From assembly GCA_937873495.1 (NCBI GenBank), contig CALMXZ010000012.1, positions 62,001 to 126,000 on the forward strand: a stretch of 64,000 nt of DNA, given 5' to 3'. The translations under genes and the position numbers were made by a program. The notes beneath the pieces are model-generated. The model ran no database searches, was not told the origin of the DNA, and saw only the letters and a list, made by a program, of their open reading frames with translations. Shown in pieces: positions 1 through 64,000 of this stretch (positions are counted from its first letter, which is position 1; every line of letters starts with the position of its first letter). This DNA is from an uncultured Trueperaceae bacterium. GTDB taxonomy: Bacteria > Deinococcota > Deinococci > Deinococcales > Trueperaceae.

Positions 1-1
1 G

Positions 2-577
2 GACCTGCGCCAGATCCTGCCGGAGGCCGTTCGCATCGGGCTCCTGCACGGGCGCATGAGCTCTGCCGAGAAGGACGCCGTGATGGGGGCCTTCAGGCGG
101 CACGACCTCGACCTGCTCGTCACGACGACCGTCATCGAGGTCGGGGTGGACGTGCCGAACGCCACCGTGATGATCGTGGAGAACGCGGAGCGCTTCGGCC
201 TCGCCCAGCTCCATCAGCTCCGCGGCCGGGTCGGGCGCGGGGCCCACGCCAGCCACTGCGTGCTCGTCGCCGGCGACACGAGCCGCAAGACGCGCGAGCG
301 CCTGAACGTCCTCGTCAAGCACGCCGACGGCTTCACGATCGCCGAGGTGGACCTGCGCCTCAGGGGGCCGGGCGACCTGCGCGGCACCCGCCAGTCCGGG
401 CTGCCGGAGCTGACGGTCGGCGACATCGTCGAGGACGGCCCCATAATCGAGGCGGCGCGCGCGCTCGCCCAACGCATGCTCGAGGCGGACCCCGACCTCG
501 AGGCGCCGTGGGCCGCGCGTCTCGTCACCGAGTTGCGGCGGCGTAGCCGCGCCGTGATGGTCAGGGAGGTCATCTAG
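2..577 (+). CDS. recG: ATP-dependent DNA helicase RecG, C-terminal part (5' end outside window)
   Basis: This is the last 191 residues or so of RecG, the superfamily 2 helicase that remodels stalled replication forks and branched DNA. The visible part covers the second helicase lobe: a motif V-like [14 protein letters not shown] block, the motif VI block with QLRGRVGRG, and the RecG-typical downstream block with DLRLRGPGD and [10 protein letters not shown]. These last two blocks separate RecG from Mfd, which shares the helicase lobe. The C-terminus ends naturally at a TAG, followed 17 nt later by the next start. Only the N-terminal wedge domain and first lobe are missing, because the window begins inside the gene. 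Confidence 0.95.
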
Positions 578-594
578 ATGAGGCGACTGGCTGT

Positions 595-1080
595 ATGAGA
601 CTACTGCTACGGTTCGGGTTCCTGGCCGCCTTCGCCGGCCTCCTCGTCGGGCTCGCCCTGCGCGTGGCGCTCACCAGGCGGCGCTTCGCGGCGCTGGCCG
701 CCCTCGCCCTCGCACCGCTCGTCGCCCACGCCGCTTACCTCATCGGCCTCGCGAGCCGGGCGGGGCTGCCGAGAGAGAGCGTGCTCGTGTTCGTAGTCGG
801 GGCGTTGCTCATCGTCCTGGCGGGGGCGATCGGCGCCGGACCCCTCACCAGGCGGCGCCCATGGTTCACGGTCGGCCTGCCGCTCGTCGCCACCCTCGCC
901 TACGCGGTCCTCGAAGCCGTCACGCTCGGTCCGGCCTGGGGCCCGAGGGGGTACGCCCCTGACGCGTTGGCCGGCGCCGCGTACGTGCTGGCCAGCGTCT
1001 TCTTCGCGGCGCTGCTGGTGCCGTTCGCGCCGGCCGCGCGCCCGCGGCCCGAGGCGACCGGCGAGCAGCGGCAGCCGTGA
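595..1080 (+). CDS. small hydrophobic integral membrane protein, function unknown
   Basis: A 161-residue protein with about five predicted transmembrane helices (near residues 4-25, 33-52, 60-82, 88-110 and 123-146) joined by short Arg-rich loops, and a charged Pro/Arg C-terminal tail. Composition and codon use match the neighbours. I do not recognise the family and see no catalytic motif. It starts 17 nt after recG and may be co-transcribed with it. The next gene has its own promoter-like box, so this is probably the last gene of the recG unit. Confidence 0.7.
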   Translation: MRLLLRFGFLAAFAGLLVGLALRVALTRRRFAALAALALAPLVAHAAYLIGLASRAGLPRESVLVFVVGALLIVLAGAIGAGPLTRRRPWFTVGLPLVATLAYAVLEAVTLGPAWGPRGYAPDALAGAAYVLASVFFAALLVPFAPAARPRPEATGEQRQP

Positions 1081-1093
1081 CGGCGCGGGATAG

Positions 1094-1099
1094 TAGACT
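1094..1099 (+). promoter_or_regulatory. -10 box TAGACT, leaderless-type promoter
   Basis: TAGACT lies 9 nt before the GTG at 1109, leaving no room for a Shine-Dalgarno sequence, and none is visible. No TTGACA-like -35 is seen at the usual distance. The arrangement matches the TANNNT-only leaderless promoters described in Deinococcus. Confidence 0.5.
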
Positions 1100-1108
1100 C
1101 TAGCCATC

Positions 1109-2038
1109 GTGGGGTACAGGTCCTTCGCTCCCCGTCTTGCCGCCCTCTGGCTGGTACTGCTCGCGCTCCTCGCGGCCTGTGCCCCCCGCACGGAGGTGCG
1201 CACGGTCGAGGCCATCGGCACCGCCTTGCCGGTCGAGTTCGAACTCGTGCCAGGGCAGACGAGCATCGAACGGTTCGATCCGCCTGGTGCGGGCGGGCGG
1301 CTCGAGCTCACCGTCGGATCGTTGGCGCGCAACCCCAACGACTACGGCATCAGGCTGCAGACCATCACGTACGTCGTCTACCTGGAAGGGAAGCAGGTCG
1401 TGCGCGGCGCGCTCGCGCCCGACGTCTACCTCGAGGCCGCCTCCACCACGCCCATAAAGTTCGACATCGCCACGTCGCTGGCCGGGCAACCGGACCTGCT
1501 CGGCGCCGCGGCGCGGGCGTTCGCCGGTCGGCCGCTGCAGTTCAAGGTCGAGGGCGTCCTGCGTTTCTCCACCCCGACGCACCTGTACGAGACCCGCAAC
1601 AAGGTCCTGGTCAGCGGCGCGACTTTGGCTCGGCAGACCGTGCAGGCGCCGCTGCTCCGCCTGGACGAGACGGAGAGCCGCGTGTTCATGCTCCGCCCGG
1701 ACGTTCCCGTAGTACAGCTCGTGCTCCAGGCCGTGAACCCCGGCGACATCGGCTACTTCCTGTACGGGAAGGACCTGGCGTTGGCGCTCGGTCGGTGGCA
1801 CATGGCGTCAGAGGACATGAGCCCGGTGCCGCTGGCCGCGGGCGAGTCGTCGCGCGTCGACCTCACGTTCTACCCGGTGCTCGCCGAGCTGGGCGACGAG
1901 GCACGCGCCGCGCTCGAGGGCGCCCTCGCCCATCACGTGACGTTGGCCCAGCTGGAGGGCGACCTGTTCATGGACGTCCTGGGCGTCGACTCCTTCCCGG
2001 TGCCCACCGGCTGGACCGTGACCGGCTTCATCCACTGA
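1109..2038 (+). CDS. lipoprotein with two LEA14/WHy-like domains
   Basis: A 309-residue predicted lipoprotein. The N-terminus is a hydrophobic signal ending in a lipobox LLAAC with the modifiable Cys at about residue 24. The rest appears to be an internal duplication of a beta-rich LEA14/WHy-type domain: residues ~40-160 with SLARNPNDYGIRLQ, and ~165-305 with LQAVNPGDIGYFLYG. The NPN/NPGD turns followed by an aromatic/hydrophobic strand are typical of that fold. LEA14/WHy proteins are linked to stress protection, but no specific role can be read here. The GTG start is favoured because a -10 box sits 9 nt upstream. Confidence 0.7.
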   Translation: MGYRSFAPRLAALWLVLLALLAACAPRTEVRTVEAIGTALPVEFELVPGQTSIERFDPPGAGGRLELTVGSLARNPNDYGIRLQTITYVVYLEGKQVVRGALAPDVYLEAASTTPIKFDIATSLAGQPDLLGAAARAFAGRPLQFKVEGVLRFSTPTHLYETRNKVLVSGATLARQTVQAPLLRLDETESRVFMLRPDVPVVQLVLQAVNPGDIGYFLYGKDLALALGRWHMASEDMSPVPLAAGESSRVDLTFYPVLAELGDEARAALEGALAHHVTLAQLEGDLFMDVLGVDSFPVPTGWTVTGFIH

Positions 2039-2157
2039 CGCCGCGGTCGCTCGACGCCGGCCGAACGGCGCTCGGGGGCGACCACCGCGCTCTACCCCCG
2101 CTCGGCGTCGCGACGCGGGTGATTCCCGTCGTTCCGGTCATGCTCCGGCGAACGTAG

Positions 2158-2163
2158 TAGAGT
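2158..2163 (+). promoter_or_regulatory. -10 box TAGAGT before serA
   Basis: TAGAGT ends 8 nt before the ATG of serA at 2172. The surrounding string TAGTAGAGTC resembles TAGTAGACTC before the 1109 gene. No Shine-Dalgarno is visible between the box and the start, which suggests a leaderless serA mRNA. The 133-nt gap from 2039 to 2171 shows nothing else. Confidence 0.5.
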
Positions 2164-2171
2164 CGCGCGAT

Positions 2172-3743
2172 ATGCTGCGCATCCTCGTCACCGATGACAT
2201 CCAACTCGGGGTGCTCTCCGATCCCGGAGTGACCTTGGACGACCGCGCCGGCATCGGCAGGACCGAGCTCCTGCGGGTGATCGGCGATTACGACGCCATC
2301 ATCACTCGCAGTCGCACGCAAGTCGACGAGGAGCTGCTTAAGGCAGGGAAGCGCCTCAAGGTCGTCGGGCGAGGCGGGGTGGGGGTCGACAACATCGACC
2401 TCGACGCCGCCAGTAGGCGCGACATCCTGGTCGTCAACGCACCGGACGCCAACAACGTATCCGCCGCCGAGCTCGCCATCGCCCTCATGCTCTCGGCGGC
2501 CCGAGGCGTGGCGCGCTCCGACAAGCTCCTGAGGAGCGGGAAGTGGGACCGCGCTTACCTGGGCCGGGAGGTCGAGACGGCGCGGCTCGGGGTGGTTGGC
2601 CTCGGTCGTATCGGCTCTCTCGTGGCGCGCAAGGCGCAGGGGCTCGGCATGCAAGTGGCGGCGTACGACCCGTACATCAACCGGCGTCGCGCCGACGAGT
2701 TGAAGGTCGAGCTGTTCGACGACCTTCGCGCCATGCTCGCGCGTTCTGACTTCCTGACCGTCCACACGCCCCTCACGGACGAGACCCGCGGCATGCTCGG
2801 TCACGAGGAGCTCGCGGCCCTGCCGGTCGGCGCCGTGGTCGTCAACGCCGCGCGCGGCGGCATCATCCAGGAGGACGCGCTCCTCGCGGCCCTCGAGTCC
2901 GGTCGGCTCTTCGGCGCGGGGCTCGACGTCTTCGTGCTGGAGCCGCCCCGCCCGGACCACCCGCTGTTGCAGCGCGACGACGTCGTCGTGACCGCGCACC
3001 TCGGTGCCAACACGCGCGAGGCGCAGCACCGGGTGGGAGAGCAGATCCTCGAGCGGACGTTGGCGGTGCTGCAAGGCGACTACTCGGTGGGGATCGTCAA
3101 CGCGCCGGCCCTGGCCCCGAGCGTCATGGCGGCGCTCGGCGTCCACCTCACCCTCGGCGAGCGGCTGGGGGGCATGGCGACGCAGCTAGCCCGCGGGCGG
3201 GTTCGCGCCGTCGAGGTGGAGTTCTCCGGCGACTTCCCGCTGGACCCGGACCCCATCGCGACCGCCGTCGTCAAGGGCCTCATGGAGCCCTTCCTCGACA
3301 CCCCGCCCAGCTACGTGAACGCGCCGTCGTTGGCCCGCGACCGCGACATCCGCGTCAGCAAGGTGACCTCGAGCGCCAACCACGGCTACACGACCCACGT
3401 GCTCGTCACGGTCGAGGCGGCGGACGGCGTGACGCGCGTCGGTGGCACCGTCCTGGCCGGTCAGCCGCGCATCACCAGCATCGAGGGTTACAACCTCGAG
3501 ATCCGCCCGGAAGGCGCCATGCTCGTCTGCACGAACGTCGACAGGCCGGGGGCCGTCGGCCGGGTCGGGACCGTGCTCGGCGACGCGGGGGTGAACATCA
3601 ACAGCATGCAGCTCTCCAGGGTGAGCGACGACGGCCTGGCCATGTTCGTCGTCAGCCTCGACTCCGCGCCTAGCGAAGCGGTGCTCGAGGTGCTCGCAGG
3701 CATGACTGACGTGATCCGCAGCCTGCGCCTGGTGCGCCTGTGA
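2172..3743 (+). CDS. serA: D-3-phosphoglycerate dehydrogenase
   Basis: SerA oxidises 3-phosphoglycerate to 3-phosphohydroxypyruvate with NAD+, the first step of phosphorylated serine synthesis. The 523 residues fit the long type-I form: an N-terminal substrate domain with RGGVGVDNID (~67-76), a Rossmann domain with GLGRIG at 143-148, the catalytic Arg in NAARGGIIQ, a His-containing VTAHLGANT block, an intervening ASB domain, and a C-terminal ACT domain (~450-523) containing PGAVGRVGTVLGDAGVNINSM. The ACT domain suggests serine feedback inhibition, as in the family. The stop overlaps the GTG of the next gene by 4 nt (GTGA), so the three serine-cluster genes are translationally coupled. Confidence 0.96.
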   Translation: MLRILVTDDIQLGVLSDPGVTLDDRAGIGRTELLRVIGDYDAIITRSRTQVDEELLKAGKRLKVVGRGGVGVDNIDLDAASRRDILVVNAPDANNVSAAELAIALMLSAARGVARSDKLLRSGKWDRAYLGREVETARLGVVGLGRIGSLVARKAQGLGMQVAAYDPYINRRRADELKVELFDDLRAMLARSDFLTVHTPLTDETRGMLGHEELAALPVGAVVVNAARGGIIQEDALLAALESGRLFGAGLDVFVLEPPRPDHPLLQRDDVVVTAHLGANTREAQHRVGEQILERTLAVLQGDYSVGIVNAPALAPSVMAALGVHLTLGERLGGMATQLARGRVRAVEVEFSGDFPLDPDPIATAVVKGLMEPFLDTPPSYVNAPSLARDRDIRVSKVTSSANHGYTTHVLVTVEAADGVTRVGGTVLAGQPRITSIEGYNLEIRPEGAMLVCTNVDRPGAVGRVGTVLGDAGVNINSMQLSRVSDDGLAMFVVSLDSAPSEAVLEVLAGMTDVIRSLRLVRL

Positions 3744-4963
3744 CCGGACCGGAGTGCCCCGCCGGCTCCGGCGCCGCCCCGCAGGTCCGCGGCGCCGCGC
3801 CCGCCGGGGGAGCCTTCGGCTTCCGGGAGCGCCTCCTCGCCCCCGGCCCGGTCGAGGTGCCGCCCGCCGTCCTCGAGGCCGTCGCGCGCGCGGTGCCCCA
3901 TCACCGCACGGCCGGCGCTCGCGAGACGTTCCTCAGCGCCAGGTCGCGCCTCGCCCAGGTCTTCCGCGTGCCGGGCGACGACGTCCTGATCGTGACGGGC
4001 AGCGGCACCGCCGGTTTCGAGGCGGCGCTCGTCAGCAGCGTGCCGGCCGGCGGCGCCGTGCTCGCGCTCCAGGCCGGCAAGTTCGGCGAGCGCTGGGCCG
4101 GGATGGCCCGGCGCCTCGGCTACGCCGTCGAGGCTTTCGCCGCCGAACCCGGCGTGGAGTTCGACCTCGCCGCGCTGGCCGGCAGACTGCGCGCCCTGCC
4201 CGATCTGGCCGCCGTGACGCTCGTGCATAGCGAGACCTCGACGGGCGCGCTCCACGACGTGCAAGCGCTCGCCGCGCTCGTACGTGCCGAACGGCCGGGC
4301 GCGCTCGTGCTCGTCGACGCCGTCACCAGCCTGGCCTGCGCCGAACTGCTCCCGCGCGAGTGGGGGCTCGACGCCGTCGTGTCCGGCTCGCAGAAGGGCG
4401 TGATGACGCCGCCCGGGCTGGCGTTCGTGTGGCTCTCGGAACGCGCCTGGCGGCGCGCCGCCGAGAGCGCCCAGCCGCGTTACTACCTCGACCTCCACCG
4501 GGAGAGGCGCAAGCAGGCGGCGGGGGAGACGGCGTACACGCCGGCGGTGTCGCTCGTGGCGGGGCTCGACGTCGCCCTCGGGCTCCTGCTCGCCGAAGGC
4601 CTCGACGCGGTGTGGCGCCGCCGGGCGGCGCTCAACGCCGGCCTCCTCGCCGCCGGGGTCGCGCTCGGCATGCGCCCGCTGGCCGCCCGCCCGAGCCCGG
4701 CGGTGGCCGCGCTGCTGGTGCCGGACGGCGTGAGCGCCCCCGACGTCGTCAAGGCGGCCCGCGCGCGCGGCGCGGTGCTGGCCGGCGGCCAGGACGAGTT
4801 CAAGCCGGTTCTCATCCGACCGTCGCTGCTCGGCCACGCCGACCGCTACGACGCCATCGGCGTCGCCCAACTCCTCGAGGATGCGCTAGCGGACGTGCGT
4901 ACCGGTACGCCACGCGGCGTGGCGGCCGTCGCCGCCATGCGGGCCATGGACGAGGTCGGGTGA
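3740..4963 (+). CDS. class V PLP-dependent aminotransferase, likely serving serine synthesis
   Basis: A 407-residue class V aminotransferase of the serine-pyruvate / alanine-glyoxylate type. LLAPGPVEVP (~32-41) is the usual N-terminal signature, HSETSTGALHD (~163-173) contacts the cofactor, and SGSQKGVM places the Schiff-base Lys at about residue 219. The start is a GTG overlapping the serA stop. Context (serA before, histidine phosphatase after) argues that it transaminates 3-phosphohydroxypyruvate to phosphoserine, which other class V members do in organisms without classical SerC. The first ~27 residues are low-complexity, so a later start is possible. The family is certain; the substrate is inference. 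Confidence 0.85.
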   Translation: MTGPECPAGSGAAPQVRGAAPAGGAFGFRERLLAPGPVEVPPAVLEAVARAVPHHRTAGARETFLSARSRLAQVFRVPGDDVLIVTGSGTAGFEAALVSSVPAGGAVLALQAGKFGERWAGMARRLGYAVEAFAAEPGVEFDLAALAGRLRALPDLAAVTLVHSETSTGALHDVQALAALVRAERPGALVLVDAVTSLACAELLPREWGLDAVVSGSQKGVMTPPGLAFVWLSERAWRRAAESAQPRYYLDLHRERRKQAAGETAYTPAVSLVAGLDVALGLLLAEGLDAVWRRRAALNAGLLAAGVALGMRPLAARPSPAVAALLVPDGVSAPDVVKAARARGAVLAGGQDEFKPVLIRPSLLGHADRYDAIGVAQLLEDALADVRTGTPRGVAAVAAMRAMDEVG

Positions 4964-5598
4964 GCGCGGCCTCTGCCGCGGCCCCTTCCGCCGCGGCCCA
5001 GGGCGGCGGCGAGTTCGTGCTGGTGCGCCACGCGCCCACCACCCCCGTTGCCGGCGCGGCGGCGGCCACGTGGCGACTGGCGCCCGGGGCGATGGAGCTG
5101 ACGGCGGCGCTCGCGATGGCGCTGGCGGGCGTGCGGCTGGCTCCGCCGGGCGGCTCGGCCGGAGCGATCGAGGCGGTGGTCTCCAGTCACGAACCCAAGG
5201 CCCTGGCGACGGCACGCACCCTGTCGCTCGTCCTCGGGGTCCCGACGACGACCGGCACGGACCTGGAGGAGCATCACAGGGACGACGTCCCGCTCATGCC
5301 GGAGGCCGAGTTCCTGCGTACCGTCAAGCGCTTCTTCGCCCGCCCTGACGTGCTCGTGTTCGGGAGCGAGACGGCGAGCGAGGCCCAGGCGCGCTTCCGC
5401 CGCGGCGTCGCGGACGCGCTGACCGCCAGGCCGGGCAAGCGGGTGGCGGTCGTGTCGCACGGCACGGTGATGGCCCTGGCGTTGGCGCAGGCGAACGGCC
5501 TCGAGCCGTTCGCGCTCTGGCAGTCGTTGAAGCTCCCCGAAGCGATCGTCGTGCGGCACGACCTCACGATCGTCGAGCGGCTCTCGCTCGAAGGGTGA
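4960..5598 (+). CDS. histidine phosphatase superfamily protein, candidate metal-independent phosphoserine phosphatase
   Basis: A 212-residue phosphoglycerate-mutase-like protein with a complete catalytic set: the phospho-acceptor His in VLVRHAPTT, a SSHEPKALATA segment (the usual Arg region is EPK here), an acidic residue in TDLEEHH, and the second His in VVSHGTVMAL. The GTG start at 4960 overlaps the aminotransferase stop by 4 nt. Cofactor-independent phosphoserine phosphatases of this superfamily are known from Hydrogenobacter and others. Third place in a serA-aminotransferase operon makes the last step of serine synthesis the natural guess. No substrate-specific motif confirms it, and a housekeeping sugar-phosphate phosphatase remains possible. 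Confidence 0.75.
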   Translation: MSAASAAAPSAAAQGGGEFVLVRHAPTTPVAGAAAATWRLAPGAMELTAALAMALAGVRLAPPGGSAGAIEAVVSSHEPKALATARTLSLVLGVPTTTGTDLEEHHRDDVPLMPEAEFLRTVKRFFARPDVLVFGSETASEAQARFRRGVADALTARPGKRVAVVSHGTVMALALAQANGLEPFALWQSLKLPEAIVVRHDLTIVERLSLEG

Positions 5599-5601
5599 GG
5601 G

Positions 5602-5621
5602 GCGGCCGGACCGGCGGCCGC
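5602..5621. terminator. GC-rich inverted repeat between convergent genes
   Basis: GCGGCCG and CGGCCGC can form a 7-bp stem around GACCGG. It lies in the 35-nt gap between two convergent genes, where it could serve both strands. There is no T-run on either side, so a classical intrinsic terminator is not shown. Confidence 0.35.
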
Positions 5622-5633
5622 GCGCAACCTCAG

Positions 5634-6380
5634 CTAACCTTCGGGTCCGCGTTTGCGGGAGATCACGACCATGCCGAGGCTGCTCGCCAGCCAGCGCCCG
5701 AGGTCGAAGCCGCCGTACAGCCGGACGTCTGCGAAGCCGGCGTGCCGTAGCGCCCGCTCCAGTTCGAAACGCCCGAAGTAACGCTGCGTGAGGGTCGCCG
5801 TCCTACGCGTGAGCTTGCCGTCGTCCCCCGGCTCGTCCAGGTAGTAGCGGCTCGTCACGAGCTGGCGCTCCGCGTCGTGCTCCTGCACCAGGAACAGGTC
5901 GGCGCCCGCCCTCAGGGCGGACGCCAGCGCCGCCTCGCGCCGGAGGACGCCCAGTTGACCGAGGTGCGGCTGGTAGACGTCGAACGCGAACGTGCCGGCG
6001 GGCTCGAGGTGAGCGAGCACCGCCGCCAGCGCCTCGTCCTGGTCGGCGGGCGTGTACAGGTGCATGAGGGTGTTGAAGGGCGCGATCGCGAGCGGGAAGG
6101 CGCGGCCGAGGGACAGCTCGCGCATGTCGGCATGCACCAGGCTCACCTGGTCGTACCCGGCCAGGCGCTCCGCCGCGCGCTCGAGCATGGCCGCGGAGGC
6201 GTCGACGGCGACGACCGCGTGGCCGGCCCTTGCCAGCGCCTCCGTCACCCTGCCCGTACCGCACCCCAGCTCGAGCACCGGACCGCCGTACTCGTCGGCC
6301 AGGCGCAGGTAGAAGGGCACGTCGTCGCGATAGGTCGCGTACTGGAGGTCGTAGAGGTCCGGCGCCGAGTCGTAGATCAC
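5634..6380 (-). CDS. class I SAM-dependent methyltransferase
   Basis: A 248-residue methyltransferase. Motif I is VLELGCGTGRVTEAL, motif II the acidic AVDASAAML, and a third conserved stretch is VHADMRELSL, which together define a SAM-binding Rossmann fold. The N-terminal YDSAPDLYDLQYATYRDD segment resembles small-molecule methyltransferases of the UbiE/Methyltransf_25 type. The GTG start at 6380 overlaps the stop of the upstream ABC exporter (GTGA), making this the last gene of the lipid A cluster. It might modify an envelope lipid or sugar, but nothing in the sequence names the substrate. Confidence 0.8.
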   Translation of the reverse strand: MIYDSAPDLYDLQYATYRDDVPFYLRLADEYGGPVLELGCGTGRVTEALARAGHAVVAVDASAAMLERAAERLAGYDQVSLVHADMRELSLGRAFPLAIAPFNTLMHLYTPADQDEALAAVLAHLEPAGTFAFDVYQPHLGQLGVLRREAALASALRAGADLFLVQEHDAERQLVTSRYYLDEPGDDGKLTRRTATLTQRYFGRFELERALRHAGFADVRLYGGFDLGRWLASSLGMVVISRKRGPEG

Positions 6381-8191
6381 GCATAGCTCCCTGCGGGGCC
6401 GGCGGCCACGAGGTGAGCGGCGGCGCGCGCGAGCGCCGGACGATGGGTGACGGCCAGCACGAGCCGGTCCGAGGCCAGGCGCACGAGCAGCGCCACGATC
6501 TCCGCCTCGCTGTCGTCGTCGAGGTTCGAGGTCGGCTCGTCGAGCAGCACGGCGTCCGGCTTGCCGAGCAGCGCCCTGGCGATGGCGAGGCGCTGGCGTT
6601 GCCCGCCCGAGAAGCCGCCGCCGTCCTCGCCGAGCAGCGCGTCGAGCCCGCCGGGCGCGCGCCTGACTGCCCCCGCCATGCCTACGCCCTCGAGCGCCCA
6701 CCACAGCTCGGCCTCCCCGACGGCGCGGCCCATGCTCAGGGCGTCGCGCAGCCTGCCGGAGAGGAGCTCATGCCCCTGTGGCACGTACGCCAGGCGCGCG
6801 CGCAGCTCGGCCTCTGGCACGTCGGCGAGCGCGCGCGCGCCAGGCGCTGCCGCGCCCGCCTCGCGGGGGCCGCCGGTGAGCGGGTGCGCCGCCGGCCCGT
6901 CGGTCCTCAGCTCAATCGTGCCGGTGCTGGGGGCCGCGAAGCGCAGGAGGAGGCGCAGGAGGGTGGTCTTGCCGCTCCCGCTGGCGCCAGTGACGACGAC
7001 GAGGCCGCGGCGCGGCAGCGCCAGGCTCACGCGCTCGAGCACGGGCACGCCGGGCGTGTAGGCGTAGGCCACGTCCTGCAGGACGATGAGGGGCGCGTCG
7101 GCCCCCGGCCCGCCGGGTAGGCGACCGGGCGCCACGTCGACGAGCTCGAAGGTCGTGGCCTTGGCGGCCGCGCCGGCCTGCGCCGGGTCGTCGCCGGTAC
7201 TCGCGCCCGTGTCGAGCTTGGCGACGTCGAACGCGCCGCTGTCGAGCGCCCCCAACCTGAGGGCGGCCGCGCGCGCCTCGCGGTACATGGCGTAGCTGTG
7301 TGGCAGGAGCTGTAGGGGGGCGGCGGCGAGGGCGACGAGGGTCAGGAACGCCACGACGTCCCCCACGGTCAACGTGCCGCGCCCCACCGCGTCGACGAGG
7401 ATGACGACGAGCACGCCGATGGCCACGAAGACGAGCACTTGCGTGGCGGGCACCTGCAGGCCGGCGATCAGGCTGCGGCGCGCGCTCTGGACCTCCACCT
7501 GGCGATTGGCGGCCCCGAAGCGCCGGAGCATCTCGTCGTCCGCCCCGAACGCCCGCACGAGTTCGTGGTGCTTGAGGCCTTCCTGGAGGTGGTGGCCGAC
7601 GGCCTCGCTGCCTTCGAGCGCCCTGCGGCTCACGTGCTCGAGCTTGCGGCCGAGCAGCCGCAGGGCGCCGGCGGCCGGCAGGGCGAGGACAACCAGGGCG
7701 AGGGCGGCGCGGGGGTCCGCGCGCAGCAGGAGGGCGAGGATGAGGCATAGGGTCGCGGACTCGGCGATGAGCGAGCCCAACCCGAAGCGGTAGAACGTCT
7801 CGACCTCGCGCAGGTCCGTGACGATCCTGCCGGAGAGCGCCCCGCTCGTCGCCGGGAGCGTGCCGGGCTCCGCCGCGAGGAGGCGCGCGTACAAGCGCTC
7901 GCGCCAGCGCGCGCCGACGTGGGCCGCCGCGCGCCCGAGCAGCGCGTCCTGCGCCCAGAGGGCGAGGCTGCCGCCCACCGCCACGACCCCGGCCGTGAGC
8001 AGGACGCGCGGCAGCGCGCCGACGTCCTGGGAGCGCAACACCTGATCGAAGAGCGGCGTTACGAAGAGGGGCACGATCGCCACGCGCAGCGCCGCGCCGA
8101 CGAGGGCTGCGGCAGCCCCGAGCCAGGCGGCCTTGGAGCGAGGTCGAAGCAGGTCGCCGATCCGGTCATGGGCGGCGGTCGGGGCGCTCAT
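6377..8191 (-). CDS. ABC exporter, fused permease and ATPase (MsbA-like)
   Basis: A 604-residue half-transporter. Residues ~20-310 carry about six transmembrane helices. The ATPase follows after a Gly/Ala-rich linker (~325-365), with Walker A GASGSGKTT at 402-410, Q-loop YVPQG (~469-473), signature FSGGQRQR (~527-534), Walker B AVLLDEP and an H-loop VTHRP. All ATPase motifs are intact. MsbA flips lipid A-core across the inner membrane. The gene overlaps lpxB-like by 4 nt and directly follows the lpx genes, which supports an MsbA role, though sequence alone cannot exclude another lipid or drug substrate. Confidence 0.85.
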   Translation of the reverse strand: MSAPTAAHDRIGDLLRPRSKAAWLGAAAALVGAALRVAIVPLFVTPLFDQVLRSQDVGALPRVLLTAGVVAVGGSLALWAQDALLGRAAAHVGARWRERLYARLLAAEPGTLPATSGALSGRIVTDLREVETFYRFGLGSLIAESATLCLILALLLRADPRAALALVVLALPAAGALRLLGRKLEHVSRRALEGSEAVGHHLQEGLKHHELVRAFGADDEMLRRFGAANRQVEVQSARRSLIAGLQVPATQVLVFVAIGVLVVILVDAVGRGTLTVGDVVAFLTLVALAAAPLQLLPHSYAMYREARAAALRLGALDSGAFDVAKLDTGASTGDDPAQAGAAAKATTFELVDVAPGRLPGGPGADAPLIVLQDVAYAYTPGVPVLERVSLALPRRGLVVVTGASGSGKTTLLRLLLRFAAPSTGTIELRTDGPAAHPLTGGPREAGAAAPGARALADVPEAELRARLAYVPQGHELLSGRLRDALSMGRAVGEAELWWALEGVGMAGAVRRAPGGLDALLGEDGGGFSGGQRQRLAIARALLGKPDAVLLDEPTSNLDDDSEAEIVALLVRLASDRLVLAVTHRPALARAAAHLVAAGPAGSYA

Positions 8192-9420
8192 GCGGTCGGG
8201 GGCAGCACGGTGCGCAGCAGCTCGGCCGCGGCGCCGCGCCGCGGCATCGTCTCGGCCAGCCGGCCCCGCCTGCGCGCGAGGTCGGCCTCGTCGCCGAGGA
8301 GGGCGAGCGCGGCGTCGGCCACCCGTTCGGCGTCGATGTGGCCGCTCAGCTCGACCATGAGGTCCTCGCCACTCACGCGGTTGGGGAGCGAGACGGGGAC
8401 CTTGAGGCGCGTGACGAAGAGTCGCACGGCGTGCCGCTTGAGGTACTTACCGACGAGCGGCACGAGCCCGAGCCAGTGCCCGGCCCCCTCGAGCGGGATG
8501 AGCTCCGGCTTGTTCAGTGGCAGCAGGACGAGGGCCGGCGTGCCGGCGATGCCGAGCTCGAGCGTGTTGGTGCCCGGGATCGTGATCGCTAGGTCGGCGG
8601 CGCGCATGTGCCGGTAGCGCTCCTCCTCCGCTACGAGCTCGATGAGCGCGCCGCCGGGCGTCTCGATGACGTCGCCGCGCTCGCCCCGCGCGCGGGTGCC
8701 GGCGACGCCGCCTAAGGTCGCGGCGTGGCGTCCGGCGACGCCGTCCTCCAGGGTGCTTGGCTGGAGCAGGCGACTGACGGGCCATACGAAGCGCGCGCCG
8801 GGCAGCGCCGCGGCCAGCCTGTCGACGGTGGCGATGAGGAGGGGGATGACGTGGACGGCGAACGCGTCGCGGCTGCCGGCGAACAGGAGCACGTGGGGCC
8901 TGCCATGCTCGGGCACAGGCACGGAGTCGCCGACGGCGTCGGCCACGAGGTTACCGACCACGCGCACGCGCCCGGCCGGTGCGCCGCGGCGCACCGCCCG
9001 CTGCCGCACCGTGTCGTCCGGCACGAGGAGCGCCTCCAACCCCGGATGCCAGTTGGGTTCGAAGCTGTAGCGGAACGTGGGGTAGCCGAGGCGCTTGCCG
9101 AGCCCGGCGGCGTACGCCACCCCGCCGCCGAGGCCGACGACGGCGCCTGGCAAGGCCGGGTTCGTCGCGCGCAGCTCGTCCGGAACGCCGCCGCGGGCGG
9201 TGGAGCGCAGGTACTGGGCAGGGGTGGTGAGCGCGTCCGGGCCGAACGTGGCTGCGATGCTCGCCTCGTTGCCGCCGGCGAACTGGCACGGGACGAGGCA
9301 GATGGACACGCGGGCGTTCGGGGCCGCCCTCCTGGCCTCCTCGATGACCGGCCGCACCCAGGTATACAGCTCGCCTGGGCCGTTGCTCACGAGCACCAGC
9401 TGGAAGTCCTTGGCGGCCAT
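8188..9420 (-). CDS. lipid-A-disaccharide synthase family glycosyltransferase (LpxB-like)
   Basis: A 410-residue GT-B-fold protein related to LpxB, which joins UDP-diacylglucosamine and lipid X to give the lipid A disaccharide. The N-terminus reads SNGPGELYTWVRPV where E. coli LpxB has its AGEASGD motif. The C-terminal half has the LpxB-like stretch AITIPGTNTLELGIAGTPALVLLPLNKPE (quoted in part here: TIPGTNTLELGIAGTPALV). The ATG at 9420 shares one base with the lpxA stop (TGATG). It belongs to a divergent LpxB-related branch, so the reaction is inferred from family plus the lpxA/fabZ/lpxC/lpxD context. Confidence 0.8.
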   Translation of the reverse strand: MAAKDFQLVLVSNGPGELYTWVRPVIEEARRAAPNARVSICLVPCQFAGGNEASIAATFGPDALTTPAQYLRSTARGGVPDELRATNPALPGAVVGLGGGVAYAAGLGKRLGYPTFRYSFEPNWHPGLEALLVPDDTVRQRAVRRGAPAGRVRVVGNLVADAVGDSVPVPEHGRPHVLLFAGSRDAFAVHVIPLLIATVDRLAAALPGARFVWPVSRLLQPSTLEDGVAGRHAATLGGVAGTRARGERGDVIETPGGALIELVAEEERYRHMRAADLAITIPGTNTLELGIAGTPALVLLPLNKPELIPLEGAGHWLGLVPLVGKYLKRHAVRLFVTRLKVPVSLPNRVSGEDLMVELSGHIDAERVADAALALLGDEADLARRRGRLAETMPRRGAAAELLRTVLPPTA

Positions 9421-10172
9421 CAGCCGGCCGTGACGAAGCGCAGCACGCCGCGCCGGCTGGAGGCGACGAACTCGAGGAGCTCGCGAGCGTCGGCGTTCGT
9501 GACGGCGAGCTCGGCGAGCGCCGCGTGGTCGCGCCGGCGCAGGAAGCGCAAGGCCCGCTCCAGGTCGCGGTAACGCTCCCCCGTGAAGCCGTTGCGCTTG
9601 AGGCCGACCGCGTTGAGCCGGTAGTGGCGCGCCGGGTTGCCGCGCGCCATGCTGAAGGGCAGGACGTCCTGGTTGGTGCCGCTGCCGGCGCCGAACATGG
9701 CGTAGGCACCCACCCGCGCGAACTGGTGGACGAGCGCGCCGGAGCCGAGCACGGCGTGGTGGCCGACCTGCACGTGGCCGCCGAGCTGCACGGCGGTGGT
9801 GATGACGCACTGCTCGCCGACGGTCGCGTTGTGCGACACGTGCGCGTAGCTCATGACGAGCGTGCCGCGCCCGACGCGCGTCTCGCGCCCCTCGCCCGTG
9901 GCGCGGTGCACGGTGGCGAAGTCGCGCAAGGTGACGCCGTCCTCGAGCACGGCCAGGCTGGGCTCGCCGTGGAAGCCGGTGTCCATCGGCTCGGCGCCGA
10001 CCACGGCGTAAGGCCCGAGCGTGCAGCCGCTCCCGACGCGACTGCCGGCGAGCAGCACGGTGCCGGGCAGCAGCCGCGAGCCATCGCCGACCTCGACGTC
10101 CGCCTCGATCGTCACGAAGGGGCCGATCTGCACGCCCCGCCCGAGCCGCGCCGCGGGGTCGACGGCGGTCAT
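9420..10172 (-). CDS. lpxA: UDP-N-acetylglucosamine acyltransferase
   Basis: LpxA transfers a 3-hydroxyacyl chain from acyl carrier protein to the UDP-sugar, the first lipid A step. The 250 residues show left-handed beta-helix hexapeptides from residue ~15 and the catalytic block SYAHVSHNATVG, whose second His aligns with E. coli His125, then LGGHVQVG and the VHQFARVGAYAMFGAGSG loop. The C-terminal GLKRNGFTGE matches GLKRRGF of E. coli. The ATG at 10172 shares one base with the fabZ stop; an in-frame TTG three bases upstream is less likely. By manual alignment the chain-length ruler position (Gly173 in E. coli) is Ala here. Confidence 0.93.
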   Translation of the reverse strand: MTAVDPAARLGRGVQIGPFVTIEADVEVGDGSRLLPGTVLLAGSRVGSGCTLGPYAVVGAEPMDTGFHGEPSLAVLEDGVTLRDFATVHRATGEGRETRVGRGTLVMSYAHVSHNATVGEQCVITTAVQLGGHVQVGHHAVLGSGALVHQFARVGAYAMFGAGSGTNQDVLPFSMARGNPARHYRLNAVGLKRNGFTGERYRDLERALRFLRRRDHAALAELAVTNADARELLEFVASSRRGVLRFVTAG

Positions 10173-10600
10173 CAACGCGCGTACATGAACGACAGGTTCG
10201 CTTCGGCCACCGCTTCGTCGCCGACCAGCGCCCGCGCCTCCACCTTGCAGAGGCCGCGCCTGAACAGGACGATGGTGCCCGTGAGGCGGAGCTGGTCGCC
10301 CGGCACGACCTTGCGCCTGAACTTGGCGCCGTCGACGCCCGTCAGGTAGCCGACGCCCGTGGAGCCCCCCTCGGCGTACCCCTCACGCACTGCCACCCCG
10401 ACGGCCGCGGCCTGCGCGAGCGCCTCGAGGATCAGCACGCCTGGCATGACGGGCTCCTGGGGGAAGTGCCCGACGAAGAACGGCTCGTTGTAGCTGACGT
10501 TCTTGAGGCACTCGAAGGTGTCGCCCTCCTGCTTGACGAAGGCGTCGACGAGGAGGAACGGGTAACGGTGCGGGAGGATGCCGCGGATGTCTACGGCCAT
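10172..10600 (-). CDS. fabZ: (3R)-hydroxyacyl-ACP dehydratase
   Basis: FabZ dehydrates 3-hydroxyacyl-ACP in fatty acid elongation and so competes with LpxA for the same acyl donor. The 142 residues cover the whole single hot-dog domain: LPHRYPFLLVDA (9-20), the catalytic His in FFVGHFPQEPVMPGVLILEALAQAA (His ~45; the Glu of the LEAL segment ~59), and FRRKVVPGDQL (~94-104). The ATG at 10600 begins MAVDIRGILPHRYP, the normal family start. It lies between the Gfo/Idh gene and lpxA, the common fabZ-lpxA pairing. Confidence 0.95.
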   Translation of the reverse strand: MAVDIRGILPHRYPFLLVDAFVKQEGDTFECLKNVSYNEPFFVGHFPQEPVMPGVLILEALAQAAAVGVAVREGYAEGGSTGVGYLTGVDGAKFRRKVVPGDQLRLTGTIVLFRRGLCKVEARALVGDEAVAEANLSFMYAR

Positions 10601-10605
10601 GTCCG

Positions 10606-11601
10606 TCAGTGTACAGGTACGCTCTTGCCTTCTCGCATCGCAGCGAGGATACGGGTGGCGAGTTCCAGTGAGCGCATGTCGTCGGCGAGGGTGCCGATGG
10701 GGTCGGTGGTGCCCCTGATGCGCGCGAGGAAGTGTTCCAGCTCCTTGCGCAGCGGGTTCTCGTCGTGCACCAGGTGCCGGTCGAGCTTCACGTGCCCGGA
10801 GTGGGCGGCGCTGCCGGGCGTGCGGAAGAACTGCACCTCGCTGTACGGCTCCTTGGCGAAGTCGACGCGCACCGTCTTGTCGCGCTCGGCGATGAGCATC
10901 GTGCGCTCGGGGTCGGGCGACACCCGGCTGGCCAGGAAGCGGGCCAGGCAGCCGTCCTCGAACTTGATCTGGGCGACGGCCACGTCCTCGAGGGGTGAGC
11001 CGTTCAGCGGCAGCCCGGAGGCCACCACTTCGACGACGCGGTTGCCGTTGCCCATCAGGCCGAACACGATGTCGATGTCGTGGATCATGAGGTCCAGCAC
11101 GACGCCGACGTCCTTCACGCGTTGCGAAGGGGAGAGGCGGCGCGCCTCGATGAGGTAGGGCTGCCTGACCTCGCGCGCCAGCATCTGCACCGCGCTGTAG
11201 AAGCGGGTGATGTGCCCGACCTGGAGCACGAGCCCCTGCTCCTCGGACAGGCGGGCGAGGGCGTGCGCCTGGACCACGTCGGTGGCGACGGGCTTCTCGA
11301 CCAGGACGTGGACGCCGGCCTCGAGCAGGGTGCGCGTGGCGGAGTAGTGGAGGCTCGTCGGCACGGCCACGCTGGCGGCGTCGACGTCCTCGTTGGCGAG
11401 GAGTTCGCCGAGGCTGGCGTAGCCGGCGCAGCCGTAGGCCTGCTGGGCCTCGTGCCGCCTGCCATCGTCGACCTCGACGACGGCCACGATGCGGACCTTG
11501 GGCAGCGTCGCGTAGTTCGTGGCGTGGTAACGCCCCATGACGCCGGCGCCGACGACGGCGACGCGCAGCGGCGCGTCGGAGGGTAGGTCGGGCGTGCTCA
11601 C
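10606..11601 (-). CDS. Gfo/Idh/MocA family sugar dehydrogenase; GnnA candidate
   Basis: A 331-residue NAD(P)-dependent oxidoreductase. The N-terminal Rossmann domain has VVGAGVMGRYH, and the family signature EKPVA follows (~95-100). The C-terminal half is the alpha/beta substrate domain with DLMIHDIDIVFGLMG. The GTG start overlaps the lpxC stop by 4 nt, placing the gene inside the lipid A operon. In Acidithiobacillus and Leptospira a Gfo/Idh enzyme, GnnA, oxidises UDP-GlcNAc at C3 so that GnnB can make the 3-amino sugar for amide-linked lipid A. No GnnB-like aminotransferase is visible here, so the GnnA role is only a candidate. Confidence 0.85.
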   Translation of the reverse strand: MSTPDLPSDAPLRVAVVGAGVMGRYHATNYATLPKVRIVAVVEVDDGRRHEAQQAYGCAGYASLGELLANEDVDAASVAVPTSLHYSATRTLLEAGVHVLVEKPVATDVVQAHALARLSEEQGLVLQVGHITRFYSAVQMLAREVRQPYLIEARRLSPSQRVKDVGVVLDLMIHDIDIVFGLMGNGNRVVEVVASGLPLNGSPLEDVAVAQIKFEDGCLARFLASRVSPDPERTMLIAERDKTVRVDFAKEPYSEVQFFRTPGSAAHSGHVKLDRHLVHDENPLRKELEHFLARIRGTTDPIGTLADDMRSLELATRILAAMREGKSVPVH

Positions 11602-12368
11602 GAGCCGGCCGCCAGGGCGACGGCACGGGCGAGTTCGTGGTGGAGGGCGTGCGAGCCGCGCTCGATGGTGAGCCGCGCCCGCACGGGGCGACCGAGGAGC
11701 GCCAGGTCCCCGACGGCGTCGAGAGCCTTGTGGCGTACGGGTTCGTCTGGGTGGCGTAGAGGACGAGTCGGGCCGTCCATCGCGAAGACGATAACATGCG
11801 CCTCGCTCGCCCCAAGCGCCAGCCCGCGCGCCTTGAGCGCCTCCCAATCGCGTTCGAAACCGAACGTGCGCGCGCCGAGCAGCTCGCCGTAGGTCTCTGG
11901 TCCGCCTGCCCACGACTGCACGCCGATGGCCGGGTGGTCGAAGGCGACGGTGTAGGCGAGCGACTCCTCGCCGGGCGTAGCGCGGGCGCGGCCCCCGCGG
12001 AGCGCGACCTCGACCTCACGCTCGAGCACGAGCGCGCTCGGGGCGGGTGGCGGTGGTCCGAGCTCCTCCACGGCCGCCGCCCATGGCTCTGCCGAGCCGT
12101 CGAGGATGGGCAGCTCGTCGCAGCTCGCCTCGATGACGACGCCCGCGAAGTAACCCGCCACGCGCAGGGCCGCGAGCAGGTGCTCGACCATGTGAACGCT
12201 CGCGCCGTCCGCCGAGAGGCTGGTGGCGCGCTCGGCGCCGGATAGGTGGGCCAGGTCGGCGGGCACCTCGGTGCCGCCGCGCAGGAACCGGAGGGGGCCG
12301 CTCGCCCGGTGCAGCGTCACGCTGCTCGTGAGCCCGCAGTGGATGGCGCGCCCGGTCACCGTGGCCAC
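11598..12368 (-). CDS. lpxC: UDP-3-O-acyl-N-acetylglucosamine deacetylase
   Basis: LpxC is the zinc deacetylase that commits flux to lipid A. The 256 residues are shorter than the usual 270-310, but the zinc ligands are present: His in VEHLLAAL (E. coli His79), and His and Asp in VRHKALD (His238, Asp242). The general-acid His appears in RGSHALHH (His265 region). The N-terminal GRAIHCGLTSSVTL corresponds to the family GxGLHSGxxVxxxL. The start is GTG at 12368, 6 nt after lpxD. Missing length seems spread over loops rather than due to truncation. Confidence 0.92.
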   Translation of the reverse strand: MATVTGRAIHCGLTSSVTLHRASGPLRFLRGGTEVPADLAHLSGAERATSLSADGASVHMVEHLLAALRVAGYFAGVVIEASCDELPILDGSAEPWAAAVEELGPPPPAPSALVLEREVEVALRGGRARATPGEESLAYTVAFDHPAIGVQSWAGGPETYGELLGARTFGFERDWEALKARGLALGASEAHVIVFAMDGPTRPLRHPDEPVRHKALDAVGDLALLGRPVRARLTIERGSHALHHELARAVALAAGS

Positions 12369-12374
12369 GGTCGG

Positions 12375-13490
12375 TCAGGCGTCCTTGCCGGCGTCGCCGC
12401 TCGGCCGGCCACCGGCCCCGCCAAAGGCCTTGCCGGCGCGCGCCAGGTGCCACAGCTCCTCGAGCTTGCCGAGCAGGTAGAGCTCGCGCACGAACTCGCG
12501 GTGGGGGCGGGCGGGGAAGCCGGCCCACGTGGCGCCGGGCGGCACGTCCTTCGTGACGCCGCTGCGGCCGGCCACGCGCGCCCCGTCGCCGATGCTGACG
12601 TGATCGCTGACGGCCACGTACCCCCCGAGGATCACGCCGGAGCCGATGCTCGCGCTCCCCGCTATGCCGGTCATGCCGGCGATGAGAGTGTCCGACCCGA
12701 TCACGACGTTGTGCCCGATCTGGCAGTGGTTGTCGATCTTGGTGCGCGCGCCTACCACCGTGTCGAGGAGAGTGCCGCGATCGAGGCACGTGTTGGCGCC
12801 GATCTCGACGTCGTCACCCAGCACGACGCCTCCGAGGTGGTGCACCTTCACGGCGCCGCGTCGCGAGGCGGCGTATCCGAAGCCGTCCGCCCCGATGACG
12901 CTCCCGGCATGGACGACGACGCGCTGGCCGAGCACGGTGCCAGAGTACAAGGTCACGTTCGGGTAGAGCCGGCAGCCCGCGCCTAGCCTGACGCCTTCGC
13001 CCACCACGGCTCCGGCTTCGATCACGCAGCCCGCGCCGAGCTCGGCGCCCGCGCCTATCACGGCGCCCGCCGCGATCCGGACGCCCTCCCCGACGCTCGC
13101 GCTCTCGTGGACGCAGGCCAGCGGGTGGCTGCCGGCCGCGGGCAGGTGCTCGCGCGCGAAGCGCGCGCTCAGTACCGCGAGGGCGAGGCGCGCGTCCGGC
13201 GCCTCCACCAGGCCGACCCCGTGGTCGGCGGCCCAGCCCGTGCCGCTCGGCACGACGAGGAGCGCCGGCCTGCTCGCCGGCGGCCCCGCCGCGGCCGCCT
13301 CCTTGCTCATGACGCACGCGGCGTCGCCCAGCTCGGCGCCGGGGCGCCGCGTGGCGGAGGCGTCCACGAGGCGCGTGATGAGCGCGCCGGCGTTCCCGGT
13401 CCCGCGGCCCGCCGGGGCCTTTGTGGCGCCTGCGAGCGCGCCGAGCTCTTCGACCAGCTCGGCGTACGTGTGGCCCGTCCCCTCAACCAT
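12375..13490 (-). CDS. lpxD: UDP-3-O-(3-hydroxyacyl)glucosamine N-acyltransferase
   Basis: LpxD adds the second, N-linked 3-hydroxyacyl chain after LpxC. Residues ~1-115 form the uridine-binding domain, which is divergent. Hexapeptide repeats follow from ~125 to 310, including ADGFGYAASRRG and KIDNHCQIGHNVVIG; the His of GHNV aligns with the E. coli catalytic His239. A C-terminal helix (VRELYLLGKLEELWHLA) is the trimer-stabilising part. I chose the ATG at 13490, which overlaps the upstream gene by 8 nt. In-frame ATG at 13502 and GTG at 13517 are alternatives that would lengthen the overlap. Confidence 0.93.
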   Translation of the reverse strand: MVEGTGHTYAELVEELGALAGATKAPAGRGTGNAGALITRLVDASATRRPGAELGDAACVMSKEAAAAGPPASRPALLVVPSGTGWAADHGVGLVEAPDARLALAVLSARFAREHLPAAGSHPLACVHESASVGEGVRIAAGAVIGAGAELGAGCVIEAGAVVGEGVRLGAGCRLYPNVTLYSGTVLGQRVVVHAGSVIGADGFGYAASRRGAVKVHHLGGVVLGDDVEIGANTCLDRGTLLDTVVGARTKIDNHCQIGHNVVIGSDTLIAGMTGIAGSASIGSGVILGGYVAVSDHVSIGDGARVAGRSGVTKDVPPGATWAGFPARPHREFVRELYLLGKLEELWHLARAGKAFGGAGGRPSGDAGKDA

Positions 13491-15255
13491 CCGCGCCGCC
13501 ATCCGCGCCGGAGCCACCGGGCTCCGGCGCGCCGTCCGGCTGCGGCTGCGTCACGGTGATGGTGAGGTCCTCGTTGCCTTCTATCACGAAGGCGAACGGC
13601 GTGCGGAAGAGCCGCCTCACCTCGCCGGTCTCCGTTATCGCCTCGACTACCAGCTCGCTCGCCTGCACCTGCTGCCTGAGGGCGTCGAGGAGCTCGGCGA
13701 ACGACCGCGGCTTGTCGACCTCCTGCTCGTCGACGTCGGCGTCGCCCGTGTCGCGCGGGACGTCGCCGCCCCTGATCAGGACGGTGAGCTCGCCCTCGAC
13801 GTCGTCCGGGACGGGCACGCTGATGGTGCGCACGATGGCGTTCTGCCGGTACGGTTGCAGCCGCAGGTGGATGAGCACGTTCTCTCCGGCCACCACCCGG
13901 TCCTCCTCGGCGACGGCCTCCTCGAGGCTGGCGCTGCGCTGCCTGTCCTCGAGGCGGACCGCGAGGGATACGTGGTCGACGCCGCTCTCGCGGAACTCGT
14001 TGTCGGCCAGGATCGCGAGCGGGGTCATAGCCAAGACGGCGGCGCGGTACGCGACATCGTCGGGGGCGTTCGTTTGCTCGATGACGTTGACGCGCTCGCC
14101 GCTGCTCAAGCCGATCTCCCACGCTATCTCCGCGTAGCCCGCCGTCGTGGCGGCGAGGTGCCGGTCGAGGAGCGACAGGACGCCGGTGCCGACCAGGGTG
14201 GGGTAGAGCCGGTCGTCGGCCGGGACGGAGAACGAGTACGAGGCGGTCGGACCGACCCCGACGACGCTGAGGTCGACCTGCAGGCTGCGCGGGACGACCC
14301 CGATACGCCCGGAGACGGCCCCGGGCCGGTCCTGGTCGATGGCGCCGAGCACCCGCGTGCCGACGTTCGCCAGCTTGAACGGGACGTCGGAGGACGGCAC
14401 GATGGCAGTCACGTAAGCCGGCGTGATGGGCATGGAGACGGGGCCGATCCCAAGGAACGGGTGGCCGAACGCGATGACCTCGTTGCCTTCCACCGCCGTG
14501 ATCGTGCCGACAGCCTGCATGGCGATGTCGCCCCAGACCAGGGAGACGGCGAGCGGGGCACCCGGCTCGAGCGCGTACTCCTCGTACCCGCCCGGCGCCC
14601 CGCCGGAGCTGCCACCGGGAACGGGGAAGGCGGCGACGTCCGCCGACCTGAACAGGGGGGCGAGGAGGGTCGCGGCGCGCGCGCTCACGCCCGTCATCAG
14701 CACCGGCGTGGCGGCGCTCGTCGCGACGCCGACGCCGGGCACTTCGACGAAGGGGGGGAGGGTCCCGCCGCTCGCGCGGCGCATGACGGAGATCGGCGTG
14801 ACGAGCGCGAGGTCGTGGTCGGCGCGGGGGAACACGTAACCGATGGCGCCCAGGAGGGCGTCGCCGCTCTCCGTGGCGATGTAAACGGGGCTGCCGCTCA
14901 TGCCTGCCGCGACGCCGCCCGCCGCCTCGATGACCGGACCGCCGGCCCGCACGAGCACGAGCGGGAAGCCCGCGCCGGCGTCCCACTGGACGGCGAGGAC
15001 CTCGACAGTGAAGCGCTCGAGCCGGTTGCCCGCCCCGGCCGTGACCCCATGGCCCCTGTCGCCGACGACCACGGCCTCGACGGGCAGGTCGACGGCGGCG
15101 GAGCGCGTGGGCTGGGCGAACGCCACCGCGCAGGCGAGGAGGACGGCGCAGCACGCCGGCAGGCGCGGGAAGCCGCTAGCGCGTCGGTCGCGCGCGCCGC
15201 GCCGCTCGGCGCCTGCACTGTCGGCATGAAGCTTGGCGCTCGCGTGCGCCGCCAC
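13483..15255 (-). CDS. secreted SpoIVB-type (S55) serine peptidase domain protein
   Basis: A 590-residue exported protein. After a long basic n-region a hydrophobic segment (~31-48) ends near AFAQ, a likely signal peptidase site. Residues ~55-160 match the S55/SpoIVB peptidase fold: DRGHGVT with a candidate catalytic His (~69) and GMSGSPVY (~119-125) with the nucleophile Ser. The remaining ~430 residues are beta-rich and unassigned, ending in a proline/glycine tail. SpoIVB signals across the envelope in sporulation, but this organism shows no sporulation genes here. It starts 2 nt after mreB and overlaps lpxD, so an envelope role is likely. The GTG at 15255 is the only plausible start. Confidence 0.75.
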   Translation of the reverse strand: MAAHASAKLHADSAGAERRGARDRRASGFPRLPACCAVLLACAVAFAQPTRSAAVDLPVEAVVVGDRGHGVTAGAGNRLERFTVEVLAVQWDAGAGFPLVLVRAGGPVIEAAGGVAAGMSGSPVYIATESGDALLGAIGYVFPRADHDLALVTPISVMRRASGGTLPPFVEVPGVGVATSAATPVLMTGVSARAATLLAPLFRSADVAAFPVPGGSSGGAPGGYEEYALEPGAPLAVSLVWGDIAMQAVGTITAVEGNEVIAFGHPFLGIGPVSMPITPAYVTAIVPSSDVPFKLANVGTRVLGAIDQDRPGAVSGRIGVVPRSLQVDLSVVGVGPTASYSFSVPADDRLYPTLVGTGVLSLLDRHLAATTAGYAEIAWEIGLSSGERVNVIEQTNAPDDVAYRAAVLAMTPLAILADNEFRESGVDHVSLAVRLEDRQRSASLEEAVAEEDRVVAGENVLIHLRLQPYRQNAIVRTISVPVPDDVEGELTVLIRGGDVPRDTGDADVDEQEVDKPRSFAELLDALRQQVQASELVVEAITETGEVRRLFRTPFAFVIEGNEDLTITVTQPQPDGAPEPGGSGADGGADG

Positions 15256-15257
15256 GT

Positions 15258-16295
15258 TCAGCGCCTCAGGAAGTTGTCTGAGATGAGCGCGTCCTGCAGC
15301 ACGTGGATCATGTCGAGCGCCTGGCCGGTGCCGAGCGCCACCGACTCCGTGGCGTTCTCCGCCACCATGACCGGGATGCCGGTCGTCTGGCGCAGCAGCT
15401 CGTCGAAGTTGCGCAGGAGCGCCCCACCGCCCGTCATGATGATGCCGCGGTCGATCACGTCGCTCACGAGCTCAGGCGGCGCCTGCTCGAGAACGCGCCG
15501 CACGCCGTCCGCGATCTTGGCGATCGGCTCCTTCAGCGCCTCGACGACGTCCTTGGTGGTAACGCTGATGCTCTTGGGCAGGCCGTTGATGAGGTCGCGT
15601 CCGCGCACCTCGAGGCTCCGGTCGTCGCCCGGGCCTCGCAGCATGGCCGCCCCGACCTCCATCTTCACGGCCTCGGCCGTGCGATCGCCGATGAGCAGGT
15701 TCTCCTTGTGGCGGATGTGCCTGATGATCGACTCGTCGAACTCGTTGCCCGCGATGCGCAGGCTCTCCGAGACGACGATGCCGCCGAGGGAGATGATGGC
15801 GATGTCCGTCGTGCCGCCCCCGACGTCGACGATCATCGAGCCGGTCGGCTCGGCGATGTTGACGCCGGCGCCGATGGCGGCGGCCAGCGGCTCCTCGATC
15901 AGGAACGCCTTGCGGGCGCCGACTTCGCGCGTGGCCTGCAGCACGGCGCGGCGCTCGACCTCCGTGACGCCGGAGGGCACGCACACCATGATCTGCGGCT
16001 TGAAGAGCCGGCTCGGGCCCGTGAGGACCTTGCGCACGAACGCCTGGAGCATCTTCTCGGTCAGGTCGTAGTCGGCGATGACGCCGTCGCGCATCGGGCG
16101 GACCGCCACGATGTTGCCGGGCGTCCTGCCGAGCATCCGGTAGGCTTCCTCCCCGACGGCCTTCACTTCACCGGTGTCGCGGACCATCGCGATGACGGAC
16201 GGTTCGCGCAACATGATGCCTTGGCCCTTCACATAGATGAGGACGGTCGCCGTGCCGAGGTCGACCCCCATCTCTTTTCCGAGTCTGAAGAACAT
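15258..16295 (-). CDS. mreB: rod shape-determining actin homologue MreB
   Basis: MreB is the bacterial actin that guides lateral cell-wall synthesis. The 345 residues include the amphipathic N-terminal MFFRLGKEMGVDLGTA, the phosphate-1 motif DLGTATVLIY, phosphate-2 IVDVGGGTTDIAII (~157-170) and the adenosine motif MTGGGALLRN. The ATG at 16295 is preceded by GGAGCGGAAGTGAGT, a usable Shine-Dalgarno, which rejects an upstream in-frame start at 16349. It heads the long lipid A cluster, linking shape and outer-membrane synthesis. MreC/MreD are not next to it. Confidence 0.96.
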   Translation of the reverse strand: MFFRLGKEMGVDLGTATVLIYVKGQGIMLREPSVIAMVRDTGEVKAVGEEAYRMLGRTPGNIVAVRPMRDGVIADYDLTEKMLQAFVRKVLTGPSRLFKPQIMVCVPSGVTEVERRAVLQATREVGARKAFLIEEPLAAAIGAGVNIAEPTGSMIVDVGGGTTDIAIISLGGIVVSESLRIAGNEFDESIIRHIRHKENLLIGDRTAEAVKMEVGAAMLRGPGDDRSLEVRGRDLINGLPKSISVTTKDVVEALKEPIAKIADGVRRVLEQAPPELVSDVIDRGIIMTGGGALLRNFDELLRQTTGIPVMVAENATESVALGTGQALDMIHVLQDALISDNFLRR

Positions 16296-16418
16296 ACTCA
16301 CTTCCGCTCCACGGCGCTTCCGACTACCACGACGGCCAACGGGCCTCACCGCCTCTGGGGCAAGAAGGCCCTTCGCTGCGGTGCGGTCCGCGAGGACGCC
16401 GTAGTCTCGCGGTGAGGC

Positions 16419-16424
16419 AGTATA
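16419..16424 (-). promoter_or_regulatory. -10 box TATACT upstream of mreB
   Basis: TATACT on the minus strand lies about 125 nt before the mreB ATG in the 132-nt gap after tsaB. No good -35 is seen. It would give mreB and the lpx genes behind it a leader of about 115 nt. I see no terminator or known riboswitch in that leader. Confidence 0.4.
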
Positions 16425-16427
16425 ACG

Positions 16428-17060
16428 CTACAGGTAATGAGGTTTGGGCGGTTCGCCCGCACCGGCCGCGGCCCCCGCCGCGCCCCATGCCAACGCGCTC
16501 GCCTCCGGCACCACGAGCGTCTCGGTGCCATGCGCCACGGCGACGGTCCTGTACTCGAGGCACGGCACGCCGGGGTACTCGGCGGTGAGCTCGGAACGCC
16601 CGAGCTTGCGAGGCGCCTCCAGCTCCACGTAGCTCACAGCCCACGGCCGCGGGTCGCGGCGTTCGAGGAGCTGAGCGTAGACGTTGCCGCGGCGCGCGTC
16701 GCTCGCCGCGACGACGCGCGCGCCGGGGCCCACCAACGTGGCGGGCAGCGCGGCGAGGCTCGACACCCCGACGCAGCCGACCCCCCAGGCCCGGGCGACG
16801 CCGAGGGCGGCCGCCACGCCGACGCGTACGCCCGTGTAGGAGCCGGGCCCGACCCCGACGCCGACGGCGGCGAAGTCGCGCGCCGCGGCGCCGCAGGCGC
16901 CGAGCAGGGCCTCCAGCGCCTCAGCGATGAGCGCCGCGTGGGCCCGCCCGACGTCGTCCGATCTGGCCGCCAGCGTGCCGCTTCGCGGGTCGACGACGGC
17001 TACGGCCAGGTGCGGCGTCGAGCAGTCGAGCCCGAGCAGGAGGCTGCCGCCCGCGCTCAC
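16428..17060 (-). CDS. tsaB: tRNA threonylcarbamoyladenosine biosynthesis protein TsaB
   Basis: TsaB is the inactive ASKHA partner that, with TsaD and TsaE, makes the t6A modification of ANN-decoding tRNAs. The 210 residues have the N-terminal LLGLDCSTPHLAVAVVD and the family hallmark GVGPGSYTGVRVGVAAALGVARA (in part VGVGPGSYTGVRVG). The GTG start at 17060 overlaps the tsaE stop by 4 nt. TsaD and TsaC are not in the window. The C-terminus is short and Ala/Gly-rich. Confidence 0.95.
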   Translation of the reverse strand: MSAGGSLLLGLDCSTPHLAVAVVDPRSGTLAARSDDVGRAHAALIAEALEALLGACGAAARDFAAVGVGVGPGSYTGVRVGVAAALGVARAWGVGCVGVSSLAALPATLVGPGARVVAASDARRGNVYAQLLERRDPRPWAVSYVELEAPRKLGRSELTAEYPGVPCLEYRTVAVAHGTETLVVPEASALAWGAAGAAAGAGEPPKPHYL

Positions 17061-17584
17061 GGTCCGGCGCGCTCCCCCGGTGTGCCGGTCGGCTCGCCGC
17101 CGCTGCCGCCCGTGTGCCGCGTGGGGCCGTGCGTGCGCAACCAGCGCGCTTGGCGCAGCGGTGCGGCTCCGCCCGGCGCGGCGGGCGCGAAAGAGAAGGC
17201 GAGCTGCCACGCCTCGGGGTAGGCCTCCAGCAGCCCCTCGCCCCACTCGACGACGACGAGGCGCGCCCGCCAGCCGTAGTCGTCGAGCATGGCGCCCGCC
17301 AGCCCCGCGCCGCCGCCCAGCCGGTAGGCGTCCAGGTGGACGAGGGTGCCTTCCGGCGACGGGTACTCGTGTACCAACGTGTAGGTCGGGCTCGTGACGG
17401 GCGCCTCGACGCCGAGGCGCGAGGCGAGCGCCTGGGTGAACGTCGTCTTGCCGGAGCCGAGCGGCCCGGAGAGCACCAGTAGCGCGCCGGGTGGCAGCGC
17501 CGCGAGCGCCTCGCCGGCCAGGCGCTCCGTGTCAGCCAGCGTCGTCAGGGGGATGGCCCGTTCCGCCTCCGCCCCGACGTTCAC
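17057..17584 (-). CDS. tsaE: tRNA threonylcarbamoyladenosine biosynthesis ATPase TsaE
   Basis: TsaE is the P-loop ATPase that resets the TsaBD complex. The 175 residues contain Walker A SGPLGSGKTTF (~39-49), SPTYTLVHEY, the HLDAYRL block and the VVVEWGEGL Walker B-like region, all family hallmarks. The ~35 C-terminal residues after the conserved core are Gly/Pro/Thr-rich. The GTG start overlaps the stop of the long coiled-coil gene (GTGA), so tsaE translation is coupled to an unrelated gene upstream. Confidence 0.95.
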   Translation of the reverse strand: MNVGAEAERAIPLTTLADTERLAGEALAALPPGALLVLSGPLGSGKTTFTQALASRLGVEAPVTSPTYTLVHEYPSPEGTLVHLDAYRLGGGAGLAGAMLDDYGWRARLVVVEWGEGLLEAYPEAWQLAFSFAPAAPGGAAPLRQARWLRTHGPTRHTGGSGGEPTGTPGERAGP

Positions 17585-20478
17585 GGCGCGGCTTGATCGG
17601 GCAGGGGCCAGCCGCGGGCGTCGCGCCGCACCCGGCGCAGCAGGGCGCCGGCGTGATCGGCGTCGAACGTGCGCAGCAGGATCCGCTCGCCGTTCGCCAG
17701 GAGGACCAGGAGGAGGACCTCGTCGCCGTCGTGCGCTTGCAGCGCGTCGACGCCTGGCAGCTCCGCGACGGCCGTAAGCGCCACGCGCGCCATGCCGGCC
17801 GCAGGCGACCTCTCGTCGTCGCGCCCACCGTGGGCCAGGACGCTCCCGTCGGCCGCCAGCCAGGTGGCGCTCGTCACGCGCTCGTCGGCGACGTAGTCGG
17901 CCAGCGCCAGGCCGCGTTCGAACGTCGGCTCGGCGGCCGGCCGCGACCCCGTCGCTTTCAGGAAGCCGAGGACGTCGTCGAGCAGGCCGCCGCTTACGAC
18001 CCGGTCCGCGACGAGTCGGGTCGCCTCGTACTCGTCCTTGAGATCGACGAGCATGCGCTCGGCCTGGGAGAGCGCGCTGTCGAGCTGGAGCTGCAGCCCG
18101 CGGGAGAGGCGGGGGAGCGCCTCGCGCTGGGAGTCGAGATGCCCGAGGATCCGGCGCACCGTCGTCACGCCGTCGCTGTTCAGCTTCGAGACGGGTTCGA
18201 GCGCGGCGAGGGCGGCGTCGAGTCGAGCCGGCATGCCGGCGAGGGTCTCCTCGGCGGCGCGCTCGAGCTCCGAGAGCCGCTCGGCCGCCCGCCTGAGCGT
18301 GTGAGGCGCCTCCCCGGCCTCGAGGTCGCGGCGCGCCTCGGCCAGCAGGTCCTTCAGCTCGGCGCCGGCGCCGGAGTTCTCGAACGGCGAGGCGGCCTGC
18401 GAGAGGCGCTTGAGCTCGTCGACCTGCTCCTGGCGCTGCGCCTCGCGTTCGTAGCGCAGTGCGGCGTGGAGCTGCGCCAGGTCGGGATAGCGGTCGAGCT
18501 CGAGGCCGAGGAGCGCCTTCTGGATGTGCTCCATGAGCGGGTGGTTGCCGAGTTCGGTCGCCTCCTCGGCCAGACGCATCAGGCGCCCACGGAGGCTGCC
18601 GCTCAGCTCTTCGCGGAGCGCCTCGATCTCCGTGCCGAGCGACTCGATGTCGGAGTCGTCGAGGGACGCGGCGGCCTTGCGCTCGTCGAGCAGCAGTCCG
18701 GCGACGGCCGCCGCGCTCTCCTGCTCGTCGATCAGGCGCGTGACCTCGCTGCGTAGCGCGGCGGCGCGGTCGCCGAGGGTCGCCGTTACCGGCAGGCGCT
18801 CCAGCTTGGCCCTGAGGGCGTTCAGCCGCGCCAGGCGCCGCTCGCTCGCCTCGGTGGCGCGCTCGGCGAGGCTCCGCTCCAACGCCTCCTCGGCCTCGCG
18901 CGCTGCCGAGACGAGGTCGTGGGCGACGGCGCTCTGCTCCTGCGCCAGCCGCAGCTGGTCGAACTCGGAGCGCAGGCGTTCGACGTGCTCGCGCACCCCT
19001 TCGTCGTCCTGGCGGTTGGTCAGCGTGGCTTCCAGCCTGATGAGCAGCTGGGCCTGCGCCTCGAGGCTCTGCTCGCGCGCCTCGTCCTCGCGGTCCATGA
19101 CCTCGGCCTGCTCGGCGGCGAGCTGGTGCAGACGCCTGACGTGTTCGACGTCCGTGTAGCTCGGCAGGCCGGACTCGAGGATCCCGAGCGTGACGCGCAC
19201 GGCCTGCCCGAGCTCCGTGGTGTCGACCTCGGGCCGCAGGCCGCCGATGGCGAGGATGAGCTCGGTGAACTCCTCCTTGAGGTCCGTGCGCAGCGCGGCC
19301 CCTGTCGCTTCGAGGTCCTGCCTGAACCCCGCGAGCTCGCCGGCCACCGATCGCTCGGCTTCCAGCTCCCCCCGCAGCTCCGCGAGCCGCTTGCCGAGCT
19401 CGGGGTAGTACTCGATGACCGCGCCGAACTCGCCCTCCATGGCCCTGAGGTCGTGCCGTTCGGCGGCGATGTCGAGGAGCCGCATGCGGTCCTCGAACTC
19501 GGCGTCCCGGAGTGACGGAGGGACGACGTCGAACGTCCGTTCCGGCTTCAGCACGCCGACGAGCGCCGCGGCGGCCGCGGCAAGGTCAACTTCGGTGTCC
19601 TCTGAGGGTGGCGCGGTGTGCGCGGTGTGTGCCGGCGCTTGGCGGTCTGTCGTCGCCTCGGGGGTCACGGTCGGGGCTATGGGTTCGGCCCCGGCCGCGG
19701 CCTCTGACCGCCCGGTGCCATGGAGCGCCTCACCCTGCTGCGCCTCACTCTGCTGCGCCTCACTCCGCTGCGCCTCACTCCGCTGCGCGGCCTCGGCCTC
19801 GGCGGCGCGTCTCAGTTCGCGCGCCTGACGGTGAGCGCGCTCGAGCTCGGCCGGCGCCAACTGGCGCTGACCTTGCGCGGCTTGCAACTGGTTGACGAGG
19901 GTCTCGAGACGCCGCACGCGCGGACCGCCGACTTCCCTGACGGCCTCGAGCGTCTCGGCGAGCTCGCCAAGGTCTCGGGCTTGCAGGACGAGCTGGTCCT
20001 CGAGCTTCTGCTTGACGACGACGAGCTGCTCCTCGGCCTCCTGCAAGACGGCGAGCGCGGAGCGCCCGGCGCCGTACTCGCTGTCGACGAGTTGCACTTG
20101 CGCCCGCAGCTTCTGGACCTCAGGCCACTCGAAGTAGAGGTTGAACGGCCGCAGCTCCGCCTGGACGGCGGTGAGCCGCTGGCCCACGGCCTCGAGGTTC
20201 GTCTCCGAGACGCTTCCTGCCCCGGTCGCGCCGGTGGAGGAGCCCGTCAGGCGCTCGAGGATGCCGGCGACGGTCTCCTTGGCCTGCGTCACGGGCATCA
20301 TGACCTGGAGCTGCCTGAAGACCTGCGCCTTCATGACCTTCTCGATGTCGGCGAGGTCGGCGGTCTCGGGGGCGCGTCCGAGCTGACGGAGGCCGTCCTT
20401 GAGCGCGCGGGAGACGATCCTCGGCGAGAGCACCGACTCTAGTTCCATGACGGCGGCCTGGTAGACGGAAGTGGTCAT
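17581..20478 (-). CDS. 965-residue coiled-coil protein with N-terminal helical domain and C-terminal roadblock-like domain
   Basis: A large cytosolic protein with no signal peptide. Residues ~1-75 form a helical domain (VLSPRIVSRALKDGLRQLG) resembling the N-terminus of the 22459-23325 product. Residues ~90-225 are coiled coil; ~225-290 is a Gln/Ser/Glu/Ala then Thr/Pro linker with five-residue repeats; ~310-830 is a long, Glu/Arg/Leu-rich coiled coil. The last ~110 residues (VTSATWLAADGSVLAHGG to the end) follow the helix-strand-strand-helix-strands-helix order of roadblock/LC7 domains. I do not recognise a named family. It overlaps tsaE. The ATG at 20478 is chosen over GTG at 20487; neither has a clear ribosome site. 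Confidence 0.7.
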   Translation of the reverse strand: MTTSVYQAAVMELESVLSPRIVSRALKDGLRQLGRAPETADLADIEKVMKAQVFRQLQVMMPVTQAKETVAGILERLTGSSTGATGAGSVSETNLEAVGQRLTAVQAELRPFNLYFEWPEVQKLRAQVQLVDSEYGAGRSALAVLQEAEEQLVVVKQKLEDQLVLQARDLGELAETLEAVREVGGPRVRRLETLVNQLQAAQGQRQLAPAELERAHRQARELRRAAEAEAAQRSEAQRSEAQQSEAQQGEALHGTGRSEAAAGAEPIAPTVTPEATTDRQAPAHTAHTAPPSEDTEVDLAAAAAALVGVLKPERTFDVVPPSLRDAEFEDRMRLLDIAAERHDLRAMEGEFGAVIEYYPELGKRLAELRGELEAERSVAGELAGFRQDLEATGAALRTDLKEEFTELILAIGGLRPEVDTTELGQAVRVTLGILESGLPSYTDVEHVRRLHQLAAEQAEVMDREDEAREQSLEAQAQLLIRLEATLTNRQDDEGVREHVERLRSEFDQLRLAQEQSAVAHDLVSAAREAEEALERSLAERATEASERRLARLNALRAKLERLPVTATLGDRAAALRSEVTRLIDEQESAAAVAGLLLDERKAAASLDDSDIESLGTEIEALREELSGSLRGRLMRLAEEATELGNHPLMEHIQKALLGLELDRYPDLAQLHAALRYEREAQRQEQVDELKRLSQAASPFENSGAGAELKDLLAEARRDLEAGEAPHTLRRAAERLSELERAAEETLAGMPARLDAALAALEPVSKLNSDGVTTVRRILGHLDSQREALPRLSRGLQLQLDSALSQAERMLVDLKDEYEATRLVADRVVSGGLLDDVLGFLKATGSRPAAEPTFERGLALADYVADERVTSATWLAADGSVLAHGGRDDERSPAAGMARVALTAVAELPGVDALQAHDGDEVLLLVLLANGERILLRTFDADHAGALLRRVRRDARGWPLPDQAAP
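19726..19785 (-). repeat. four tandem 15-nt units inside the coiled-coil gene
   Basis: Four near-identical 15-mers (plus-strand form CGCCTCACTCCGCTG with one or two changes) encode repeats of the type SEAQR/SEAQQ. The unit is a multiple of three, so copy changes keep the frame. They lie in the linker between two coiled-coil regions. Confidence 0.85.
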
Positions 20479-20533
20479 GACGGTCACGTGGCGCCGCTAC
20501 CGCTCGCCCGCTCACCGCGGCTGCCGTGCGGCA

Positions 20534-22462
20534 TCAGAACTCCTCGTCCCAGTCGATGGTGGTGTTGCCGGTGCTGCTCTTCTTCGTCACCGCGGCGGCC
20601 GGCGCGGGCGCGACGCTCTTCTTCTGGCCGCCGAGGAGCCCGAACTGCACGCATATGCCGCGCAGGCCGACTATCGCGAGCGCGAGCGCGAGAAGGACGA
20701 GCACGGCCCATACGGCCTGGCCCGTCAGGCCGCCGAACATCGACCAGCGGCCGAGGTCGGGGAGCCAAGTCATGTCGACGTAGCGGGAGAGGAGGTCGGC
20801 CAACGCGACGATCCCCTGGTAGAAGGTCGGCACCAGGAGGAGGAACAGCGCCCAGCCGACGAGCCGCCAGTTGCGGTTGCTGCCGCCGAACGCCATCTTC
20901 AGGAGCACGAGCGGGACGATGGCGAGGAGCGCGAGGACGATGTACACGATGGCGCGAGGCAAGCCGGACCAGAAGGTGGCGACCGTCGTCTCGACGGCGT
21001 CGGCTACGCCGACGGCCTTGCCGGCGAACGCGTCCCTGAGGATGCCGGTGCGGGTGCCGACTAGCGCCGCGTCCGTGGTGGACAACCGGGCCGTAGCGGC
21101 GAGCGAGGTGAGGAGGTCGTCCGTGCCTTGTGCCACGTCCGGGGCGATCTGCTGGAGGCTCGGCGCCAGGACGGCGCCGTAGGTCGAGGCGATGCCGGCC
21201 AGGGCCGCGTGGGCTTCCGCCTGCTCCCCGCGGCGGACGCCGGCGAGCAAGCGACCGGCGCCGGCGTCTAGGTCGGTGAAGACGGCGCCAAGGTCGGCGA
21301 AGCCTGCGTCGACGACACGCTCGGCCTCGCGGCCGGCCAGCGCCCGTGGGACGCCGGCCCTGACGAGGTCGAGGCTCACCGCGTCGACGTGCGTCCGGTG
21401 CTCCTCGGCTGCGATCTCGGCCAGGCGGGCTGCGACGGCTTGCTCGAAGGCCGGTCCGGCGAGCGCCTCGTCGGCCTGCCCCTCCACCGGCTGCGTGGCG
21501 GTCTCGGTGGTCTCGGCGGTCGCCGCCGGCTCGGTGGCCGCCGGCTCGGTGGCCGCCGGCTCGGCGGTCGCCTCAGGCTGGGCGCCGCCGCCCACCTCGG
21601 GCAGCACCTCCGGGGCGAGGAGGGCGGCCGGCTCCTGCGCCGTTGCCTCACCCGTTGCCTGGGCGGCGGGCTGGCCGGCGGCTCCGGCGTCGGTGGCGGC
21701 ATTGCGGGCGGCGGCGGCCAGGCGCGTGAGGGCGACGGCGGCGCGGTCGATGGCGGCGTCGAGCTCGGCGCGGTCGCCGGTCACGAGCGCTTGGGCGGCG
21801 CCGACCAGGTCGCGGTTCAGTGTGGCGTCGATCCGTGGCGAGTCCTGCACGAGCAGCGAATCGCCGTAGGCCTTGGCGAGGCTGACGTACGCACCGTCGC
21901 GGTCGTCGTCGACGAGCTGCGCGGCCACCTTCAGCTCGGCGGCAACGGCGTCGGCGGCGCCCGCTTCGAAGGCGAGCCGCAGGGCGGCGGAGGAGCCGGC
22001 GTTCCCGATCTCGGAGACGGCGTCGGCGCCGAACTCGAGGCTCTTGGCCAGGTGTTCGAGACGGCCGCGCGCGAGCGCGAGATCGCCGCCGCCGGCGCTC
22101 GAGAACGCCGAGTCGAGGACGAGACGGCTGAAGCCGCCGGCCAGCACGGCGGTTTGGACGGCCATGTCGGTGCGGCTCTGGTTCTCGACGGCCACGCGCG
22201 TGCGTTCGAACGTGCGCTCCATGGCCTGCACGAGGTTCGAGCTGGTGGCGTCGCGTGACAGGGTCAGGAGGGCGTTGAGAGCGCGTTCGAGCTCGTCGCG
22301 CGCTTGGAGGCCGTCGCCCGGCACCGACGCGGTGGCTACTTGCAGGTTCTCGAGGGCAAGATCGTAGCGCTGGAGGAGGGAGTCCTCCTGCGCGAACGCG
22401 GCTCCCGACCAGAGCGCCACGGCCAGCACCGCGGTGGCGAGAGAGAGTTGACGGCGGATCAT
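20534..22462 (-). CDS. signal-peptide protein with large extracytoplasmic helical region and three C-terminal membrane helices
   Basis: A 642-residue envelope protein of unknown family. Residues 1-24 are a clear signal peptide ending AAFAQ. Residues ~25-265 and ~345-500 are helical and Ala-rich, separated by a Thr/Glu/Pro/Ala linker with ATEPA repeats. Three membrane helices follow (near 515-540, 550-575 and 590-615), then a tail that should face the cytosol and ends NTTIDWDEEF. The ATG at 22462 overlaps the stop of the upstream roadblock gene (ATGA). Its cytosolic acidic tail could dock the two cytosolic partners encoded on either side, but that is inference. Confidence 0.7.
   Translation of the reverse strand: MIRRQLSLATAVLAVALWSGAAFAQEDSLLQRYDLALENLQVATASVPGDGLQARDELERALNALLTLSRDATSSNLVQAMERTFERTRVAVENQSRTDMAVQTAVLAGGFSRLVLDSAFSSAGGGDLALARGRLEHLAKSLEFGADAVSEIGNAGSSAALRLAFEAGAADAVAAELKVAAQLVDDDRDGAYVSLAKAYGDSLLVQDSPRIDATLNRDLVGAAQALVTGDRAELDAAIDRAAVALTRLAAAARNAATDAGAAGQPAAQATGEATAQEPAALLAPEVLPEVGGGAQPEATAEPAATEPAATEPAATAETTETATQPVEGQADEALAGPAFEQAVAARLAEIAAEEHRTHVDAVSLDLVRAGVPRALAGREAERVVDAGFADLGAVFTDLDAGAGRLLAGVRRGEQAEAHAALAGIASTYGAVLAPSLQQIAPDVAQGTDDLLTSLAATARLSTTDAALVGTRTGILRDAFAGKAVGVADAVETTVATFWSGLPRAIVYIVLALLAIVPLVLLKMAFGGSNRNWRLVGWALFLLLVPTFYQGIVALADLLSRYVDMTWLPDLGRWSMFGGLTGQAVWAVLVLLALALAIVGLRGICVQFGLLGGQKKSVAPAPAAAVTKKSSTGNTTIDWDEEF
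21522..21566 (-). repeat. three tandem 15-nt units in the membrane protein linker
   Basis: Three copies of GCCGCCGGCTCGGTG (third with one change) encode the ATEPA/ATEPA linker repeats. The period of 15 nt equals that in the neighbouring coiled-coil gene. Confidence 0.85.
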
Positions 22463-23325
22463 GCAGCCTCCTCGAGAGCGGCGCGCGCGTTCAGGACGGC
22501 ACCGATGTTGACGGTTCCTTGCGTGACGACGACCAAGCTGTCCTCACCGAACGGGAACAGGAAGAGCACCCCGGTAGGGTGCTCCACCGACAAGGCGCGC
22601 AGGTCGCTAGAGCGCGCCAGAAGATGACGAGAAGAAAGTACCAGACCAGGGAGACGTTCCGGGTCGACGCCTTCCCCCCGCTGGAGGAGGATGGCGTTGC
22701 GCCTGAGCACCACGACCTGCCGCACCGTCTCGATGTCGCCGAAGAGCTTGAGCACCTTGTCGAGCGCCGGCTCGGTGAGGCGGGCGACCTTGCGCCGCGG
22801 CGCCGGTTCCTGAGCCCGCGTCGTCCGGCGGCGCTTCCGGAGCACGACGGGCGCGCGGCCGGCCAGGCGGCCGTCCGCAGCGTCCGGAACGAACGGGGTG
22901 CTCGGCAAGGTGGCGAGCGGACCGGACTGGGCGGTGGCGGGCGCGGGCGGCGTCGGCCCAGGGTCGGTGGAGAGTTCTACGGCGGCCAGCCGCTCGGACG
23001 TCAGGAAGACGTAGGCGCGCTCGGCCTCGGCCTCGGCGATCAGAGCCTCGGCCACCGGCGTGCGGTGCCTGGGTAGCGGCGGCGCCGAGGCGGCCAACTC
23101 GTCCGCCAAGAGCTTCAGATGGTAGGTGAGGGCGGCGCGCGGGAACGTGCCGGCGAGGCCCTTGCGCACGTCGCCTGCCAGCAGGTGCCGCATGGTCGAG
23201 ACGGTCACGGAGTCGCTGTCGTAGCCGGCGGAGACGATGGCTTGGTCGAGGACCCCGGCTGCGACCCGCGGCGAGACGATGGCGGAGAGCGCCGTGTGCG
23301 TCTTGATGTAGACATCGTTCGGCAT
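22459..23325 (-). CDS. roadblock/LC7-like domain protein, first gene of a three-gene set
   Basis: A 288-residue protein. Residues ~1-85 are a helical domain with VSPRVAAGVLDQAIVSAG, similar in pattern to the N-terminus of the 965-residue partner. Residues ~110-180 are a Pro/Ala then Arg/Lys-rich linker. Residues ~185-288 (TVRQVVVLRRNAILLQRGEG ... VVVTQGTVNIGAVLNARAALEE) follow the roadblock/LC7 fold pattern. Such domains act as homodimer platforms for small GTPases such as MglA, but no GTPase is encoded here. The ATG at 23325 is well supported by GAAGGAGGG just upstream, which rejects the longer open frame. It overlaps the membrane-protein gene by 4 nt. Confidence 0.7.
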   Translation of the reverse strand: MPNDVYIKTHTALSAIVSPRVAAGVLDQAIVSAGYDSDSVTVSTMRHLLAGDVRKGLAGTFPRAALTYHLKLLADELAASAPPLPRHRTPVAEALIAEAEAERAYVFLTSERLAAVELSTDPGPTPPAPATAQSGPLATLPSTPFVPDAADGRLAGRAPVVLRKRRRTTRAQEPAPRRKVARLTEPALDKVLKLFGDIETVRQVVVLRRNAILLQRGEGVDPERLPGLVLSSRHLLARSSDLRALSVEHPTGVLFLFPFGEDSLVVVTQGTVNIGAVLNARAALEEAA

Positions 23326-23549
23326 TGCCCTCCTTCGTGCCGCGCCGGTCACGGCCTGGTCGAGGTGCGAGGCTCTCGTTCGCCGTGCGAGGCCCTCGGA
23401 GCGCGGGGCGCGACGTTTGCCCTCACGCGCCCGACGCGCGCGCGGCCCCGTCGGCGAAGGCGTCCACCCGTCAAGGAGCATAGTGCCGCGGCAGGCGCGT
23501 TCGTTGTGAGATATTCCGTTGGCCAACGCCTCGCAGGCGTATCTCCCGG
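23326..23549. other. intergenic region upstream of the roadblock operon
   Basis: This 224-nt gap between hrcA and the roadblock gene should hold the operon promoter, but I see no convincing -35/-10 pair or TANNNT box at a close distance. Apart from the Shine-Dalgarno next to 23325 and a short AT-richer patch near 23505-23525, nothing stands out. No CIRCE element (TTAGCACTC repeat) is present. Confidence 0.5.
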
Positions 23550-24593
23550 TCAGGCTCTGCCGGGGCGTTCCAAGGCGCGGGCCAGGCCATGCGCTACCGA
23601 GAGCGTCTCCGGGTAACGCATCCGTGCCGGCCCGACGATGGCCAGGTGACCGCTCGAGCGCCCGAGCGAGAACGAGGCCCCCACGCGCGCCACGCGCTCG
23701 TCGAGGTCGACGAAGAGCTCGCCATCGCCGCGACCATGATCGCCCTGCTCCTTGCCCGCCGCTGCGGCACCCGGCGTCCGTACCCTCTGGGGAGCACCGT
23801 CGCCGACGCCCCCGCCAGCACCGTGGCGCGCCGCACCCCTCGGCTCCGACTCCAGCGACTCGAGGGCCAGGCGCATGAAGCTCGGATCCGCGCCTTCCGG
23901 TTCGTCCAACAGGTGTCCGAACCCTTCCCGGAAGACGCGCGGCGGCTGCAGGTCGTGCCAGGCGCGCGCGAGCGCGACGAGCGTGCGGCTCAGCTCGGCG
24001 TTGGCGCGGTTGGCGAGCTCGAGGAGCGCGGAGGGCACCTCGCCGACGGGTTGGGCGAGCTGCCTCAGGTTGCGCTCTGCGTCGTCGATCACATCACCGT
24101 GCGGCGCGGGGTCGACCGTGACGCCGAGCTGGCGCACCAGGCCGTTCTCCAGGACCACCACCGCGAGGAGCCGGTTCGAGGCGAGCTGCGACAGGTGGAT
24201 CTCGAGGATGTGCAGGGCGTCGTCGGCCGGCAGGCTGATGGTGACGGCGTAACCGGACAGCTCCGCCGCCAGGCGCGATGCGAGGGCGAACAGGTCGTCA
24301 CCCTCGGCACCCTTGAGGTGCTCGTCGAGCCGGCTCTGCTGCGCAGCGCGCAGAGGGCGCGGCGGCAGTAGGCCCTTGGCGTACACGCGGAAGCCGAGCG
24401 CGGTCGGTATGCGCCCCGCGGACGTGTGGGGCTGTTGGAGCAGTCCGGCGCTCTCCAGCGAGCCGAAGTCGTAGCGGACGGTGGCGGGGCTCACCTCGAG
24501 GCGCGCGGCGATGTGACCGGACGCGACGGGGTGGGCAGTGGCGATGTAAGACTCTGCCACCAGCTCGAGGACCCGTGTCCTGCGCTCCTTCAT
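23550..24593 (-). CDS. hrcA: heat-inducible transcription repressor HrcA
   Basis: HrcA represses groE/dnaK operons by binding CIRCE elements. The 347 residues begin with the winged helix (MKERRTRVLELVAESYIATA, then HPVASGHIAARLEVSPATVR in part) and GLLQQPHTSAGRIPT, which is the HrcA wing signature. A GAF-like dimer domain follows, interrupted by a Gly/Arg-rich insertion (~255-295). The C-terminus VGPARMRYPETLSVAHGLA matches the family. The ATG at 24593 fits the family start and has a TAGCAT box 8 nt upstream, so a GTG at 24611 is rejected. No CIRCE is visible near any gene in the window. Confidence 0.93.
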   Translation of the reverse strand: MKERRTRVLELVAESYIATAHPVASGHIAARLEVSPATVRYDFGSLESAGLLQQPHTSAGRIPTALGFRVYAKGLLPPRPLRAAQQSRLDEHLKGAEGDDLFALASRLAAELSGYAVTISLPADDALHILEIHLSQLASNRLLAVVVLENGLVRQLGVTVDPAPHGDVIDDAERNLRQLAQPVGEVPSALLELANRANAELSRTLVALARAWHDLQPPRVFREGFGHLLDEPEGADPSFMRLALESLESEPRGAARHGAGGGVGDGAPQRVRTPGAAAAGKEQGDHGRGDGELFVDLDERVARVGASFSLGRSSGHLAIVGPARMRYPETLSVAHGLARALERPGRA

Positions 24594-24601
24594 GACTATC
24601 G

Positions 24602-24607
24602 ATGCTA
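24602..24607 (-). promoter_or_regulatory. -10 box TAGCAT before hrcA
   Basis: TAGCAT on the minus strand ends 8 nt before the hrcA ATG, with no Shine-Dalgarno between them. This is the same leaderless layout seen before serA, plsX, trxB and others in the window. Confidence 0.5.
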
Positions 24608-24659
24608 CCACCGGGAGCGGACAGGCGCGTGTGGCGCACCCCGCCGCGTGCGGCGCGCC

Positions 24660-25121
24660 TCAGGCGGCTGCCAGCTCCTCGATCAGCTTGGCGTGCTCCG
24701 ACTCGACCGGCATGACGCTCAGGCGGTTGCCGCGGGCGAGGAGTTGCATGCTCTCGAGACGCGGATCGGTGCGCATCTCCTCCAACGTCACCGGCCGTTC
24801 CAGAGGCCTGACGGGCGCGAGGTCGACGAGGAACCAGCGGGGAGCCGCCGCCGTGGCCTTCGGGTCGTAGTACTCGTTGGCGGGGTCGAACTGGGTGGGG
24901 TCGGGGTACGCCTCCGAGGCGACCGTGGCCAGCCCGACGACGGCGGGGATCGCCGTGCTCGAGTGGTAGTACAGGACGAGGTCGCCGACCCGCATGTCGT
25001 CTCGCATGTAGTTGCGGGCCTGGTAGTTGCGGACGCCCTCCCAGGCCGTGCGGCCGTCCGCGACGAGTTGATCGAAGGAGTAGCAGTCGGGTTCGGACTT
25101 GACCAGCCAGCACCGTGCCAT
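24660..25121 (-). CDS. EVE domain protein (PUA-like fold)
   Basis: A 153-residue single-domain EVE protein, related to the thymocyte nuclear protein 1 family. Hallmarks are the start MARCWLVKSEPDCYSFDQL, WEGVRNYQARNYMR, and GDLVLYYHS. EVE domains form a pocket that reads modified bases in DNA or RNA. No restriction gene is adjacent, so a nucleic-acid housekeeping role is more likely here than defence. It begins 8 nt after the guaA stop and is probably co-transcribed with guaA. Confidence 0.9.
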   Translation of the reverse strand: MARCWLVKSEPDCYSFDQLVADGRTAWEGVRNYQARNYMRDDMRVGDLVLYYHSSTAIPAVVGLATVASEAYPDPTQFDPANEYYDPKATAAAPRWFLVDLAPVRPLERPVTLEEMRTDPRLESMQLLARGNRLSVMPVESEHAKLIEELAAA

Positions 25122-25129
25122 GCCCGACT

Positions 25130-26674
25130 CTACTCCCACTCGATGGTGGCGGGCGGCTTGCTGGTGATGTCGTAGACGACGCGGTTGACCTCCGGCACGC
25201 CGTTGACGATGCGGTTCGCGACCGTGGCGAGGAACTCGCTCGGCAGGCGGGTCCAGTCGGCCGTCATGCCGTCAACGCTCGACACGGCGCGCAGGGCCAC
25301 GGTGTTGGCGTAGGTGCGCGAGTCGCCCATGACGCCGACGGAACGGAGCGACGTCAGGACCGCGAAGGCCTGCCAGGTGTCGTGGTAGAGGTCGAACTCG
25401 CGCAGCGCGGAGATGAAGACGTCGTCGACGCGCCGCAGGACTTCCAGCTTCTCGCGCGTCACGTCGCCGATGATGCGCACCGCCAGGCCGGGGCCGGGGA
25501 ACGGATGGCGGTCGCGCAGGTGAGGGGGCAGGCCGAGGCGCTCGGCCACCTCGCGCACCTCGTCCTTGAAGAGCGCCCGGAACGGTTCGATCAGCTCGAA
25601 GCCGAGGTCCTTCGGCAGCCCGCCGACGTTGTGGTGCGACTTGATGTTGGCCGCGCCGGGCACGCCGGCCGACTCGATGACGTCCGGGTAGAGGGTGCCC
25701 TGCGCGAGGTAGCGGATGGCCCCGGCGCCCTGCTGGCGCCGCGCCTCCAGCGAGAAGACCTCGACGAACTCCCGTCCGATGATCTTGCGCTTCTCCTCCG
25801 GGTCAGTGACGCCGGCCAGCGCGGCGAGGAACCGGTCGGCGGCGTCCACGACCGTGAGGTTGACGCCGAGCGACCGCAGGGCGCGTTCCACCTCCTCGGC
25901 CTCCCCGAGCCGCAGTAGTCCGTGGTCGACGAACACGGCGACGAGCCGGTTGCCGAGTGCCCGGTGCAGCAGCAGGCCGAGCGTGGTGGAGTCGACGCCG
26001 CCGGAGATGCCGAGCAGCACGCGCTCGTCGGCGCCGACGGTAAGGCGGACGTTGGCGATGCTCGCCTCGACGATCGCGTCAGGCGTCCAGTTGCGCGGCG
26101 CGCCGGTCAGCCGGACGAACCGGTCGAGGACGGCCATGCCCTTGGCGGTGTGGTGCACTTCCGGGTGGAACTGGAGGCCGTAGAGGCGTCGACCGTCGTC
26201 CTCCATCGCGGCGGCTGCGCCGCCCTCGGACGTGGCCGTCATGGTGAAGCCGGGCGGCACGCGCGTGACGGAGTCGCCGTGGCTCATCCAGGCGATGAAC
26301 TCACCCTCGACGCCCGCGAAGAGCTCGCCCGTGTAGCGTTCGAGGGGCGCCTTGCCGTACTCGCGCGCTCCGCCGCCCCCAACGCTGCCGCCCAGCTCCT
26401 TGGCCAGGAGCTGCATGCCGTAGCACACGCCGAGGATGGGCAGGCCGAGGTCTAGCAGCCCCGGCGCCAGGCGTGGTGCGCCGGCGTCGTTGACGCTGCT
26501 CGGACCGCCGGAGAGGATCACGCCGGCAGGGGCGTGCGCCAGGATCTGCTCCGTGGTGGCCGCCGCCGGGACGAGCACGGACAGGACCTGAAGCTCGCGG
26601 AGGCGGCGCGTTATGAGGTGGCTGTACTGCGAGCCGTAGTCGACTACGACGATGCTGGTCTTGGCGTCAGGCAT
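25130..26674 (-). CDS. guaA: GMP synthase (glutamine-hydrolysing)
   Basis: GuaA aminates XMP to GMP. The 514 residues contain the class I glutaminase domain with [12 protein letters not shown], the nucleophile Cys in GVCYGMQ, and the His/Glu pair in QFHPEVHHT, then the ATP pyrophosphatase domain with the P-loop [12 protein letters not shown], and a dimerisation domain ending [13 protein letters not shown], the typical C-terminus. The ATG at 26674 has GGAG about 8 nt upstream and gives the normal family start, so I prefer it to a GTG at 26683. Confidence 0.97.
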
Positions 26675-26764
26675 GCGAGGCACTCCGTGCAGCGGCCCGG
26701 GTGGGCCGGTCGATGGTTTGGGCGGAAGTGGCGGTGTCGGTCGGTGGCGTCGTGGCGTCGAGCG

Positions 26765-28309
26765 TCACGGCGCCGGCGGGGTTGGTTCCGGGAAGGAGAG
26801 GGTGATGACGACGTCGTCGGGGACGCGCAGCGTGACGCGCTCGCTCGACCGGCCCTGGAACTGGGCGTGCACGATCCAGGTGCCGTTGGCGTCGAAGGCG
26901 ACGCGCCGCGGCACGGAGCCGATGATCGTGCCTGGGCTGTAGCCGGAGCCGTCAGGGCTGGCGTCCACGACGAGGCTGACCGGCGGGAGGTTGGTCGGGT
27001 CGACGCGCACGTCGACCAGATGCCTGACCGCGCCGCCTCCCACCTGACCGAGGTTGCTGGCGCGTTGGGCCCTGAGGGCCAGGAACGTGCCGAGGGCTAC
27101 TAGGAGCGCCAAGAGCACCAGCAGCGCCGGACCGCGCCACGAGCGGCGGCGGATCACGGGTGAGAACGTGTCGGTCACGCGGATGGGTGCAGGTCGCGGG
27201 GCGTCGTCGAGCGTGCCGGGCCGGTAAGTGCCGCCGGGGGGGAGGTTCTTCACGAAGCCGGTCTCGCCCTCGTTCGCCCGTGGTCGCGGCTCGAGCGGCT
27301 TCGGCTTGCCCGGGAGCGCCGAGCGCGTGCCCGGGTCGCTCAGGACGGTGATCGGGTCCGGCTCCACCGGTGTCGGCGTGCCTCGGGCGGGCGTGCCTCG
27401 GGCGGGCGTGCCTCCGGCGGGCGTGCGCGTCGAGGTGGACCCCTCGTCGCGGAGCGGGTCGGGGGGGCGGTCGGTGGTGCGGTCGTCGGCGCCGAAGTCG
27501 AGGTCGAGGACGTCGTCAGACCGGACGGTGGGCGGCACGTAAGCCTCCGCCCGCGACGGCGAGCCGTGTGGCGCGCCCGAGGACGGGAACTCGAGCGCGT
27601 CGAACTCGGGAGAGCCCGACCTCGTCGGCTCCGCGCCCGAGGCGGTTGGCAGCACGATGTCGGCGAAACCGGCGGAGGGGACCGTGACGGCGCCGCCCGC
27701 GAGCCGCCTGAGCGTGGCCTGCAGGCCACCGGCGTCCGTGCTGCTCGTGCCGGCCGCCACAGCGCGCAGGACGGCCATCACCTCGGCGCTCAGGGTCCGC
27801 TCACCCAGCTGCGCGAGAGCCTTGACGGCGTTGCGTAGGTCGGCTTGCAGCGCGGCGGCCAGCGCCGCCGGGACAGGCGCGCCCTTCTGAGGCACCGGCA
27901 GACCGGGGTACCACGGGACGCCGTAACCTTCCAGGTAGAGGGCGCCGCCCGACCAGAGGAAGCGCCCTGGCCCGACGTCGCCGTGGACGATGCCGCGCCT
28001 GGCGGCGTCGCGCAGGATGGTCGCGGCTCGCAGCGCGAACTTGTCGTCTATCACGCTCTCGCCCGGGGCGACCAGCGTGGCGTCGTTCGGGTACGCCACG
28101 ACCAGGCAGCCGCGACCGTCGGCCGAGGAGGCCGCGAGCACGGCCGGGATGCCGTCGAGCTCGGACTGGCCGGGGGCGAGGGTGGGAGAGCCTGGGAAAT
28201 CGTAGACGAGGACGGGTAGCCCGGTCACCACGTCGACGCCGAGGCTCGTGACGACATCGCCGTCGCGCCTGAGTTCCTGGTTGCGCTGGAAGCGACCCGT
28301 TTGGTCCAC
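26765..28309 (-). CDS. membrane-anchored pseudokinase-like protein
   Basis: A 514-residue protein. Residues ~1-185 look like a decayed protein kinase: HGDVGPGRFLW sits where HxDxKxxN should be and YLEGYGVPW where DFG should be, and no VAIK-type Lys is visible. A long Pro/Thr/Arg/Asp-rich linker (~220-375) with GTPAR repeats leads to one membrane helix (~390-410) and a small beta-rich outer domain (~425-510) of a PEGA-like or carboxypeptidase-regulatory-like kind. Topology would be cytosolic pseudokinase, outer sensor. The GTG at 28309 lies 9 nt after a strong -10, so I take it over an earlier GTG at 28345, which overlaps the promoter. Confidence 0.65.
   Translation of the reverse strand: MDQTGRFQRNQELRRDGDVVTSLGVDVVTGLPVLVYDFPGSPTLAPGQSELDGIPAVLAASSADGRGCLVVAYPNDATLVAPGESVIDDKFALRAATILRDAARRGIVHGDVGPGRFLWSGGALYLEGYGVPWYPGLPVPQKGAPVPAALAAALQADLRNAVKALAQLGERTLSAEVMAVLRAVAAGTSSTDAGGLQATLRRLAGGAVTVPSAGFADIVLPTASGAEPTRSGSPEFDALEFPSSGAPHGSPSRAEAYVPPTVRSDDVLDLDFGADDRTTDRPPDPLRDEGSTSTRTPAGGTPARGTPARGTPTPVEPDPITVLSDPGTRSALPGKPKPLEPRPRANEGETGFVKNLPPGGTYRPGTLDDAPRPAPIRVTDTFSPVIRRRSWRGPALLVLLALLVALGTFLALRAQRASNLGQVGGGAVRHLVDVRVDPTNLPPVSLVVDASPDGSGYSPGTIIGSVPRRVAFDANGTWIVHAQFQGRSSERVTLRVPDDVVITLSFPEPTPPAP
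27376..27420 (-). repeat. three tandem 15-nt units in the pseudokinase linker
   Basis: Three copies of GCGTGCCTCGGGCGG (third with one change) and a partial fourth encode GTPAR repeats. Period and in-frame placement match the other 15-nt linker repeats in the window. Confidence 0.85.
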
Positions 28310-28318
28310 GCGCCTGTG

Positions 28319-28347
28319 AGTATAGCCGCGCCAACCGTGGGTCACAA
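28319..28347 (-). promoter_or_regulatory. near-consensus sigma-70 promoter TTGTGA-N17-TATACT
   Basis: On the minus strand TTGTGA (28347-28342) and TATACT (28324-28319) are exactly 17 nt apart. The -10 ends 9 nt before the GTG at 28309, so the transcript is leaderless or nearly so. It is the best-matching promoter in the window. Confidence 0.7.
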
Positions 28348-28410
28348 GGCGAGTTAGGTAAAGCGGCCGGCAGCAACCTGGCCGCCCACGCTGGTACGCT
28401 CTTGCTCAGC

Positions 28411-29466
28411 ATGGACGTCACCCGCGACCGCGTACTCGAGGCCCTCAAGGGCGTCAACGATCCCGAGCTTCACCAGGACCTCGTCACCCTCGGCATGGTG
28501 GACTCCGTCGACATAGACGGCGCCGCCGTCAAGCTCCAGATCACCCTCACCACGCCGGCCTGTCCGCTGAAGGCGAAGATCGAGCAGGACGTGCGGGCGG
28601 CGGTCGCAGAGCACACCGGCGCGACGGACGTGGAGATAACCTTCGGCTCCAAGGTCCGCGGGCCGGCCCAGATGCCGCTGCCCGGCGTGCGCAACGTCAT
28701 CGCCGTCGGCTCTGGCAAGGGCGGGGTCGGCAAGTCGACCGTGGCGGCCAACCTGGCGGCCGCGTTGCACCTCGAGGGGGCGCAGGTCGGCCTGCTCGAC
28801 GCGGACATCTACGGCCCGAGCCAGAGCAAGATGTACGGCGTCGAGGGTAAGCGGCTCATGGCGGACGACGAGAAGCACATCCTGCCGCTGCGCAACCACG
28901 GGGTGAAGGTCATCTCGATCGCCAACCTGGTCGAGGACGGCCAGGCGCTCACGTGGCGCGGCCCCATCCTCCACGGCACCCTGACGCAGCTCCTCAAGCA
29001 GACCGTGTGGGGCGAGCTCGACTACCTGATCGTCGACCTGCCGCCCGGCACCGGCGACGTGCAGCTCTCCCTCTCCCAGCTCGTGCCCGTCACCGGCATG
29101 GTGCTCGTCACCACCCCGCAAGCCGTGGCGTTGGTCGACGTCAAGCGCGCCTACACCATGGCGCGCAAGACGCACATCCCCGTGCTCGGCGTCATCGAGA
29201 ACATGAGCTACTACGCCCTGCCGGACGGCACGCGCGATCACATCTTCGGGGAGGGCGGGGCCGCCAGCTGGGCCGAGAGCGAGCGGCTACCGCTCCTCGG
29301 CCGCATCCCGATCACGCGCAAGCTGCGCGAGAGCGGCGACGGCGGCGTCCCTATCGTCGTTGCCGAGCCGGAGAACCCGAGCGCGGTCGAGCTGCGGCGC
29401 GCGGCGAGGCTCACGGCGGGGCAGATCAGCATCCAGTCGCAGAACGCCTTGCCGATGGTCGGTTGA
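28411..29466 (+). CDS. Mrp/ApbC-type P-loop ATPase (Fe-S carrier family) lacking the CxxC
   Basis: A 351-residue protein of the Mrp/NBP35 family, which carries Fe-S clusters to apo-proteins. Residues 1-85 are the MIP18/DUF59 domain (NDPELHQDLVTLGMV, TTPACPLK). The ATPase has the deviant Walker A GSGKGGVGKST (~103-113), DADIYGPSQ and DLPPGTGD. Where the family has a CxxC between ENMS and IFG, this protein has ENMSYYALPDGTRDHIFGEGG, so both cluster-ligand cysteines are missing. An ATG at 28411 is preferred to a TTG at 28402. A TACGCT box lies 10 nt upstream. Confidence 0.9.
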   Translation: MDVTRDRVLEALKGVNDPELHQDLVTLGMVDSVDIDGAAVKLQITLTTPACPLKAKIEQDVRAAVAEHTGATDVEITFGSKVRGPAQMPLPGVRNVIAVGSGKGGVGKSTVAANLAAALHLEGAQVGLLDADIYGPSQSKMYGVEGKRLMADDEKHILPLRNHGVKVISIANLVEDGQALTWRGPILHGTLTQLLKQTVWGELDYLIVDLPPGTGDVQLSLSQLVPVTGMVLVTTPQAVALVDVKRAYTMARKTHIPVLGVIENMSYYALPDGTRDHIFGEGGAASWAESERLPLLGRIPITRKLRESGDGGVPIVVAEPENPSAVELRRAARLTAGQISIQSQNALPMVG

Positions 29467-29489
29467 CCTGGCAGGGCCGGTGCTATCAT
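29463..29489 (+). promoter_or_regulatory. promoter for the valS T-box transcript
   Basis: TTGACC (29463-29468) and TATCAT (29484-29489) are separated by 15 nt. A TGC before TATCAT makes it an extended -10, which tolerates poor -35 spacing. The start would fall near 29496, just before T-box stem I. Confidence 0.5.
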
Positions 29490-29497
29490 CCGGGCAG

Positions 29498-29774
29498 CGG
29501 GAAGAGTAGGCGCACCCGCCCCGCCAGAGAGTCCGCGCCGGCGTCACGCCGGGTGAGAGCGCGGACCGGGAGCGAGCGCCGAACGTCGCCCGTCGGGCGG
29601 TCCGCCGCCCCGGGGTAGTGGGCCGCTCTGGAGAAGCCAGTGTGTGTCCGGCGCCCCCGCAGGCTGCCGCGTCGAGCGCAGCGCCCTAGAGTGCCCCCGC
29701 CGAGCGGGGGAAGTGCGGTGGTACCGCGGGGTCACGCACGTGCCTCGTCCGCAACTGGCCGGACGGGGCGTTTT
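29498..29774 (+). promoter_or_regulatory. T-box riboswitch, valine-specific, controlling valS
   Basis: The T-box senses uncharged tRNA-Val and prevents termination. Stem I shows the loop-E AGTA at 29504-29507 paired across with GAAC at 29581-29584, immediately followed by GTC (29585-29587), a Val specifier codon. AGAGAG and GGGTGAGAGC elements lie between. A 7-bp CCCCCGC/GCGGGGG hairpin (29694-29710) precedes the T-box proper, GTGCGGTGGTACCGCGG at about 29713-29729, whose GGTGG can pair with tRNA NCCA. The intrinsic terminator follows at 29742-29774. The codon matches the downstream enzyme, ValS. Confidence 0.92.
29742..29774 (+). terminator. intrinsic terminator of the T-box leader
   Basis: GCCTCGTCCG (29742-29751) and CGGACGGGGC (29760-29769) form a 10-bp stem with one G-U pair and an 8-nt loop, followed by GTTTT. 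The 5' arm lies just after the T-box antiterminator sequence, as expected for a regulated terminator. Confidence 0.85.
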
Positions 29775-29829
29775 CATCCACCAGCCCCTCCGGCGAGTGC
29801 GCCGAGCGCTCCAGATACGGAGGAGTCCG

Positions 29830-32496
29830 ATGGCCGAGGAACCGACACAGGCGCCGGCGGGCACAGACCTGCCGAGCCGCTACGACCCCGCCGCGCTCGA
29901 GGCGCGCTGGGCCGAGCGGTGGGCGCGCGAGCCGTTCGCGGCGGACGCGCGTAGCTCCAAGCCGCCCTTCTGCATCGTCATCCCGCCGCCCAATGTCACG
30001 GGCAACCTGCACCTCGGCCACGCCTTCGACAACACGATCATCGACGTCCTCATCCGCTTCAAGCGCATGCAGGGCTTCGAGGCGTTGTTCCAGCCGGGCA
30101 CGGACCACGCGGGCATCAGCACGCAGGTCCAGGTCGAGAAGGCCCTGCGCGGCGAGGGGACGAGCCGCCAGGCACTCGGCCGCGAGGCGTTCCTCGAGCG
30201 CGTGTGGGAGTGGAAGGAGCGCTACGGCGGGATCATCCTCGAGCAGCTCCAGCGCCTGGGCGTCAGCGCCGACTGGACGCGCACCCGTTTCACCATGGAC
30301 GAGGGGCTGTCGCGCGCCGTGCGCCGCCAGTTCGTCGAGCTCTATCACCAGGGCCTGGTGTACCGCGGCGAGCGCATCGTCAACTGGGACCCGGTCAGCA
30401 AGACCGTGCTCTCCGACCTCGAGGTCGACCGCGAGGACCGGCCGGGCAAGCTGTACGAACTGGCGTACGCGCTCGAGGCGGCGGACGGGCAGGGCGATGA
30501 CGGCGAGCTCACGATCGCTACCGTGCGGCCCGAGACGATCTTCGCCGACGTCGCCGTTGCCCTCCACCCTGACGACCCCCGCGCCGCCGGCCTTGCCGGG
30601 CGCCGGCTCCGCATCCCATTGACCGACCGCTACGTCCCCATCATCCTCGACGAGGCCGTTGAGCTCGGCTTCGGCACGGGCGCGCTCAAGATCACCCCGG
30701 CTCACGACCCGACGGACTTCGAGATCGGTGAACGCCACGGCCTGCCGCACCCGAGCGTCATCGACCTGGATGCCCGGCTCACGGGCGAGCTCGTGCCGGT
30801 CGAACTGCGTGGCCTTGACCGCTTCGAAGCGCGCGCCAAGGTCGTCGAGCTGCTCGCCACCGCCGGCAGCCTGCGGGGGGAGCGCGATCACACGGTCGCC
30901 CTCGGCCTCTCGCAGCGCACCGGTGAGCCCGTCGAGCCGATCCTGTCCTTGCAGTGGTTCTACGACACGGACGCCATCGCGGCGCGCGCGCTCGCCGCGC
31001 TCGAGGCCGGCGATATCAGCGTCGTGCCGGAGCGCTACGCGAAGGTGAACAAGGACTGGCTCGCCAAGCTGCGCCACTGGACGATCTCGCGGCAGCTCTG
31101 GTGGGGCCACCGCATCCCGGCCTGGTACGACGCGGAGGGCGCCATCTACGTACCGCCCTTAGATGACCCCGACCTGGACCCCTCGGACGACCCGCGCTAC
31201 GCCGCCCTCGAACTGCGGCAGGACGAGGACGTGTTCGACACGTGGTTCTCGTCCAACCTGTGGCCCTTCAGCACCCTCGGCTGGCCGGACGAGGCGGACC
31301 CCTTCTTCAGGAAGTTCTACCCGACGAGCGTGTTGGTGACCGGCTACGACATCCTGTTCTTCTGGGTCGCCCGCATGGAGCTCGCCGCCTACCAGTTCAC
31401 CGGCCGCAAGCCGTTCGACACGGTGGTGTTGCACGGCCTCGTCCTCGACGCCAACGGGCAGAAGATGTCGAAGTCGAAGGGCAACGGCATCGACCCGCTC
31501 CAGGTCATCGACGAGCACGGCGCCGACGCGCTGCGCTTCGCGATGGGCTACGCGAGCACCGGCGGCCAGGACGTGCGCTGGGACGACCGGCGCGTCGAGA
31601 TGGGCAGGAACTACGCCACCAAGCTCTGGAACGCCGCCCGCTTCGCCCTCCTCAACCTCGCGGGCGACGAGGGGAGCGAACGGCCCGTCAGGCTCGCCGA
31701 CCGCTGGATCGTGAGCCGCCTGCAGCGCACCGTCGCGGTGGTCACCGAGGCGTTGGAGGCCTTCGACCTCGGGGCGGCGACGCGCGCCCTCTACGACTTC
31801 ACCTGGTCGGAGTTCTGCGACTGGTACGTCGAGGCGGCCAAGCCGGCGCTCAAGGAGGGCGACGCGACGACTCGCGCCACCCTCAAGCGCGTGTTGGAGG
31901 CCATCCTGAAGATGCAGCACCCGCTCATGCCGTTCGTGACGTCCGAGCTGTACGTGGCCCTCGGCCACGAGGAGCAGCTCGCCCTCGCCGCCTGGCCGCG
32001 CTTCGAAGCTGACCTGGTCGACCAGGCGGCCGAGGACGACTTCGCGCGCCTGCAAGGGGCGATCCAGGCGGTACGCAGCCTGCGCAGCGAGGCCGAGCTG
32101 TCGCCAACCGCGCGGCTCGTCGTGAGCGTCTCGGGTGAAGGGGCGGCCCTGATCGAGCGCGAGGCGGCCGTGTTCGAGGCCGTGTCGCGCGCGCGCCCCG
32201 CACCCGGCGCCGCAGACGGCGGTCCGAGCCTCACGAGCGCCCTGCCAGGGCTCGAAGTGCGCCTGCCCCTCGCGGGCCAGGTCGACGTGACCGAATACCT
32301 CGCGCGGCAGCGGAAGCGGCTCGCGAGCCTCGAGGAGGAACACCTGCGCTCCGAGCGCAAGTTGGGCAACGAGAAGTTCGTGGCGAACGCGCCGGCGGAG
32401 GTCGTGGCCGAGGAGCGCCGCCGCGCGGCGGAGGCCGGGGAGTTGGCGGCGCGCGTGCGCTCGCTGTTGGCACGGTTGGGAGGCGATGAGGCTTGA
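29830..32496 (+). CDS. valS: valyl-tRNA synthetase
   Basis: ValS charges tRNA-Val and edits mischarged threonine. The 888 residues have PPPNVTGNLHLGHA (HIGH motif), the CP1 editing insertion, WWGHRIPAWY, KMSKSKGNGIDP (KMSKS motif), an anticodon domain and a C-terminal coiled coil (RKRLASLEEEHLRSERKLG). The ATG at 29830 follows GGAGGAG by 5 nt, so the open frame reaching back into the T-box is not translated. Its stop overlaps the hutH TTG start, so hutH is probably under the same T-box. Confidence 0.97.
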   Translation: MAEEPTQAPAGTDLPSRYDPAALEARWAERWAREPFAADARSSKPPFCIVIPPPNVTGNLHLGHAFDNTIIDVLIRFKRMQGFEALFQPGTDHAGISTQVQVEKALRGEGTSRQALGREAFLERVWEWKERYGGIILEQLQRLGVSADWTRTRFTMDEGLSRAVRRQFVELYHQGLVYRGERIVNWDPVSKTVLSDLEVDREDRPGKLYELAYALEAADGQGDDGELTIATVRPETIFADVAVALHPDDPRAAGLAGRRLRIPLTDRYVPIILDEAVELGFGTGALKITPAHDPTDFEIGERHGLPHPSVIDLDARLTGELVPVELRGLDRFEARAKVVELLATAGSLRGERDHTVALGLSQRTGEPVEPILSLQWFYDTDAIAARALAALEAGDISVVPERYAKVNKDWLAKLRHWTISRQLWWGHRIPAWYDAEGAIYVPPLDDPDLDPSDDPRYAALELRQDEDVFDTWFSSNLWPFSTLGWPDEADPFFRKFYPTSVLVTGYDILFFWVARMELAAYQFTGRKPFDTVVLHGLVLDANGQKMSKSKGNGIDPLQVIDEHGADALRFAMGYASTGGQDVRWDDRRVEMGRNYATKLWNAARFALLNLAGDEGSERPVRLADRWIVSRLQRTVAVVTEALEAFDLGAATRALYDFTWSEFCDWYVEAAKPALKEGDATTRATLKRVLEAILKMQHPLMPFVTSELYVALGHEEQLALAAWPRFEADLVDQAAEDDFARLQGAIQAVRSLRSEAELSPTARLVVSVSGEGAALIEREAAVFEAVSRARPAPGAADGGPSLTSALPGLEVRLPLAGQVDVTEYLARQRKRLASLEEEHLRSERKLGNEKFVANAPAEVVAEERRRAAEAGELAARVRSLLARLGGDEA

Positions 32497-34028
32497 GCAA
32501 GACCTTGCAGCTCGGTTCCGAGCTGAGCCTGGCGGCGTTCGAGGGCGTGGCGCGCGGCGACTGGCACGTGGCGCTACCGCCTGAAGTCGAGCGGCGGCTG
32601 GCCACCAACCGCGCGTTCGTGGACGCGCTGTTGGCGCGTGGCGACACGGCCTACGGCATCACTACGGGCTTCGGACGTTTCGCGACGACGCGCATCGGGC
32701 CGGCCGACGTGAGGACGTTGCAGCGCAACCTCCTCCTCTCGCACGCCGTCGGTGTCGGCGAGCCGTTCCCGACCGACGTCGTGCGCGGCATGCTGCTCCT
32801 GCGTGCCCAGTCGCTGGCGCACGGGGCGTCGGGCGTGCGCCCCGCGGTCGTCGCCATGCTCACGCAGCTCCTCGAGCGCCGTGTCCACCCGGTGGTGCCG
32901 TCGCAAGGCTCCGTCGGGGCGTCAGGCGACCTGGCGCCGCTCGCTCACATGGCGCTCGTGCTCATCGGCGAGGGCGAGGCCGAGCTGGCCGGCGAGCTGC
33001 TGCCAGGCGCGGTCGCCCTGGAGCGGGTCGGCCTGGCGCCGCTCACGCTCGAGGCCAAGGAGGGGCTGGCGCTCATCAACGGCACCCAGTCGATGACCGC
33101 GCTCCTCGCGCTGGCCGTGCTCGACGCCGAACGCCTCGCCAAAGCAGCCGACGTGGCGGCTGCCATGACCATCGAGGCGCTCCTCGGGAGCCATGCCCCG
33201 TTCGATCCGGCGGTCGTGCGCCTGCGCCCGCACGCCGGGGCGGTAACGGTGAGCGCCAACATGCGCGCCATCCTGGCCGACTCCGAGGTCGTCCTCTCGC
33301 ACGTCGACTGCGACCGCGTGCAAGACCCGTACTCGCTGCGCGCCGTGCCGCAGGTCCACGGGGCGACGCGCGCGGCCCTCACGCATGCGCGCCAGGTCGT
33401 CGAGACCGAGCTCGGCTCCGTGACGGACAACCCCCTGGTGGTCACGGACGACGGCAACGAGCGCGTGATCAGCGCAGGCAACTTCCACGGCCAACCGCTG
33501 GCGCTGGTGGCCGACTACGCCGCGATAGCGGTCGCGGAGCTGGCCAACATCTCCGAGCGCCGCGTCGAGCAGCTCGTCAACCCGGCCCTCTCCGGCCTGC
33601 CCGGCTTCCTGACGGAGCACGGTGGGCTCGACTCCGGGCTCATGGTGGCCCAGTACACGGCCGCCGCCCTCGTGAGCGAGAACAAGGTCCTCGCCCACCC
33701 TGCCTCCGTCGACTCCATCCCGACGAGCGCCAACCAGGAGGACCACGTCTCCATGGGCGCTCACGCCTGCCGCAAGCTGTGGAGCGTCCTGCGCAACGCG
33801 CGGTACGTCGTCGCGGTCGAGTTGCTCGCGGCCGCGCAGGGGCTCGACTTCAGGGCGCCGCTCGTACCGGGCCGGGGCGCCGCGGCCGCCCACGCGCACA
33901 TCCGCGAGCGCGTGCCGCACCTCGGCAACGACCGCTACCTCAAGCCCGACCTGGAGGCGGTTCACGCCTGCCTCGCGAGCGGCAGCCTGCTAGCCGCCGT
34001 TGCCGACGCCGGCGTGGAGCTGGCATGA
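32493..34028 (+). CDS. hutH: histidine ammonia-lyase
   Basis: HutH deaminates histidine to urocanate, the first step of histidine degradation. The 511 residues match the family length. The self-made MIO cofactor arises from Ala-Ser-Gly at about 143-145 (SVGASGDLAPLAH), and TAYGITTGFGRF (~52-63) contains the catalytic Tyr. QDPYSLRAVPQVHG and a downstream TSANQEDHVSMG are further hallmarks. The start is TTG at 32493, in a TTGA overlap with valS. The stop overlaps the next gene (ATGA). Confidence 0.95.
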   Translation: MSKTLQLGSELSLAAFEGVARGDWHVALPPEVERRLATNRAFVDALLARGDTAYGITTGFGRFATTRIGPADVRTLQRNLLLSHAVGVGEPFPTDVVRGMLLLRAQSLAHGASGVRPAVVAMLTQLLERRVHPVVPSQGSVGASGDLAPLAHMALVLIGEGEAELAGELLPGAVALERVGLAPLTLEAKEGLALINGTQSMTALLALAVLDAERLAKAADVAAAMTIEALLGSHAPFDPAVVRLRPHAGAVTVSANMRAILADSEVVLSHVDCDRVQDPYSLRAVPQVHGATRAALTHARQVVETELGSVTDNPLVVTDDGNERVISAGNFHGQPLALVADYAAIAVAELANISERRVEQLVNPALSGLPGFLTEHGGLDSGLMVAQYTAAALVSENKVLAHPASVDSIPTSANQEDHVSMGAHACRKLWSVLRNARYVVAVELLAAAQGLDFRAPLVPGRGAAAAHAHIRERVPHLGNDRYLKPDLEAVHACLASGSLLAAVADAGVELA

Positions 34029-34975
34029 GCGCCGGGCGGCACACCGAACTGCCGTTCACGGGTCCGGCCACGTTCTTCAAGGCGCCGTACGTGCCCGTGG
34101 GCGCGCTGGCGCCCGCCGGCTACGACGCCGCCCTCCTCGGCGTACCCTTCGACTTCGCCGTCGGGTTCCGGCCGGGCGCACGCTTCGCACCCGCGGCCGT
34201 GCGCGCGGCGAGCGGCCGGTACGCGCTCCCGGCCGAGGGCTTCTACGACCAGGAGACCGACACGTTCCGCCTGGCCGGGGCGCGGCTCGTCGATGCCGGC
34301 GACGTCGACCCGGCGCAGCTGGAGACGGCGGTCAGCCACGACAGGATCACCGCTGCGGCGCGGGCGCTGCGGGCGGCGGCACGGCTGCCCGTGTTCGTCG
34401 GCGGCGACCACTCCGTGAGCTACCCGCTCCTGCGGGCGTTCGACGACGTGAGCGAGCTGCACGTCGTGCAGCTCGACGCCCACCTCGACTACTCCGAGGC
34501 GCGCAACGCCACGCGCTTCGCCAACTCCAGCCCGTTCAGGCGCGCCGTGGAGGCGTTGCCCGGCCTGCAGCACATCACCGTGCTCGGGTTGCGGGGCGTG
34601 CGCGCCGACGCCGAGGCCTTCCGCGCCGCCCGCGCCCGCGGGCACGAGCTCGTGAGCGCCCGCGCCGTGCGCGCCGGCCTCGCCGAGGCGATCGAGAAGC
34701 TGCCGAGGGGTGCCACCGTCTACCTGAGCGTCGACGTCGACGCCCTCGACGCGGCCGAACTGCCAGGCACGGGCAGCCCGGAGCCCGAGGGCCTCGGCTA
34801 CGGCGAGCTGCGCGACCTCGTGGCGGCGACGTTCGCCCGCAACCGCGTGGTCGGCATGGACCTCATGGAGCTGGCGCCGGAACTGGACCCGACGGGCCGG
34901 AGCGCGCTCCTGGCCGCGCGGCTCCTGGCGGAGGCGCTGGCGGCGTGGTGGGAGGCCAGGGGGAGGGCCGGCTAG
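34025..34975 (+). CDS. arginase/agmatinase family ureohydrolase, probable formimidoylglutamase
   Basis: A 316-residue binuclear manganese enzyme. Metal-binding motifs are GGDHSVSYP (~122-130), QLDAHLDY (~144-151) and SVDVDALDAAELPGTGSPEP (~237-256). Arginase, agmatinase and HutG-type formimidoylglutamase share this fold. Its ATG overlaps the hutH stop, which favours HutG, which cleaves formiminoglutamate late in histidine breakdown. hutU and hutI are not in the window, and the GTGSPEP stretch also fits agmatinase, so the substrate stays open. Confidence 0.85.
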   Translation: MSAGRHTELPFTGPATFFKAPYVPVGALAPAGYDAALLGVPFDFAVGFRPGARFAPAAVRAASGRYALPAEGFYDQETDTFRLAGARLVDAGDVDPAQLETAVSHDRITAAARALRAAARLPVFVGGDHSVSYPLLRAFDDVSELHVVQLDAHLDYSEARNATRFANSSPFRRAVEALPGLQHITVLGLRGVRADAEAFRAARARGHELVSARAVRAGLAEAIEKLPRGATVYLSVDVDALDAAELPGTGSPEPEGLGYGELRDLVAATFARNRVVGMDLMELAPELDPTGRSALLAARLLAEALAAWWEARGRAG

Positions 34976-34980
34976 CCGGC
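34967..34980. terminator. 14-bp perfect palindrome over two convergent stop codons
   Basis: GCCGGCTAGCCGGC is self-complementary. The central CTAG supplies the TAG stop of the ureohydrolase on the plus strand and the TAG stop of the MFS gene on the minus strand. A short hairpin is possible in both transcripts, but no T-run follows on either side. Confidence 0.4.
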
Positions 34981-36204
34981 ACTTTGCGCCAGCGCCGCTC
35001 GTAACCGGTCCTTGCCGAGCAGCGTGGCCACGCACCACACGGCCGCGCAGGCCGCCACCACCCCGGCGGAGGCCGCGAACGTGAGCGTGGGCGGCAGGCC
35101 GTCGGCCGCGGCCGCGCTCAGCGCCGCTCCGGCGGCCTGGCCTACGGCGTTGACGCTGACTATCGTCCCCATGACCTTGCCGCGGGCGCCCTCGGGGATG
35201 GCGAGCTGTAGCAGAGTGATCGCCGCGACCTGGTTGAAGCCGATGCCGAGGCCGAGCAGGCCGGCGCCCGCGAGCAGCCACGGGAACCCGCCAGCGGCCA
35301 TCGCGCCGAAACCGGTCGCCATGACTACCTGGGCGAGGGAGACGCCGTGCTGGGGTGCGACGCGCCGCGCTACGACGGTGACGACGCCGATCCCGACCAG
35401 TATCCCGGTCGACAACGTCATCTCGAACAGCCCGTACCCGCCGGCCCCGTGTCCGGACCTGTCCATCAGGACGGGCATCAACGCGCTGAGGAGCAACATG
35501 GCGACGTTCACCATTAGCGAGAGGGGCAGCACCAGGACGAGCGGGCCGGCGCGGCGCAGGTGGTCGAGGCCGGTGGCAAGTTCGCTTAGGAAAGAGGTAG
35601 CCTCGTGCCTGCTCCCATCCCGGCGGGGCCGGTCGAGGCCCCGGACGAGCGCGCAGAACAGAGCTTCGAGGCCGAGGAGCGGCGCGGCCAGGAGGAGCGT
35701 CGCCGCGGGTCCGAGCCAGCCGACGAGCGCGCCTGCGATGCCAAGGCCAAGGAGCGGGATCCCTTGCAGCGCGGCCTGCACGAGCGAGTTTGCCCTGACG
35801 AGTTCGCCCTGCGGTACGAGTCGGGGCACAGCCACGTTGCCGGCCGCGAACACGTAGGTCGACACGAGGCCGTTGAGGAAGGCGACCAGATAGACGACGG
35901 CGAGTGGGAGCTCGGCTCCCACGGCCAACGCGCCCATGCCGCCGAACAGGAGCGCTCGCGAGACGCCGGCCAGGACGAGCGTCGGACGGAGCGGAAGGCG
36001 GTCGGCCAGCGCGCCGACGATCGGGCCGGCGAAGCGTGCGATCGACGCCGCCAGGAGCGTGGTCGCGATGGCCCGCGGGTCGCCGGAGACGGCGAGGACG
36101 AGGAAGGGCAGGGCGATGACAACGAGGGCGTCGCCCAGCGCCGCGCTGGCGAGCCCGAGCCAGTAGGCCCCGAAGTCGCGGTTCCAGAGCGTCGTGCGTT
36201 CCAT
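34972..36204 (-). CDS. major facilitator superfamily transporter
   Basis: A 410-residue MFS protein with about 11-12 predicted membrane helices. The first intracellular loop carries GALADRLPLRPTLV, a variant of the MFS motif GxLaDRxGrkxxl. It resembles the MFS_3/drug-exporter branch (enterobactin exporter or macrolide efflux type). It is divergent from a winged-helix regulator, with overlapping promoter boxes in a short gap, the usual arrangement for a regulated efflux pump. The substrate is unknown. Confidence 0.85.
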   Translation of the reverse strand: MERTTLWNRDFGAYWLGLASAALGDALVVIALPFLVLAVSGDPRAIATTLLAASIARFAGPIVGALADRLPLRPTLVLAGVSRALLFGGMGALAVGAELPLAVVYLVAFLNGLVSTYVFAAGNVAVPRLVPQGELVRANSLVQAALQGIPLLGLGIAGALVGWLGPAATLLLAAPLLGLEALFCALVRGLDRPRRDGSRHEATSFLSELATGLDHLRRAGPLVLVLPLSLMVNVAMLLLSALMPVLMDRSGHGAGGYGLFEMTLSTGILVGIGVVTVVARRVAPQHGVSLAQVVMATGFGAMAAGGFPWLLAGAGLLGLGIGFNQVAAITLLQLAIPEGARGKVMGTIVSVNAVGQAAGAALSAAAADGLPPTLTFAASAGVVAACAAVWCVATLLGKDRLRAALAQSAG

Positions 36205-36223
36205 ACCCGCGCACGATGGCTGC

Positions 36224-36230
36224 TACTCTA
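36224..36230. promoter_or_regulatory. overlapping divergent -10 boxes
   Basis: On the plus strand TACTCT (36224-36229) lies 7 nt before the ATG at 36237. On the minus strand TAGAGT (36230-36225) lies 20 nt before the MFS start at 36204. The two boxes occupy the same bases, so polymerase or a repressor bound here would affect both genes. Confidence 0.5.
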
Positions 36231-36236
36231 CTAGAA

Positions 36237-36905
36237 ATGAAACCTAGTGATTCTAGTAGTGAGGAGCCGACCGAGTTCCACGTCGTCGGGTCGGCGGAGC
36301 AGGCGGCCATCCTCTCGGATACGGCTGCCATGCGCTATTTCGAGCCCTTCCTGGCCTGCGAGTCGAGTGCCTCGGCGGCGGCGGCGAAGGCAGGGGTGAG
36401 GCTCGACACGTTGCTCTACCGCGTGCGGCGCTTCCTCGCGGCCGGCTTGCTGCGTGTCGTGCGCGAGGAGCGCCGGGCCGGCCGGCCTATCAAGGTCTAC
36501 CGCTCGTCCGCCGATGCGTACTTCGTGCCGTTCGCGATCACTCCGTACGCCGACCTGGCCGAACGCCTGAAAGAGGAGACGGGCGACTTCATCGCCCATT
36601 CCTACGCGGCCATGGCTGGGGTACTTGCGGCGCAGGGCGCGGACGGTCGACGTCTGTACCGCAAGGCAGACGGCACCGTGTGGCAGGATATGGCCGACGC
36701 CTCGCTACGGAAGTTCAGTGTCAAAGAGGGCCGTCCGGGCATAGCCGAGGCTTTCATGGGGAGGCCCAGGTTGAGGGAGAGCGACGCGCGGGCGCTCTGC
36801 GCCGATATAGAGGCGCTCTTCTACAAGGCCCTTGACCTTCATGACGAAAGCGAGGGCAAGCCGTTCCTGATGACGCTGATCTTCGCTCCCGAGAGGGCCG
36901 GCTAG
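36237..36905 (+). CDS. winged helix-turn-helix transcriptional regulator
   Basis: A 222-residue regulator. Residues ~20-85 form an ArsR-like winged helix (ACESSASAAAAKAGVRLDTL, then YRVRRFLAAGLLRVVREERR). The rest is an uncharacterised helical effector domain. The ATG at 36237 is chosen because a -10 box ends 7 nt upstream; an in-frame ATG at 36216 would lie upstream of that box. It is divergent from the MFS gene, which it probably controls. The 103-nt stretch to 37008 shows no gene. Confidence 0.75.
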   Translation: MKPSDSSSEEPTEFHVVGSAEQAAILSDTAAMRYFEPFLACESSASAAAAKAGVRLDTLLYRVRRFLAAGLLRVVREERRAGRPIKVYRSSADAYFVPFAITPYADLAERLKEETGDFIAHSYAAMAGVLAAQGADGRRLYRKADGTVWQDMADASLRKFSVKEGRPGIAEAFMGRPRLRESDARALCADIEALFYKALDLHDESEGKPFLMTLIFAPERAG

Positions 36906-37008
36906 GCGCCCAGGGCAGCGCAGCACCCGTGGGCATGAACAGGCCGCGAACGAGTTGGAAGCGACCCGACCGCGGCCCGGGAACGTGGACCTGCCTAGCG
37001 CAGCGAGG

Positions 37009-37551
37009 CTACGACCCGGCAGGATGATGGGCGACGAGCGCCGCGAGGTACTGCGTGCGCGACTCGAGGCCGAGCTTGCTGAGGATGTTGGAGACGTGCG
37101 CGTTGACGGTCTTCTGCGCGACGCGCAGGTGGTCGGCGGTGGCTGCGGTGTCGAGCCCCTGGAGGAGCAACCTGGTGACCCGCAGCTCCATGTAGGTCAG
37201 CCCGCTTCTCCACTGGTACGTCTTCAACGACGAGGCCGCCGCGTAGATGCCGGCCACCAGCATGCGCATGTCGCCTACCTGGACGACGCCGGAGACGTGG
37301 TGGCTCGCCAACATGTCCAGGTAGGCGGGGTGGGTGCCCTGCGTGACGACCACCGTCTTGGCGCGCTCGACGCTGTTCATCTCGGTCATGCGCGTCATGG
37401 CCCAGGTCAGGGGGAAGTCGAGCACCAGTTGCGCCGCGGTCGCCTGCCACCTCGGCGGGGACGCCGCGATCTGGTCGAGAGCTTCCTGCACCAACCTGTG
37501 GTAGCTCTCGTCAGCTGCGATGATGTTGACCGAGGGTGACTTGCTGGCCAT
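37009..37551 (-). CDS. orphan LuxR-type response regulator with degenerate receiver
   Basis: A 180-residue regulator. The C-terminal ~60 residues are a LuxR/NarL helix-turn-helix (GLTYMELRVTRLLLQGLDTA, then KTVNAHVSNILSKLGL). The N-terminal ~110 residues have the length of a receiver but lack the acidic pocket and the phospho-acceptor Asp, so it is probably not a classical two-component regulator. No kinase is adjacent. GGGAGG sits just before the ATG at 37551. It lies downstream of the peptide-transport cluster on the same strand, with a 180-nt gap between. Confidence 0.8.
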   Translation of the reverse strand: MASKSPSVNIIAADESYHRLVQEALDQIAASPPRWQATAAQLVLDFPLTWAMTRMTEMNSVERAKTVVVTQGTHPAYLDMLASHHVSGVVQVGDMRMLVAGIYAAASSLKTYQWRSGLTYMELRVTRLLLQGLDTAATADHLRVAQKTVNAHVSNILSKLGLESRTQYLAALVAHHPAGS

Positions 37552-37590
37552 GGTCTTGCCTCCCGAGCTAGGTTTCCCTTATGGGACTCT

Positions 37591-37616
37591 CATGTTTCAG
37601 TGCCCCAGGTAACATG
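37591..37616. promoter_or_regulatory. dyad CATGTT-N14-AACATG, possible operator
   Basis: An inverted repeat of 6 nt arms (37591-37596 and 37611-37616) lies about 40 nt upstream of the LuxR-type regulator, in the gap before dppC. Size and place suit autoregulation, but no known consensus is matched. Confidence 0.35.
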
Positions 37617-37731
37617 CTCGTTACAGCCGCAGCGCGACAAAGGCCGGTGCCAACGGCTCGGATTCGCCGTTGGGCGAAGGCCGACCGCATGAGGAAGGGC
37701 GCCTAACCGTCTTGGGCGGGTGCCTAACGCG

Positions 37732-38556
37732 TCAGGCTCGGGGGTCCCACAGGTCTCTTAGCCCGTCGCCGAGGAGGCTCCAGCCGAGGACCGTCCACAC
37801 GATCGCTATGCCAGGCACGAGCGCGGGGTAGGGGCTCATGGCCATGAAGCCTTGCGCCTCACGCAGCATGTTGCCCCAGCTCGGCACGTCGGGCGGCGTC
37901 CCGAGGCCGAGGAACGAGAGCGCGGCCTCGGCCAGCACGGCCACGGCGAGGCTGAGGCTCGCCTGCACGATCAGAGGACCCATGGCGCCGGGGAGGATGT
38001 GGCGCACCAGGAGCCGGCCGCTTCGCACGCCGAGCGCGCGACCGGCCTCGACGTAGTCGCGCTCCTTCAAGCTGAGGACGCTCGAGCGGGCGATGCGCGC
38101 GAAGATCGGCACCGAAGCGATGCCGATGGCGACCATGGCCGTCAGGGTGCCTGGCTTGTAGACGGCGGCCAGGAGCAGGGCCATCAGGATGGCGGGGAAG
38201 GCGTACGCCACGTCGACGAGGCGCATGACGACCTCGTCGAGCACGCCCCCGAGGAAGCCGGCGACGGAGCCGAGGAGCCCCCCGACGCTCAGGGCGAGGC
38301 CGACCGCGATGAAGCCGACGTAGAGCGTCGAGCGCGCGCCCACCAGCACCCGCGAGAGCAGGTCGCGCCCGAAGTGGTCGGTGCCGAGGAGGTACTTGCC
38401 GGAGGGCGGCTTGAGCTGGCTGACGAAGTCCATCTTCAACGGGTCCGTCGGCAGCCAGGCGAAGCTGACGAGCGCGGCGACCGCCACGACACCGACGAGC
38501 ACCGCCCCGACTATCAGGTTGCCGCGCCTCGCCAGCCGTGCTCCGTGCCCGGCCAT
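37732..38556 (-). CDS. dipeptide/oligopeptide ABC transporter permease, DppC type
   Basis: A 274-residue inner-membrane permease with about six helices. LLGTDHFGRDLLSRVLVGAR near the N-terminus is the DppC/OppC hallmark, and the EAGRALGVRSGRLLVRHILP block is the EAA loop that contacts the ATPase. The ATG shares a base with the DppB stop (TGATG). Last gene of the transport cluster; no DppD/DppF ATPase follows in the window. Confidence 0.93.
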   Translation of the reverse strand: MAGHGARLARRGNLIVGAVLVGVVAVAALVSFAWLPTDPLKMDFVSQLKPPSGKYLLGTDHFGRDLLSRVLVGARSTLYVGFIAVGLALSVGGLLGSVAGFLGGVLDEVVMRLVDVAYAFPAILMALLLAAVYKPGTLTAMVAIGIASVPIFARIARSSVLSLKERDYVEAGRALGVRSGRLLVRHILPGAMGPLIVQASLSLAVAVLAEAALSFLGLGTPPDVPSWGNMLREAQGFMAMSPYPALVPGIAIVWTVLGWSLLGDGLRDLWDPRA

Positions 38557-39500
38557 CAGGAGTACCGGATGCGCGGGTCGAGGAGCCCGTAGGAGAGGTC
38601 GACGAGGAAGCCGAGGAAGACGATGGTGGCGGCGTACACCAGGATCTCGCCCTGCAGGAGCGGGAAGTCGCGCGTGCCGATGGCCGTTATCGCGAGGCGG
38701 CCCATGCCGGGCAGCGCGAACACCTGCTCGATGACGATAGAGCCGATGAAGACGTTCGTCAGGGAGAGCCCGAGGATCGTGATGATGGTGACCATGGCGT
38801 TGCGCAAGGCGTGCTTCAGCACCACGCTGCGCTGGCCGAGCCCCTTGGCTCTGGCGGTGCGCACGAAGTCCTGATCGAGGACCTCTAGCATGGCGGCCCG
38901 GGTCATGCGCACCATGACGGCGGCCTGGCCGAGGCCGAGCGCCAGCATGGGCAGCACGAGGCTCCTGAACCACTTCGCGGGGTCGGTGGCGAACGGCGTG
39001 AAGCCGCCCGCGGGGAAGAGCCGGAGTTCGACCGCGAAGTAGAGGATGAAGAGGAGCCCGAGCCAGAAGCCGGGGATGGCGGCGCCCAACTGCGAGAGCG
39101 CCACCACGAGCGGATCGACGAAGGTGCCGCGCCTGACGGCCGCCAGGATGCCCAACGGGATGGCGAGGAGCGTAGCGAGGATGGCCGCGCCCAACGACAG
39201 GGGCACGCTCACCTTCAGGCGGCCGCCGATCAGCTTGGCGACGGGCTGCTGGTAGTTGAGGCTCTCCCCGAAATCGCCCCTGAGCACCCCGCCAAGCCAC
39301 GCCACGTAGCGCTGCGGCGCCGGCACGTCCAGCCCCAGCTTCGTGCGCAGGGCGGCGCGCGCTTCCGGGCTGGAGTTGAGGCCGAGGATGATCTCGGCCG
39401 GGTCGCCAGGGATGGCCACGATGGCTGAGAAGACGACGAGGCTGGCCAGCCACACGCTGACGAGGGCGGTGAAGAAGCGTCTGACGGCGAAGGCCAGCAT
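38556..39500 (-). CDS. dipeptide/oligopeptide ABC transporter permease, DppB type
   Basis: A 314-residue permease of the DppB/OppB family with six helices. The N-terminal MLAFAVRRFFTALVSVWLAS and the GDPAEIILG block are typical, as is the EAA loop RTARAKGLGQRSVVLKHALR. It pairs with DppC to form the channel. A 148-nt gap with an 11-bp hairpin separates it from the binding-protein gene. Confidence 0.93.
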   Translation of the reverse strand: MLAFAVRRFFTALVSVWLASLVVFSAIVAIPGDPAEIILGLNSSPEARAALRTKLGLDVPAPQRYVAWLGGVLRGDFGESLNYQQPVAKLIGGRLKVSVPLSLGAAILATLLAIPLGILAAVRRGTFVDPLVVALSQLGAAIPGFWLGLLFILYFAVELRLFPAGGFTPFATDPAKWFRSLVLPMLALGLGQAAVMVRMTRAAMLEVLDQDFVRTARAKGLGQRSVVLKHALRNAMVTIITILGLSLTNVFIGSIVIEQVFALPGMGRLAITAIGTRDFPLLQGEILVYAATIVFLGFLVDLSYGLLDPRIRYS

Positions 39501-39569
39501 CCTGTCGTTCGGGTCTCCTTCAAGCGGGGGTCAGGCGGTCCGCCCGGCGTGGCGCGAGGGTTCGGCGTA

Positions 39570-39601
39570 GTCGGGCGGTGCCGCGGATGACACCGCCCGA
39601 C
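39570..39601 (-). promoter_or_regulatory. 11-bp stem hairpin between binding protein and permease genes
   Basis: GTCGGGCGGTG and CACCGCCCGAC form a perfect 11-bp stem with a 10-nt loop, 47 nt after the binding-protein stop. No T-run follows. Hairpins in this position commonly stabilise the binding-protein mRNA or reduce read-through so that more binding protein than permease is made. Confidence 0.6.
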
Positions 39602-39648
39602 GCGAGGGGGCTGCGTTGGAGCGTTCGGCGCTCTGGGAGCCGAAGGGC

Positions 39649-41175
39649 TCAGTTCGTCTTGAACACCTCGGTCACGTCGATCGCCGGCGTGGGCTGGTCG
39701 GTCCAGAAGCCGTACACGTTCTGCTTCGCCGCCATCAGGACGGGCGGGGAGAAGAGCCAGACGTTCACGGCGTCGTTCGCGATGATCTTGGCGATCTCCT
39801 GGTAGGCGGCCGTCTCGGCTTCGGTGCTGCCTGCGGCGTCGGCCTCGCTGAGGAGTTCGCCGATGTGCGGGTTGTCGTAGTGGTAGTAGTAGTCGGGGTT
39901 GGCGTAGACGTTGATGTCGCGGGGTTCGGAGTGCCCGATGATCGTCATGTCGTAGTCGCCGCCGAGGAAGATGCGCTGGATCCAGGTGCCCCACTCGACG
40001 ACGCTGAGTTCGACGTTGATCCCGACCTCGCGCAGCATCTGCGCCACGACCTCGCCGCTACGGCGCTCGATGTTGTACGGCTCGGGCAGCTCGAAGTGGA
40101 TGGTGAAGCCGTCCGCGTAGCCGGCTTCCGCGAGGAGCTCCTTGGCGCGCTGCGGGTCGTACGGGTACGTGCCGGAGAGGTCGATGTAGTACGGCTCGGA
40201 CGGGCTCATGTGCGAGCCGATGACGGTGCCGAGGCCGAAGAAGGCGCCCTGCACGATGGCCTGCTTGTCGATGGCCATGGTGATGGCCTGCCGCACGCGC
40301 ACGTCGTCGAACGGCGCGCGCGTGTTGTTCATCGCCACCGTGATCTCGGTCGTCATCGTGCCTTCGGTGCCCTTGAGCTCCGGGTTGCCGCCGAGGACGA
40401 GGTACTGCTCGGACGTCACGCCCGTCAGGTCGATGTCGCCGGCCTGCAGCGCCGCGAAGCGCGTGTTGGGGTCGCCGATGATCTTGAAGACGGCCTTGTC
40501 GAGGTACGGCACGCCTGCGACGTAGTAGTCGGCGTTGCGCTCGAGCACGACCTCGCTGCCTTCCGTGTAGGAGGCGAACTTGAAGGGCCCGGTGCCGATG
40601 GGTTGCGAGCGCTGCGTGTCGGCCTTCGCCGCGGGGTAGATGATCGAGTCGGGCCGCGCGAGGTTGTAGAGCAGACCGCGGCTGGGCTTGCTGAGCGTGA
40701 AGACGACGGTGTGGTCGTCGGGCGCAGCGATGCCCTCGATGGCCGCGTAGTACTCGGGGTGCGTGTGCCCGGACTCCGGATTGCGGGCGCGCTCGAACTT
40801 GGCGACGACGTCGGCCGCCGAGAACGCGCTACCGTCGTGGAACTTGACGCCCTGGCGCAGGTTGAACGTCCAGGTGAGGCCGTCGGCGCTGATGTCGTAC
40901 GACTCGGCGAGGCCAGGCACGATGGCGCCGGTGCGGTCGAACTTGACCAGACCCTCGAAGACGTTGTTGTACACGACGCGCGGGATCTCCTGCGAGGTCG
41001 AGGCGGTCGGGTCCCAGCCGGGAGGGTCGGCCGTGATGGCGACGGTGAGCGTGCCTCCCGTGACCGGGGCGGGGTCCTGGGCGAAGGCGCCGCCGAACAG
41101 CAGCGCGCTCGCCACCAACGCCGCGGCGAGCGCCTTGCCGCCGAGACGGGCATGCGGGAAGCGGATGGCGACCAT
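39649..41175 (-). CDS. peptide ABC transporter substrate-binding protein (family 5, DppA-like)
   Basis: A 508-residue extracytoplasmic solute-binding protein. The signal peptide (~1-32) ends AFAQ, with no lipobox Cys, so it is secreted rather than lipid-anchored. GGTLTVAITADPPGWDPT, YNNVFEGLVKFD and WTFNLRQGVKFHDGSAFSAADV are SBP_bac_5 hallmarks. The ATG at 41175 follows GGAGGA by 7 nt. A small CCCTGG/CCAGGG hairpin (41213-41228) lies in the gap before it. The ligand is likely a peptide or amide, given the M20 hydrolase upstream. Confidence 0.93.
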   Translation of the reverse strand: MVAIRFPHARLGGKALAAALVASALLFGGAFAQDPAPVTGGTLTVAITADPPGWDPTASTSQEIPRVVYNNVFEGLVKFDRTGAIVPGLAESYDISADGLTWTFNLRQGVKFHDGSAFSAADVVAKFERARNPESGHTHPEYYAAIEGIAAPDDHTVVFTLSKPSRGLLYNLARPDSIIYPAAKADTQRSQPIGTGPFKFASYTEGSEVVLERNADYYVAGVPYLDKAVFKIIGDPNTRFAALQAGDIDLTGVTSEQYLVLGGNPELKGTEGTMTTEITVAMNNTRAPFDDVRVRQAITMAIDKQAIVQGAFFGLGTVIGSHMSPSEPYYIDLSGTYPYDPQRAKELLAEAGYADGFTIHFELPEPYNIERRSGEVVAQMLREVGINVELSVVEWGTWIQRIFLGGDYDMTIIGHSEPRDINVYANPDYYYHYDNPHIGELLSEADAAGSTEAETAAYQEIAKIIANDAVNVWLFSPPVLMAAKQNVYGFWTDQPTPAIDVTEVFKTN

Positions 41176-41243
41176 AAGGTGTCCTCCAGTCGACCGGTAG
41201 TCGAGGAGTGGTCCCTGGCGGTCCAGGGCACCGGCTCCGGTCT

Positions 41244-42503
41244 TCAAGCGTGTGACGAGAGATAAGTTACCGCAGCCGCGGCGTACAGGCGAGCGCTGGT
41301 GACGACCTCGCCAAGGCGCACGAACTCGTCGACCTGGTGCGGGATCGTCCTGTCGCCCGGTCCTACCGTCACGACCGGGATGCCGCGCCACGCCCACAGG
41401 AACGTGCCGTCGGTGGCGCCAGGCACGCCGCCGTAGCGCGGCGGGGAGCCGAGCACGGCAAGGTAGACGCTCTCCAGGGCGCGGACCAACGGGTCGTCGG
41501 CCTGCGTCTGGGTCCAGGGGCGCGACTCGAACACGTCGAGGTGGAAGCGCAGGCGCTCCGTGCCCGCCTCCAGCCCGGCCGCGATGCGCCGGAGCTCCGC
41601 CTCGATGGCGGCGTGGTCCTGGCCCGGCACGGTGCGGATGTCGAGCGCCAGGTACGCCTCTTCCGGCATGACGTTGAGCTGCGCCTCGCCCGAGGCGGGG
41701 GAGCGCACCACCGTCGGCGTGATCCACGGGAGGCCAAGGTACTCGTGCGAGCCGAGGCGCTCCTGCTCGCGCCGCTCGAAGTCGCGCAGGGCGACGATGA
41801 GATCGGCGACGCCGCGGTTCGGGTTCACGCCCGCGTACGGCATGGCGCCGTGACTCATCACGCCGACGACGCGCACGTTCACGCGCATGGCGCCCTTCTG
41901 GAAGAGGCAGAGCTCGTTCTCTTCCGGCTCGGCCACGATGCAGCCGTCGACGGCGTCGGCCCAACCGTTGGTGATGAAGGCCTTGATGCCCAGCATCATG
42001 CCTTCCTCGTCCGCCACGATGCCGAGGCGGATGCGGCCCGTGAGGTCGGGCGCCACGCGCATGACGGCCTCCAACGCCGCGATGCAGGCGGCCACCCCCG
42101 CCTTCATGTCGGCGCTGCCGCGGCCGTGCAGCACGTCTTCCTCACCGCGGCGCTCGATGCGCCCCTCGAAGGGCGGGACCCGCCACTTGCCGGGGTCGCC
42201 CTCGGTCACGACGTCCGTGTGCCCCTCGAACATGAGCGTGCGGTGCCTGGACTCGTCGAAGCCCGCGCCACGCCAGTCGCAGATGACGTTGGGGCGGCCC
42301 GGCGCGGCCTCCTCGATGACGGGCGTGAGGCCGAGCGCGCGCAACTGGTCGGCCACGAACGCGGCCGCGGCCGCCTCTGTCGTGCCGAGCTCCGCGTCGT
42401 AGACGCTCCTGACGCGCACGAGCCCCTGAGCCAGCTCGGCGACGCGCGCCGGGTCGACCGCGGCAGCGGCCCGCTCCGCCAAGTCGCTCGGGGAGGCGCT
42501 CAC
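41244..42503 (-). CDS. M20 family metallohydrolase (ArgE/DapE/carboxypeptidase type)
   Basis: A 419-residue M20 peptidase/deacylase. Metal ligands appear in MFEGHTDVV (His, with catalytic Asp two on), LHGRGSADMKAG (Asp), VADEEGM (the Glu base and ligand) and a C-terminal HQVDEF His. A lid domain sits between. The GTG at 42503 overlaps the SDR stop (GTGA). The transporter genes downstream suggest that it trims the imported peptide or N-acyl amino acid. Confidence 0.9.
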   Translation of the reverse strand: MSASPSDLAERAAAAVDPARVAELAQGLVRVRSVYDAELGTTEAAAAAFVADQLRALGLTPVIEEAAPGRPNVICDWRGAGFDESRHRTLMFEGHTDVVTEGDPGKWRVPPFEGRIERRGEEDVLHGRGSADMKAGVAACIAALEAVMRVAPDLTGRIRLGIVADEEGMMLGIKAFITNGWADAVDGCIVAEPEENELCLFQKGAMRVNVRVVGVMSHGAMPYAGVNPNRGVADLIVALRDFERREQERLGSHEYLGLPWITPTVVRSPASGEAQLNVMPEEAYLALDIRTVPGQDHAAIEAELRRIAAGLEAGTERLRFHLDVFESRPWTQTQADDPLVRALESVYLAVLGSPPRYGGVPGATDGTFLWAWRGIPVVTVGPGDRTIPHQVDEFVRLGEVVTSARLYAAAAVTYLSSHA

Positions 42504-43279
42504 AGGGGCGGGGTGAAGCGGCCGTCCTGCGCGGTCCAGCCGCCGTCGACGTACAGGAGGGAGCCGGTCACGAACGAGGCCGCGTCGGACACGAGGAACA
42601 CGACCGCGCCGACGAGCTCGCTCGGTTGCGACCAGCGCCCGAGGGCGCTCTTGTCCGCGTAGGCCCTGTACCACTCCGGCCGGTCCTTGATCTGCTGCGT
42701 GAGGGGCGTCTCCACCACGCCGGGCGCGACGGCGTTCGCCCTGACGCCCTGCGGGCCGAGCTCGGAGGCCAACGCCCTGATCATCTGGAGCGTGCCGGCC
42801 TTGGTCGCGGCGTAGACGCCCTGCCCTGGCTCGACGACCTGCGAACGGATGCTCGAGAAGAAGACGAGGCTGCCCTTGCCCTGAGCGGCCATGCGCTTGC
42901 CCGCCGAGCGCATCACGTTGAAGCTGCCCTTGAGGTTCACGTTGATGACGCGGTCGAACTCGTCGCCACTCAGGTCGAGGAGCTGCTTGCGGACGTTGAT
43001 GGAGGGGGTGCATACGACGGCGTCGAGGCGCCGCATGCCGTCCACCAGGTCGCTAACGGCGGCCGCGTTCGTGATGTCGACCGCTGCGGCGCTGGCCGAG
43101 TAGCCGGCCGCGCCCAGCTCGGCGGCCGCCGAGCGCGCCGCGCCTTCGTTGGTGTCGGCGCACGTCACCACCGCGCCGAAGTCCGCGAGGCCCTTGGCGG
43201 TGGCGCGGCCGATCCCCGAGCCGGCGCCGATGACGAGGACCTCGCGTCCCGTGAGGTCGAACAGTTCCCGGTAGTTCAT
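42500..43279 (-). CDS. short-chain dehydrogenase/reductase
   Basis: A 259-residue SDR. The cofactor motif is GAGSGIGRA (~19-27), with Asp in TCADTNE suggesting NAD(H) preference. Catalytic residues appear as Ser in VFFSSIRS and YxxxK in YAATK. The C-terminal GSLLYVDGGWTAQDG is typical. The ATG at 43279 follows AAGGGAAGAGA; an in-frame ATG at 43300 is less likely. It is coupled to the M20 gene. The substrate is unknown. Confidence 0.88.
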   Translation of the reverse strand: MNYRELFDLTGREVLVIGAGSGIGRATAKGLADFGAVVTCADTNEGAARSAAAELGAAGYSASAAAVDITNAAAVSDLVDGMRRLDAVVCTPSINVRKQLLDLSGDEFDRVINVNLKGSFNVMRSAGKRMAAQGKGSLVFFSSIRSQVVEPGQGVYAATKAGTLQMIRALASELGPQGVRANAVAPGVVETPLTQQIKDRPEWYRAYADKSALGRWSQPSELVGAVVFLVSDAASFVTGSLLYVDGGWTAQDGRFTPPL

Positions 43280-43394
43280 CAGATCTCTTCCCTTCCACAT
43301 GGGGTTCGAGCGCTTCAGGCGCGCGTCGCGGTAGACGGCGCTCCGGCGGTTCCGCGACGAGAGCAACGCCCTCGTCGGCCTGTTGGCTGAGGCG

Positions 43395-43400
43395 ATTCTA
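43395..43400 (-). promoter_or_regulatory. -10 box TAGAAT upstream of the SDR-peptide transport cluster
   Basis: TAGAAT on the minus strand lies about 115 nt before the SDR start in the 195-nt gap after the pseudouridine synthase. No -35 is visible at 17 nt. It would drive SDR, M20 and perhaps dppABC. Confidence 0.35.
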
Positions 43401-43474
43401 GCGCCGCGTGGGGCCGGAGCCTACGGGCGTCAGCTCGTGGTCGTCCCGTACCAAGCCGCTCGTCACTGCCGGGC

Positions 43475-44413
43475 TCAGAGGTCCGCGCCGCCGGGCGGCG
43501 GCCAGGCGCCGCCGAGGCGCAGCCAGGCCTCGACCATGTCCGTCGGCACCTGCGCGATGAACGTGACGGCCTGGTCGTCGCGCGGGTGGGGCACCGTCAG
43601 CCGGTAGGCGTGCAGGGCCTGGCGCTCGAGGACGGGGGAGGGTTGGCCGTACACCTCGTCCGCGAGGATGGGCGCCCCGACGTGGGCCAGGTGCACGCGG
43701 ATCTGGTGCGTGCGCCCCGACCTGGGGATCGCCTTGATCAAGGTATGCCCGGGCAGCTTCCCGAGGACGCGGAAGTTCGTCGTCGCGGCCTTCTGGTTCT
43801 CGCCGCCGACGGTCATCATCTGGCGCTTGACCGGGTGGCGGCCTATGGGCGCGTCGACCAGCAGGCCGTCCGCGACCTCGCCCACGACGATCGCGACGTA
43901 CTCCTTCTGCGTGAAGCGCTTCTTGAACGAGTGCGAGAGGTGGCGGTGCGCCTCGTCGTTCTTGGCGATCACCATCACGCCGGACGTGTCCTTGTCGAGC
44001 CGGTGGACGATGCCGGGGCGGTACGCCTCGTCGCTCGGGTCCTGGTTCCACTCCTTGGAGAGGGGCATGCGCCCGAGGAGCGCGTTCACGACCGTGCCGG
44101 AGCGTAGCGTGGCCGTCGGGTGCGCGACCATGCCGGGCGGCTTGTCGATGGCCACGAGGTCGTCGTCCTGGTAGATGACGTGCAGGTCGGCGTCCTCCGG
44201 CTCGACGAGCATGGGGCGCGGCGGCGGCAGGACGACGGAGACGATCTCGGTCCCGGTCAGCTTGGCGCTGGCCTTGCCGACCGGACGCCCGTCGACCGTG
44301 ACGTACCCTTCGCTCACGAGCTCCTTGGCGTACGTGCGCGAGAGCTCGAGCGCCTGGGCGATAGCGACGTCGAGTCGTTCGCCGCCGGGTGCTTCGAAGG
44401 TCCTGAACTCCAC
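43475..44413 (-). CDS. RluD-type 23S rRNA pseudouridine synthase
   Basis: A 312-residue RluA/RluD family enzyme that isomerises uridines in rRNA or tRNA. Residues ~12-60 are the S4 RNA-binding domain (LDVAIAQALELSRTYAKELV). The catalytic Asp is in GIVHRLDKDTSGVMVIAK (~134-151). SGRTHQIRVHLAHVGAPILAD is the second signature. Family members with the S4 domain are RluC or RluD; order of motifs fits RluD better. The start is GTG at 44413, 6 nt after a TATGCT box, so leaderless. Confidence 0.9.
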   Translation of the reverse strand: MEFRTFEAPGGERLDVAIAQALELSRTYAKELVSEGYVTVDGRPVGKASAKLTGTEIVSVVLPPPRPMLVEPEDADLHVIYQDDDLVAIDKPPGMVAHPTATLRSGTVVNALLGRMPLSKEWNQDPSDEAYRPGIVHRLDKDTSGVMVIAKNDEAHRHLSHSFKKRFTQKEYVAIVVGEVADGLLVDAPIGRHPVKRQMMTVGGENQKAATTNFRVLGKLPGHTLIKAIPRSGRTHQIRVHLAHVGAPILADEVYGQPSPVLERQALHAYRLTVPHPRDDQAVTFIAQVPTDMVEAWLRLGGAWPPPGGADL

Positions 44414-44419
44414 CGGGAG

Positions 44420-44425
44420 AGCATA
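44420..44425 (-). promoter_or_regulatory. -10 box TATGCT before the pseudouridine synthase
   Basis: TATGCT on the minus strand ends 6 nt before the GTG start at 44413 with no Shine-Dalgarno between, a leaderless arrangement. Confidence 0.5.
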
Positions 44426-44466
44426 TCCCTAGGGCGGGCGGCCGCCGAGACCGTTAGCTACCGCCC

Positions 44467-44508
44467 GTCGCCCCGTGTGCCGGGGCCGGTCGCCCCGTGT
44501 GCCGGGGC
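44467..44508. repeat. two 20-nt tandem hairpin units, 22-nt period
   Basis: GTCGCCCCGTGTGCCGGGGC occurs perfectly at 44467-44486 and 44489-44508. Each copy contains GCCCCG/CGGGGC, able to form a stem-loop with a TGTGC loop. It lies between the divergent promoters of the pseudouridine synthase and plsX. Confidence 0.8.
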
Positions 44509-44547
44509 AGGCTGCCGGTACCGCGCGCTCAGGCTTGTCGGCGGCGC

Positions 44548-44553
44548 TATACT
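44548..44553 (+). promoter_or_regulatory. -10 box TATACT before plsX
   Basis: TATACT ends 8 nt before the plsX ATG at 44562. No Shine-Dalgarno and no clear -35. Same hexamer as before the pseudokinase and lptG-type genes. Confidence 0.55.
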
Positions 44554-44561
44554 GACGCCGC

Positions 44562-45644
44562 ATGGGACAACAGAACGCCGTCCGGGACACGGGAACCGAC
44601 ACGCAAGCCGGCGCAGCGGGCCCCCCCGCCGGACCCGTGGCGCTCGACGCCATGGGCGGTGAGCGGATGCCGGAGGCGGCCGTGGTCGGCGCACTCGCGG
44701 CGCAGCGCCTCGGCCACCCCGTCGTGCTCGTCGGCGACGAGGCAAGGCTGCGCGAGGAGCTGAGGAGGCACGGCGGGGAGCTACCCGTCGTGCACGCGCC
44801 CGACGTCATCGGCATGGATGAGCACGCGACCGACGTCAGGCGGCGCAAGGGCGCCAGCGTCATGGTTGCCATGCGCCTCGTCAAGGAAGGCAAGGCCGCC
44901 GCGTGCGTCTCCATGGGTCACTCCGGCGCGACGATGGCGGCCGCCACCTTCGAGCTCGGGCGCGTGCCTGGCGTCGACCGCGCCGCCATCCTCGCCGCGT
45001 TGCCCACGGCCAAGGGCGCCACGGCGCTCATCGACGCCGGCGCCAACGTCGACTGCAAGCCGCACTACTTGCAGCAGTTCGCGGTGATGGGCAGCGCCTA
45101 CGTGCGCACGGCCTGGAACGTCGCCGAGCCGACCGTCGGGCTCATCTCCAACGGCGAGGAGCCCGGCAAGGGCAACGAGCTCACCAGGGCGGCGCACGAG
45201 CTCCTGCGCGCGACGAGCGGGATCCACTTCGCCGGCAACGTCGAGGGCAGGGACCTCTTCACGGGGGCGGTCGACGTCGTCGTGACGGACGGCTTCACCG
45301 GCAACGTGATCCTCAAGCAGGCGGAGGGTGAGGCCAAGGCGATCTTCTCCTGGGTGAAGGAGGCGCTCGGTTCCAGCTTCGGCGCGCGCCTCGGCGGCCT
45401 CCTCGTCAGGCCCGCGCTGCGCGGCCTCGCCAAGCGCCTCGACCCTTCCGAGTACGGCGCGCAGCCGCTCCTTGGCGTGAAGGGTTACGCCTTCATCGGC
45501 CACGGCTCGGCCGACGCCAAGGCGGTGACGAGCGCCGTCGTGACCGCGAGGAAGGCGTTGGCCGCGTCGGCGATCGAGCGCCTGACCGCCGCCATGACCG
45601 CGTTCGACGGCGCGCAGCCGCCCGTGGCCGACGCCGTCGGCTGA
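44562..45644 (+). CDS. plsX: phosphate acyltransferase PlsX
   Basis: PlsX makes acyl-phosphate from acyl-ACP for the PlsY route of phospholipid synthesis. The 360 residues include VALDAMGGERMPEAAVVGA (~26-44), SMGHSGATMAAA, ANVDCKPHYL, the GLISNGEEPGKGNEL block, VVTDGFTGNVILKQAEG and a final GSADAKAV. The first ~25 residues are extra compared with the usual start. The ATG at 44562 has a -10 box 8 nt upstream, consistent with leaderless translation. fabD/fabG/acpP are not adjacent. Confidence 0.94.
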   Translation: MGQQNAVRDTGTDTQAGAAGPPAGPVALDAMGGERMPEAAVVGALAAQRLGHPVVLVGDEARLREELRRHGGELPVVHAPDVIGMDEHATDVRRRKGASVMVAMRLVKEGKAAACVSMGHSGATMAAATFELGRVPGVDRAAILAALPTAKGATALIDAGANVDCKPHYLQQFAVMGSAYVRTAWNVAEPTVGLISNGEEPGKGNELTRAAHELLRATSGIHFAGNVEGRDLFTGAVDVVVTDGFTGNVILKQAEGEAKAIFSWVKEALGSSFGARLGGLLVRPALRGLAKRLDPSEYGAQPLLGVKGYAFIGHGSADAKAVTSAVVTARKALAASAIERLTAAMTAFDGAQPPVADAVG

Positions 45645-45670
45645 GCCGGTTGCCGCGCCGTCGGCCCTAG

Positions 45671-46921
45671 TCAGGGCGCGTCGGGCACCTGGGCGCGCAC
45701 CCAGCCGATGGCTCCGAGCGGACGCCCCCCGGCCGTCGGCAGGGCCAGTTCGGGGACGCTGACGACCAGGGTCTTCAGGGGCTCGTCGTAGAGGTCTTGG
45801 CCGCTCAACAGGTCCACCAGCAGCACGCTCCGCTGCCCCAGCACGTAGGCGAACCTCAGCACGGGGTCGATGGTGCCGCTGGTCCCGCCGGCCGCCGCGA
45901 ACGGGGTCGAAGCGACCTCCGGACCGGTAGCGGTCCGTATGACCACGGTCCGGTTCGGACCGATCACCAGCAGCTCTGAAGCGATGCCGAAGGGGTCGGC
46001 GATGAGGCGCGAGCCGATCTGCACCGCGTCCTTCAGCGTCACGGTCTCACGCTTGGCGGCGACGTCGCGGAGGTCGACGGAGCCGACCCGGGCGGTGGTC
46101 AAGGCGGCCAACACGTCGTCGCCGCCCGTCGTCACGCTGCCGCCCACCATGTCGAGGAACGTCGCGCCCTGCTCGCCCGTGTCGATGCGCGCCCGTTCGA
46201 ACCAGGCGCCCGAGCCCGGCGCTTCGACCGACAGGTCGACCGCGAAGACCTGCGCGTCGCCCGTCGCGCTCACCAGGAAGTAGGCCTGCTCGCCGCCTTG
46301 CGCCTGATCCGTGTAGGGGCTGGTGGCCAGCACGCTCGTCGCGCCGCCGAGCGGAGCGGCGGTCCGCTCGCGCGTGTCGACGAGCCACTGCACGGCGAAG
46401 CCGGTCAGCCCGCACGCCGCCGGGTCGTCGAGGACGACCGCCCAGCGCCCGAGGCGCGAAACCTGCAGCGCGGTGGGGCAGGCCTGGCGGGTAAGGTCAG
46501 GGGCGACGAGCAGCGCGCCGCCGCCTGGGTCGCTCAGCGTCAGGCCGGCGGCGACGTCCTCGGCGAACGCGGTCGGCTCGGCGGAGTCTATCCCCTCGAC
46601 GTCGAACCGCTGCAGGTAGGCGCGCACCCCGGCCGGCGTGACGGTCCGCGACAAGACCCACGCTGCCGCCCTGGCGCCGGCGCGGTCCTCGAAATCGATG
46701 GCGACCGCATCGGCGCTCAGCGGCCTCGCGCTCCCAGGTAGGTAGCGTAGGCGCGGCTGGGCCTGGGGGCCGGCGTCCTCGATCAGCGCCAGGGTGGGGC
46801 CGCCGTCGCCGGCGACGCCTACGACGAGCAAGGTGGGTGGGCGCGGCTCCATGGTGCCGGTGCAGGCGCCCAGCAGGAGGACGGCGGCGCAGGCGAGCGC
46901 CGTGATGCCCGAGCGTCTCAC
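45671..46921 (-). CDS. lipoprotein translationally coupled to lptD, function unknown
   Basis: A 416-residue lipoprotein. The N-terminal RRSGITALACAAVLLLGAC places a lipobox Cys at about residue 20. The rest is beta-rich with repeated hydrophobic strands of about 40-60 residues, suggestive of a beta-propeller-like fold, but no family is recognised. The GTG at 46921 overlaps the lptD stop by 4 nt, so the two proteins are made together. In other bacteria LptD needs the lipoprotein LptE; this product is far larger and not similar to LptE in what I can see. A role as LptD partner is inference. Confidence 0.7.
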   Translation of the reverse strand: MRRSGITALACAAVLLLGACTGTMEPRPPTLLVVGVAGDGGPTLALIEDAGPQAQPRLRYLPGSARPLSADAVAIDFEDRAGARAAAWVLSRTVTPAGVRAYLQRFDVEGIDSAEPTAFAEDVAAGLTLSDPGGGALLVAPDLTRQACPTALQVSRLGRWAVVLDDPAACGLTGFAVQWLVDTRERTAAPLGGATSVLATSPYTDQAQGGEQAYFLVSATGDAQVFAVDLSVEAPGSGAWFERARIDTGEQGATFLDMVGGSVTTGGDDVLAALTTARVGSVDLRDVAAKRETVTLKDAVQIGSRLIADPFGIASELLVIGPNRTVVIRTATGPEVASTPFAAAGGTSGTIDPVLRFAYVLGQRSVLLVDLLSGQDLYDEPLKTLVVSVPELALPTAGGRPLGAIGWVRAQVPDAP

Positions 46922-49908
46922 GGTTGTCTCCTCGGTATGACCCAGCCCGTGTCGAACACGTGGCCGATCCCCTGGGTGGCGCCGGGGGTCGTCAGGGTGA
47001 TGGCCACGGCCCCGGTCTTGGAGTCCCACGACCCGTAGAGGGCCCAACAGCAGCGGTTCCAGACCGCCACGAAGCGCGGCCTGAGGCTCACGCCGGCGCC
47101 GGAGCCACCGGTGATGTCCCAGACGTCGTCGACGACGACGCCAAGGTAGAGGTCGTCGAGCGGCCTGGTCATGAGCGCCACCTCTTGGAGGGTCAGGCGG
47201 CCGGTGGCGACGGCCTCGGCCGTGTAGTCGTACGTCCCGGTGTAGCCGACCGTGCCCTGCAGCCCGACGCGTTCCCAGAGGTCGACCCCGAACGTGAGGT
47301 TCGCGCGCCGCAGGAACGTCGTCGGCTGCCCGGCGTCCTCCCACAGGAACTCCACGAAGCCGTCGACGCCGAAGCGGGCGGGGCCGGCCACCCGGTCGAC
47401 GACGAGCGCCCTGCCCGTCAGGGTCGAGGACCGGTAGCCGACGTCCCGCCCGGCGGGAGCGATGGCCGGGTCGGCGATGGTCGTGAAGCGCACCTGCCAG
47501 TCGGGGCGGCCGGAGGGCGGCGCGCCCTCGAGGGTGAACGCGAGCTGCCGTGCGTACGGTGCCGGCTGCGGCAGGCCGAGCCACGCCGTGTCGAGCCACA
47601 TGAGGCCTTCCGCCTGCGCCGCGGCGACGCCCGGCCACGCCAGGCGCAGCTTGCTGGCCGCGAGCTGCCCGCTGGGGAGCGAGATGCGCTCGCTGGCGTC
47701 GAACTGCAGTTGGCCGAGCGTGAGCGCCGCCTCCACGCCGAAGGCGCTGACCAGCCCACGGTCGAGGTCGCGCGCGTACGTGACGGCGAGGCCGGGCGTG
47801 GCGTCGGTATGCGCCAGCGTGCCGAGCGTGAGCTTGACCTCGAGGTCGTCGAAATGATCGGGGGGTTGGCCCGTGGCGGGGAGCGGCGGGGAGTACCGGT
47901 ACGCAGTCGACGCGCTGAGCTCCGCCACGCCCTGCACGCCGACGCTGGCCTTGAGCGCCGTCTGCGTCGTATCGCGCAGCTCGCCCGTCAGCCGGTCCGG
48001 CGTGCTCAGGAGGTCCTGCGAGTGCTCGACCGTGAGGCCGGCGCGCACCGTCCCCCGGCTCGTGAGCGTGAGCGCCGCGTCGACGGTGCCGGGGTCGCCG
48101 GCCTTGAGGTCGTAGGCGTTCTTGACGCTCAAGCTGATCCAGTCGAGGTTGCCGAGGAGGGTGAGCGTCGACTCCAGCGGCGCCCACCCTAACTGCGTCG
48201 GGTCGCGGTCGTCCACGATCACGTAGCCGGCCGTCTGCTCGAAGCGCAGCCACGGTGCCGGGTCGAGGCGCAGCCTGGCGCGTACGTCGCTGCGGTTGCG
48301 GTACGGGAGCAGGTCGAAGCGGTACGGCGTCTCGCCCTCGCGCACGTCGCGCGTGTAGGTCACGCCGAGCGCGCCGAGCTGCCCGAACGCCTGTTGCAGC
48401 GTCAGGCTGCTCGACCAGTCGACCTGCCGCTCGGCCGTGTCGTAGTAGTAGCCGGTGAAGTCGGTGCGGCCCTCGAGGCGCGCGCCGGACCAGAGATCGA
48501 GCGGCGTGAGCGACAGCGCGTGCGACTCGACGACCCGCCCGCCCGTGCTGACGGGGGAGACGGCCGCGGAGCGGTTGAGGGGGTTGCTGCGGTCCTGGAA
48601 GGCGCCCAGGTCCACGAAGATGCGCTCGAGCTTGAGCACCCCCGCGATCGGGCCGGGCAACGTCTCCGGCTCCAGCCGCAAGCGCGCCAAGGTCTGCAGC
48701 GGCACGCCGCGCCCGGCGTAGCTCGGCGTGGTGATCGTGTCGGTCGGGTCGGCGTCGACGTAGACCTGGCTGGTGAAGCGCCCGATCAGGCCGTCACGCA
48801 CGTCGCTCGCGCTCACCTCGGCCTCCCAGATGGAGGGGCGGCGCGCGTCGTCACGGCGCAAGGCGAAGCTCGTCTGCGGCAAGCCGAGCACCTCCTCGTC
48901 CGCGTAGTCCAGCCGCACCGTGAAGAGCGGCTCCGACTTGCCGGTCACGCTGCCGGCCGTGCCGCCCGTGCCGTAGGTGAGGAAGCCGGGGGTGTAGTCG
49001 ACGGCGAAGGCGCCCTTGCCGCGCTCCGTGTAGTAGCGGTGGTACAGGGAGCCGCCGAGGTAGCTCTCGACGACGCCGCCCCCGAGGAGCGCGTCGCCGA
49101 TCCCGCCACCGCCAGGCAGCACGTCGGCGTAGTACCGGATCCCGACGTCGCCGTAGGCGTCCGCTCCCGCGGCGTACGGCCAGTCGATGGCGAGGAGCGC
49201 GCGGTGCGTCGCATCGCCGGTGACGTACTCGAGGCGCGGTTGGCGGTCCTGCGGCCCGATCGGCAGGACCATCACCGGCAGGTTCATGACCGCGACGCCG
49301 CGCACGAGGACGGTGGCGCCGAACGCGACGAGCCGGTCGCCGGGGTAGATCTCTACCTGGTCGGCGGTGAAGGCGTAGTCCTCCAGGCCCTGGCCGCACC
49401 GCGTGCAGGGGCTGAAGAAGCCCATGGCGACCCTGATCAGCCCTGGCACGCGACTGGCGCGGTCGCCCCTCACGTCGATGGCCTCCGTCACGATGAGCAC
49501 GTCGTCGCCGATGAACGTCTCGTCGCGCAGGTCGATGACGAGGTCGTCGCCCGTCACGGTCTGGCCGCCCGACGTGAACGTGCCCGGCCCGATGACGCGC
49601 ACGACGCGGTTCGTGAGGTCGACCTCGACATGGTTCGCCCGCAACTCGTCGGAGTCGATGCGCACGACCAGGTCGTTCCCCGTCAACACGTAGAGCGCCA
49701 CCTCGGTGCCGTCCGGCAGCGTGACGGTGCGGATCTCCAGCCGGCTGTCCGGGTCGGAGGCCGCGTCGATGCTGATGCGAGCGGCGGCCGCCCAGGTGGA
49801 GACGAGCGCGAGGAGGAGGGTGCAGAACGCGGCCAGGAGCGACCGCGCGTGGCGCCCGCCGCTCCAGGCTGCCGCTCGTCCGGCCGATCGAAGGGGGCGG
49901 GTCGGCAC
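46918..49908 (-). CDS. lptD: LptD-like outer-membrane LPS assembly protein
   Basis: A 996-residue outer-membrane protein. After a signal peptide (~20-43), residues ~45-165 are an OstA/LptA-like beta-jellyroll (LEIRTVTLPDGTEVALYVLTG in part), and the remainder is beta-barrel strands of alternating hydrophobic/aromatic residues. Cysteines at 168 and 171 (SPCTRCGQG) and an adjacent pair at 953-954 (WNRCCWALYGSW) recall the disulfide pattern of E. coli LptD (C31/C173 with C724/C725). Two lptF/G-type permease genes lie just upstream (3-nt gap). Together these support LptD. The GTG start gives a long basic n-region. Confidence 0.85.
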   Translation of the reverse strand: MPTRPLRSAGRAAAWSGGRHARSLLAAFCTLLLALVSTWAAAARISIDAASDPDSRLEIRTVTLPDGTEVALYVLTGNDLVVRIDSDELRANHVEVDLTNRVVRVIGPGTFTSGGQTVTGDDLVIDLRDETFIGDDVLIVTEAIDVRGDRASRVPGLIRVAMGFFSPCTRCGQGLEDYAFTADQVEIYPGDRLVAFGATVLVRGVAVMNLPVMVLPIGPQDRQPRLEYVTGDATHRALLAIDWPYAAGADAYGDVGIRYYADVLPGGGGIGDALLGGGVVESYLGGSLYHRYYTERGKGAFAVDYTPGFLTYGTGGTAGSVTGKSEPLFTVRLDYADEEVLGLPQTSFALRRDDARRPSIWEAEVSASDVRDGLIGRFTSQVYVDADPTDTITTPSYAGRGVPLQTLARLRLEPETLPGPIAGVLKLERIFVDLGAFQDRSNPLNRSAAVSPVSTGGRVVESHALSLTPLDLWSGARLEGRTDFTGYYYDTAERQVDWSSSLTLQQAFGQLGALGVTYTRDVREGETPYRFDLLPYRNRSDVRARLRLDPAPWLRFEQTAGYVIVDDRDPTQLGWAPLESTLTLLGNLDWISLSVKNAYDLKAGDPGTVDAALTLTSRGTVRAGLTVEHSQDLLSTPDRLTGELRDTTQTALKASVGVQGVAELSASTAYRYSPPLPATGQPPDHFDDLEVKLTLGTLAHTDATPGLAVTYARDLDRGLVSAFGVEAALTLGQLQFDASERISLPSGQLAASKLRLAWPGVAAAQAEGLMWLDTAWLGLPQPAPYARQLAFTLEGAPPSGRPDWQVRFTTIADPAIAPAGRDVGYRSSTLTGRALVVDRVAGPARFGVDGFVEFLWEDAGQPTTFLRRANLTFGVDLWERVGLQGTVGYTGTYDYTAEAVATGRLTLQEVALMTRPLDDLYLGVVVDDVWDITGGSGAGVSLRPRFVAVWNRCCWALYGSWDSKTGAVAITLTTPGATQGIGHVFDTGWVIPRRQP

Positions 49909-49911
49909 GGT

Positions 49912-50979
49912 TCAGCGCCGCCTGGCGGCCGCCAGCAGGAGCGCGCCTGCCAGCAGGTACAGCGACACGGGTGCCCAGCCGGCGAGCCAGGCCGGCACCG
50001 TGCCCTGGGCGCCGAGGAGCTTGGCCACGCTCCACGTAGCGTAGTAGGCGAACGTGAGGAGGAGGACCGCCAGGAAGCCGAGCCCGGCCCCCCGCTTGAA
50101 CGTGAAGAGGCCGACGGCCGCCGCGAAGAGCGCGAAGGCGGCTGCCGCGAGCGGCTCCGCCAGCTTGCGGTGGAGTGCCGTCCACTCCGCGGCCAGGTCG
50201 CTGCCACCCGCCCGCAGCCGCTCGACCAGCTGCCCGATGGGGAGGTAGACGAGGTCCGGGTTGGAGAGGGAGGCCGCCGCCAGGCCCCGCACCGGCAGGC
50301 TGGCGGTGTTCGCGGCCGTGTCGAGAGTGAGCCGCGCGTCACGCAGCACGCGCATGCGGATCCCTTCGAGTCGCCAGACGCCGGCCTCCGGGTCGGGGAC
50401 CCCGCGCTCGGCCGTTATCACCTCGCGCGGCCCGCTGCTGCCGCCGGGGGTGATGACGGTCACGTCATGGAAGAGGCCGCCTTCTCCGACCGCGCCGATG
50501 AAGATGCTCCGCCCGAGCGAGTCCGTGAAGAACGTCCCGGCCCTCACGAGCGTCTCCGGGCTGAGCAGCATGATGTCCTTCTCGACCTCGGCCGCGCGCC
50601 GCTCGCTCCACGGCACCACGAGCTCGCTGTTCACGATGGCCAGCGCGCTCACCGCCAGGCCGAGGCCGACGAGCGGGAGGACGAAGGCCCGCGGCGAGAG
50701 CCCGAGGAGCAAGGCCGCCTTCACCTCGCCGTCCTCGCCCAGCCTCGTCATCGCCAGGAGGGCGGCGAACAGCAGCGCGAGCGGTAGACCGGGGGCGGCG
50801 GCGGCCGGCAGCTTGTAGAGGAGGTAACGGGCGAGGAGCGAGACGCCGACGCCCCGCGCCACCACGTCGGCCAACACGTCGAGGAAGAAGTAGAGGAGCA
50901 GGAGGAGCACGAGCGCCACGACGCCGACCGCGAAGAGCGGCAGCGTCTCGGCCACGAGGTAACGCCCCCAGCGCCTCAT
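49912..50979 (-). CDS. LptF/LptG family LPS export permease
   Basis: A 355-residue YjgP/YjgQ-type protein with three N-terminal and three C-terminal membrane helices around a periplasmic beta-jellyroll (~130-265). The N-terminal MRRWGRYLVAETLPLFAVGV and LPLALLFAALLAMTRLGEDGEV (coupling-helix region, with the ELxA/EDGE pattern) are family features. With its neighbour it should form the LptFG heterodimer that draws LPS from the inner membrane with LptB. The ATG at 50979 overlaps the preceding gene (ATGA). Which of F or G it is cannot be settled. Confidence 0.88.
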   Translation of the reverse strand: MRRWGRYLVAETLPLFAVGVVALVLLLLLYFFLDVLADVVARGVGVSLLARYLLYKLPAAAAPGLPLALLFAALLAMTRLGEDGEVKAALLLGLSPRAFVLPLVGLGLAVSALAIVNSELVVPWSERRAAEVEKDIMLLSPETLVRAGTFFTDSLGRSIFIGAVGEGGLFHDVTVITPGGSSGPREVITAERGVPDPEAGVWRLEGIRMRVLRDARLTLDTAANTASLPVRGLAAASLSNPDLVYLPIGQLVERLRAGGSDLAAEWTALHRKLAEPLAAAAFALFAAAVGLFTFKRGAGLGFLAVLLLTFAYYATWSVAKLLGAQGTVPAWLAGWAPVSLYLLAGALLLAAARRR

Positions 50980-52037
50980 GAGCGCAACGTTCGCGCGGCG
51001 AGGAGCCCGGCCCCGGTGGCCGCGAGGGTGGGGGTCAGCCACGCGGCGACCAGCGGGCCGACGGCGCCGGCCTGGAAGAGGTTGCCTGCGAGGATCCAGG
51101 TCGCCCAGAACCCGACGAGCAGGACGATCGTCCAGGCGAACCCGGCGGCCCGGCCGCGGACGCGCAGCGCCAGCGCGGCGGCGAAGGCGGCGAAGATGGC
51201 CGAGCTGAGGGCGTCGGCCAGGCGCCGATTCAGGTCGTAGGTGAGCTCGCGCGTGTCGCCCCCAGCGCGCCGCACGGACCGCAGGGTGCGCCACACCTGG
51301 TCGAGGCTCAGGTTGGCCGAGCGCACGAGCGTCTCGCCCGGGCTCGACTCGAGCGCGAAGGGCAGGCTCACGTCGCCGGTACGCACGGGGGCGGACCCGG
51401 GGCGCGTCACCTGGGCGTCCGTCAACCGCCACGTCCGCGCGCCGGCGTCCCACTGACCGCTCCTGGCGCTGTACAGGGTGCCGTCCGCCTGCTGCACGAC
51501 CACGCCCTCGAGGTTGGCGAGTGTGTGGTCGCCCGCGATGGAGCGAACGCGCGCGGCGTAGTAGACGGCGTCGTCGATCCGGTAGGCGGAGTCGATCTGC
51601 ACCTCGGCCGGTGGCCGCGCGTAGACGAACGCATCGATCCGGCGCTGGTACGCGGCCTCGCCGCGCGGTTCGAGGAAGCCGTTGTTGGCGAACGACAGCG
51701 CCCCGACCGCTGCCCCGAAGAGGACGAGGGGCCAGAAGAGGCTCATGGGCGGCACGCCCATCGCGTAGGCGGCCTTGAGCTCGCTGTCCTTGGCCAGCCT
51801 GCCCCCCGTGATGAGCACCGCGAAGACGACGCCGACGGGCAGGGCCAGGTGCAAGAACCACGGGGTGCGGTAGAGCAGGAGCGTGCCGATGTCGGCCGCG
51901 GAGGCGCCCTGTTCGACGAGGAAACGCGCCAGGACGCTCAGGAAGTCTATGGAGAGGAGCAGGCAGATGGCCGCTACGCCGAGCGGGTAGAGACCGGCCG
52001 TCTCTCGCAGGAGCGCTCTCTGCAGGCGTCTCGGCAC
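50976..52037 (-). CDS. LptF/LptG family LPS export permease, first gene of the lpt cluster
   Basis: A 353-residue YjgP/YjgQ-type permease. Membrane helices lie at ~15-35, 50-75 and 85-105 and three near the C-terminus, with a jellyroll between. LPVGVVFAVLITGGRLAKDSELKA is the coupling region. I set the start at GTG 52037, because a perfect TATACT lies 6 nt upstream; the open frame continues back to an ATG at 52061, which would place the promoter inside the gene. The codons before 52037 carry no family conservation that I can see. Confidence 0.88.
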   Translation of the reverse strand: MPRRLQRALLRETAGLYPLGVAAICLLLSIDFLSVLARFLVEQGASAADIGTLLLYRTPWFLHLALPVGVVFAVLITGGRLAKDSELKAAYAMGVPPMSLFWPLVLFGAAVGALSFANNGFLEPRGEAAYQRRIDAFVYARPPAEVQIDSAYRIDDAVYYAARVRSIAGDHTLANLEGVVVQQADGTLYSARSGQWDAGARTWRLTDAQVTRPGSAPVRTGDVSLPFALESSPGETLVRSANLSLDQVWRTLRSVRRAGGDTRELTYDLNRRLADALSSAIFAAFAAALALRVRGRAAGFAWTIVLLVGFWATWILAGNLFQAGAVGPLVAAWLTPTLAATGAGLLAARTLRS

Positions 52038-52043
52038 CCGCCG

Positions 52044-52049
52044 AGTATA
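52044..52049 (-). promoter_or_regulatory. -10 box TATACT for the lpt cluster
   Basis: TATACT on the minus strand ends 6 nt before the GTG at 52037. It would drive both permeases, lptD and the lipoprotein as one leaderless transcript. Confidence 0.55.
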
Positions 52050-52147
52050 CCGAGGCAACATGTGATACCGAGATGCGCGTGCTGAGCGGGCGATTCCTCG
52101 CCACCGGGCATGAGAGGGGCTTTACTGAACGCGCCGCACGCCCGCGA

Positions 52148-52153
52148 TAGGAT
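52148..52153 (+). promoter_or_regulatory. -10 box TAGGAT for the DUF4388-trmB operon
   Basis: TAGGAT ends 7 nt before the GTG at 52161. It overlaps an in-frame ATG at 52152, which argues that GTG 52161 is the real start. Divergent to the lpt promoter about 100 nt away. Confidence 0.5.
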
Positions 52154-52160
52154 GGCGGCC

Positions 52161-52988
52161 GTGACTGGTACGCTCGGCCTCTTCTCGCTCGTGGACCTGT
52201 TCCAGCTCCTGGCGGCGGCGAAGCGCACGGGGCGGCTCACGGTGGACCACCCCTCCGGGCTCGCGCGCGTGTACTTCGACCGCGGCAAGGTGGTCCATGC
52301 CGAGTTCTGCGAGCTGAAGGGCGAGCGGGCCGTCTACGCCCTGTTCGCCGACGAGCGCGGCACGTTCGAGTTCCGCATCGGCCTCACCGCCCCCAGCGAC
52401 TCCATCACAGTCGGCACGGAGAACCTGATCCTCGAGGCCGTGAGGCTGCTCGACGAGGAGCGGCGCTCGACGGGCCGCGAGGAGATGCCCGCCCTCTCGC
52501 GCGACGCCGTGCCGGCCCTGCCTGTCGTCGGGCCTTTCGGGCCGCGCGCGGTAACGCTCACGGCGGAGGAGCAGCGCGTGCTGGCCCACGTCGATGGCCA
52601 CAGGACCGTCACGCGCATAGCGGTCGACCTCGGCATGGAGCCAGAGGAGGCCCTCGTGATCTGCGACAGGCTCGTCCGTACGGGCGTCCTCAAGCTGCAG
52701 AACCGGCGCGCGCGCACGGCGCGGCTCGTGACAAGGCTCGCAGGGCGCCGCCAGGCGCCAGGCAGCGTCGGCCTGGACCCGACCATCGTCGAGGCCTGGG
52801 AGAAGGTCCTCGGCCACACGGTGACCAAGGTCGTGTGCCGGCGGAACGACGGCAGTGTCCAGCTCTTCTCCGCCTTCGCGGTCAAGGGCGCCGGCCCCTA
52901 CCTCGAGATCGGCCGCGATACCCTCGTGCGGGCCGACCTGCGCGTCAACGAGGCGCTGCTCGTGAGGCCATACGTAGAGGAAGCGTGA
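52161..52988 (+). CDS. DUF4388 protein with winged-helix-like middle and unknown C-terminal domain
   Basis: A 275-residue protein. Residues ~1-95 are DUF4388 (TGTLGLFSLVDLFQLLAAAK, then TGRLTVDHPSGLARVYFDRG), a domain common in gliding and signalling proteins and often fused to receiver or roadblock partners. Residues ~125-180 (LTAEEQRVLAHVDGHRTVTR) look like a winged helix also seen after DUF4388. The last ~85 residues (ending GPYLEIGRDTLVRADLRVNE) are unassigned. The GTG start is set by the family N-terminus and the -10 box 7 nt upstream. Overlaps trmB by one base. Confidence 0.8.
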   Translation: MTGTLGLFSLVDLFQLLAAAKRTGRLTVDHPSGLARVYFDRGKVVHAEFCELKGERAVYALFADERGTFEFRIGLTAPSDSITVGTENLILEAVRLLDEERRSTGREEMPALSRDAVPALPVVGPFGPRAVTLTAEEQRVLAHVDGHRTVTRIAVDLGMEPEEALVICDRLVRTGVLKLQNRRARTARLVTRLAGRRQAPGSVGLDPTIVEAWEKVLGHTVTKVVCRRNDGSVQLFSAFAVKGAGPYLEIGRDTLVRADLRVNEALLVRPYVEEA

Positions 52989-54028
52989 TGAGCACCGCGA
53001 CGACGCACGAGCAGGATCGGCAGGGGTCGGGCGACCGGCCCAACGTGCTCCTGCGCTGGCGCGCGCTGAGCTTCCCGGCCGACTGGGACGATGTGTTCCG
53101 CGTGCCTCACGCGGCGCCGTCCGGGGCAGGCGGCGGTCTGAGCGTCGAGATCGGCTTCGGCGACGGCCGCTTCACGGTGGCGCGCGCCATTGCCGAGCCG
53201 CACATGCGGTTCGTCGGCCTCGAGGTCTCGTCTGGCAGCCTGCAACGCGCCCTCAAGCGCGTCCAGCGCTCCGGCGCGCGGAACGTGCGTCTCGCCAAGG
53301 CCGGCGCGCACATCGCCCTCCAACAGCTCTTCGCGCCGGCCTCGCTCGACGCGATCGTCGTCAACTTCCCGTGCCCGTGGCCGAAGGAGAGGCACGCCAA
53401 GCACCGGCTGCTCAGCCGCCGCTTCCTGAGCCTGGCCGGCTCGCGCCTGAAGCCCCTCGGCGAGGTGCGGCTCGCCACCGACCACCCCGAGTACCTCGGC
53501 TACGCTCTCGAGGAGGCCGCCGCCACCGGGCTGTACGACGTGCTGCGCCCCGAGGCCCCCGCGGGGGTCTTCGAGACGAAGTACGCGCTCAAATGGCGCG
53601 AACAGGGCAAGCCCCTGCACTACGTCGTGTTCAGGCGCAACGCGTCTGAAGCGCCGGAACACCAGCACTTAGAGAGGCCGGACCCTATGCCACACGCGCT
53701 CCTCCGGGGCGAGCTCCCGCTCGACCCCCCGTTCACGAAGGTCGTGCTCCCTTACGCCGAGGGGCACGTCATCCTGCACGAGGCGCTGCGGTCGCTCGGC
53801 GGCGAGGACGGCCGCGGACGCGTCATCGTCCGCGCCACCGTCGAGGAGGAGGCCTTGCGGCAACAGCTCATGGTCGTCGCCCAGGAGCGCGGCGCGGGCG
53901 AGGTCATCGTGCGCCTCGAGACGTTCGGCGACCCCCTCGTCACGCCGACGGCCAGGGGCTGCGTCCACGCCGTCACCGAATGGCTCCTCGCCTCGAGCGG
54001 CCTGAGCGTCAAGGCGAGGAACTACTGA
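52988..54028 (+). CDS. trmB: tRNA (guanine-N7-)-methyltransferase with C-terminal extension
   Basis: TrmB methylates G46 in the tRNA variable loop. The 346 residues exceed the usual ~210-240: a C-terminal extension of ~120 residues (from ~225) follows the catalytic domain, as in TrmB of Aquifex and other thermophiles. Motif I is SVEIGFGDGRFTV, then GLEVSSGSLQRAL. The family motif FPDPWPKxRH reads FPCPWPKERHAKHRL here, so the conserved Asp is Cys. FETKYALKWREQGKPLHYVVF is the C-terminal catalytic-domain signature. The ATG shares one base with the DUF4388 stop. Confidence 0.9.
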   Translation: MSTATTHEQDRQGSGDRPNVLLRWRALSFPADWDDVFRVPHAAPSGAGGGLSVEIGFGDGRFTVARAIAEPHMRFVGLEVSSGSLQRALKRVQRSGARNVRLAKAGAHIALQQLFAPASLDAIVVNFPCPWPKERHAKHRLLSRRFLSLAGSRLKPLGEVRLATDHPEYLGYALEEAAATGLYDVLRPEAPAGVFETKYALKWREQGKPLHYVVFRRNASEAPEHQHLERPDPMPHALLRGELPLDPPFTKVVLPYAEGHVILHEALRSLGGEDGRGRVIVRATVEEEALRQQLMVVAQERGAGEVIVRLETFGDPLVTPTARGCVHAVTEWLLASSGLSVKARNY

Positions 54029-54029
54029 G

Positions 54030-54578
54030 ATGACGGGCCGGGAAGCGCTCATGGCAGTGGAGCGCTGGCGGGCGGAGAAGGACTCCTTCCTGCGCGACCA
54101 CCCCCGCTCGCCGTTACGCGCCGCGGCCGGTTTCGCCGGCCTCGCCTACTACCCGTACGACCCCGCTGCCCGCGTGGCCGCGAACCTGGAACGGGCGCCG
54201 GCGCCTGAGCCGGTCAGGCTGGCGACGAGCAGCGGCGACGAACGCGCTTACCTGACGTTCGGTGTCGCGCGTTTCGCCCTGGCGGACGACGAGGCCGCGC
54301 TGACGCTGTTCGCCCCCGTCGACGAGCCGGACGGCCCGCGGCTCTTCCTGCCCTTCGCCGACGCCACCTCCGGCAACGAGACGTACGGCGCCGGGCGCTA
54401 CCTCGACCTGTCTTTCGACGCCGGTGCGCCGCGCGAGATCGTGCTCGACTTCAACTACGCCTACCACCCGTACTGCGCTTACGCGGAGGGCTACTCGTGC
54501 GCCCTGCCGCCGGTCGGGAACCGGTTGAGCGCGGCCGTCCGCGCCGGTGAACGCCTCGGGGCGAGGAGCGCGACGTGA
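54030..54578 (+). CDS. DUF1684 protein
   Basis: A 182-residue DUF1684 protein. Signature parts are VERWRAEKDSFLRDHPRSPL at the N-terminus, GLAYYPYDP, TYGAGRYLDL, and LDFNYAYHPYCAYAEGYSCA followed by LPPVGNRL. The family is widespread and uncharacterised; conserved Tyr, Asp and Cys suggest a ligand or metal site. It starts 1 nt after trmB and overlaps the next gene by 4 nt, so it is in the same operon. Confidence 0.9.
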   Translation: MTGREALMAVERWRAEKDSFLRDHPRSPLRAAAGFAGLAYYPYDPAARVAANLERAPAPEPVRLATSSGDERAYLTFGVARFALADDEAALTLFAPVDEPDGPRLFLPFADATSGNETYGAGRYLDLSFDAGAPREIVLDFNYAYHPYCAYAEGYSCALPPVGNRLSAAVRAGERLGARSAT

Positions 54579-55387
54579 GACGGGAGCAGCACCGCGCGCC
54601 CGGCGTCCTCACGGCCCCGGGGTTCGGGGCGCTGCACGGCTTCACCACGCGGGCCGGCGGCCACGCCATCGGCGAGAGCGTCGGCCACTACGCGCGGCTG
54701 AACCTGGGCCTCAGCTCCGGCGACGAGCGCGCGGTCGTCGAGGGCAACCGCGACGCCCTCCTCGGGCGCCTGGGTTTCGCGCGCAGCGAGGTCTGCTGCT
54801 TCGACCAGGTCCATGGCGACCGGGTCAGCGCCGGCGACCCGGGCTGGTTCGTCGAGGAGGCCGATGCCGCCGTCACCGCGCGCGACGACGTCCTGCTCGT
54901 CGTGAGCAGCGCGGACTGCGTGCCGCTCCTCTTCCACGACCCCGTCGGGGAGGTGGTGGGCGCTGCTCACTGCGGTTGGAAGGGCACCGCGGCCAAGTTG
55001 GCGGCCAAGGTCGTGTCGACCATGGCCGAGCGCCACGGCTCCGACCCGGCCGATGTGCGCGTCGTCATGGGCCCCTGCATCCGTGGCGGCTGCTACCAGG
55101 TCGGGGAAGACGTCACGTCCCGCTTCGCCGCCGCCGGCTTCCCCGCCACGGTGTGGCGTCCGGACCCGAGCGCACCCGGGCGCTTCCTCCTTGACCTGCC
55201 CGCCGCCAACGGCTTCGCGCTGACGGAGGCCGGCGTGCGGCCGGCGAACCTCCTCGACCTCGGCCGCTGCACGCACTGCGAGCCGGACGAGTTCTACAGC
55301 CACCGGCGCGATCGCGGCCTCACGGGGAGGCACTGGGCTTACGTATCGCTCCGCGGAGCCGGCGCGGCGCGAAGGGCGCCGGGTTAG
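54575..55387 (+). CDS. pgeF: laccase-domain peptidoglycan/purine editing protein (PgeF/YfiH family)
   Basis: A 270-residue multicopper polyphenol oxidase (YfiH) family protein. Members are zinc enzymes reported as purine nucleoside phosphorylase/adenosine deaminase or as editors of peptidoglycan precursors. GFTTRAGG, the His of FDQVHGDRV, SSADCVPLLFHDP and AAHCGWKGTAAKL are family hallmarks, and a late CTHCEPDEFYSHRRD holds the conserved Cys and Ser/His. The GTG start overlaps the DUF1684 stop. Confidence 0.92.
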   Translation: MRREQHRAPGVLTAPGFGALHGFTTRAGGHAIGESVGHYARLNLGLSSGDERAVVEGNRDALLGRLGFARSEVCCFDQVHGDRVSAGDPGWFVEEADAAVTARDDVLLVVSSADCVPLLFHDPVGEVVGAAHCGWKGTAAKLAAKVVSTMAERHGSDPADVRVVMGPCIRGGCYQVGEDVTSRFAAAGFPATVWRPDPSAPGRFLLDLPAANGFALTEAGVRPANLLDLGRCTHCEPDEFYSHRRDRGLTGRHWAYVSLRGAGAARRAPG

Positions 55388-55388
55388 C

Positions 55389-56027
55389 GTGGCGCGCATG
55401 CCCCAGCCGTCCGTGGATCCCGCTCACGCCCCTCGGGTCGTCTCGGGCGCGGACCTGGTCGCGCGCCTGGCGCTTGGCGCGCCGCGGCGCATGGAGATCG
55501 CCGGCTTCAAGCGCGCCGCCGTGCTCGTGCCGGTCTTGGAGGGGAGGGGCGGCCTCGAGCTGCTCCTCACGGTGCGAGCCGGTCACCTACGGACCCACGC
55601 CGGCCAGATCGCGTTCCCCGGCGGTCGTCTGGAGGAGGGCGAGGACGACCTGGCCGCGGCGCTACGCGAGACGCGTGAAGAGATCGGCCTAGTCGTGCTC
55701 CCGGAGCAGGTGGTCGGTCGGCTCTCCGACCACCCGTCGCCAGCCGGTTACGTCGCCACGCCCCTCGTGGCGCTCGTCCCGTGGCCGGAGCGCATCGCCG
55801 CCGACCCGTCCGAGGTGGCAGAGACGTTCACCGTGCCCGTCGCCGACCTGCTCGCCATCGCCCCGACGCACCGCGTGGGCGAGCTGCGCAGCTACCGGCG
55901 CCGGATCTACACCTACCGCTGGGGCGAGCGCGACATCTGGGGGTTCACCGGCAACGTCGTGCACGACCTGCTGCTGGTCCTCGGCGGGGCGAAGGACGCG
56001 GGGCGAGGCGACCCCTTCGAACCGTGA
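55389..56027 (+). CDS. Nudix hydrolase, CoA-pyrophosphatase type
   Basis: A 212-residue Nudix protein. The Nudix box reads GGRLEEGEDDLAAALRETREE followed by IG (in part here), with all catalytic Glu residues. The upstream LLTVRAGHLRTHAGQIAFPGG is the extra signature of NudL/YeaB-type CoA diphosphatases. GTG 55389 starts 1 nt after the previous stop; an in-frame ATG at 55398 is equally possible. The stop overlaps the next gene (GTGA). Confidence 0.9.
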   Translation: MARMPQPSVDPAHAPRVVSGADLVARLALGAPRRMEIAGFKRAAVLVPVLEGRGGLELLLTVRAGHLRTHAGQIAFPGGRLEEGEDDLAAALRETREEIGLVVLPEQVVGRLSDHPSPAGYVATPLVALVPWPERIAADPSEVAETFTVPVADLLAIAPTHRVGELRSYRRRIYTYRWGERDIWGFTGNVVHDLLLVLGGAKDAGRGDPFEP

Positions 56028-57634
56028 AGACGCGTGAGATCCGGGTCGTCAGGGGCGAGGAACGCTACTCCTTCTCCACCGGCGTGCTCGTGGAGGCCCT
56101 CCAAAGCGCCGGCGTGCCGACCGAGGAGGCCATCGTGCTCGCCCTCGACGTCGAGGCGCAACTGCGCGACAGCCCGTCGCGCCGCGTCGAGCTCGGCCAG
56201 CTCATGCGCCTCTTGGCCGAAGGTGTCAGGCGCCGCGTCTCCGGCGTCGCCGCCGCGCGCTTCCTACGCCAGACCCCGCCGTTCGTGCCCATCGTCGTGG
56301 TCGCTGACGCCGCCGCGGCCGTCCCGGGCGCCAGGCCTCTCGGCGAGCGTTTCTCCCGGCGCCGCTTGACGTCGGCCATCGAGAAGGTAGGGCTGGGTTT
56401 CAAGGAGGCCAACTTCGTCGCCTCGCAGGTTGAGCAGGGCATCAGGAGCGACGGGTTGGAGCAGCTGGAGAGCGACGACCTGACGCGGCGCGTGGCCGTC
56501 GTCATCGAGGGGCGCTACGGGCGCGACCTGCGGCTGCGCTACGAGGCGGCCACCTCGAGCAGCTTCGAAGTGCGCGTGATGGGCCCCGCCGGCACGTCGC
56601 TGCCCTTCTCGCGCGGCATCCTCGCGCAGTCGCTCACGGCCGTCGGACTGAGCCCGGACATGTCCCACAACCTGGCCAAGCGGGTGGAGGTCGCCCTCTA
56701 CGCCCTTCACCAGCGCGTGGTGCGCCGGGAGCAGGTGCGCGCCGAGGTGATCAAGCTCCTCGCCATGGAGGCCGGCGACGAATACGCGCGTCGCTACGCC
56801 GTCATGCGCGAGGCGCGCAACCGCGAGCGACCCATCCTAGTGCTGTTCGGGGGGGCGCCCGGCGTCGGTAAGTCGGCGATCGCTTCCGAGGTCGGGTACC
56901 GGCTCGGGATCCCGCGCATCGTCTCCACCGACTCCGTCAGGCAGGCCCTGCGCTCGCTCATCGGGCCGGAGCTCAGCCCCATCCTGCACTCGAGCACCTA
57001 CGACGCCTGGCGCTCCGAGCTGCTCCCCAGCGAGCTCGAGACGGCGCAGCCCGAGCGCATGCGCGTCCTGCGGGGCTTCCTGGCCCAGGTGCACCAACTG
57101 AACCCCGCCAACACCGCCATCCTCGAGCGCAACGTCTACGAGTCGACGTCCATCGTCATGGAGGGCGTGCAGCTCGTGCCCGGCATCGCGCCGGCGCGCG
57201 AGTTCCGCGACGCGACGCTCATCCAGCTCGTTCTCTCCGTCGCCGACGAGGACGACCACCTCAGGCACTTCACGGCCCGCGAAGGCCAGACCGGGTCGCG
57301 GCGCGCCAAGCAGTCGTACCTCGATCACTTCGTCGAGATCCGCGTCATCCAGGACTACATCACGCAGCAGGCCGAGCTGCGCGGTATCCCGGTCGTCGAG
57401 GCGGCCGACTTCGACGTGGCGGTCGACCGCTGCATCGACTACGTGCTCGACGTCATGCTGATGGAGCAGGTCGGCGGCGCGGCCGCCGGTGGGCCGGGCG
57501 CGAGCGCGGCGGCCGCCGGCGAGCTTGGCGCGGGCCAGGCCGCCGCGGACGCGCCGAGCGCGGGCGGGGCCGCCACCGGCGAGCCAGCGGCTAGCGCGCC
57601 AGGCGCGCTAGCCGGCGATGGTTCACCCTCTTGA
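56024..57634 (+). CDS. 2-phosphoglycerate-kinase-like protein with two ATP-cone domains
   Basis: A 536-residue protein. Residues ~1-95 and ~175-260 look like two ATP-cone domains (IRVVRGEERYSFSTGVLVEA, and VRVMGPAGTSLPFSRGILAQ), nucleotide-sensing modules best known from NrdR and ribonucleotide reductase. A P-loop kinase follows with LFGGAPGVGKSAIASEVGYR (~272-291), STDSVRQALRSLIGPE and YDAWRSELL, matching the 2-phosphoglycerate kinase family known from methanogens making cyclic 2,3-diphosphoglycerate. The last ~50 residues are an Ala/Gly/Pro-rich tail. The GTG start is coupled to the Nudix gene. The substrate here is unproven. Confidence 0.8.
   Translation: MKTREIRVVRGEERYSFSTGVLVEALQSAGVPTEEAIVLALDVEAQLRDSPSRRVELGQLMRLLAEGVRRRVSGVAAARFLRQTPPFVPIVVVADAAAAVPGARPLGERFSRRRLTSAIEKVGLGFKEANFVASQVEQGIRSDGLEQLESDDLTRRVAVVIEGRYGRDLRLRYEAATSSSFEVRVMGPAGTSLPFSRGILAQSLTAVGLSPDMSHNLAKRVEVALYALHQRVVRREQVRAEVIKLLAMEAGDEYARRYAVMREARNRERPILVLFGGAPGVGKSAIASEVGYRLGIPRIVSTDSVRQALRSLIGPELSPILHSSTYDAWRSELLPSELETAQPERMRVLRGFLAQVHQLNPANTAILERNVYESTSIVMEGVQLVPGIAPAREFRDATLIQLVLSVADEDDHLRHFTAREGQTGSRRAKQSYLDHFVEIRVIQDYITQQAELRGIPVVEAADFDVAVDRCIDYVLDVMLMEQVGGAAAGGPGASAAAAGELGAGQAAADAPSAGGAATGEPAASAPGALAGDGSPS
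57590..57612. repeat. 23-nt perfect inverted repeat in the 3' end of the kinase gene
   Basis: GCTAGCGCGCC and GGCGCGCTAGC flank a single A, within the Ala/Gly-rich tail coding region and 22 nt before the stop. It may form a strong hairpin, possibly a terminator-like or processing element, but no T-run follows. Confidence 0.6.
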
Positions 57635-57692
57635 GCATGAATAATGATATCGCTGTGACCGGGGCGCGCCCCTAGACTGCCCCAGGAGGCCC

Positions 57693-58655
57693 ATGTCGTC
57701 GACACCCGCCATCGCCAGCGACCGTCTCACCAAGGCATACGGCAAGAAGCAGGTGGTCAACGACCTGACCTTCCGCGTGAACGCCGGCGAGGTGTACGCG
57801 CTGGTGGGGCCGAACGGCGCCGGCAAGACGACGGTCATCAGGCTAGTCACCGGCCTCGCGTTCCCCACCTCCGGCTCCGTGAGCATCCTGGGTGAGGACC
57901 CGCACAAGCGCCCGGCCGTTAGACGACGGCTCGGCGCGGTCGTCGAGGCGCCGGCCGCCTTCTACCCGTACCTGACGGGCCGCGCCAACCTCCGGCTCCA
58001 CGCCGCCCTGGCCGGGGGCGTGAAGGACGCGCGCATCGAAGAGGTGCTCGCCCTCATGGAGCTGAAGCACGCCGCCGACCGCAAGGTCGGGGTCTACAGC
58101 CTCGGCATGCGCCAACGCCTCGGGGTCGCCGCGGCGGTGCTCACCCACCCCGAGGTCCTGATCCTCGACGAACCCGCCAGCGGCATGGACCCGCTGAGCC
58201 TCCACCTGGTCCACGGTGTGCTGCGCAAGGCGGCCGAGGAGGGCACGGCCGTGCTCCTCTCCACCCACCACCTCGACGAGGTGGTCGCGTACTGCACCCG
58301 CGTGGCGATCCTCGAGGAGGGCGCCCTCATCGACGAGGTGAACCTCTACGATCGCCGCGACCGCTACCGGTTGCGGCCAACGTCGGTGGCGGACGCCGTG
58401 CGCCTGCTCGAGGGCCGGCCGTTCGTGCGACACGTGTCGGCGCGCGGGTCGGAGATCGTCTTCATCCCGCGGGCGGCCTCTGATCTGGCAGAGGTAACGC
58501 GACACCTGGGGGAGGGGGGCGTCGGCGTGCTGGAGATGCAGCGCGACGTCTTCGACCTCAGGGGCTACTACCGCGAGCGCGTCCACAGCGAGCGTGTCAG
58601 GCGCACCGGCACAGGCACCAACGGCGGGTTGCCGCGCTTCCCTGGGGAGGCCTGA
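57693..58655 (+). CDS. ABC transporter ATP-binding protein (ABC-2 exporter)
   Basis: A 320-residue ATPase of the daunorubicin/bacitracin-export type. Walker A GPNGAGKTT (~37-45), signature YSLGMRQRL, Walker B VLILDEPASGMDP and H-loop STHHLDE are intact. A ~90-residue C-terminal extension follows. The ATG at 57693 is preceded by AGGAGG, and TAGACT at 57673-57678 is a possible -10. Its stop shares one base with the permease start. It pairs with that permease as an exporter of unknown substrate. Confidence 0.92.
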   Translation: MSSTPAIASDRLTKAYGKKQVVNDLTFRVNAGEVYALVGPNGAGKTTVIRLVTGLAFPTSGSVSILGEDPHKRPAVRRRLGAVVEAPAAFYPYLTGRANLRLHAALAGGVKDARIEEVLALMELKHAADRKVGVYSLGMRQRLGVAAAVLTHPEVLILDEPASGMDPLSLHLVHGVLRKAAEEGTAVLLSTHHLDEVVAYCTRVAILEEGALIDEVNLYDRRDRYRLRPTSVADAVRLLEGRPFVRHVSARGSEIVFIPRAASDLAEVTRHLGEGGVGVLEMQRDVFDLRGYYRERVHSERVRRTGTGTNGGLPRFPGEA

Positions 58656-59428
58656 TGGGCGTCCTGCTGCGCATGGAGTTCGCCAAGCTCTGGCGGTTGA
58701 GCAGCGTGCGCTTCGGCCTGCTCGTGCTCGTGGTCTTCCCGCTCCTGTGGGCCTACGCCCCCGGCATCTTCGACGTGTACGGCTTCTTCATCGTGTCCGC
58801 CTACCAGGTGCCCGCGCTCGGGCTGCTCTCTTCCATGCAGTTCCTCCTGCCGCTCCTCACGGCCATCACGGCGGCCGAACTCCTCGGCGTCGAGATCACC
58901 AACGGCACGTTGCCGACCGTCCTGCTCAGGCCCGTAACGCGCCCCAACTGGCTGGCGGCCAAGCTCGTGGCCGCCGCGGTCTACCCGTTCATCATGTTGG
59001 CGGTCTTCCTGGCCGCGTCCCTCGTCGCGGGCGCCCAGTTCGGCTTCGGCCAGTTCATCGGGGGCACCGGGCTCGGCGACGCCGGCCTGCTCGGCACCGG
59101 CGTCCTCGGAGCCGGCGCCGCCCTCGGCGAGCTCGTGCGAGGCTACTTCCTCGCCGCCGTCGCGCTCGTGCCCATCGCCATGCTCGCCGTGTTCCTCACC
59201 GTCGCCTTCATGAACGCGGCCGGCGGCGCGCTCGCCACCCTCTCGGCGCTCATCGTCATGCAGCTCTTCATCGTCTTCCCTGGGCTCGAGCCGTTCCTGC
59301 TCACCACCCAGCTGCAGGCGTACTCCGCGCCGACCGCCGACCTCACGTGGGCCATCGCGCTCATCGCCCTGTACTCCGCGCTCTTCGCGGCGGCGGCCGT
59401 CGTACTGTTCGAGCGGAAGGACTTCTAG
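58655..59428 (+). CDS. ABC-2 type permease
   Basis: A 257-residue membrane protein with six predicted helices, beginning MGVLLRMEFAKLWRLSSVRF, the usual amphipathic ABC-2 start. GVEITNGTLPTVLLRPVTRPNWLAAK after the second helix is the typical coupling segment (ELxxGTlxxllxrPvsR). It forms the exporter with the ATPase just upstream. The TAG stop shares one base with the GTG of the SPOR gene. Confidence 0.9.
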   Translation: MGVLLRMEFAKLWRLSSVRFGLLVLVVFPLLWAYAPGIFDVYGFFIVSAYQVPALGLLSSMQFLLPLLTAITAAELLGVEITNGTLPTVLLRPVTRPNWLAAKLVAAAVYPFIMLAVFLAASLVAGAQFGFGQFIGGTGLGDAGLLGTGVLGAGAALGELVRGYFLAAVALVPIAMLAVFLTVAFMNAAGGALATLSALIVMQLFIVFPGLEPFLLTTQLQAYSAPTADLTWAIALIALYSALFAAAAVVLFERKDF

Positions 59429-60705
59429 TGCGGGAGCGCCACGCTCGGCGCCGCGCGCCGCGCGCCCGCTTCGGCGCCTTCCTCGGCGCCGTGGCCTTAC
59501 TCTTCGGCCTCGCCTCGGCGCAGACCATCGCCTACACCGTGCAGGTCCTGGCGCTCTCCGATCGCGACGCGGCCCTTGGCGTGATGAACGACTTGCAGCG
59601 CCAAGGCTACCCCGCCTACGTCGCCCGCTCCACGTCGGCGCAAGGCGACGTGTTCCGCGTGCGCGTCGGGGCCTTCGTCAACCGACCCGCCGCGGTCAAC
59701 TACGCCGAGGCGATGCCGTCCGTCAGCGGCGGCCGGCCAGTGCCGGCGCTAGCGGAGGCCATCCCGCCCGGCATCACCCCGTTGGCGCCGCGCCTCCTCC
59801 TAGACGAGGACGTGAGCGGCATGGAGGCGCGCCTCCTCGCGTTCCCGGACGGCTCTTTGGTGCTCCGGCTGCAGTGGCGCCTGCCCCTGGCCCAGGCGGA
59901 GTACGTCGTCATCCAGGGCGGCGCGGTCGAGCGGGTGCGCGCCTGGCGGTTGGCCGAAGGCCCCGACGGCGAGCGGTTGCGGGTGCGCGAGCTGCTGCTC
60001 TGGCCGGACACGTGGCAGCAGGACAGCGCTGAGGTGCGCCAAGCGTTCGCCGCGAACCTCGTGGCGCTGGTAGCCGAGCGCATCGGGGTGCGCGCTTCCG
60101 AAGTCGACGCGGCGCGTTACCGACCGCAGGGCGACGAGGTGCCGCGGCTGTTCGTGGTCGAGCGGGTGCCCGTCGGCGGCGACGCCCCCGAACTACTCGG
60201 GGTCGGCCTGCCTGCCAGCGGCGTCACGGCGGCCGGCCCCATCGCCTACCTGGGGATCGAACCCAGCCGGTTGCCCGGCCTGCCGGAAGGCGCGCGCGTC
60301 GACCTGGCCAGCGGGAGCGTCGTCGGCGACCTCGCGGTCGTGCCGTGGCCGGTCGTCGATCAGCCGGTCGTCGATCAGCCGGTCGACGACGAGCCGGGCG
60401 CCGCTGGCGCAGAAGGCGCGCCGGAGGGCGCGCCCGAGGACGCGTCCTCCGGCACACCCGAGGACGTTGCCGAGGAGACCGCCGTGGAGCCGGAGGGGGC
60501 TGCTACCCCGGCCGGCACGGTGGTCGGCGACGGTTGGAGCGCCTCGCCGGACGGCGAGTTCGTGCGTCTCACCACCGCCGACGCCACCACGGGCGCGCCG
60601 GTGAGCTGGCGCGCCGGCGTTGGCACGCCGGTCTGGTCGGACGGCCACCACCTGTTGGCGCTGCGCTCAGGCAAGCTGCTCGTCTACGACTTCTTGCTCC
60701 GCTGA
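59428..60705 (+). CDS. exported SPOR-domain protein
   Basis: A 425-residue secreted protein. An Arg-rich n-region and hydrophobic stretch end near GLASAQT (~32). Residues ~33-95 are a SPOR domain (IAYTVQVLALSDRDAALGVM, YPAYVARS, FRVRVGAFVN), which binds denuded glycan strands at division sites. The middle ~130 residues are unassigned, followed by an acidic Pro/Ala/Glu linker with PVVDQ repeats and a small C-terminal beta segment. It is coupled to the ABC-2 permease, so the exporter may act at the septum or cell wall. Confidence 0.8.
   Translation: MRERHARRRAPRARFGAFLGAVALLFGLASAQTIAYTVQVLALSDRDAALGVMNDLQRQGYPAYVARSTSAQGDVFRVRVGAFVNRPAAVNYAEAMPSVSGGRPVPALAEAIPPGITPLAPRLLLDEDVSGMEARLLAFPDGSLVLRLQWRLPLAQAEYVVIQGGAVERVRAWRLAEGPDGERLRVRELLLWPDTWQQDSAEVRQAFAANLVALVAERIGVRASEVDAARYRPQGDEVPRLFVVERVPVGGDAPELLGVGLPASGVTAAGPIAYLGIEPSRLPGLPEGARVDLASGSVVGDLAVVPWPVVDQPVVDQPVDDEPGAAGAEGAPEGAPEDASSGTPEDVAEETAVEPEGAATPAGTVVGDGWSASPDGEFVRLTTADATTGAPVSWRAGVGTPVWSDGHHLLALRSGKLLVYDFLLR
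60351..60395 (+). repeat. 15-nt tandem repeats in the SPOR protein linker
   Basis: GGTCGTCGATCAGCC occurs twice exactly (60351-60380), with a diverged third copy to 60395, encoding PVVDQ-type repeats. Same 15-nt period as three other linkers in the window. Confidence 0.85.
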
Positions 60706-60709
60706 CGGC

Positions 60710-61717
60710 TCAGGCGGTCGCCAGACCGGCGGCCGTTCCAGAGCGCTCCGTTCGCGCGACCGGCTCGACGCCGTGCTCCACCAGCCACTTCTCGACCGCC
60801 ATGGCGGCGCGCGTGCCGGCGCCGACCGACGTGCCGAGCTGGCGGTAGATCTCGTCGGCCACGTCACCCGCTGCGAAGACGCCGGGTACGTCCGTGTAGA
60901 CCTCGTCGCGCACGTCGACGTACCCGCTGGGTCGCAGGCCGACCGCGCCGCGGAGGAAGCCGGTGTTCGGTTCGTGGCCGACGTACACGAAGACGCCGTC
61001 CGTCGCGATCCGGCCCGGTGCGCCGGTGACGGCGTCCTTCGTCAGCACCCCCGTCACCTGCCCACCCGTGCCCTCGACCTCGGTGACCAGCGTGTTCCAG
61101 ACGAACGTCATCTTTGGGTTGGCGAAAGCGCGTTCTTGGGCGGCCTTGTTGGCCCGTAGCTCGTCGCGGCGATGGATGACGGTGACCTTGGAGGCGAACT
61201 TCGTGAGGAAGTAGCCCTCCTCGACGGCAGCGTCGCCGCCGCCGACCACCACGACCTCCTTGCCGCGGTAGAAGAAGCCGTCGCAGGTCGCGCAGGTCGA
61301 GACGCCGCGCCCGTACAGCTCGTCCTCGCCCGGCACGCCCAGCCGCCTCGGGTTCGCGCCGGTGGCGATGATCACCGCGCTCGCGCGGTAGTCGGCCGCG
61401 AAGCCGCGCACGAGGAAGCCGCCCCCTGGCTCGCGCTCGAGGCCGGTGACCTCGTCCATCGCGATGCCGGCGCCGAACTTGGCCGCCTGGGCGACCATGC
61501 GCTCGCTGAGCTCGGGTCCGCCGATGCCGTCAGGGAAGCCGGTGTAGTTCTCGACCTCGTCGGTCTGCGCGATCTGGCCGCCGGGGAGGCCCTTCTCCAG
61601 GATCACGGTGGAGAGCTGGGCACGACCGGCGTAGACGCCGGCCGTCAGACCGGCCGGCCCTCCACCGATGATGACGACGTCGTGACGGAACGTTTGCCTA
61701 GGTGCGTGCCTATCCAT
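60710..61717 (-). CDS. trxB: thioredoxin-disulfide reductase
   Basis: TrxB reduces thioredoxin with NADPH through FAD. The 335 residues contain the FAD motif [18 protein letters not shown] (~16-33), the redox pair CATC at 142-145, the NADPH motif [20 protein letters not shown] (NADPH 2'-phosphate site) and [10 protein letters not shown]. The ATG at 61717 has TAGATT 8 nt upstream, which makes a leaderless mRNA and rejects a start at 61735 within the box region. It converges with the SPOR gene, 4 nt apart. Confidence 0.96.
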
Positions 61718-61725
61718 GGTTGTCG

Positions 61726-61731
61726 AATCTA
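61726..61731 (-). promoter_or_regulatory. -10 box TAGATT before trxB
   Basis: TAGATT on the minus strand ends 8 nt before the trxB ATG; no Shine-Dalgarno lies between. No -35 is visible. Confidence 0.5.
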
Positions 61732-61734
61732 GCA

Positions 61735-62014
61735 CCGGTCACCGTCCCCTCGCTCGCGCCGCGCTACCCTGACGGGGCGCTGCGCTCGGCGCGTAGCCGC
61801 CCTCGTGGCCTCCCTCACATTCAGGTTTCCCGTCGGCGCCGGGGGAGATTTGTCATACGCGGTATGTGAAGCCGGTGATAGCGTTCTCATCGGAAGAGGA
61901 CGGGAGAGTCGCCCGAGCTGTTACCGAAGGTGGGGCAGGGAACCCCAACTGGTGATCAGCGCAAGCGCAGGTGGCTTTCTGGTCTTGAACGACTAAGGAG
62001 GCGCCTTACACGCC
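61735..62014 (+). other. structured 5' leader before the EAL protein; possible riboswitch of unknown class
   Basis: The gap before the c-di-GMP enzyme is unusually AT-richer and full of local hairpins on the plus strand: CATAC-GCG-GTATG (61854-61866), CGGG/CCCG (61901-61915), a long stem pairing GCTGTTACC (61917-61925) with GGTGATCAGC (61951-61960), a nested GGGG/CCCC stem (61932-61946), and GC-GCAA-GC at about 61960. AAGGAGG follows at 61995-62001. Short pieces recall the glycine aptamer (GGGAGAG, ACCGAAGG) but its 3' core is missing. No c-di-GMP-I core is present. An in-frame open stretch at 61805-61996 is probably not a gene. Confidence 0.45.
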
Positions 62015-64000
62015 ATGTCACTTGAGAACAGCACGAGCCCTGATCCTGGGAGGGAGCGCGCCTCGCCGCTGGACCGTGAGCCTGCCGCCGCGCGGGTCGG
62101 TGGAGCCGAGCCCGCCATGCTCGAAGCGATCAGGCGCCTGTTCGAGGGGGAGAGCTACTGCATCTCCGACCTCACCGCCGTCGGTCACCCCGTAGTTCAC
62201 GCCTCCGACAAGCTGGTCGAGCTGACCGGCTACTCCTTCGACGAGTTCAGCGGGCGTAGCCTCGGGTTCCTCATGCGCAACGACACCGACCAGGACGGCG
62301 GGCGCATGCAGGACGCAGCCGGCGCCGAGGAGCCGTCGACTTCCGTCGTGCGCATCTACCGCGCGGACGGCAGCCTGCTCTGGACCGAACAACGCCACTA
62401 CCCCGTCCACGGCGACGACGGCGCGGCCGCTCACGTCCTGACGCTCTTCCGCGACGTCACATCCGAGGTCCATGCCGGCGGCGCCCAGGCGATGCAGCTG
62501 GAGCTGTCCGGTTCGCTCGAAGGCGACGGGCGCTTCTTCAGCTACGCGTTGCTGCTGCACGACGACGGCCGTAGCGAGGTCGTGTGGGCGTCGGACGCCT
62601 GGCACCAGCTGACCGGCTACGCCGTCGAGCACCTCAGGTCGCAGGGCTTCAGGCGCTTCATACATGCGGAGGACCGGGCGCAGCTCGACGAACGCCTGCA
62701 GGGCCTGCGCGAGCAGGAGCGCCGCTCCGACCAGTACCGGCTCGTCACGTACGGCGGGAAGGTCATGTGGGTCGAGGACTTCGCCGCGCGCCGGTGGCGC
62801 AGCGACGAGGCCGGCATCACCGCCGTCTACGGCATGGTGAAGGACATCACCAACGCGCGGCGCGAGACGGCCAACCTGTGGCGCCTGGCGCACATCGACC
62901 CCCTTACCGGCCTGCCGAACGCCCACCTCCTCGAGGACCGGGTCCAGCAGGCGCAACTACACGCGCGCCGCAACGGCACGGGGATAGCGCTCGCCATCCT
63001 CGACCTCGACAACTTCCGCTTCGTGAACCAGACCTTCAGCCAGCGGCACGGCGACCGGCTCATCATGGAGGTGAGCCGGCGCCTGCGGCGGACCTTGCGG
63101 CGGACCGACACCCTCGCCCGCTTGGGCGGCGACTCCTTCGCCCTCCTGTTGGGCGACCTGCCCACGCAGCGGGCCGTGCTGCCGGCCCTCGACAAGGTCC
63201 TGGCCGCCGTGCGCGAGCCGTACGCCGACGGCAGCCTCGTCCTGCAGCTGGCCGCGAGCGTCGGTGTCGACGTCCTGCACGACGGCGCCCGCGCCGCGAG
63301 TCACATGCTCGAGCGCGCGACGGCCGCTCTCGTGCGGGCCAAGGAGACGAACCGCGGCGGCTTCCGCTTCTACGACGACGAGGTCGACCTCGCCATGCGC
63401 TCGCGCATCGCCACGGAGCGCGAGCTCAAGCGCGCCATCGCCGAGGACCAGCTCGTCTTGCACTACCAGCCGCGCGTGCAGCTCGACGACGGGAGCATCA
63501 ACTCGGTCGAGGCGCTGGTGCGCTGGGTGCATCCGGTCCGCGGCCTGCTCAAGCCGGCGGATTTCGTGCCGCTCGTGGAGGAGTCGCAGCTTGGGCCGCG
63601 GCTCTTCGAGTGGGTGGTCGAGCGCGCCTGCCGCCAGGCGAAACGGTGGCAGAGCCAGCGCACGCCGCGCCGCGTCGCCGTCAACGTGAGCCCGTCCGCC
63701 CTCGCGCACTGTGACCTCGCGGGTGTGGTCCAGTCCGTGCTCTCCCGCTACGACCTACACCCTGGCCTCCTCGAGCTGGAGATCAGCGAGCGGACCGGCC
63801 ACGACACCTTGGCGACCGGCTCACCCAAGCTGGAGGAGGTGCGCACCATGGGCGTGCAGGTGGCGCTCGACGATTTCGGCGTCGCGCACTCCTCGCTCAC
63901 GCAGCTCCGCTCGCTCCCACTCGACGGGCTCAAGATCGACCGCTCGTTCGTCGCCAAGATCGACTCGCGCACGACGAACCAGGACGTCGACCTGCTGCGC
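62015..64000 (+). CDS. PAS-PAS-GGDEF(degenerate)-EAL signalling protein, 3' end outside window
   Basis: At least 662 residues of a cytosolic c-di-GMP enzyme. Two PAS-like domains (~35-150 and ~165-285; the second ends with a PAC segment TAVYGMVKDITNARRE) lead to a GGDEF domain starting DPLTGLPN, whose active-site motif is GGDSF (~371-375) instead of GGDEF. The EAL domain has EALVRW (~499), ELEISE, LDDFG and LKIDRSF, so all key phosphodiesterase residues seen are intact. It probably hydrolyses c-di-GMP, perhaps with GTP bound by the inactive GGDEF. The start ATG follows AAGGAGG by 13 nt. The window ends inside the EAL domain. Confidence 0.9.
   Translation, partial: MSLENSTSPDPGRERASPLDREPAAARVGGAEPAMLEAIRRLFEGESYCISDLTAVGHPVVHASDKLVELTGYSFDEFSGRSLGFLMRNDTDQDGGRMQDAAGAEEPSTSVVRIYRADGSLLWTEQRHYPVHGDDGAAAHVLTLFRDVTSEVHAGGAQAMQLELSGSLEGDGRFFSYALLLHDDGRSEVVWASDAWHQLTGYAVEHLRSQGFRRFIHAEDRAQLDERLQGLREQERRSDQYRLVTYGGKVMWVEDFAARRWRSDEAGITAVYGMVKDITNARRETANLWRLAHIDPLTGLPNAHLLEDRVQQAQLHARRNGTGIALAILDLDNFRFVNQTFSQRHGDRLIMEVSRRLRRTLRRTDTLARLGGDSFALLLGDLPTQRAVLPALDKVLAAVREPYADGSLVLQLAASVGVDVLHDGARAASHMLERATAALVRAKETNRGGFRFYDDEVDLAMRSRIATERELKRAIAEDQLVLHYQPRVQLDDGSINSVEALVRWVHPVRGLLKPADFVPLVEESQLGPRLFEWVVERACRQAKRWQSQRTPRRVAVNVSPSALAHCDLAGVVQSVLSRYDLHPGLLELEISERTGHDTLATGSPKLEEVRTMGVQVALDDFGVAHSSLTQLRSLPLDGLKIDRSFVAKIDSRTTNQDVDLLR

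Follow-up and report, generated by a model that had tools for sequence, protein, structure and literature searches.

Gene organization of the locus

The window analyzed here, a DNA stretch of 64,000 nucleotides, carries three consecutive genes, which we designated P3, P2, and P1. All window features described below lie on the minus strand, where the gene order was hrcA, P3, P2, P1, tsaE, tsaB, and an mreB-like gene. hrcA (23550-24611) was assigned from the ORF list and a family scan, and tsaE (17057-17584) by its match to the Pfam TsaE family (E = 2.7e-29). P3 (22459-23325) encodes a predicted cytosolic protein of 288 amino acids, in which profile and Foldseek comparisons indicated an N-terminal helical domain, a disordered linker, and a C-terminal roadblock domain. 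The product of P2 (20534-22462; 642 amino acids) was predicted from its topology to be an inner-membrane protein with an extracytoplasmic region, and that of P1 (17581-20478; 965 amino acids) to consist of P3-like N- and C-terminal domains flanking a long helical rod. P3 and P2 overlapped by 4 nt, as did P1 and tsaE, and a gap of 55 nt separated P2 from P1; hence the three adjacent genes, overlapping or nearly so, had been placed and laid out correctly in an earlier note made from the window alone. That note had also described the trio as coupled to tsaE. The overlap with P1 is present in the window, but the coupling is incidental, because it has been lost in Thermaceae although the proteins persist there.

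The mreB-like gene was located at 15258-16349, downstream of tsaB, and was followed by a gene for a secreted protein (13483-15255) that appears to be a relative of S55/SpoIVB-type peptidases; the neighborhood of the latter gene was also kept at locus L056. No genes for a kinase, a GTPase, or a small conserved protein were recognized among the neighbors of the trio in the loci read.

The distribution of the three genes was examined in 111 genomes, all from Deinococcota, and P1, P2, and P3 were present in 103, 107, and 100 of them, respectively. In 36 of the 36 loci examined that have both genes, P2 came no more than about 150 nt after P3, in most cases with the 4-nt overlap, which indicates that the arrangement is not due to chance. 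Most members of the family to which the window belongs had P1 following P2, and so did several further families. However, it was unlinked from P3-P2 in the genera g30, g29, and g26, the last of which belongs to family f4 and still has P1 in front of tsaE. The genus names used in this report are our own inferences: g30 is called Thermus-like, its MglA sharing 91% identity with the T. thermophilus protein, and g29 Meiothermus-like. The expectation that the trio forms a conserved block in Deinococcota therefore held for P3-P2, whereas P1 has moved away in the Thermus-like and Meiothermus-like genomes and in one genus of f4; these exceptions aside, the genes were indeed neighbors in related genomes. 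P2 was absent from the plasmid collection searched.

Two further observations concern the surroundings of P1. In the Thermus-like genus, P1 was located between genes for an MscS-like channel and a RelA/SpoT-like protein (L087:4439-6739, L088:3490-5814, and L089:5348-7597). In one genus of f4, a stand-alone roadblock protein of 119 amino acids, followed by a globin-like gene, was encoded a few kb from P1 (L131:9408-10369 and L132:6676-7631); this protein is distinct from the mglB located beside mglA.

Domain composition of the three proteins

When scanned as single sequences, P1, P2, and P3 matched none of the Pfam and NCBIfam families, and a PDB search with the P3 sequence alone returned nothing. 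Iterated searches over related loci, on the other hand, gave three clear families. The best PDB matches of the C-terminus of P3 with its family profile were roadblock proteins (7f8m, 7.6e-5; CvnB5, 3leq, 1.4e-3), and the same two structures were the best matches for the C-terminus of P1 (3leq, 1.2e-4; 7f8m, 3.6e-4). These matches spanned the whole domain in both proteins, assigning residues 182-288 of P3 (22462-22782) and about residues 853-958 of P1 (17605-17922) to the roadblock/LC7 superfamily, and the two domains matched each other in a profile-profile comparison with a probability of 96%. The Pfam model Robl_LC7 (PF03259) was matched by 7 of 36 P3 members (best 4.6e-4); its curated cut-off was not reached, and the P1 and P3 of the window did not match it at E values up to 5. 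Since the single-protein scans and the PDB search with P3 gave nothing, the roadblock domains are considered to be detectable only from family profiles.

The structure models were built with AF2 from shallow alignments of 2-4 sequences (four for P3), with a mean pLDDT of 53-56. In the P3 model, the C-terminus showed, at low confidence, the roadblock order a-b-b-a-b-b-b-a. When this model was compared with the PDB using Foldseek, the best 28 matches were all chains of the roadblock fold (best E = 1.2e-3), among them archaeal roadblocks, CvnB5, and Ragulator subunits, and the model was thus assigned to the roadblock/LC7 fold with the same reservation. The roadblock/LC7 pattern that the earlier note had recognized at both C-termini was therefore borne out by the family profiles and, for P3, also by the model; a check of the fold of these C-termini had been set beforehand as a test of that proposal.

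An N-terminal domain of approximately 85 residues was, like the C-terminal domain of approximately 105 residues, common to P1 and P3 according to the profiles; the earlier note had not recognized this N-terminal relationship. In P3, it comprised five helices at residues 1-80 (23086-23325; AF2 pLDDT 78-91), and its counterpart in P1 (20224-20478) was found by jackhmmer domain matches and alignment. Even the two window proteins gave a gapless start-to-start match (E = 0.041). No solved relative of this domain was detected in the PDB. In P1, the domain was followed by a conserved core at about residues 105-227 (19798-20166; LYFEWPEVQKLRA), which held the majority of the columns invariant in the P1 family (W118, E120, R125, L159, Q166, R190, E211, and R214). 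The subsequent segment (18004-19797) had a mainly helix-forming composition and matched helical-bundle and apolipoprotein profiles, and was taken as a coiled-coil-like rod. Because the terminal domains are common to both proteins, P1 and P3 are, as judged from their sequences, homologous at both ends, and P1 is built like P3 but with a long helical insertion separating its two ends.

P2 begins with a predicted signal peptide (residues 1-24, 22391-22462), in which a hydrophobic stretch at residues 6-24 follows MIRRQ and ends at AFA/QE. The predicted extracytoplasmic region contains a TPR-like helical solenoid at residues 28-261 (21680-22381; AF2 helices with pLDDT up to 88), for which weak TPR matches were obtained in a few members, and, beyond a low-complexity linker, a second helical domain at residues 378-480 (21023-21331; AF2). 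No significant match was found for the fold of P2 or for that of its second extracytoplasmic domain by structure comparison, and domains of known ligand binding were not found in P2 by family profiles or fold search. Three transmembrane helices were predicted at about residues 503-526, 534-558, and 579-606 (20645-20956) from hydropathy, using both the window protein and the family average, and from the AF2 model; the hydrophobic segments extended over residues 494-529, 534-558, and 574-612, with the basic residues facing the cytosol. This agrees with the signal peptide, outside region, three membrane helices, and cytosolic tail described in the earlier note, and the predicted topology of P2 together with the cytosolic domains of P1 and P3 fits the trans-envelope layout proposed there.

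Two of the most conserved features of P2 are predicted to be cytosolic. One is the loop between the first and second membrane helices (FGGSNRNW, 20867-20890; consensus FGGxNxxW), in which F525, G526, G527, N529, and W532 were near-invariant. The other is the C-terminal tail (TTIDWDEEF, 20537-20563; consensus TxVEWDEEF), a proposed docking peptide whose WDEEF end was near-invariant throughout the phylum. Departures from the usual form of P2 were also seen. In G093, P2 (L044:7568-9594) was split over two overlapping frames by an apparent frameshift or a sequencing error. In G108 and G109 (L055:6975-8246 and L082:7038-8429), P2 was shortened and its second extracytoplasmic domain was missing; P1 was also shortened and P3 was not found, and the P2 tail and MglA were kept.

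Co-occurrence with MglA and conservation of the P2 tail

The genome containing the window has one mglB-mglA pair, on contig C2 (G000:C2:127516-128546), and the trio is on contig C12. Its MglA is orthologous to the T. thermophilus protein of known structure (E = 3e-90). In the loci examined, the trio genes never adjoined mglA or mglB. The earlier note had associated the roadblock proteins with MglA-like GTPases and remarked that no GTPase was encoded beside them; the association gained ground from the matching presence of P1 and MglA described below, but the GTPase is not missing from the genome, since mglB-mglA is encoded elsewhere.

The near-complete set comprised 85 genomes with a completeness of at least 90% and a contamination of at most 5%. 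Of these, 80 had P1 and 80 had MglA, and the same five genomes (G100, G104, G105, G106, and G110) lacked both. P1 was thus present only where MglA was present. The chance of the same five absences is 1/C(85,5) = 3e-8 when relatedness is ignored. P1 and MglA were also both absent from G107, which is 89% complete, and the remaining absences of either protein fell in genomes of 58-89% completeness. These six genomes also lacked P3 and any MglB-type roadblock match. In an RpoB tree, they appeared in two places, G100 with G110 and G104 to G107, and a single clade was rejected (p-AU 1.5e-5), so that at least two joint losses are needed. Both events occurred in one family, and both could reflect a broad loss of surface behavior.

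The pilus genes had different fates in the two groups. In G104 to G107, the pilus secretin and ComEC were kept in all four genomes and PilM in three, so that the loss of the trio there accompanied that of MglA and not that of the pilus. In G100 and G110, the secretin, PilM, and ComEC were gone too, a loss that would also be predicted by a role in pilus polarity. As for other partial sets, G109 had P1 and MglA with MglB not detected, and both G108 and G109 had MglA and P1 with P3 not found, so that P3 is no strict requirement. Because P1 and P3 were kept or lost together with MglA, a polarity switch, the two probably help these bacteria to distinguish one cell end from the other.

P2 survived without P1, P3, and MglA in G104, G106, and G107, and these were the only genomes in which the WDEEF tail was lost. 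In G104 and G106 (L056 and L057), where the loci were called in full, the tailless P2 occupied its usual place between hrcA and tsaE, and hrcA, tsaE, tsaB, and the mreB-like gene still surrounded it although P1 and P3 were gone. Conversely, the tail was kept in G108 and G109 (LDWDEDF and LNWDEDF), two genomes with P1 in which no P3 was found, and in G073, which has P1 and a diverged P3. This pattern, which reflects a single loss event, is suggestive of a tail that docks P1, probably together with P3.

The loop was diverged in G073, G104, and G106 to G109. A correspondence in which the loop tracks P3 while the tail tracks P1 was considered and rejected: the loop was degenerate in G108 and G109, where P3 was not found, and in G104, G106, and G107, but it was also degenerate in G073 despite the P3 of that genome, whose roadblock domain is recognizable though diverged.

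Possible function and comparison with known systems

In several bacteria, MglA determines which pole is which. In T. thermophilus, deletions of mglA and mglB leave pili and disturb their pole localization, as summarized in PMC12024867 with reference to Salzer 2015, and work on rheotaxis states that it is unclear how Thermus pili are biased to one pole (PMC12393216). In our proposal, the trio forms a roadblock platform that is anchored in the membrane, works in the MglA/MglB pathway, holds P1 by the P2 tail, and helps to set the site of pilus activity; we regard this proposal as evenly poised between right and wrong. P2 would reside in the inner membrane with its helical extracytoplasmic part outside, and its C-terminal WDEEF tail would hold P1, and probably P3 as well, through either the roadblock or the N-terminal domain of each. 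Like other roadblock proteins, P1 and P3 would be expected to pair, and the long helical rod of P1 would reach into the cytosol. The platform would bind or localize MglA (or MglB) at an envelope-fixed site, most likely a cell pole, and would thereby help to determine the site of type IV pilus activity. We infer physical binding, contact with MglA, a polar location, an effect on pili, and assembly of the three proteins into one complex from the domain predictions and the co-occurrence. A bolder form of the proposal is an envelope-spanning receptor-scaffold that holds two paralogous roadblocks for MglA by a C-terminal peptide throughout the phylum, is Ragulator-like in principle, and constitutes the missing pilus-polarity landmark in Thermus and its relatives; this we offer tentatively, expecting it sooner to be wrong than right.

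A rather unlikely, though serious, alternative sees in the three proteins a trans-envelope scaffold that serves the envelope or the cell shape, for instance alongside the MreB-like protein, and does not contact MglA directly; on this view, it was lost with MglA only as two lineages simplified their surface life. The nearby mreB-like gene in the window's family, the mostly extracytoplasmic nature of P2, the small number of independent losses (two), and the additional loss of the secretin, PilM, and ComEC in G100 and G110 are all consistent with such a scaffold. However, in G104 and G106, P2 is still surrounded by the mreB-like gene, tsaE, and hrcA, and yet P1, P3, the P2 tail, MglA, and MglB are gone; furthermore, no mreB-like gene was seen near the trio in the Thermus-like and Meiothermus-like loci. 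An association with tsaE and thus with t6A modification of tRNA is scarcely credible: the 4-nt overlap in the window and the adjacency of P1 and tsaE in several families are set against the location of P1 away from tsaE in Thermus- and Meiothermus-like genomes, the membrane nature of P2, and the retention of tsaE in genomes without P1 and P3.

The two helical domains of P2 on the outside could also belong to a receptor for an external stimulus, from which P1 and P3 relay to a stress or nutrient response, for example through the RelA/SpoT homologue that P1 adjoins in some Thermaceae-like genomes. We give this reading little credence, as that neighbor is limited to part of one family and P1 elsewhere lies beside tsaE or alone, and no ligand-binding domain of known type was found in P2. 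Regulation of small GTPases is a common task of roadblock domains (PMC4316618), and more Robl_LC7 matches were obtained in several genomes than one MglB would account for; accordingly, P1 and P3 might be additional MglB-like regulators of a different small GTPase, with P2 just an anchor. We consider this improbable, because P1 and P3 have two domains and have diverged from MglB, and because their loss coincides with that of MglA itself.

The literature on roadblock proteins in connection with Deinococcus, Thermus, MglA, and coiled-coil proteins gave no system of the same composition, in agreement with the earlier note. The superfamily and the GTPase pathway were already known, but no description was found in the literature searched of an architecture with three such proteins, of the N-terminal domain common to P1 and P3, or of the trans-envelope partner. 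One comparable system is the MglA/MglB module of Myxococcus xanthus and Thermus thermophilus: the trio likewise includes roadblock-fold proteins in genomes with MglA, and the presence of P1 matches that of MglA in near-complete genomes. However, MglB is a short single-domain roadblock protein encoded beside mglA. P1 and P3 have a further domain at the N-terminus, to which P1 adds a rod of about 600 residues, and neither was encoded beside mglA in the loci examined; the window proteins were also unmatched by the Pfam roadblock model. In these respects, P1 and P3 differ from the MglB family.

The MglA effectors and motility scaffolds of M. xanthus (SgmX, FrzS, AglZ, and the Glt trans-envelope complex) follow a similar plan, in which a coiled-coil or repeat protein in the cytosol and an envelope-spanning partner position a motility machine, but to our knowledge none of these proteins carries a roadblock end. 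In the curated family libraries, the trio gave no significant match to Agl/Glt proteins; the only one obtained was a non-significant, low-complexity match of P2 to GltJ (E = 0.69). The actinobacterial conservons (CvnB/CvnD) are related through CvnB5 (3leq), which is among the nearest solved relatives of the roadblocks of both P1 and P3; a conservon, however, brings together at a single locus a histidine kinase, a roadblock protein, a GTPase, and a small conserved protein, whereas the trio block encodes neither a kinase nor a GTPase.

For a tie between MglA and the envelope in Deinococcota, the trio is a concrete candidate of near-universal occurrence, and it can be tested in Thermus thermophilus, which is readily worked with in the laboratory. 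The eukaryotic Ragulator/LAMTOR complex, whose subunits were among the closest fold matches of P3, similarly consists of paired roadblocks tied to a membrane and serving small GTPases. This likeness is one of principle, with no significant sequence relation shown, a different anchor, and no Rag GTPases in the trio. If the proposal is true, the trio would represent a bacterial membrane-tethered roadblock assembly and would bear on how such platforms evolved.
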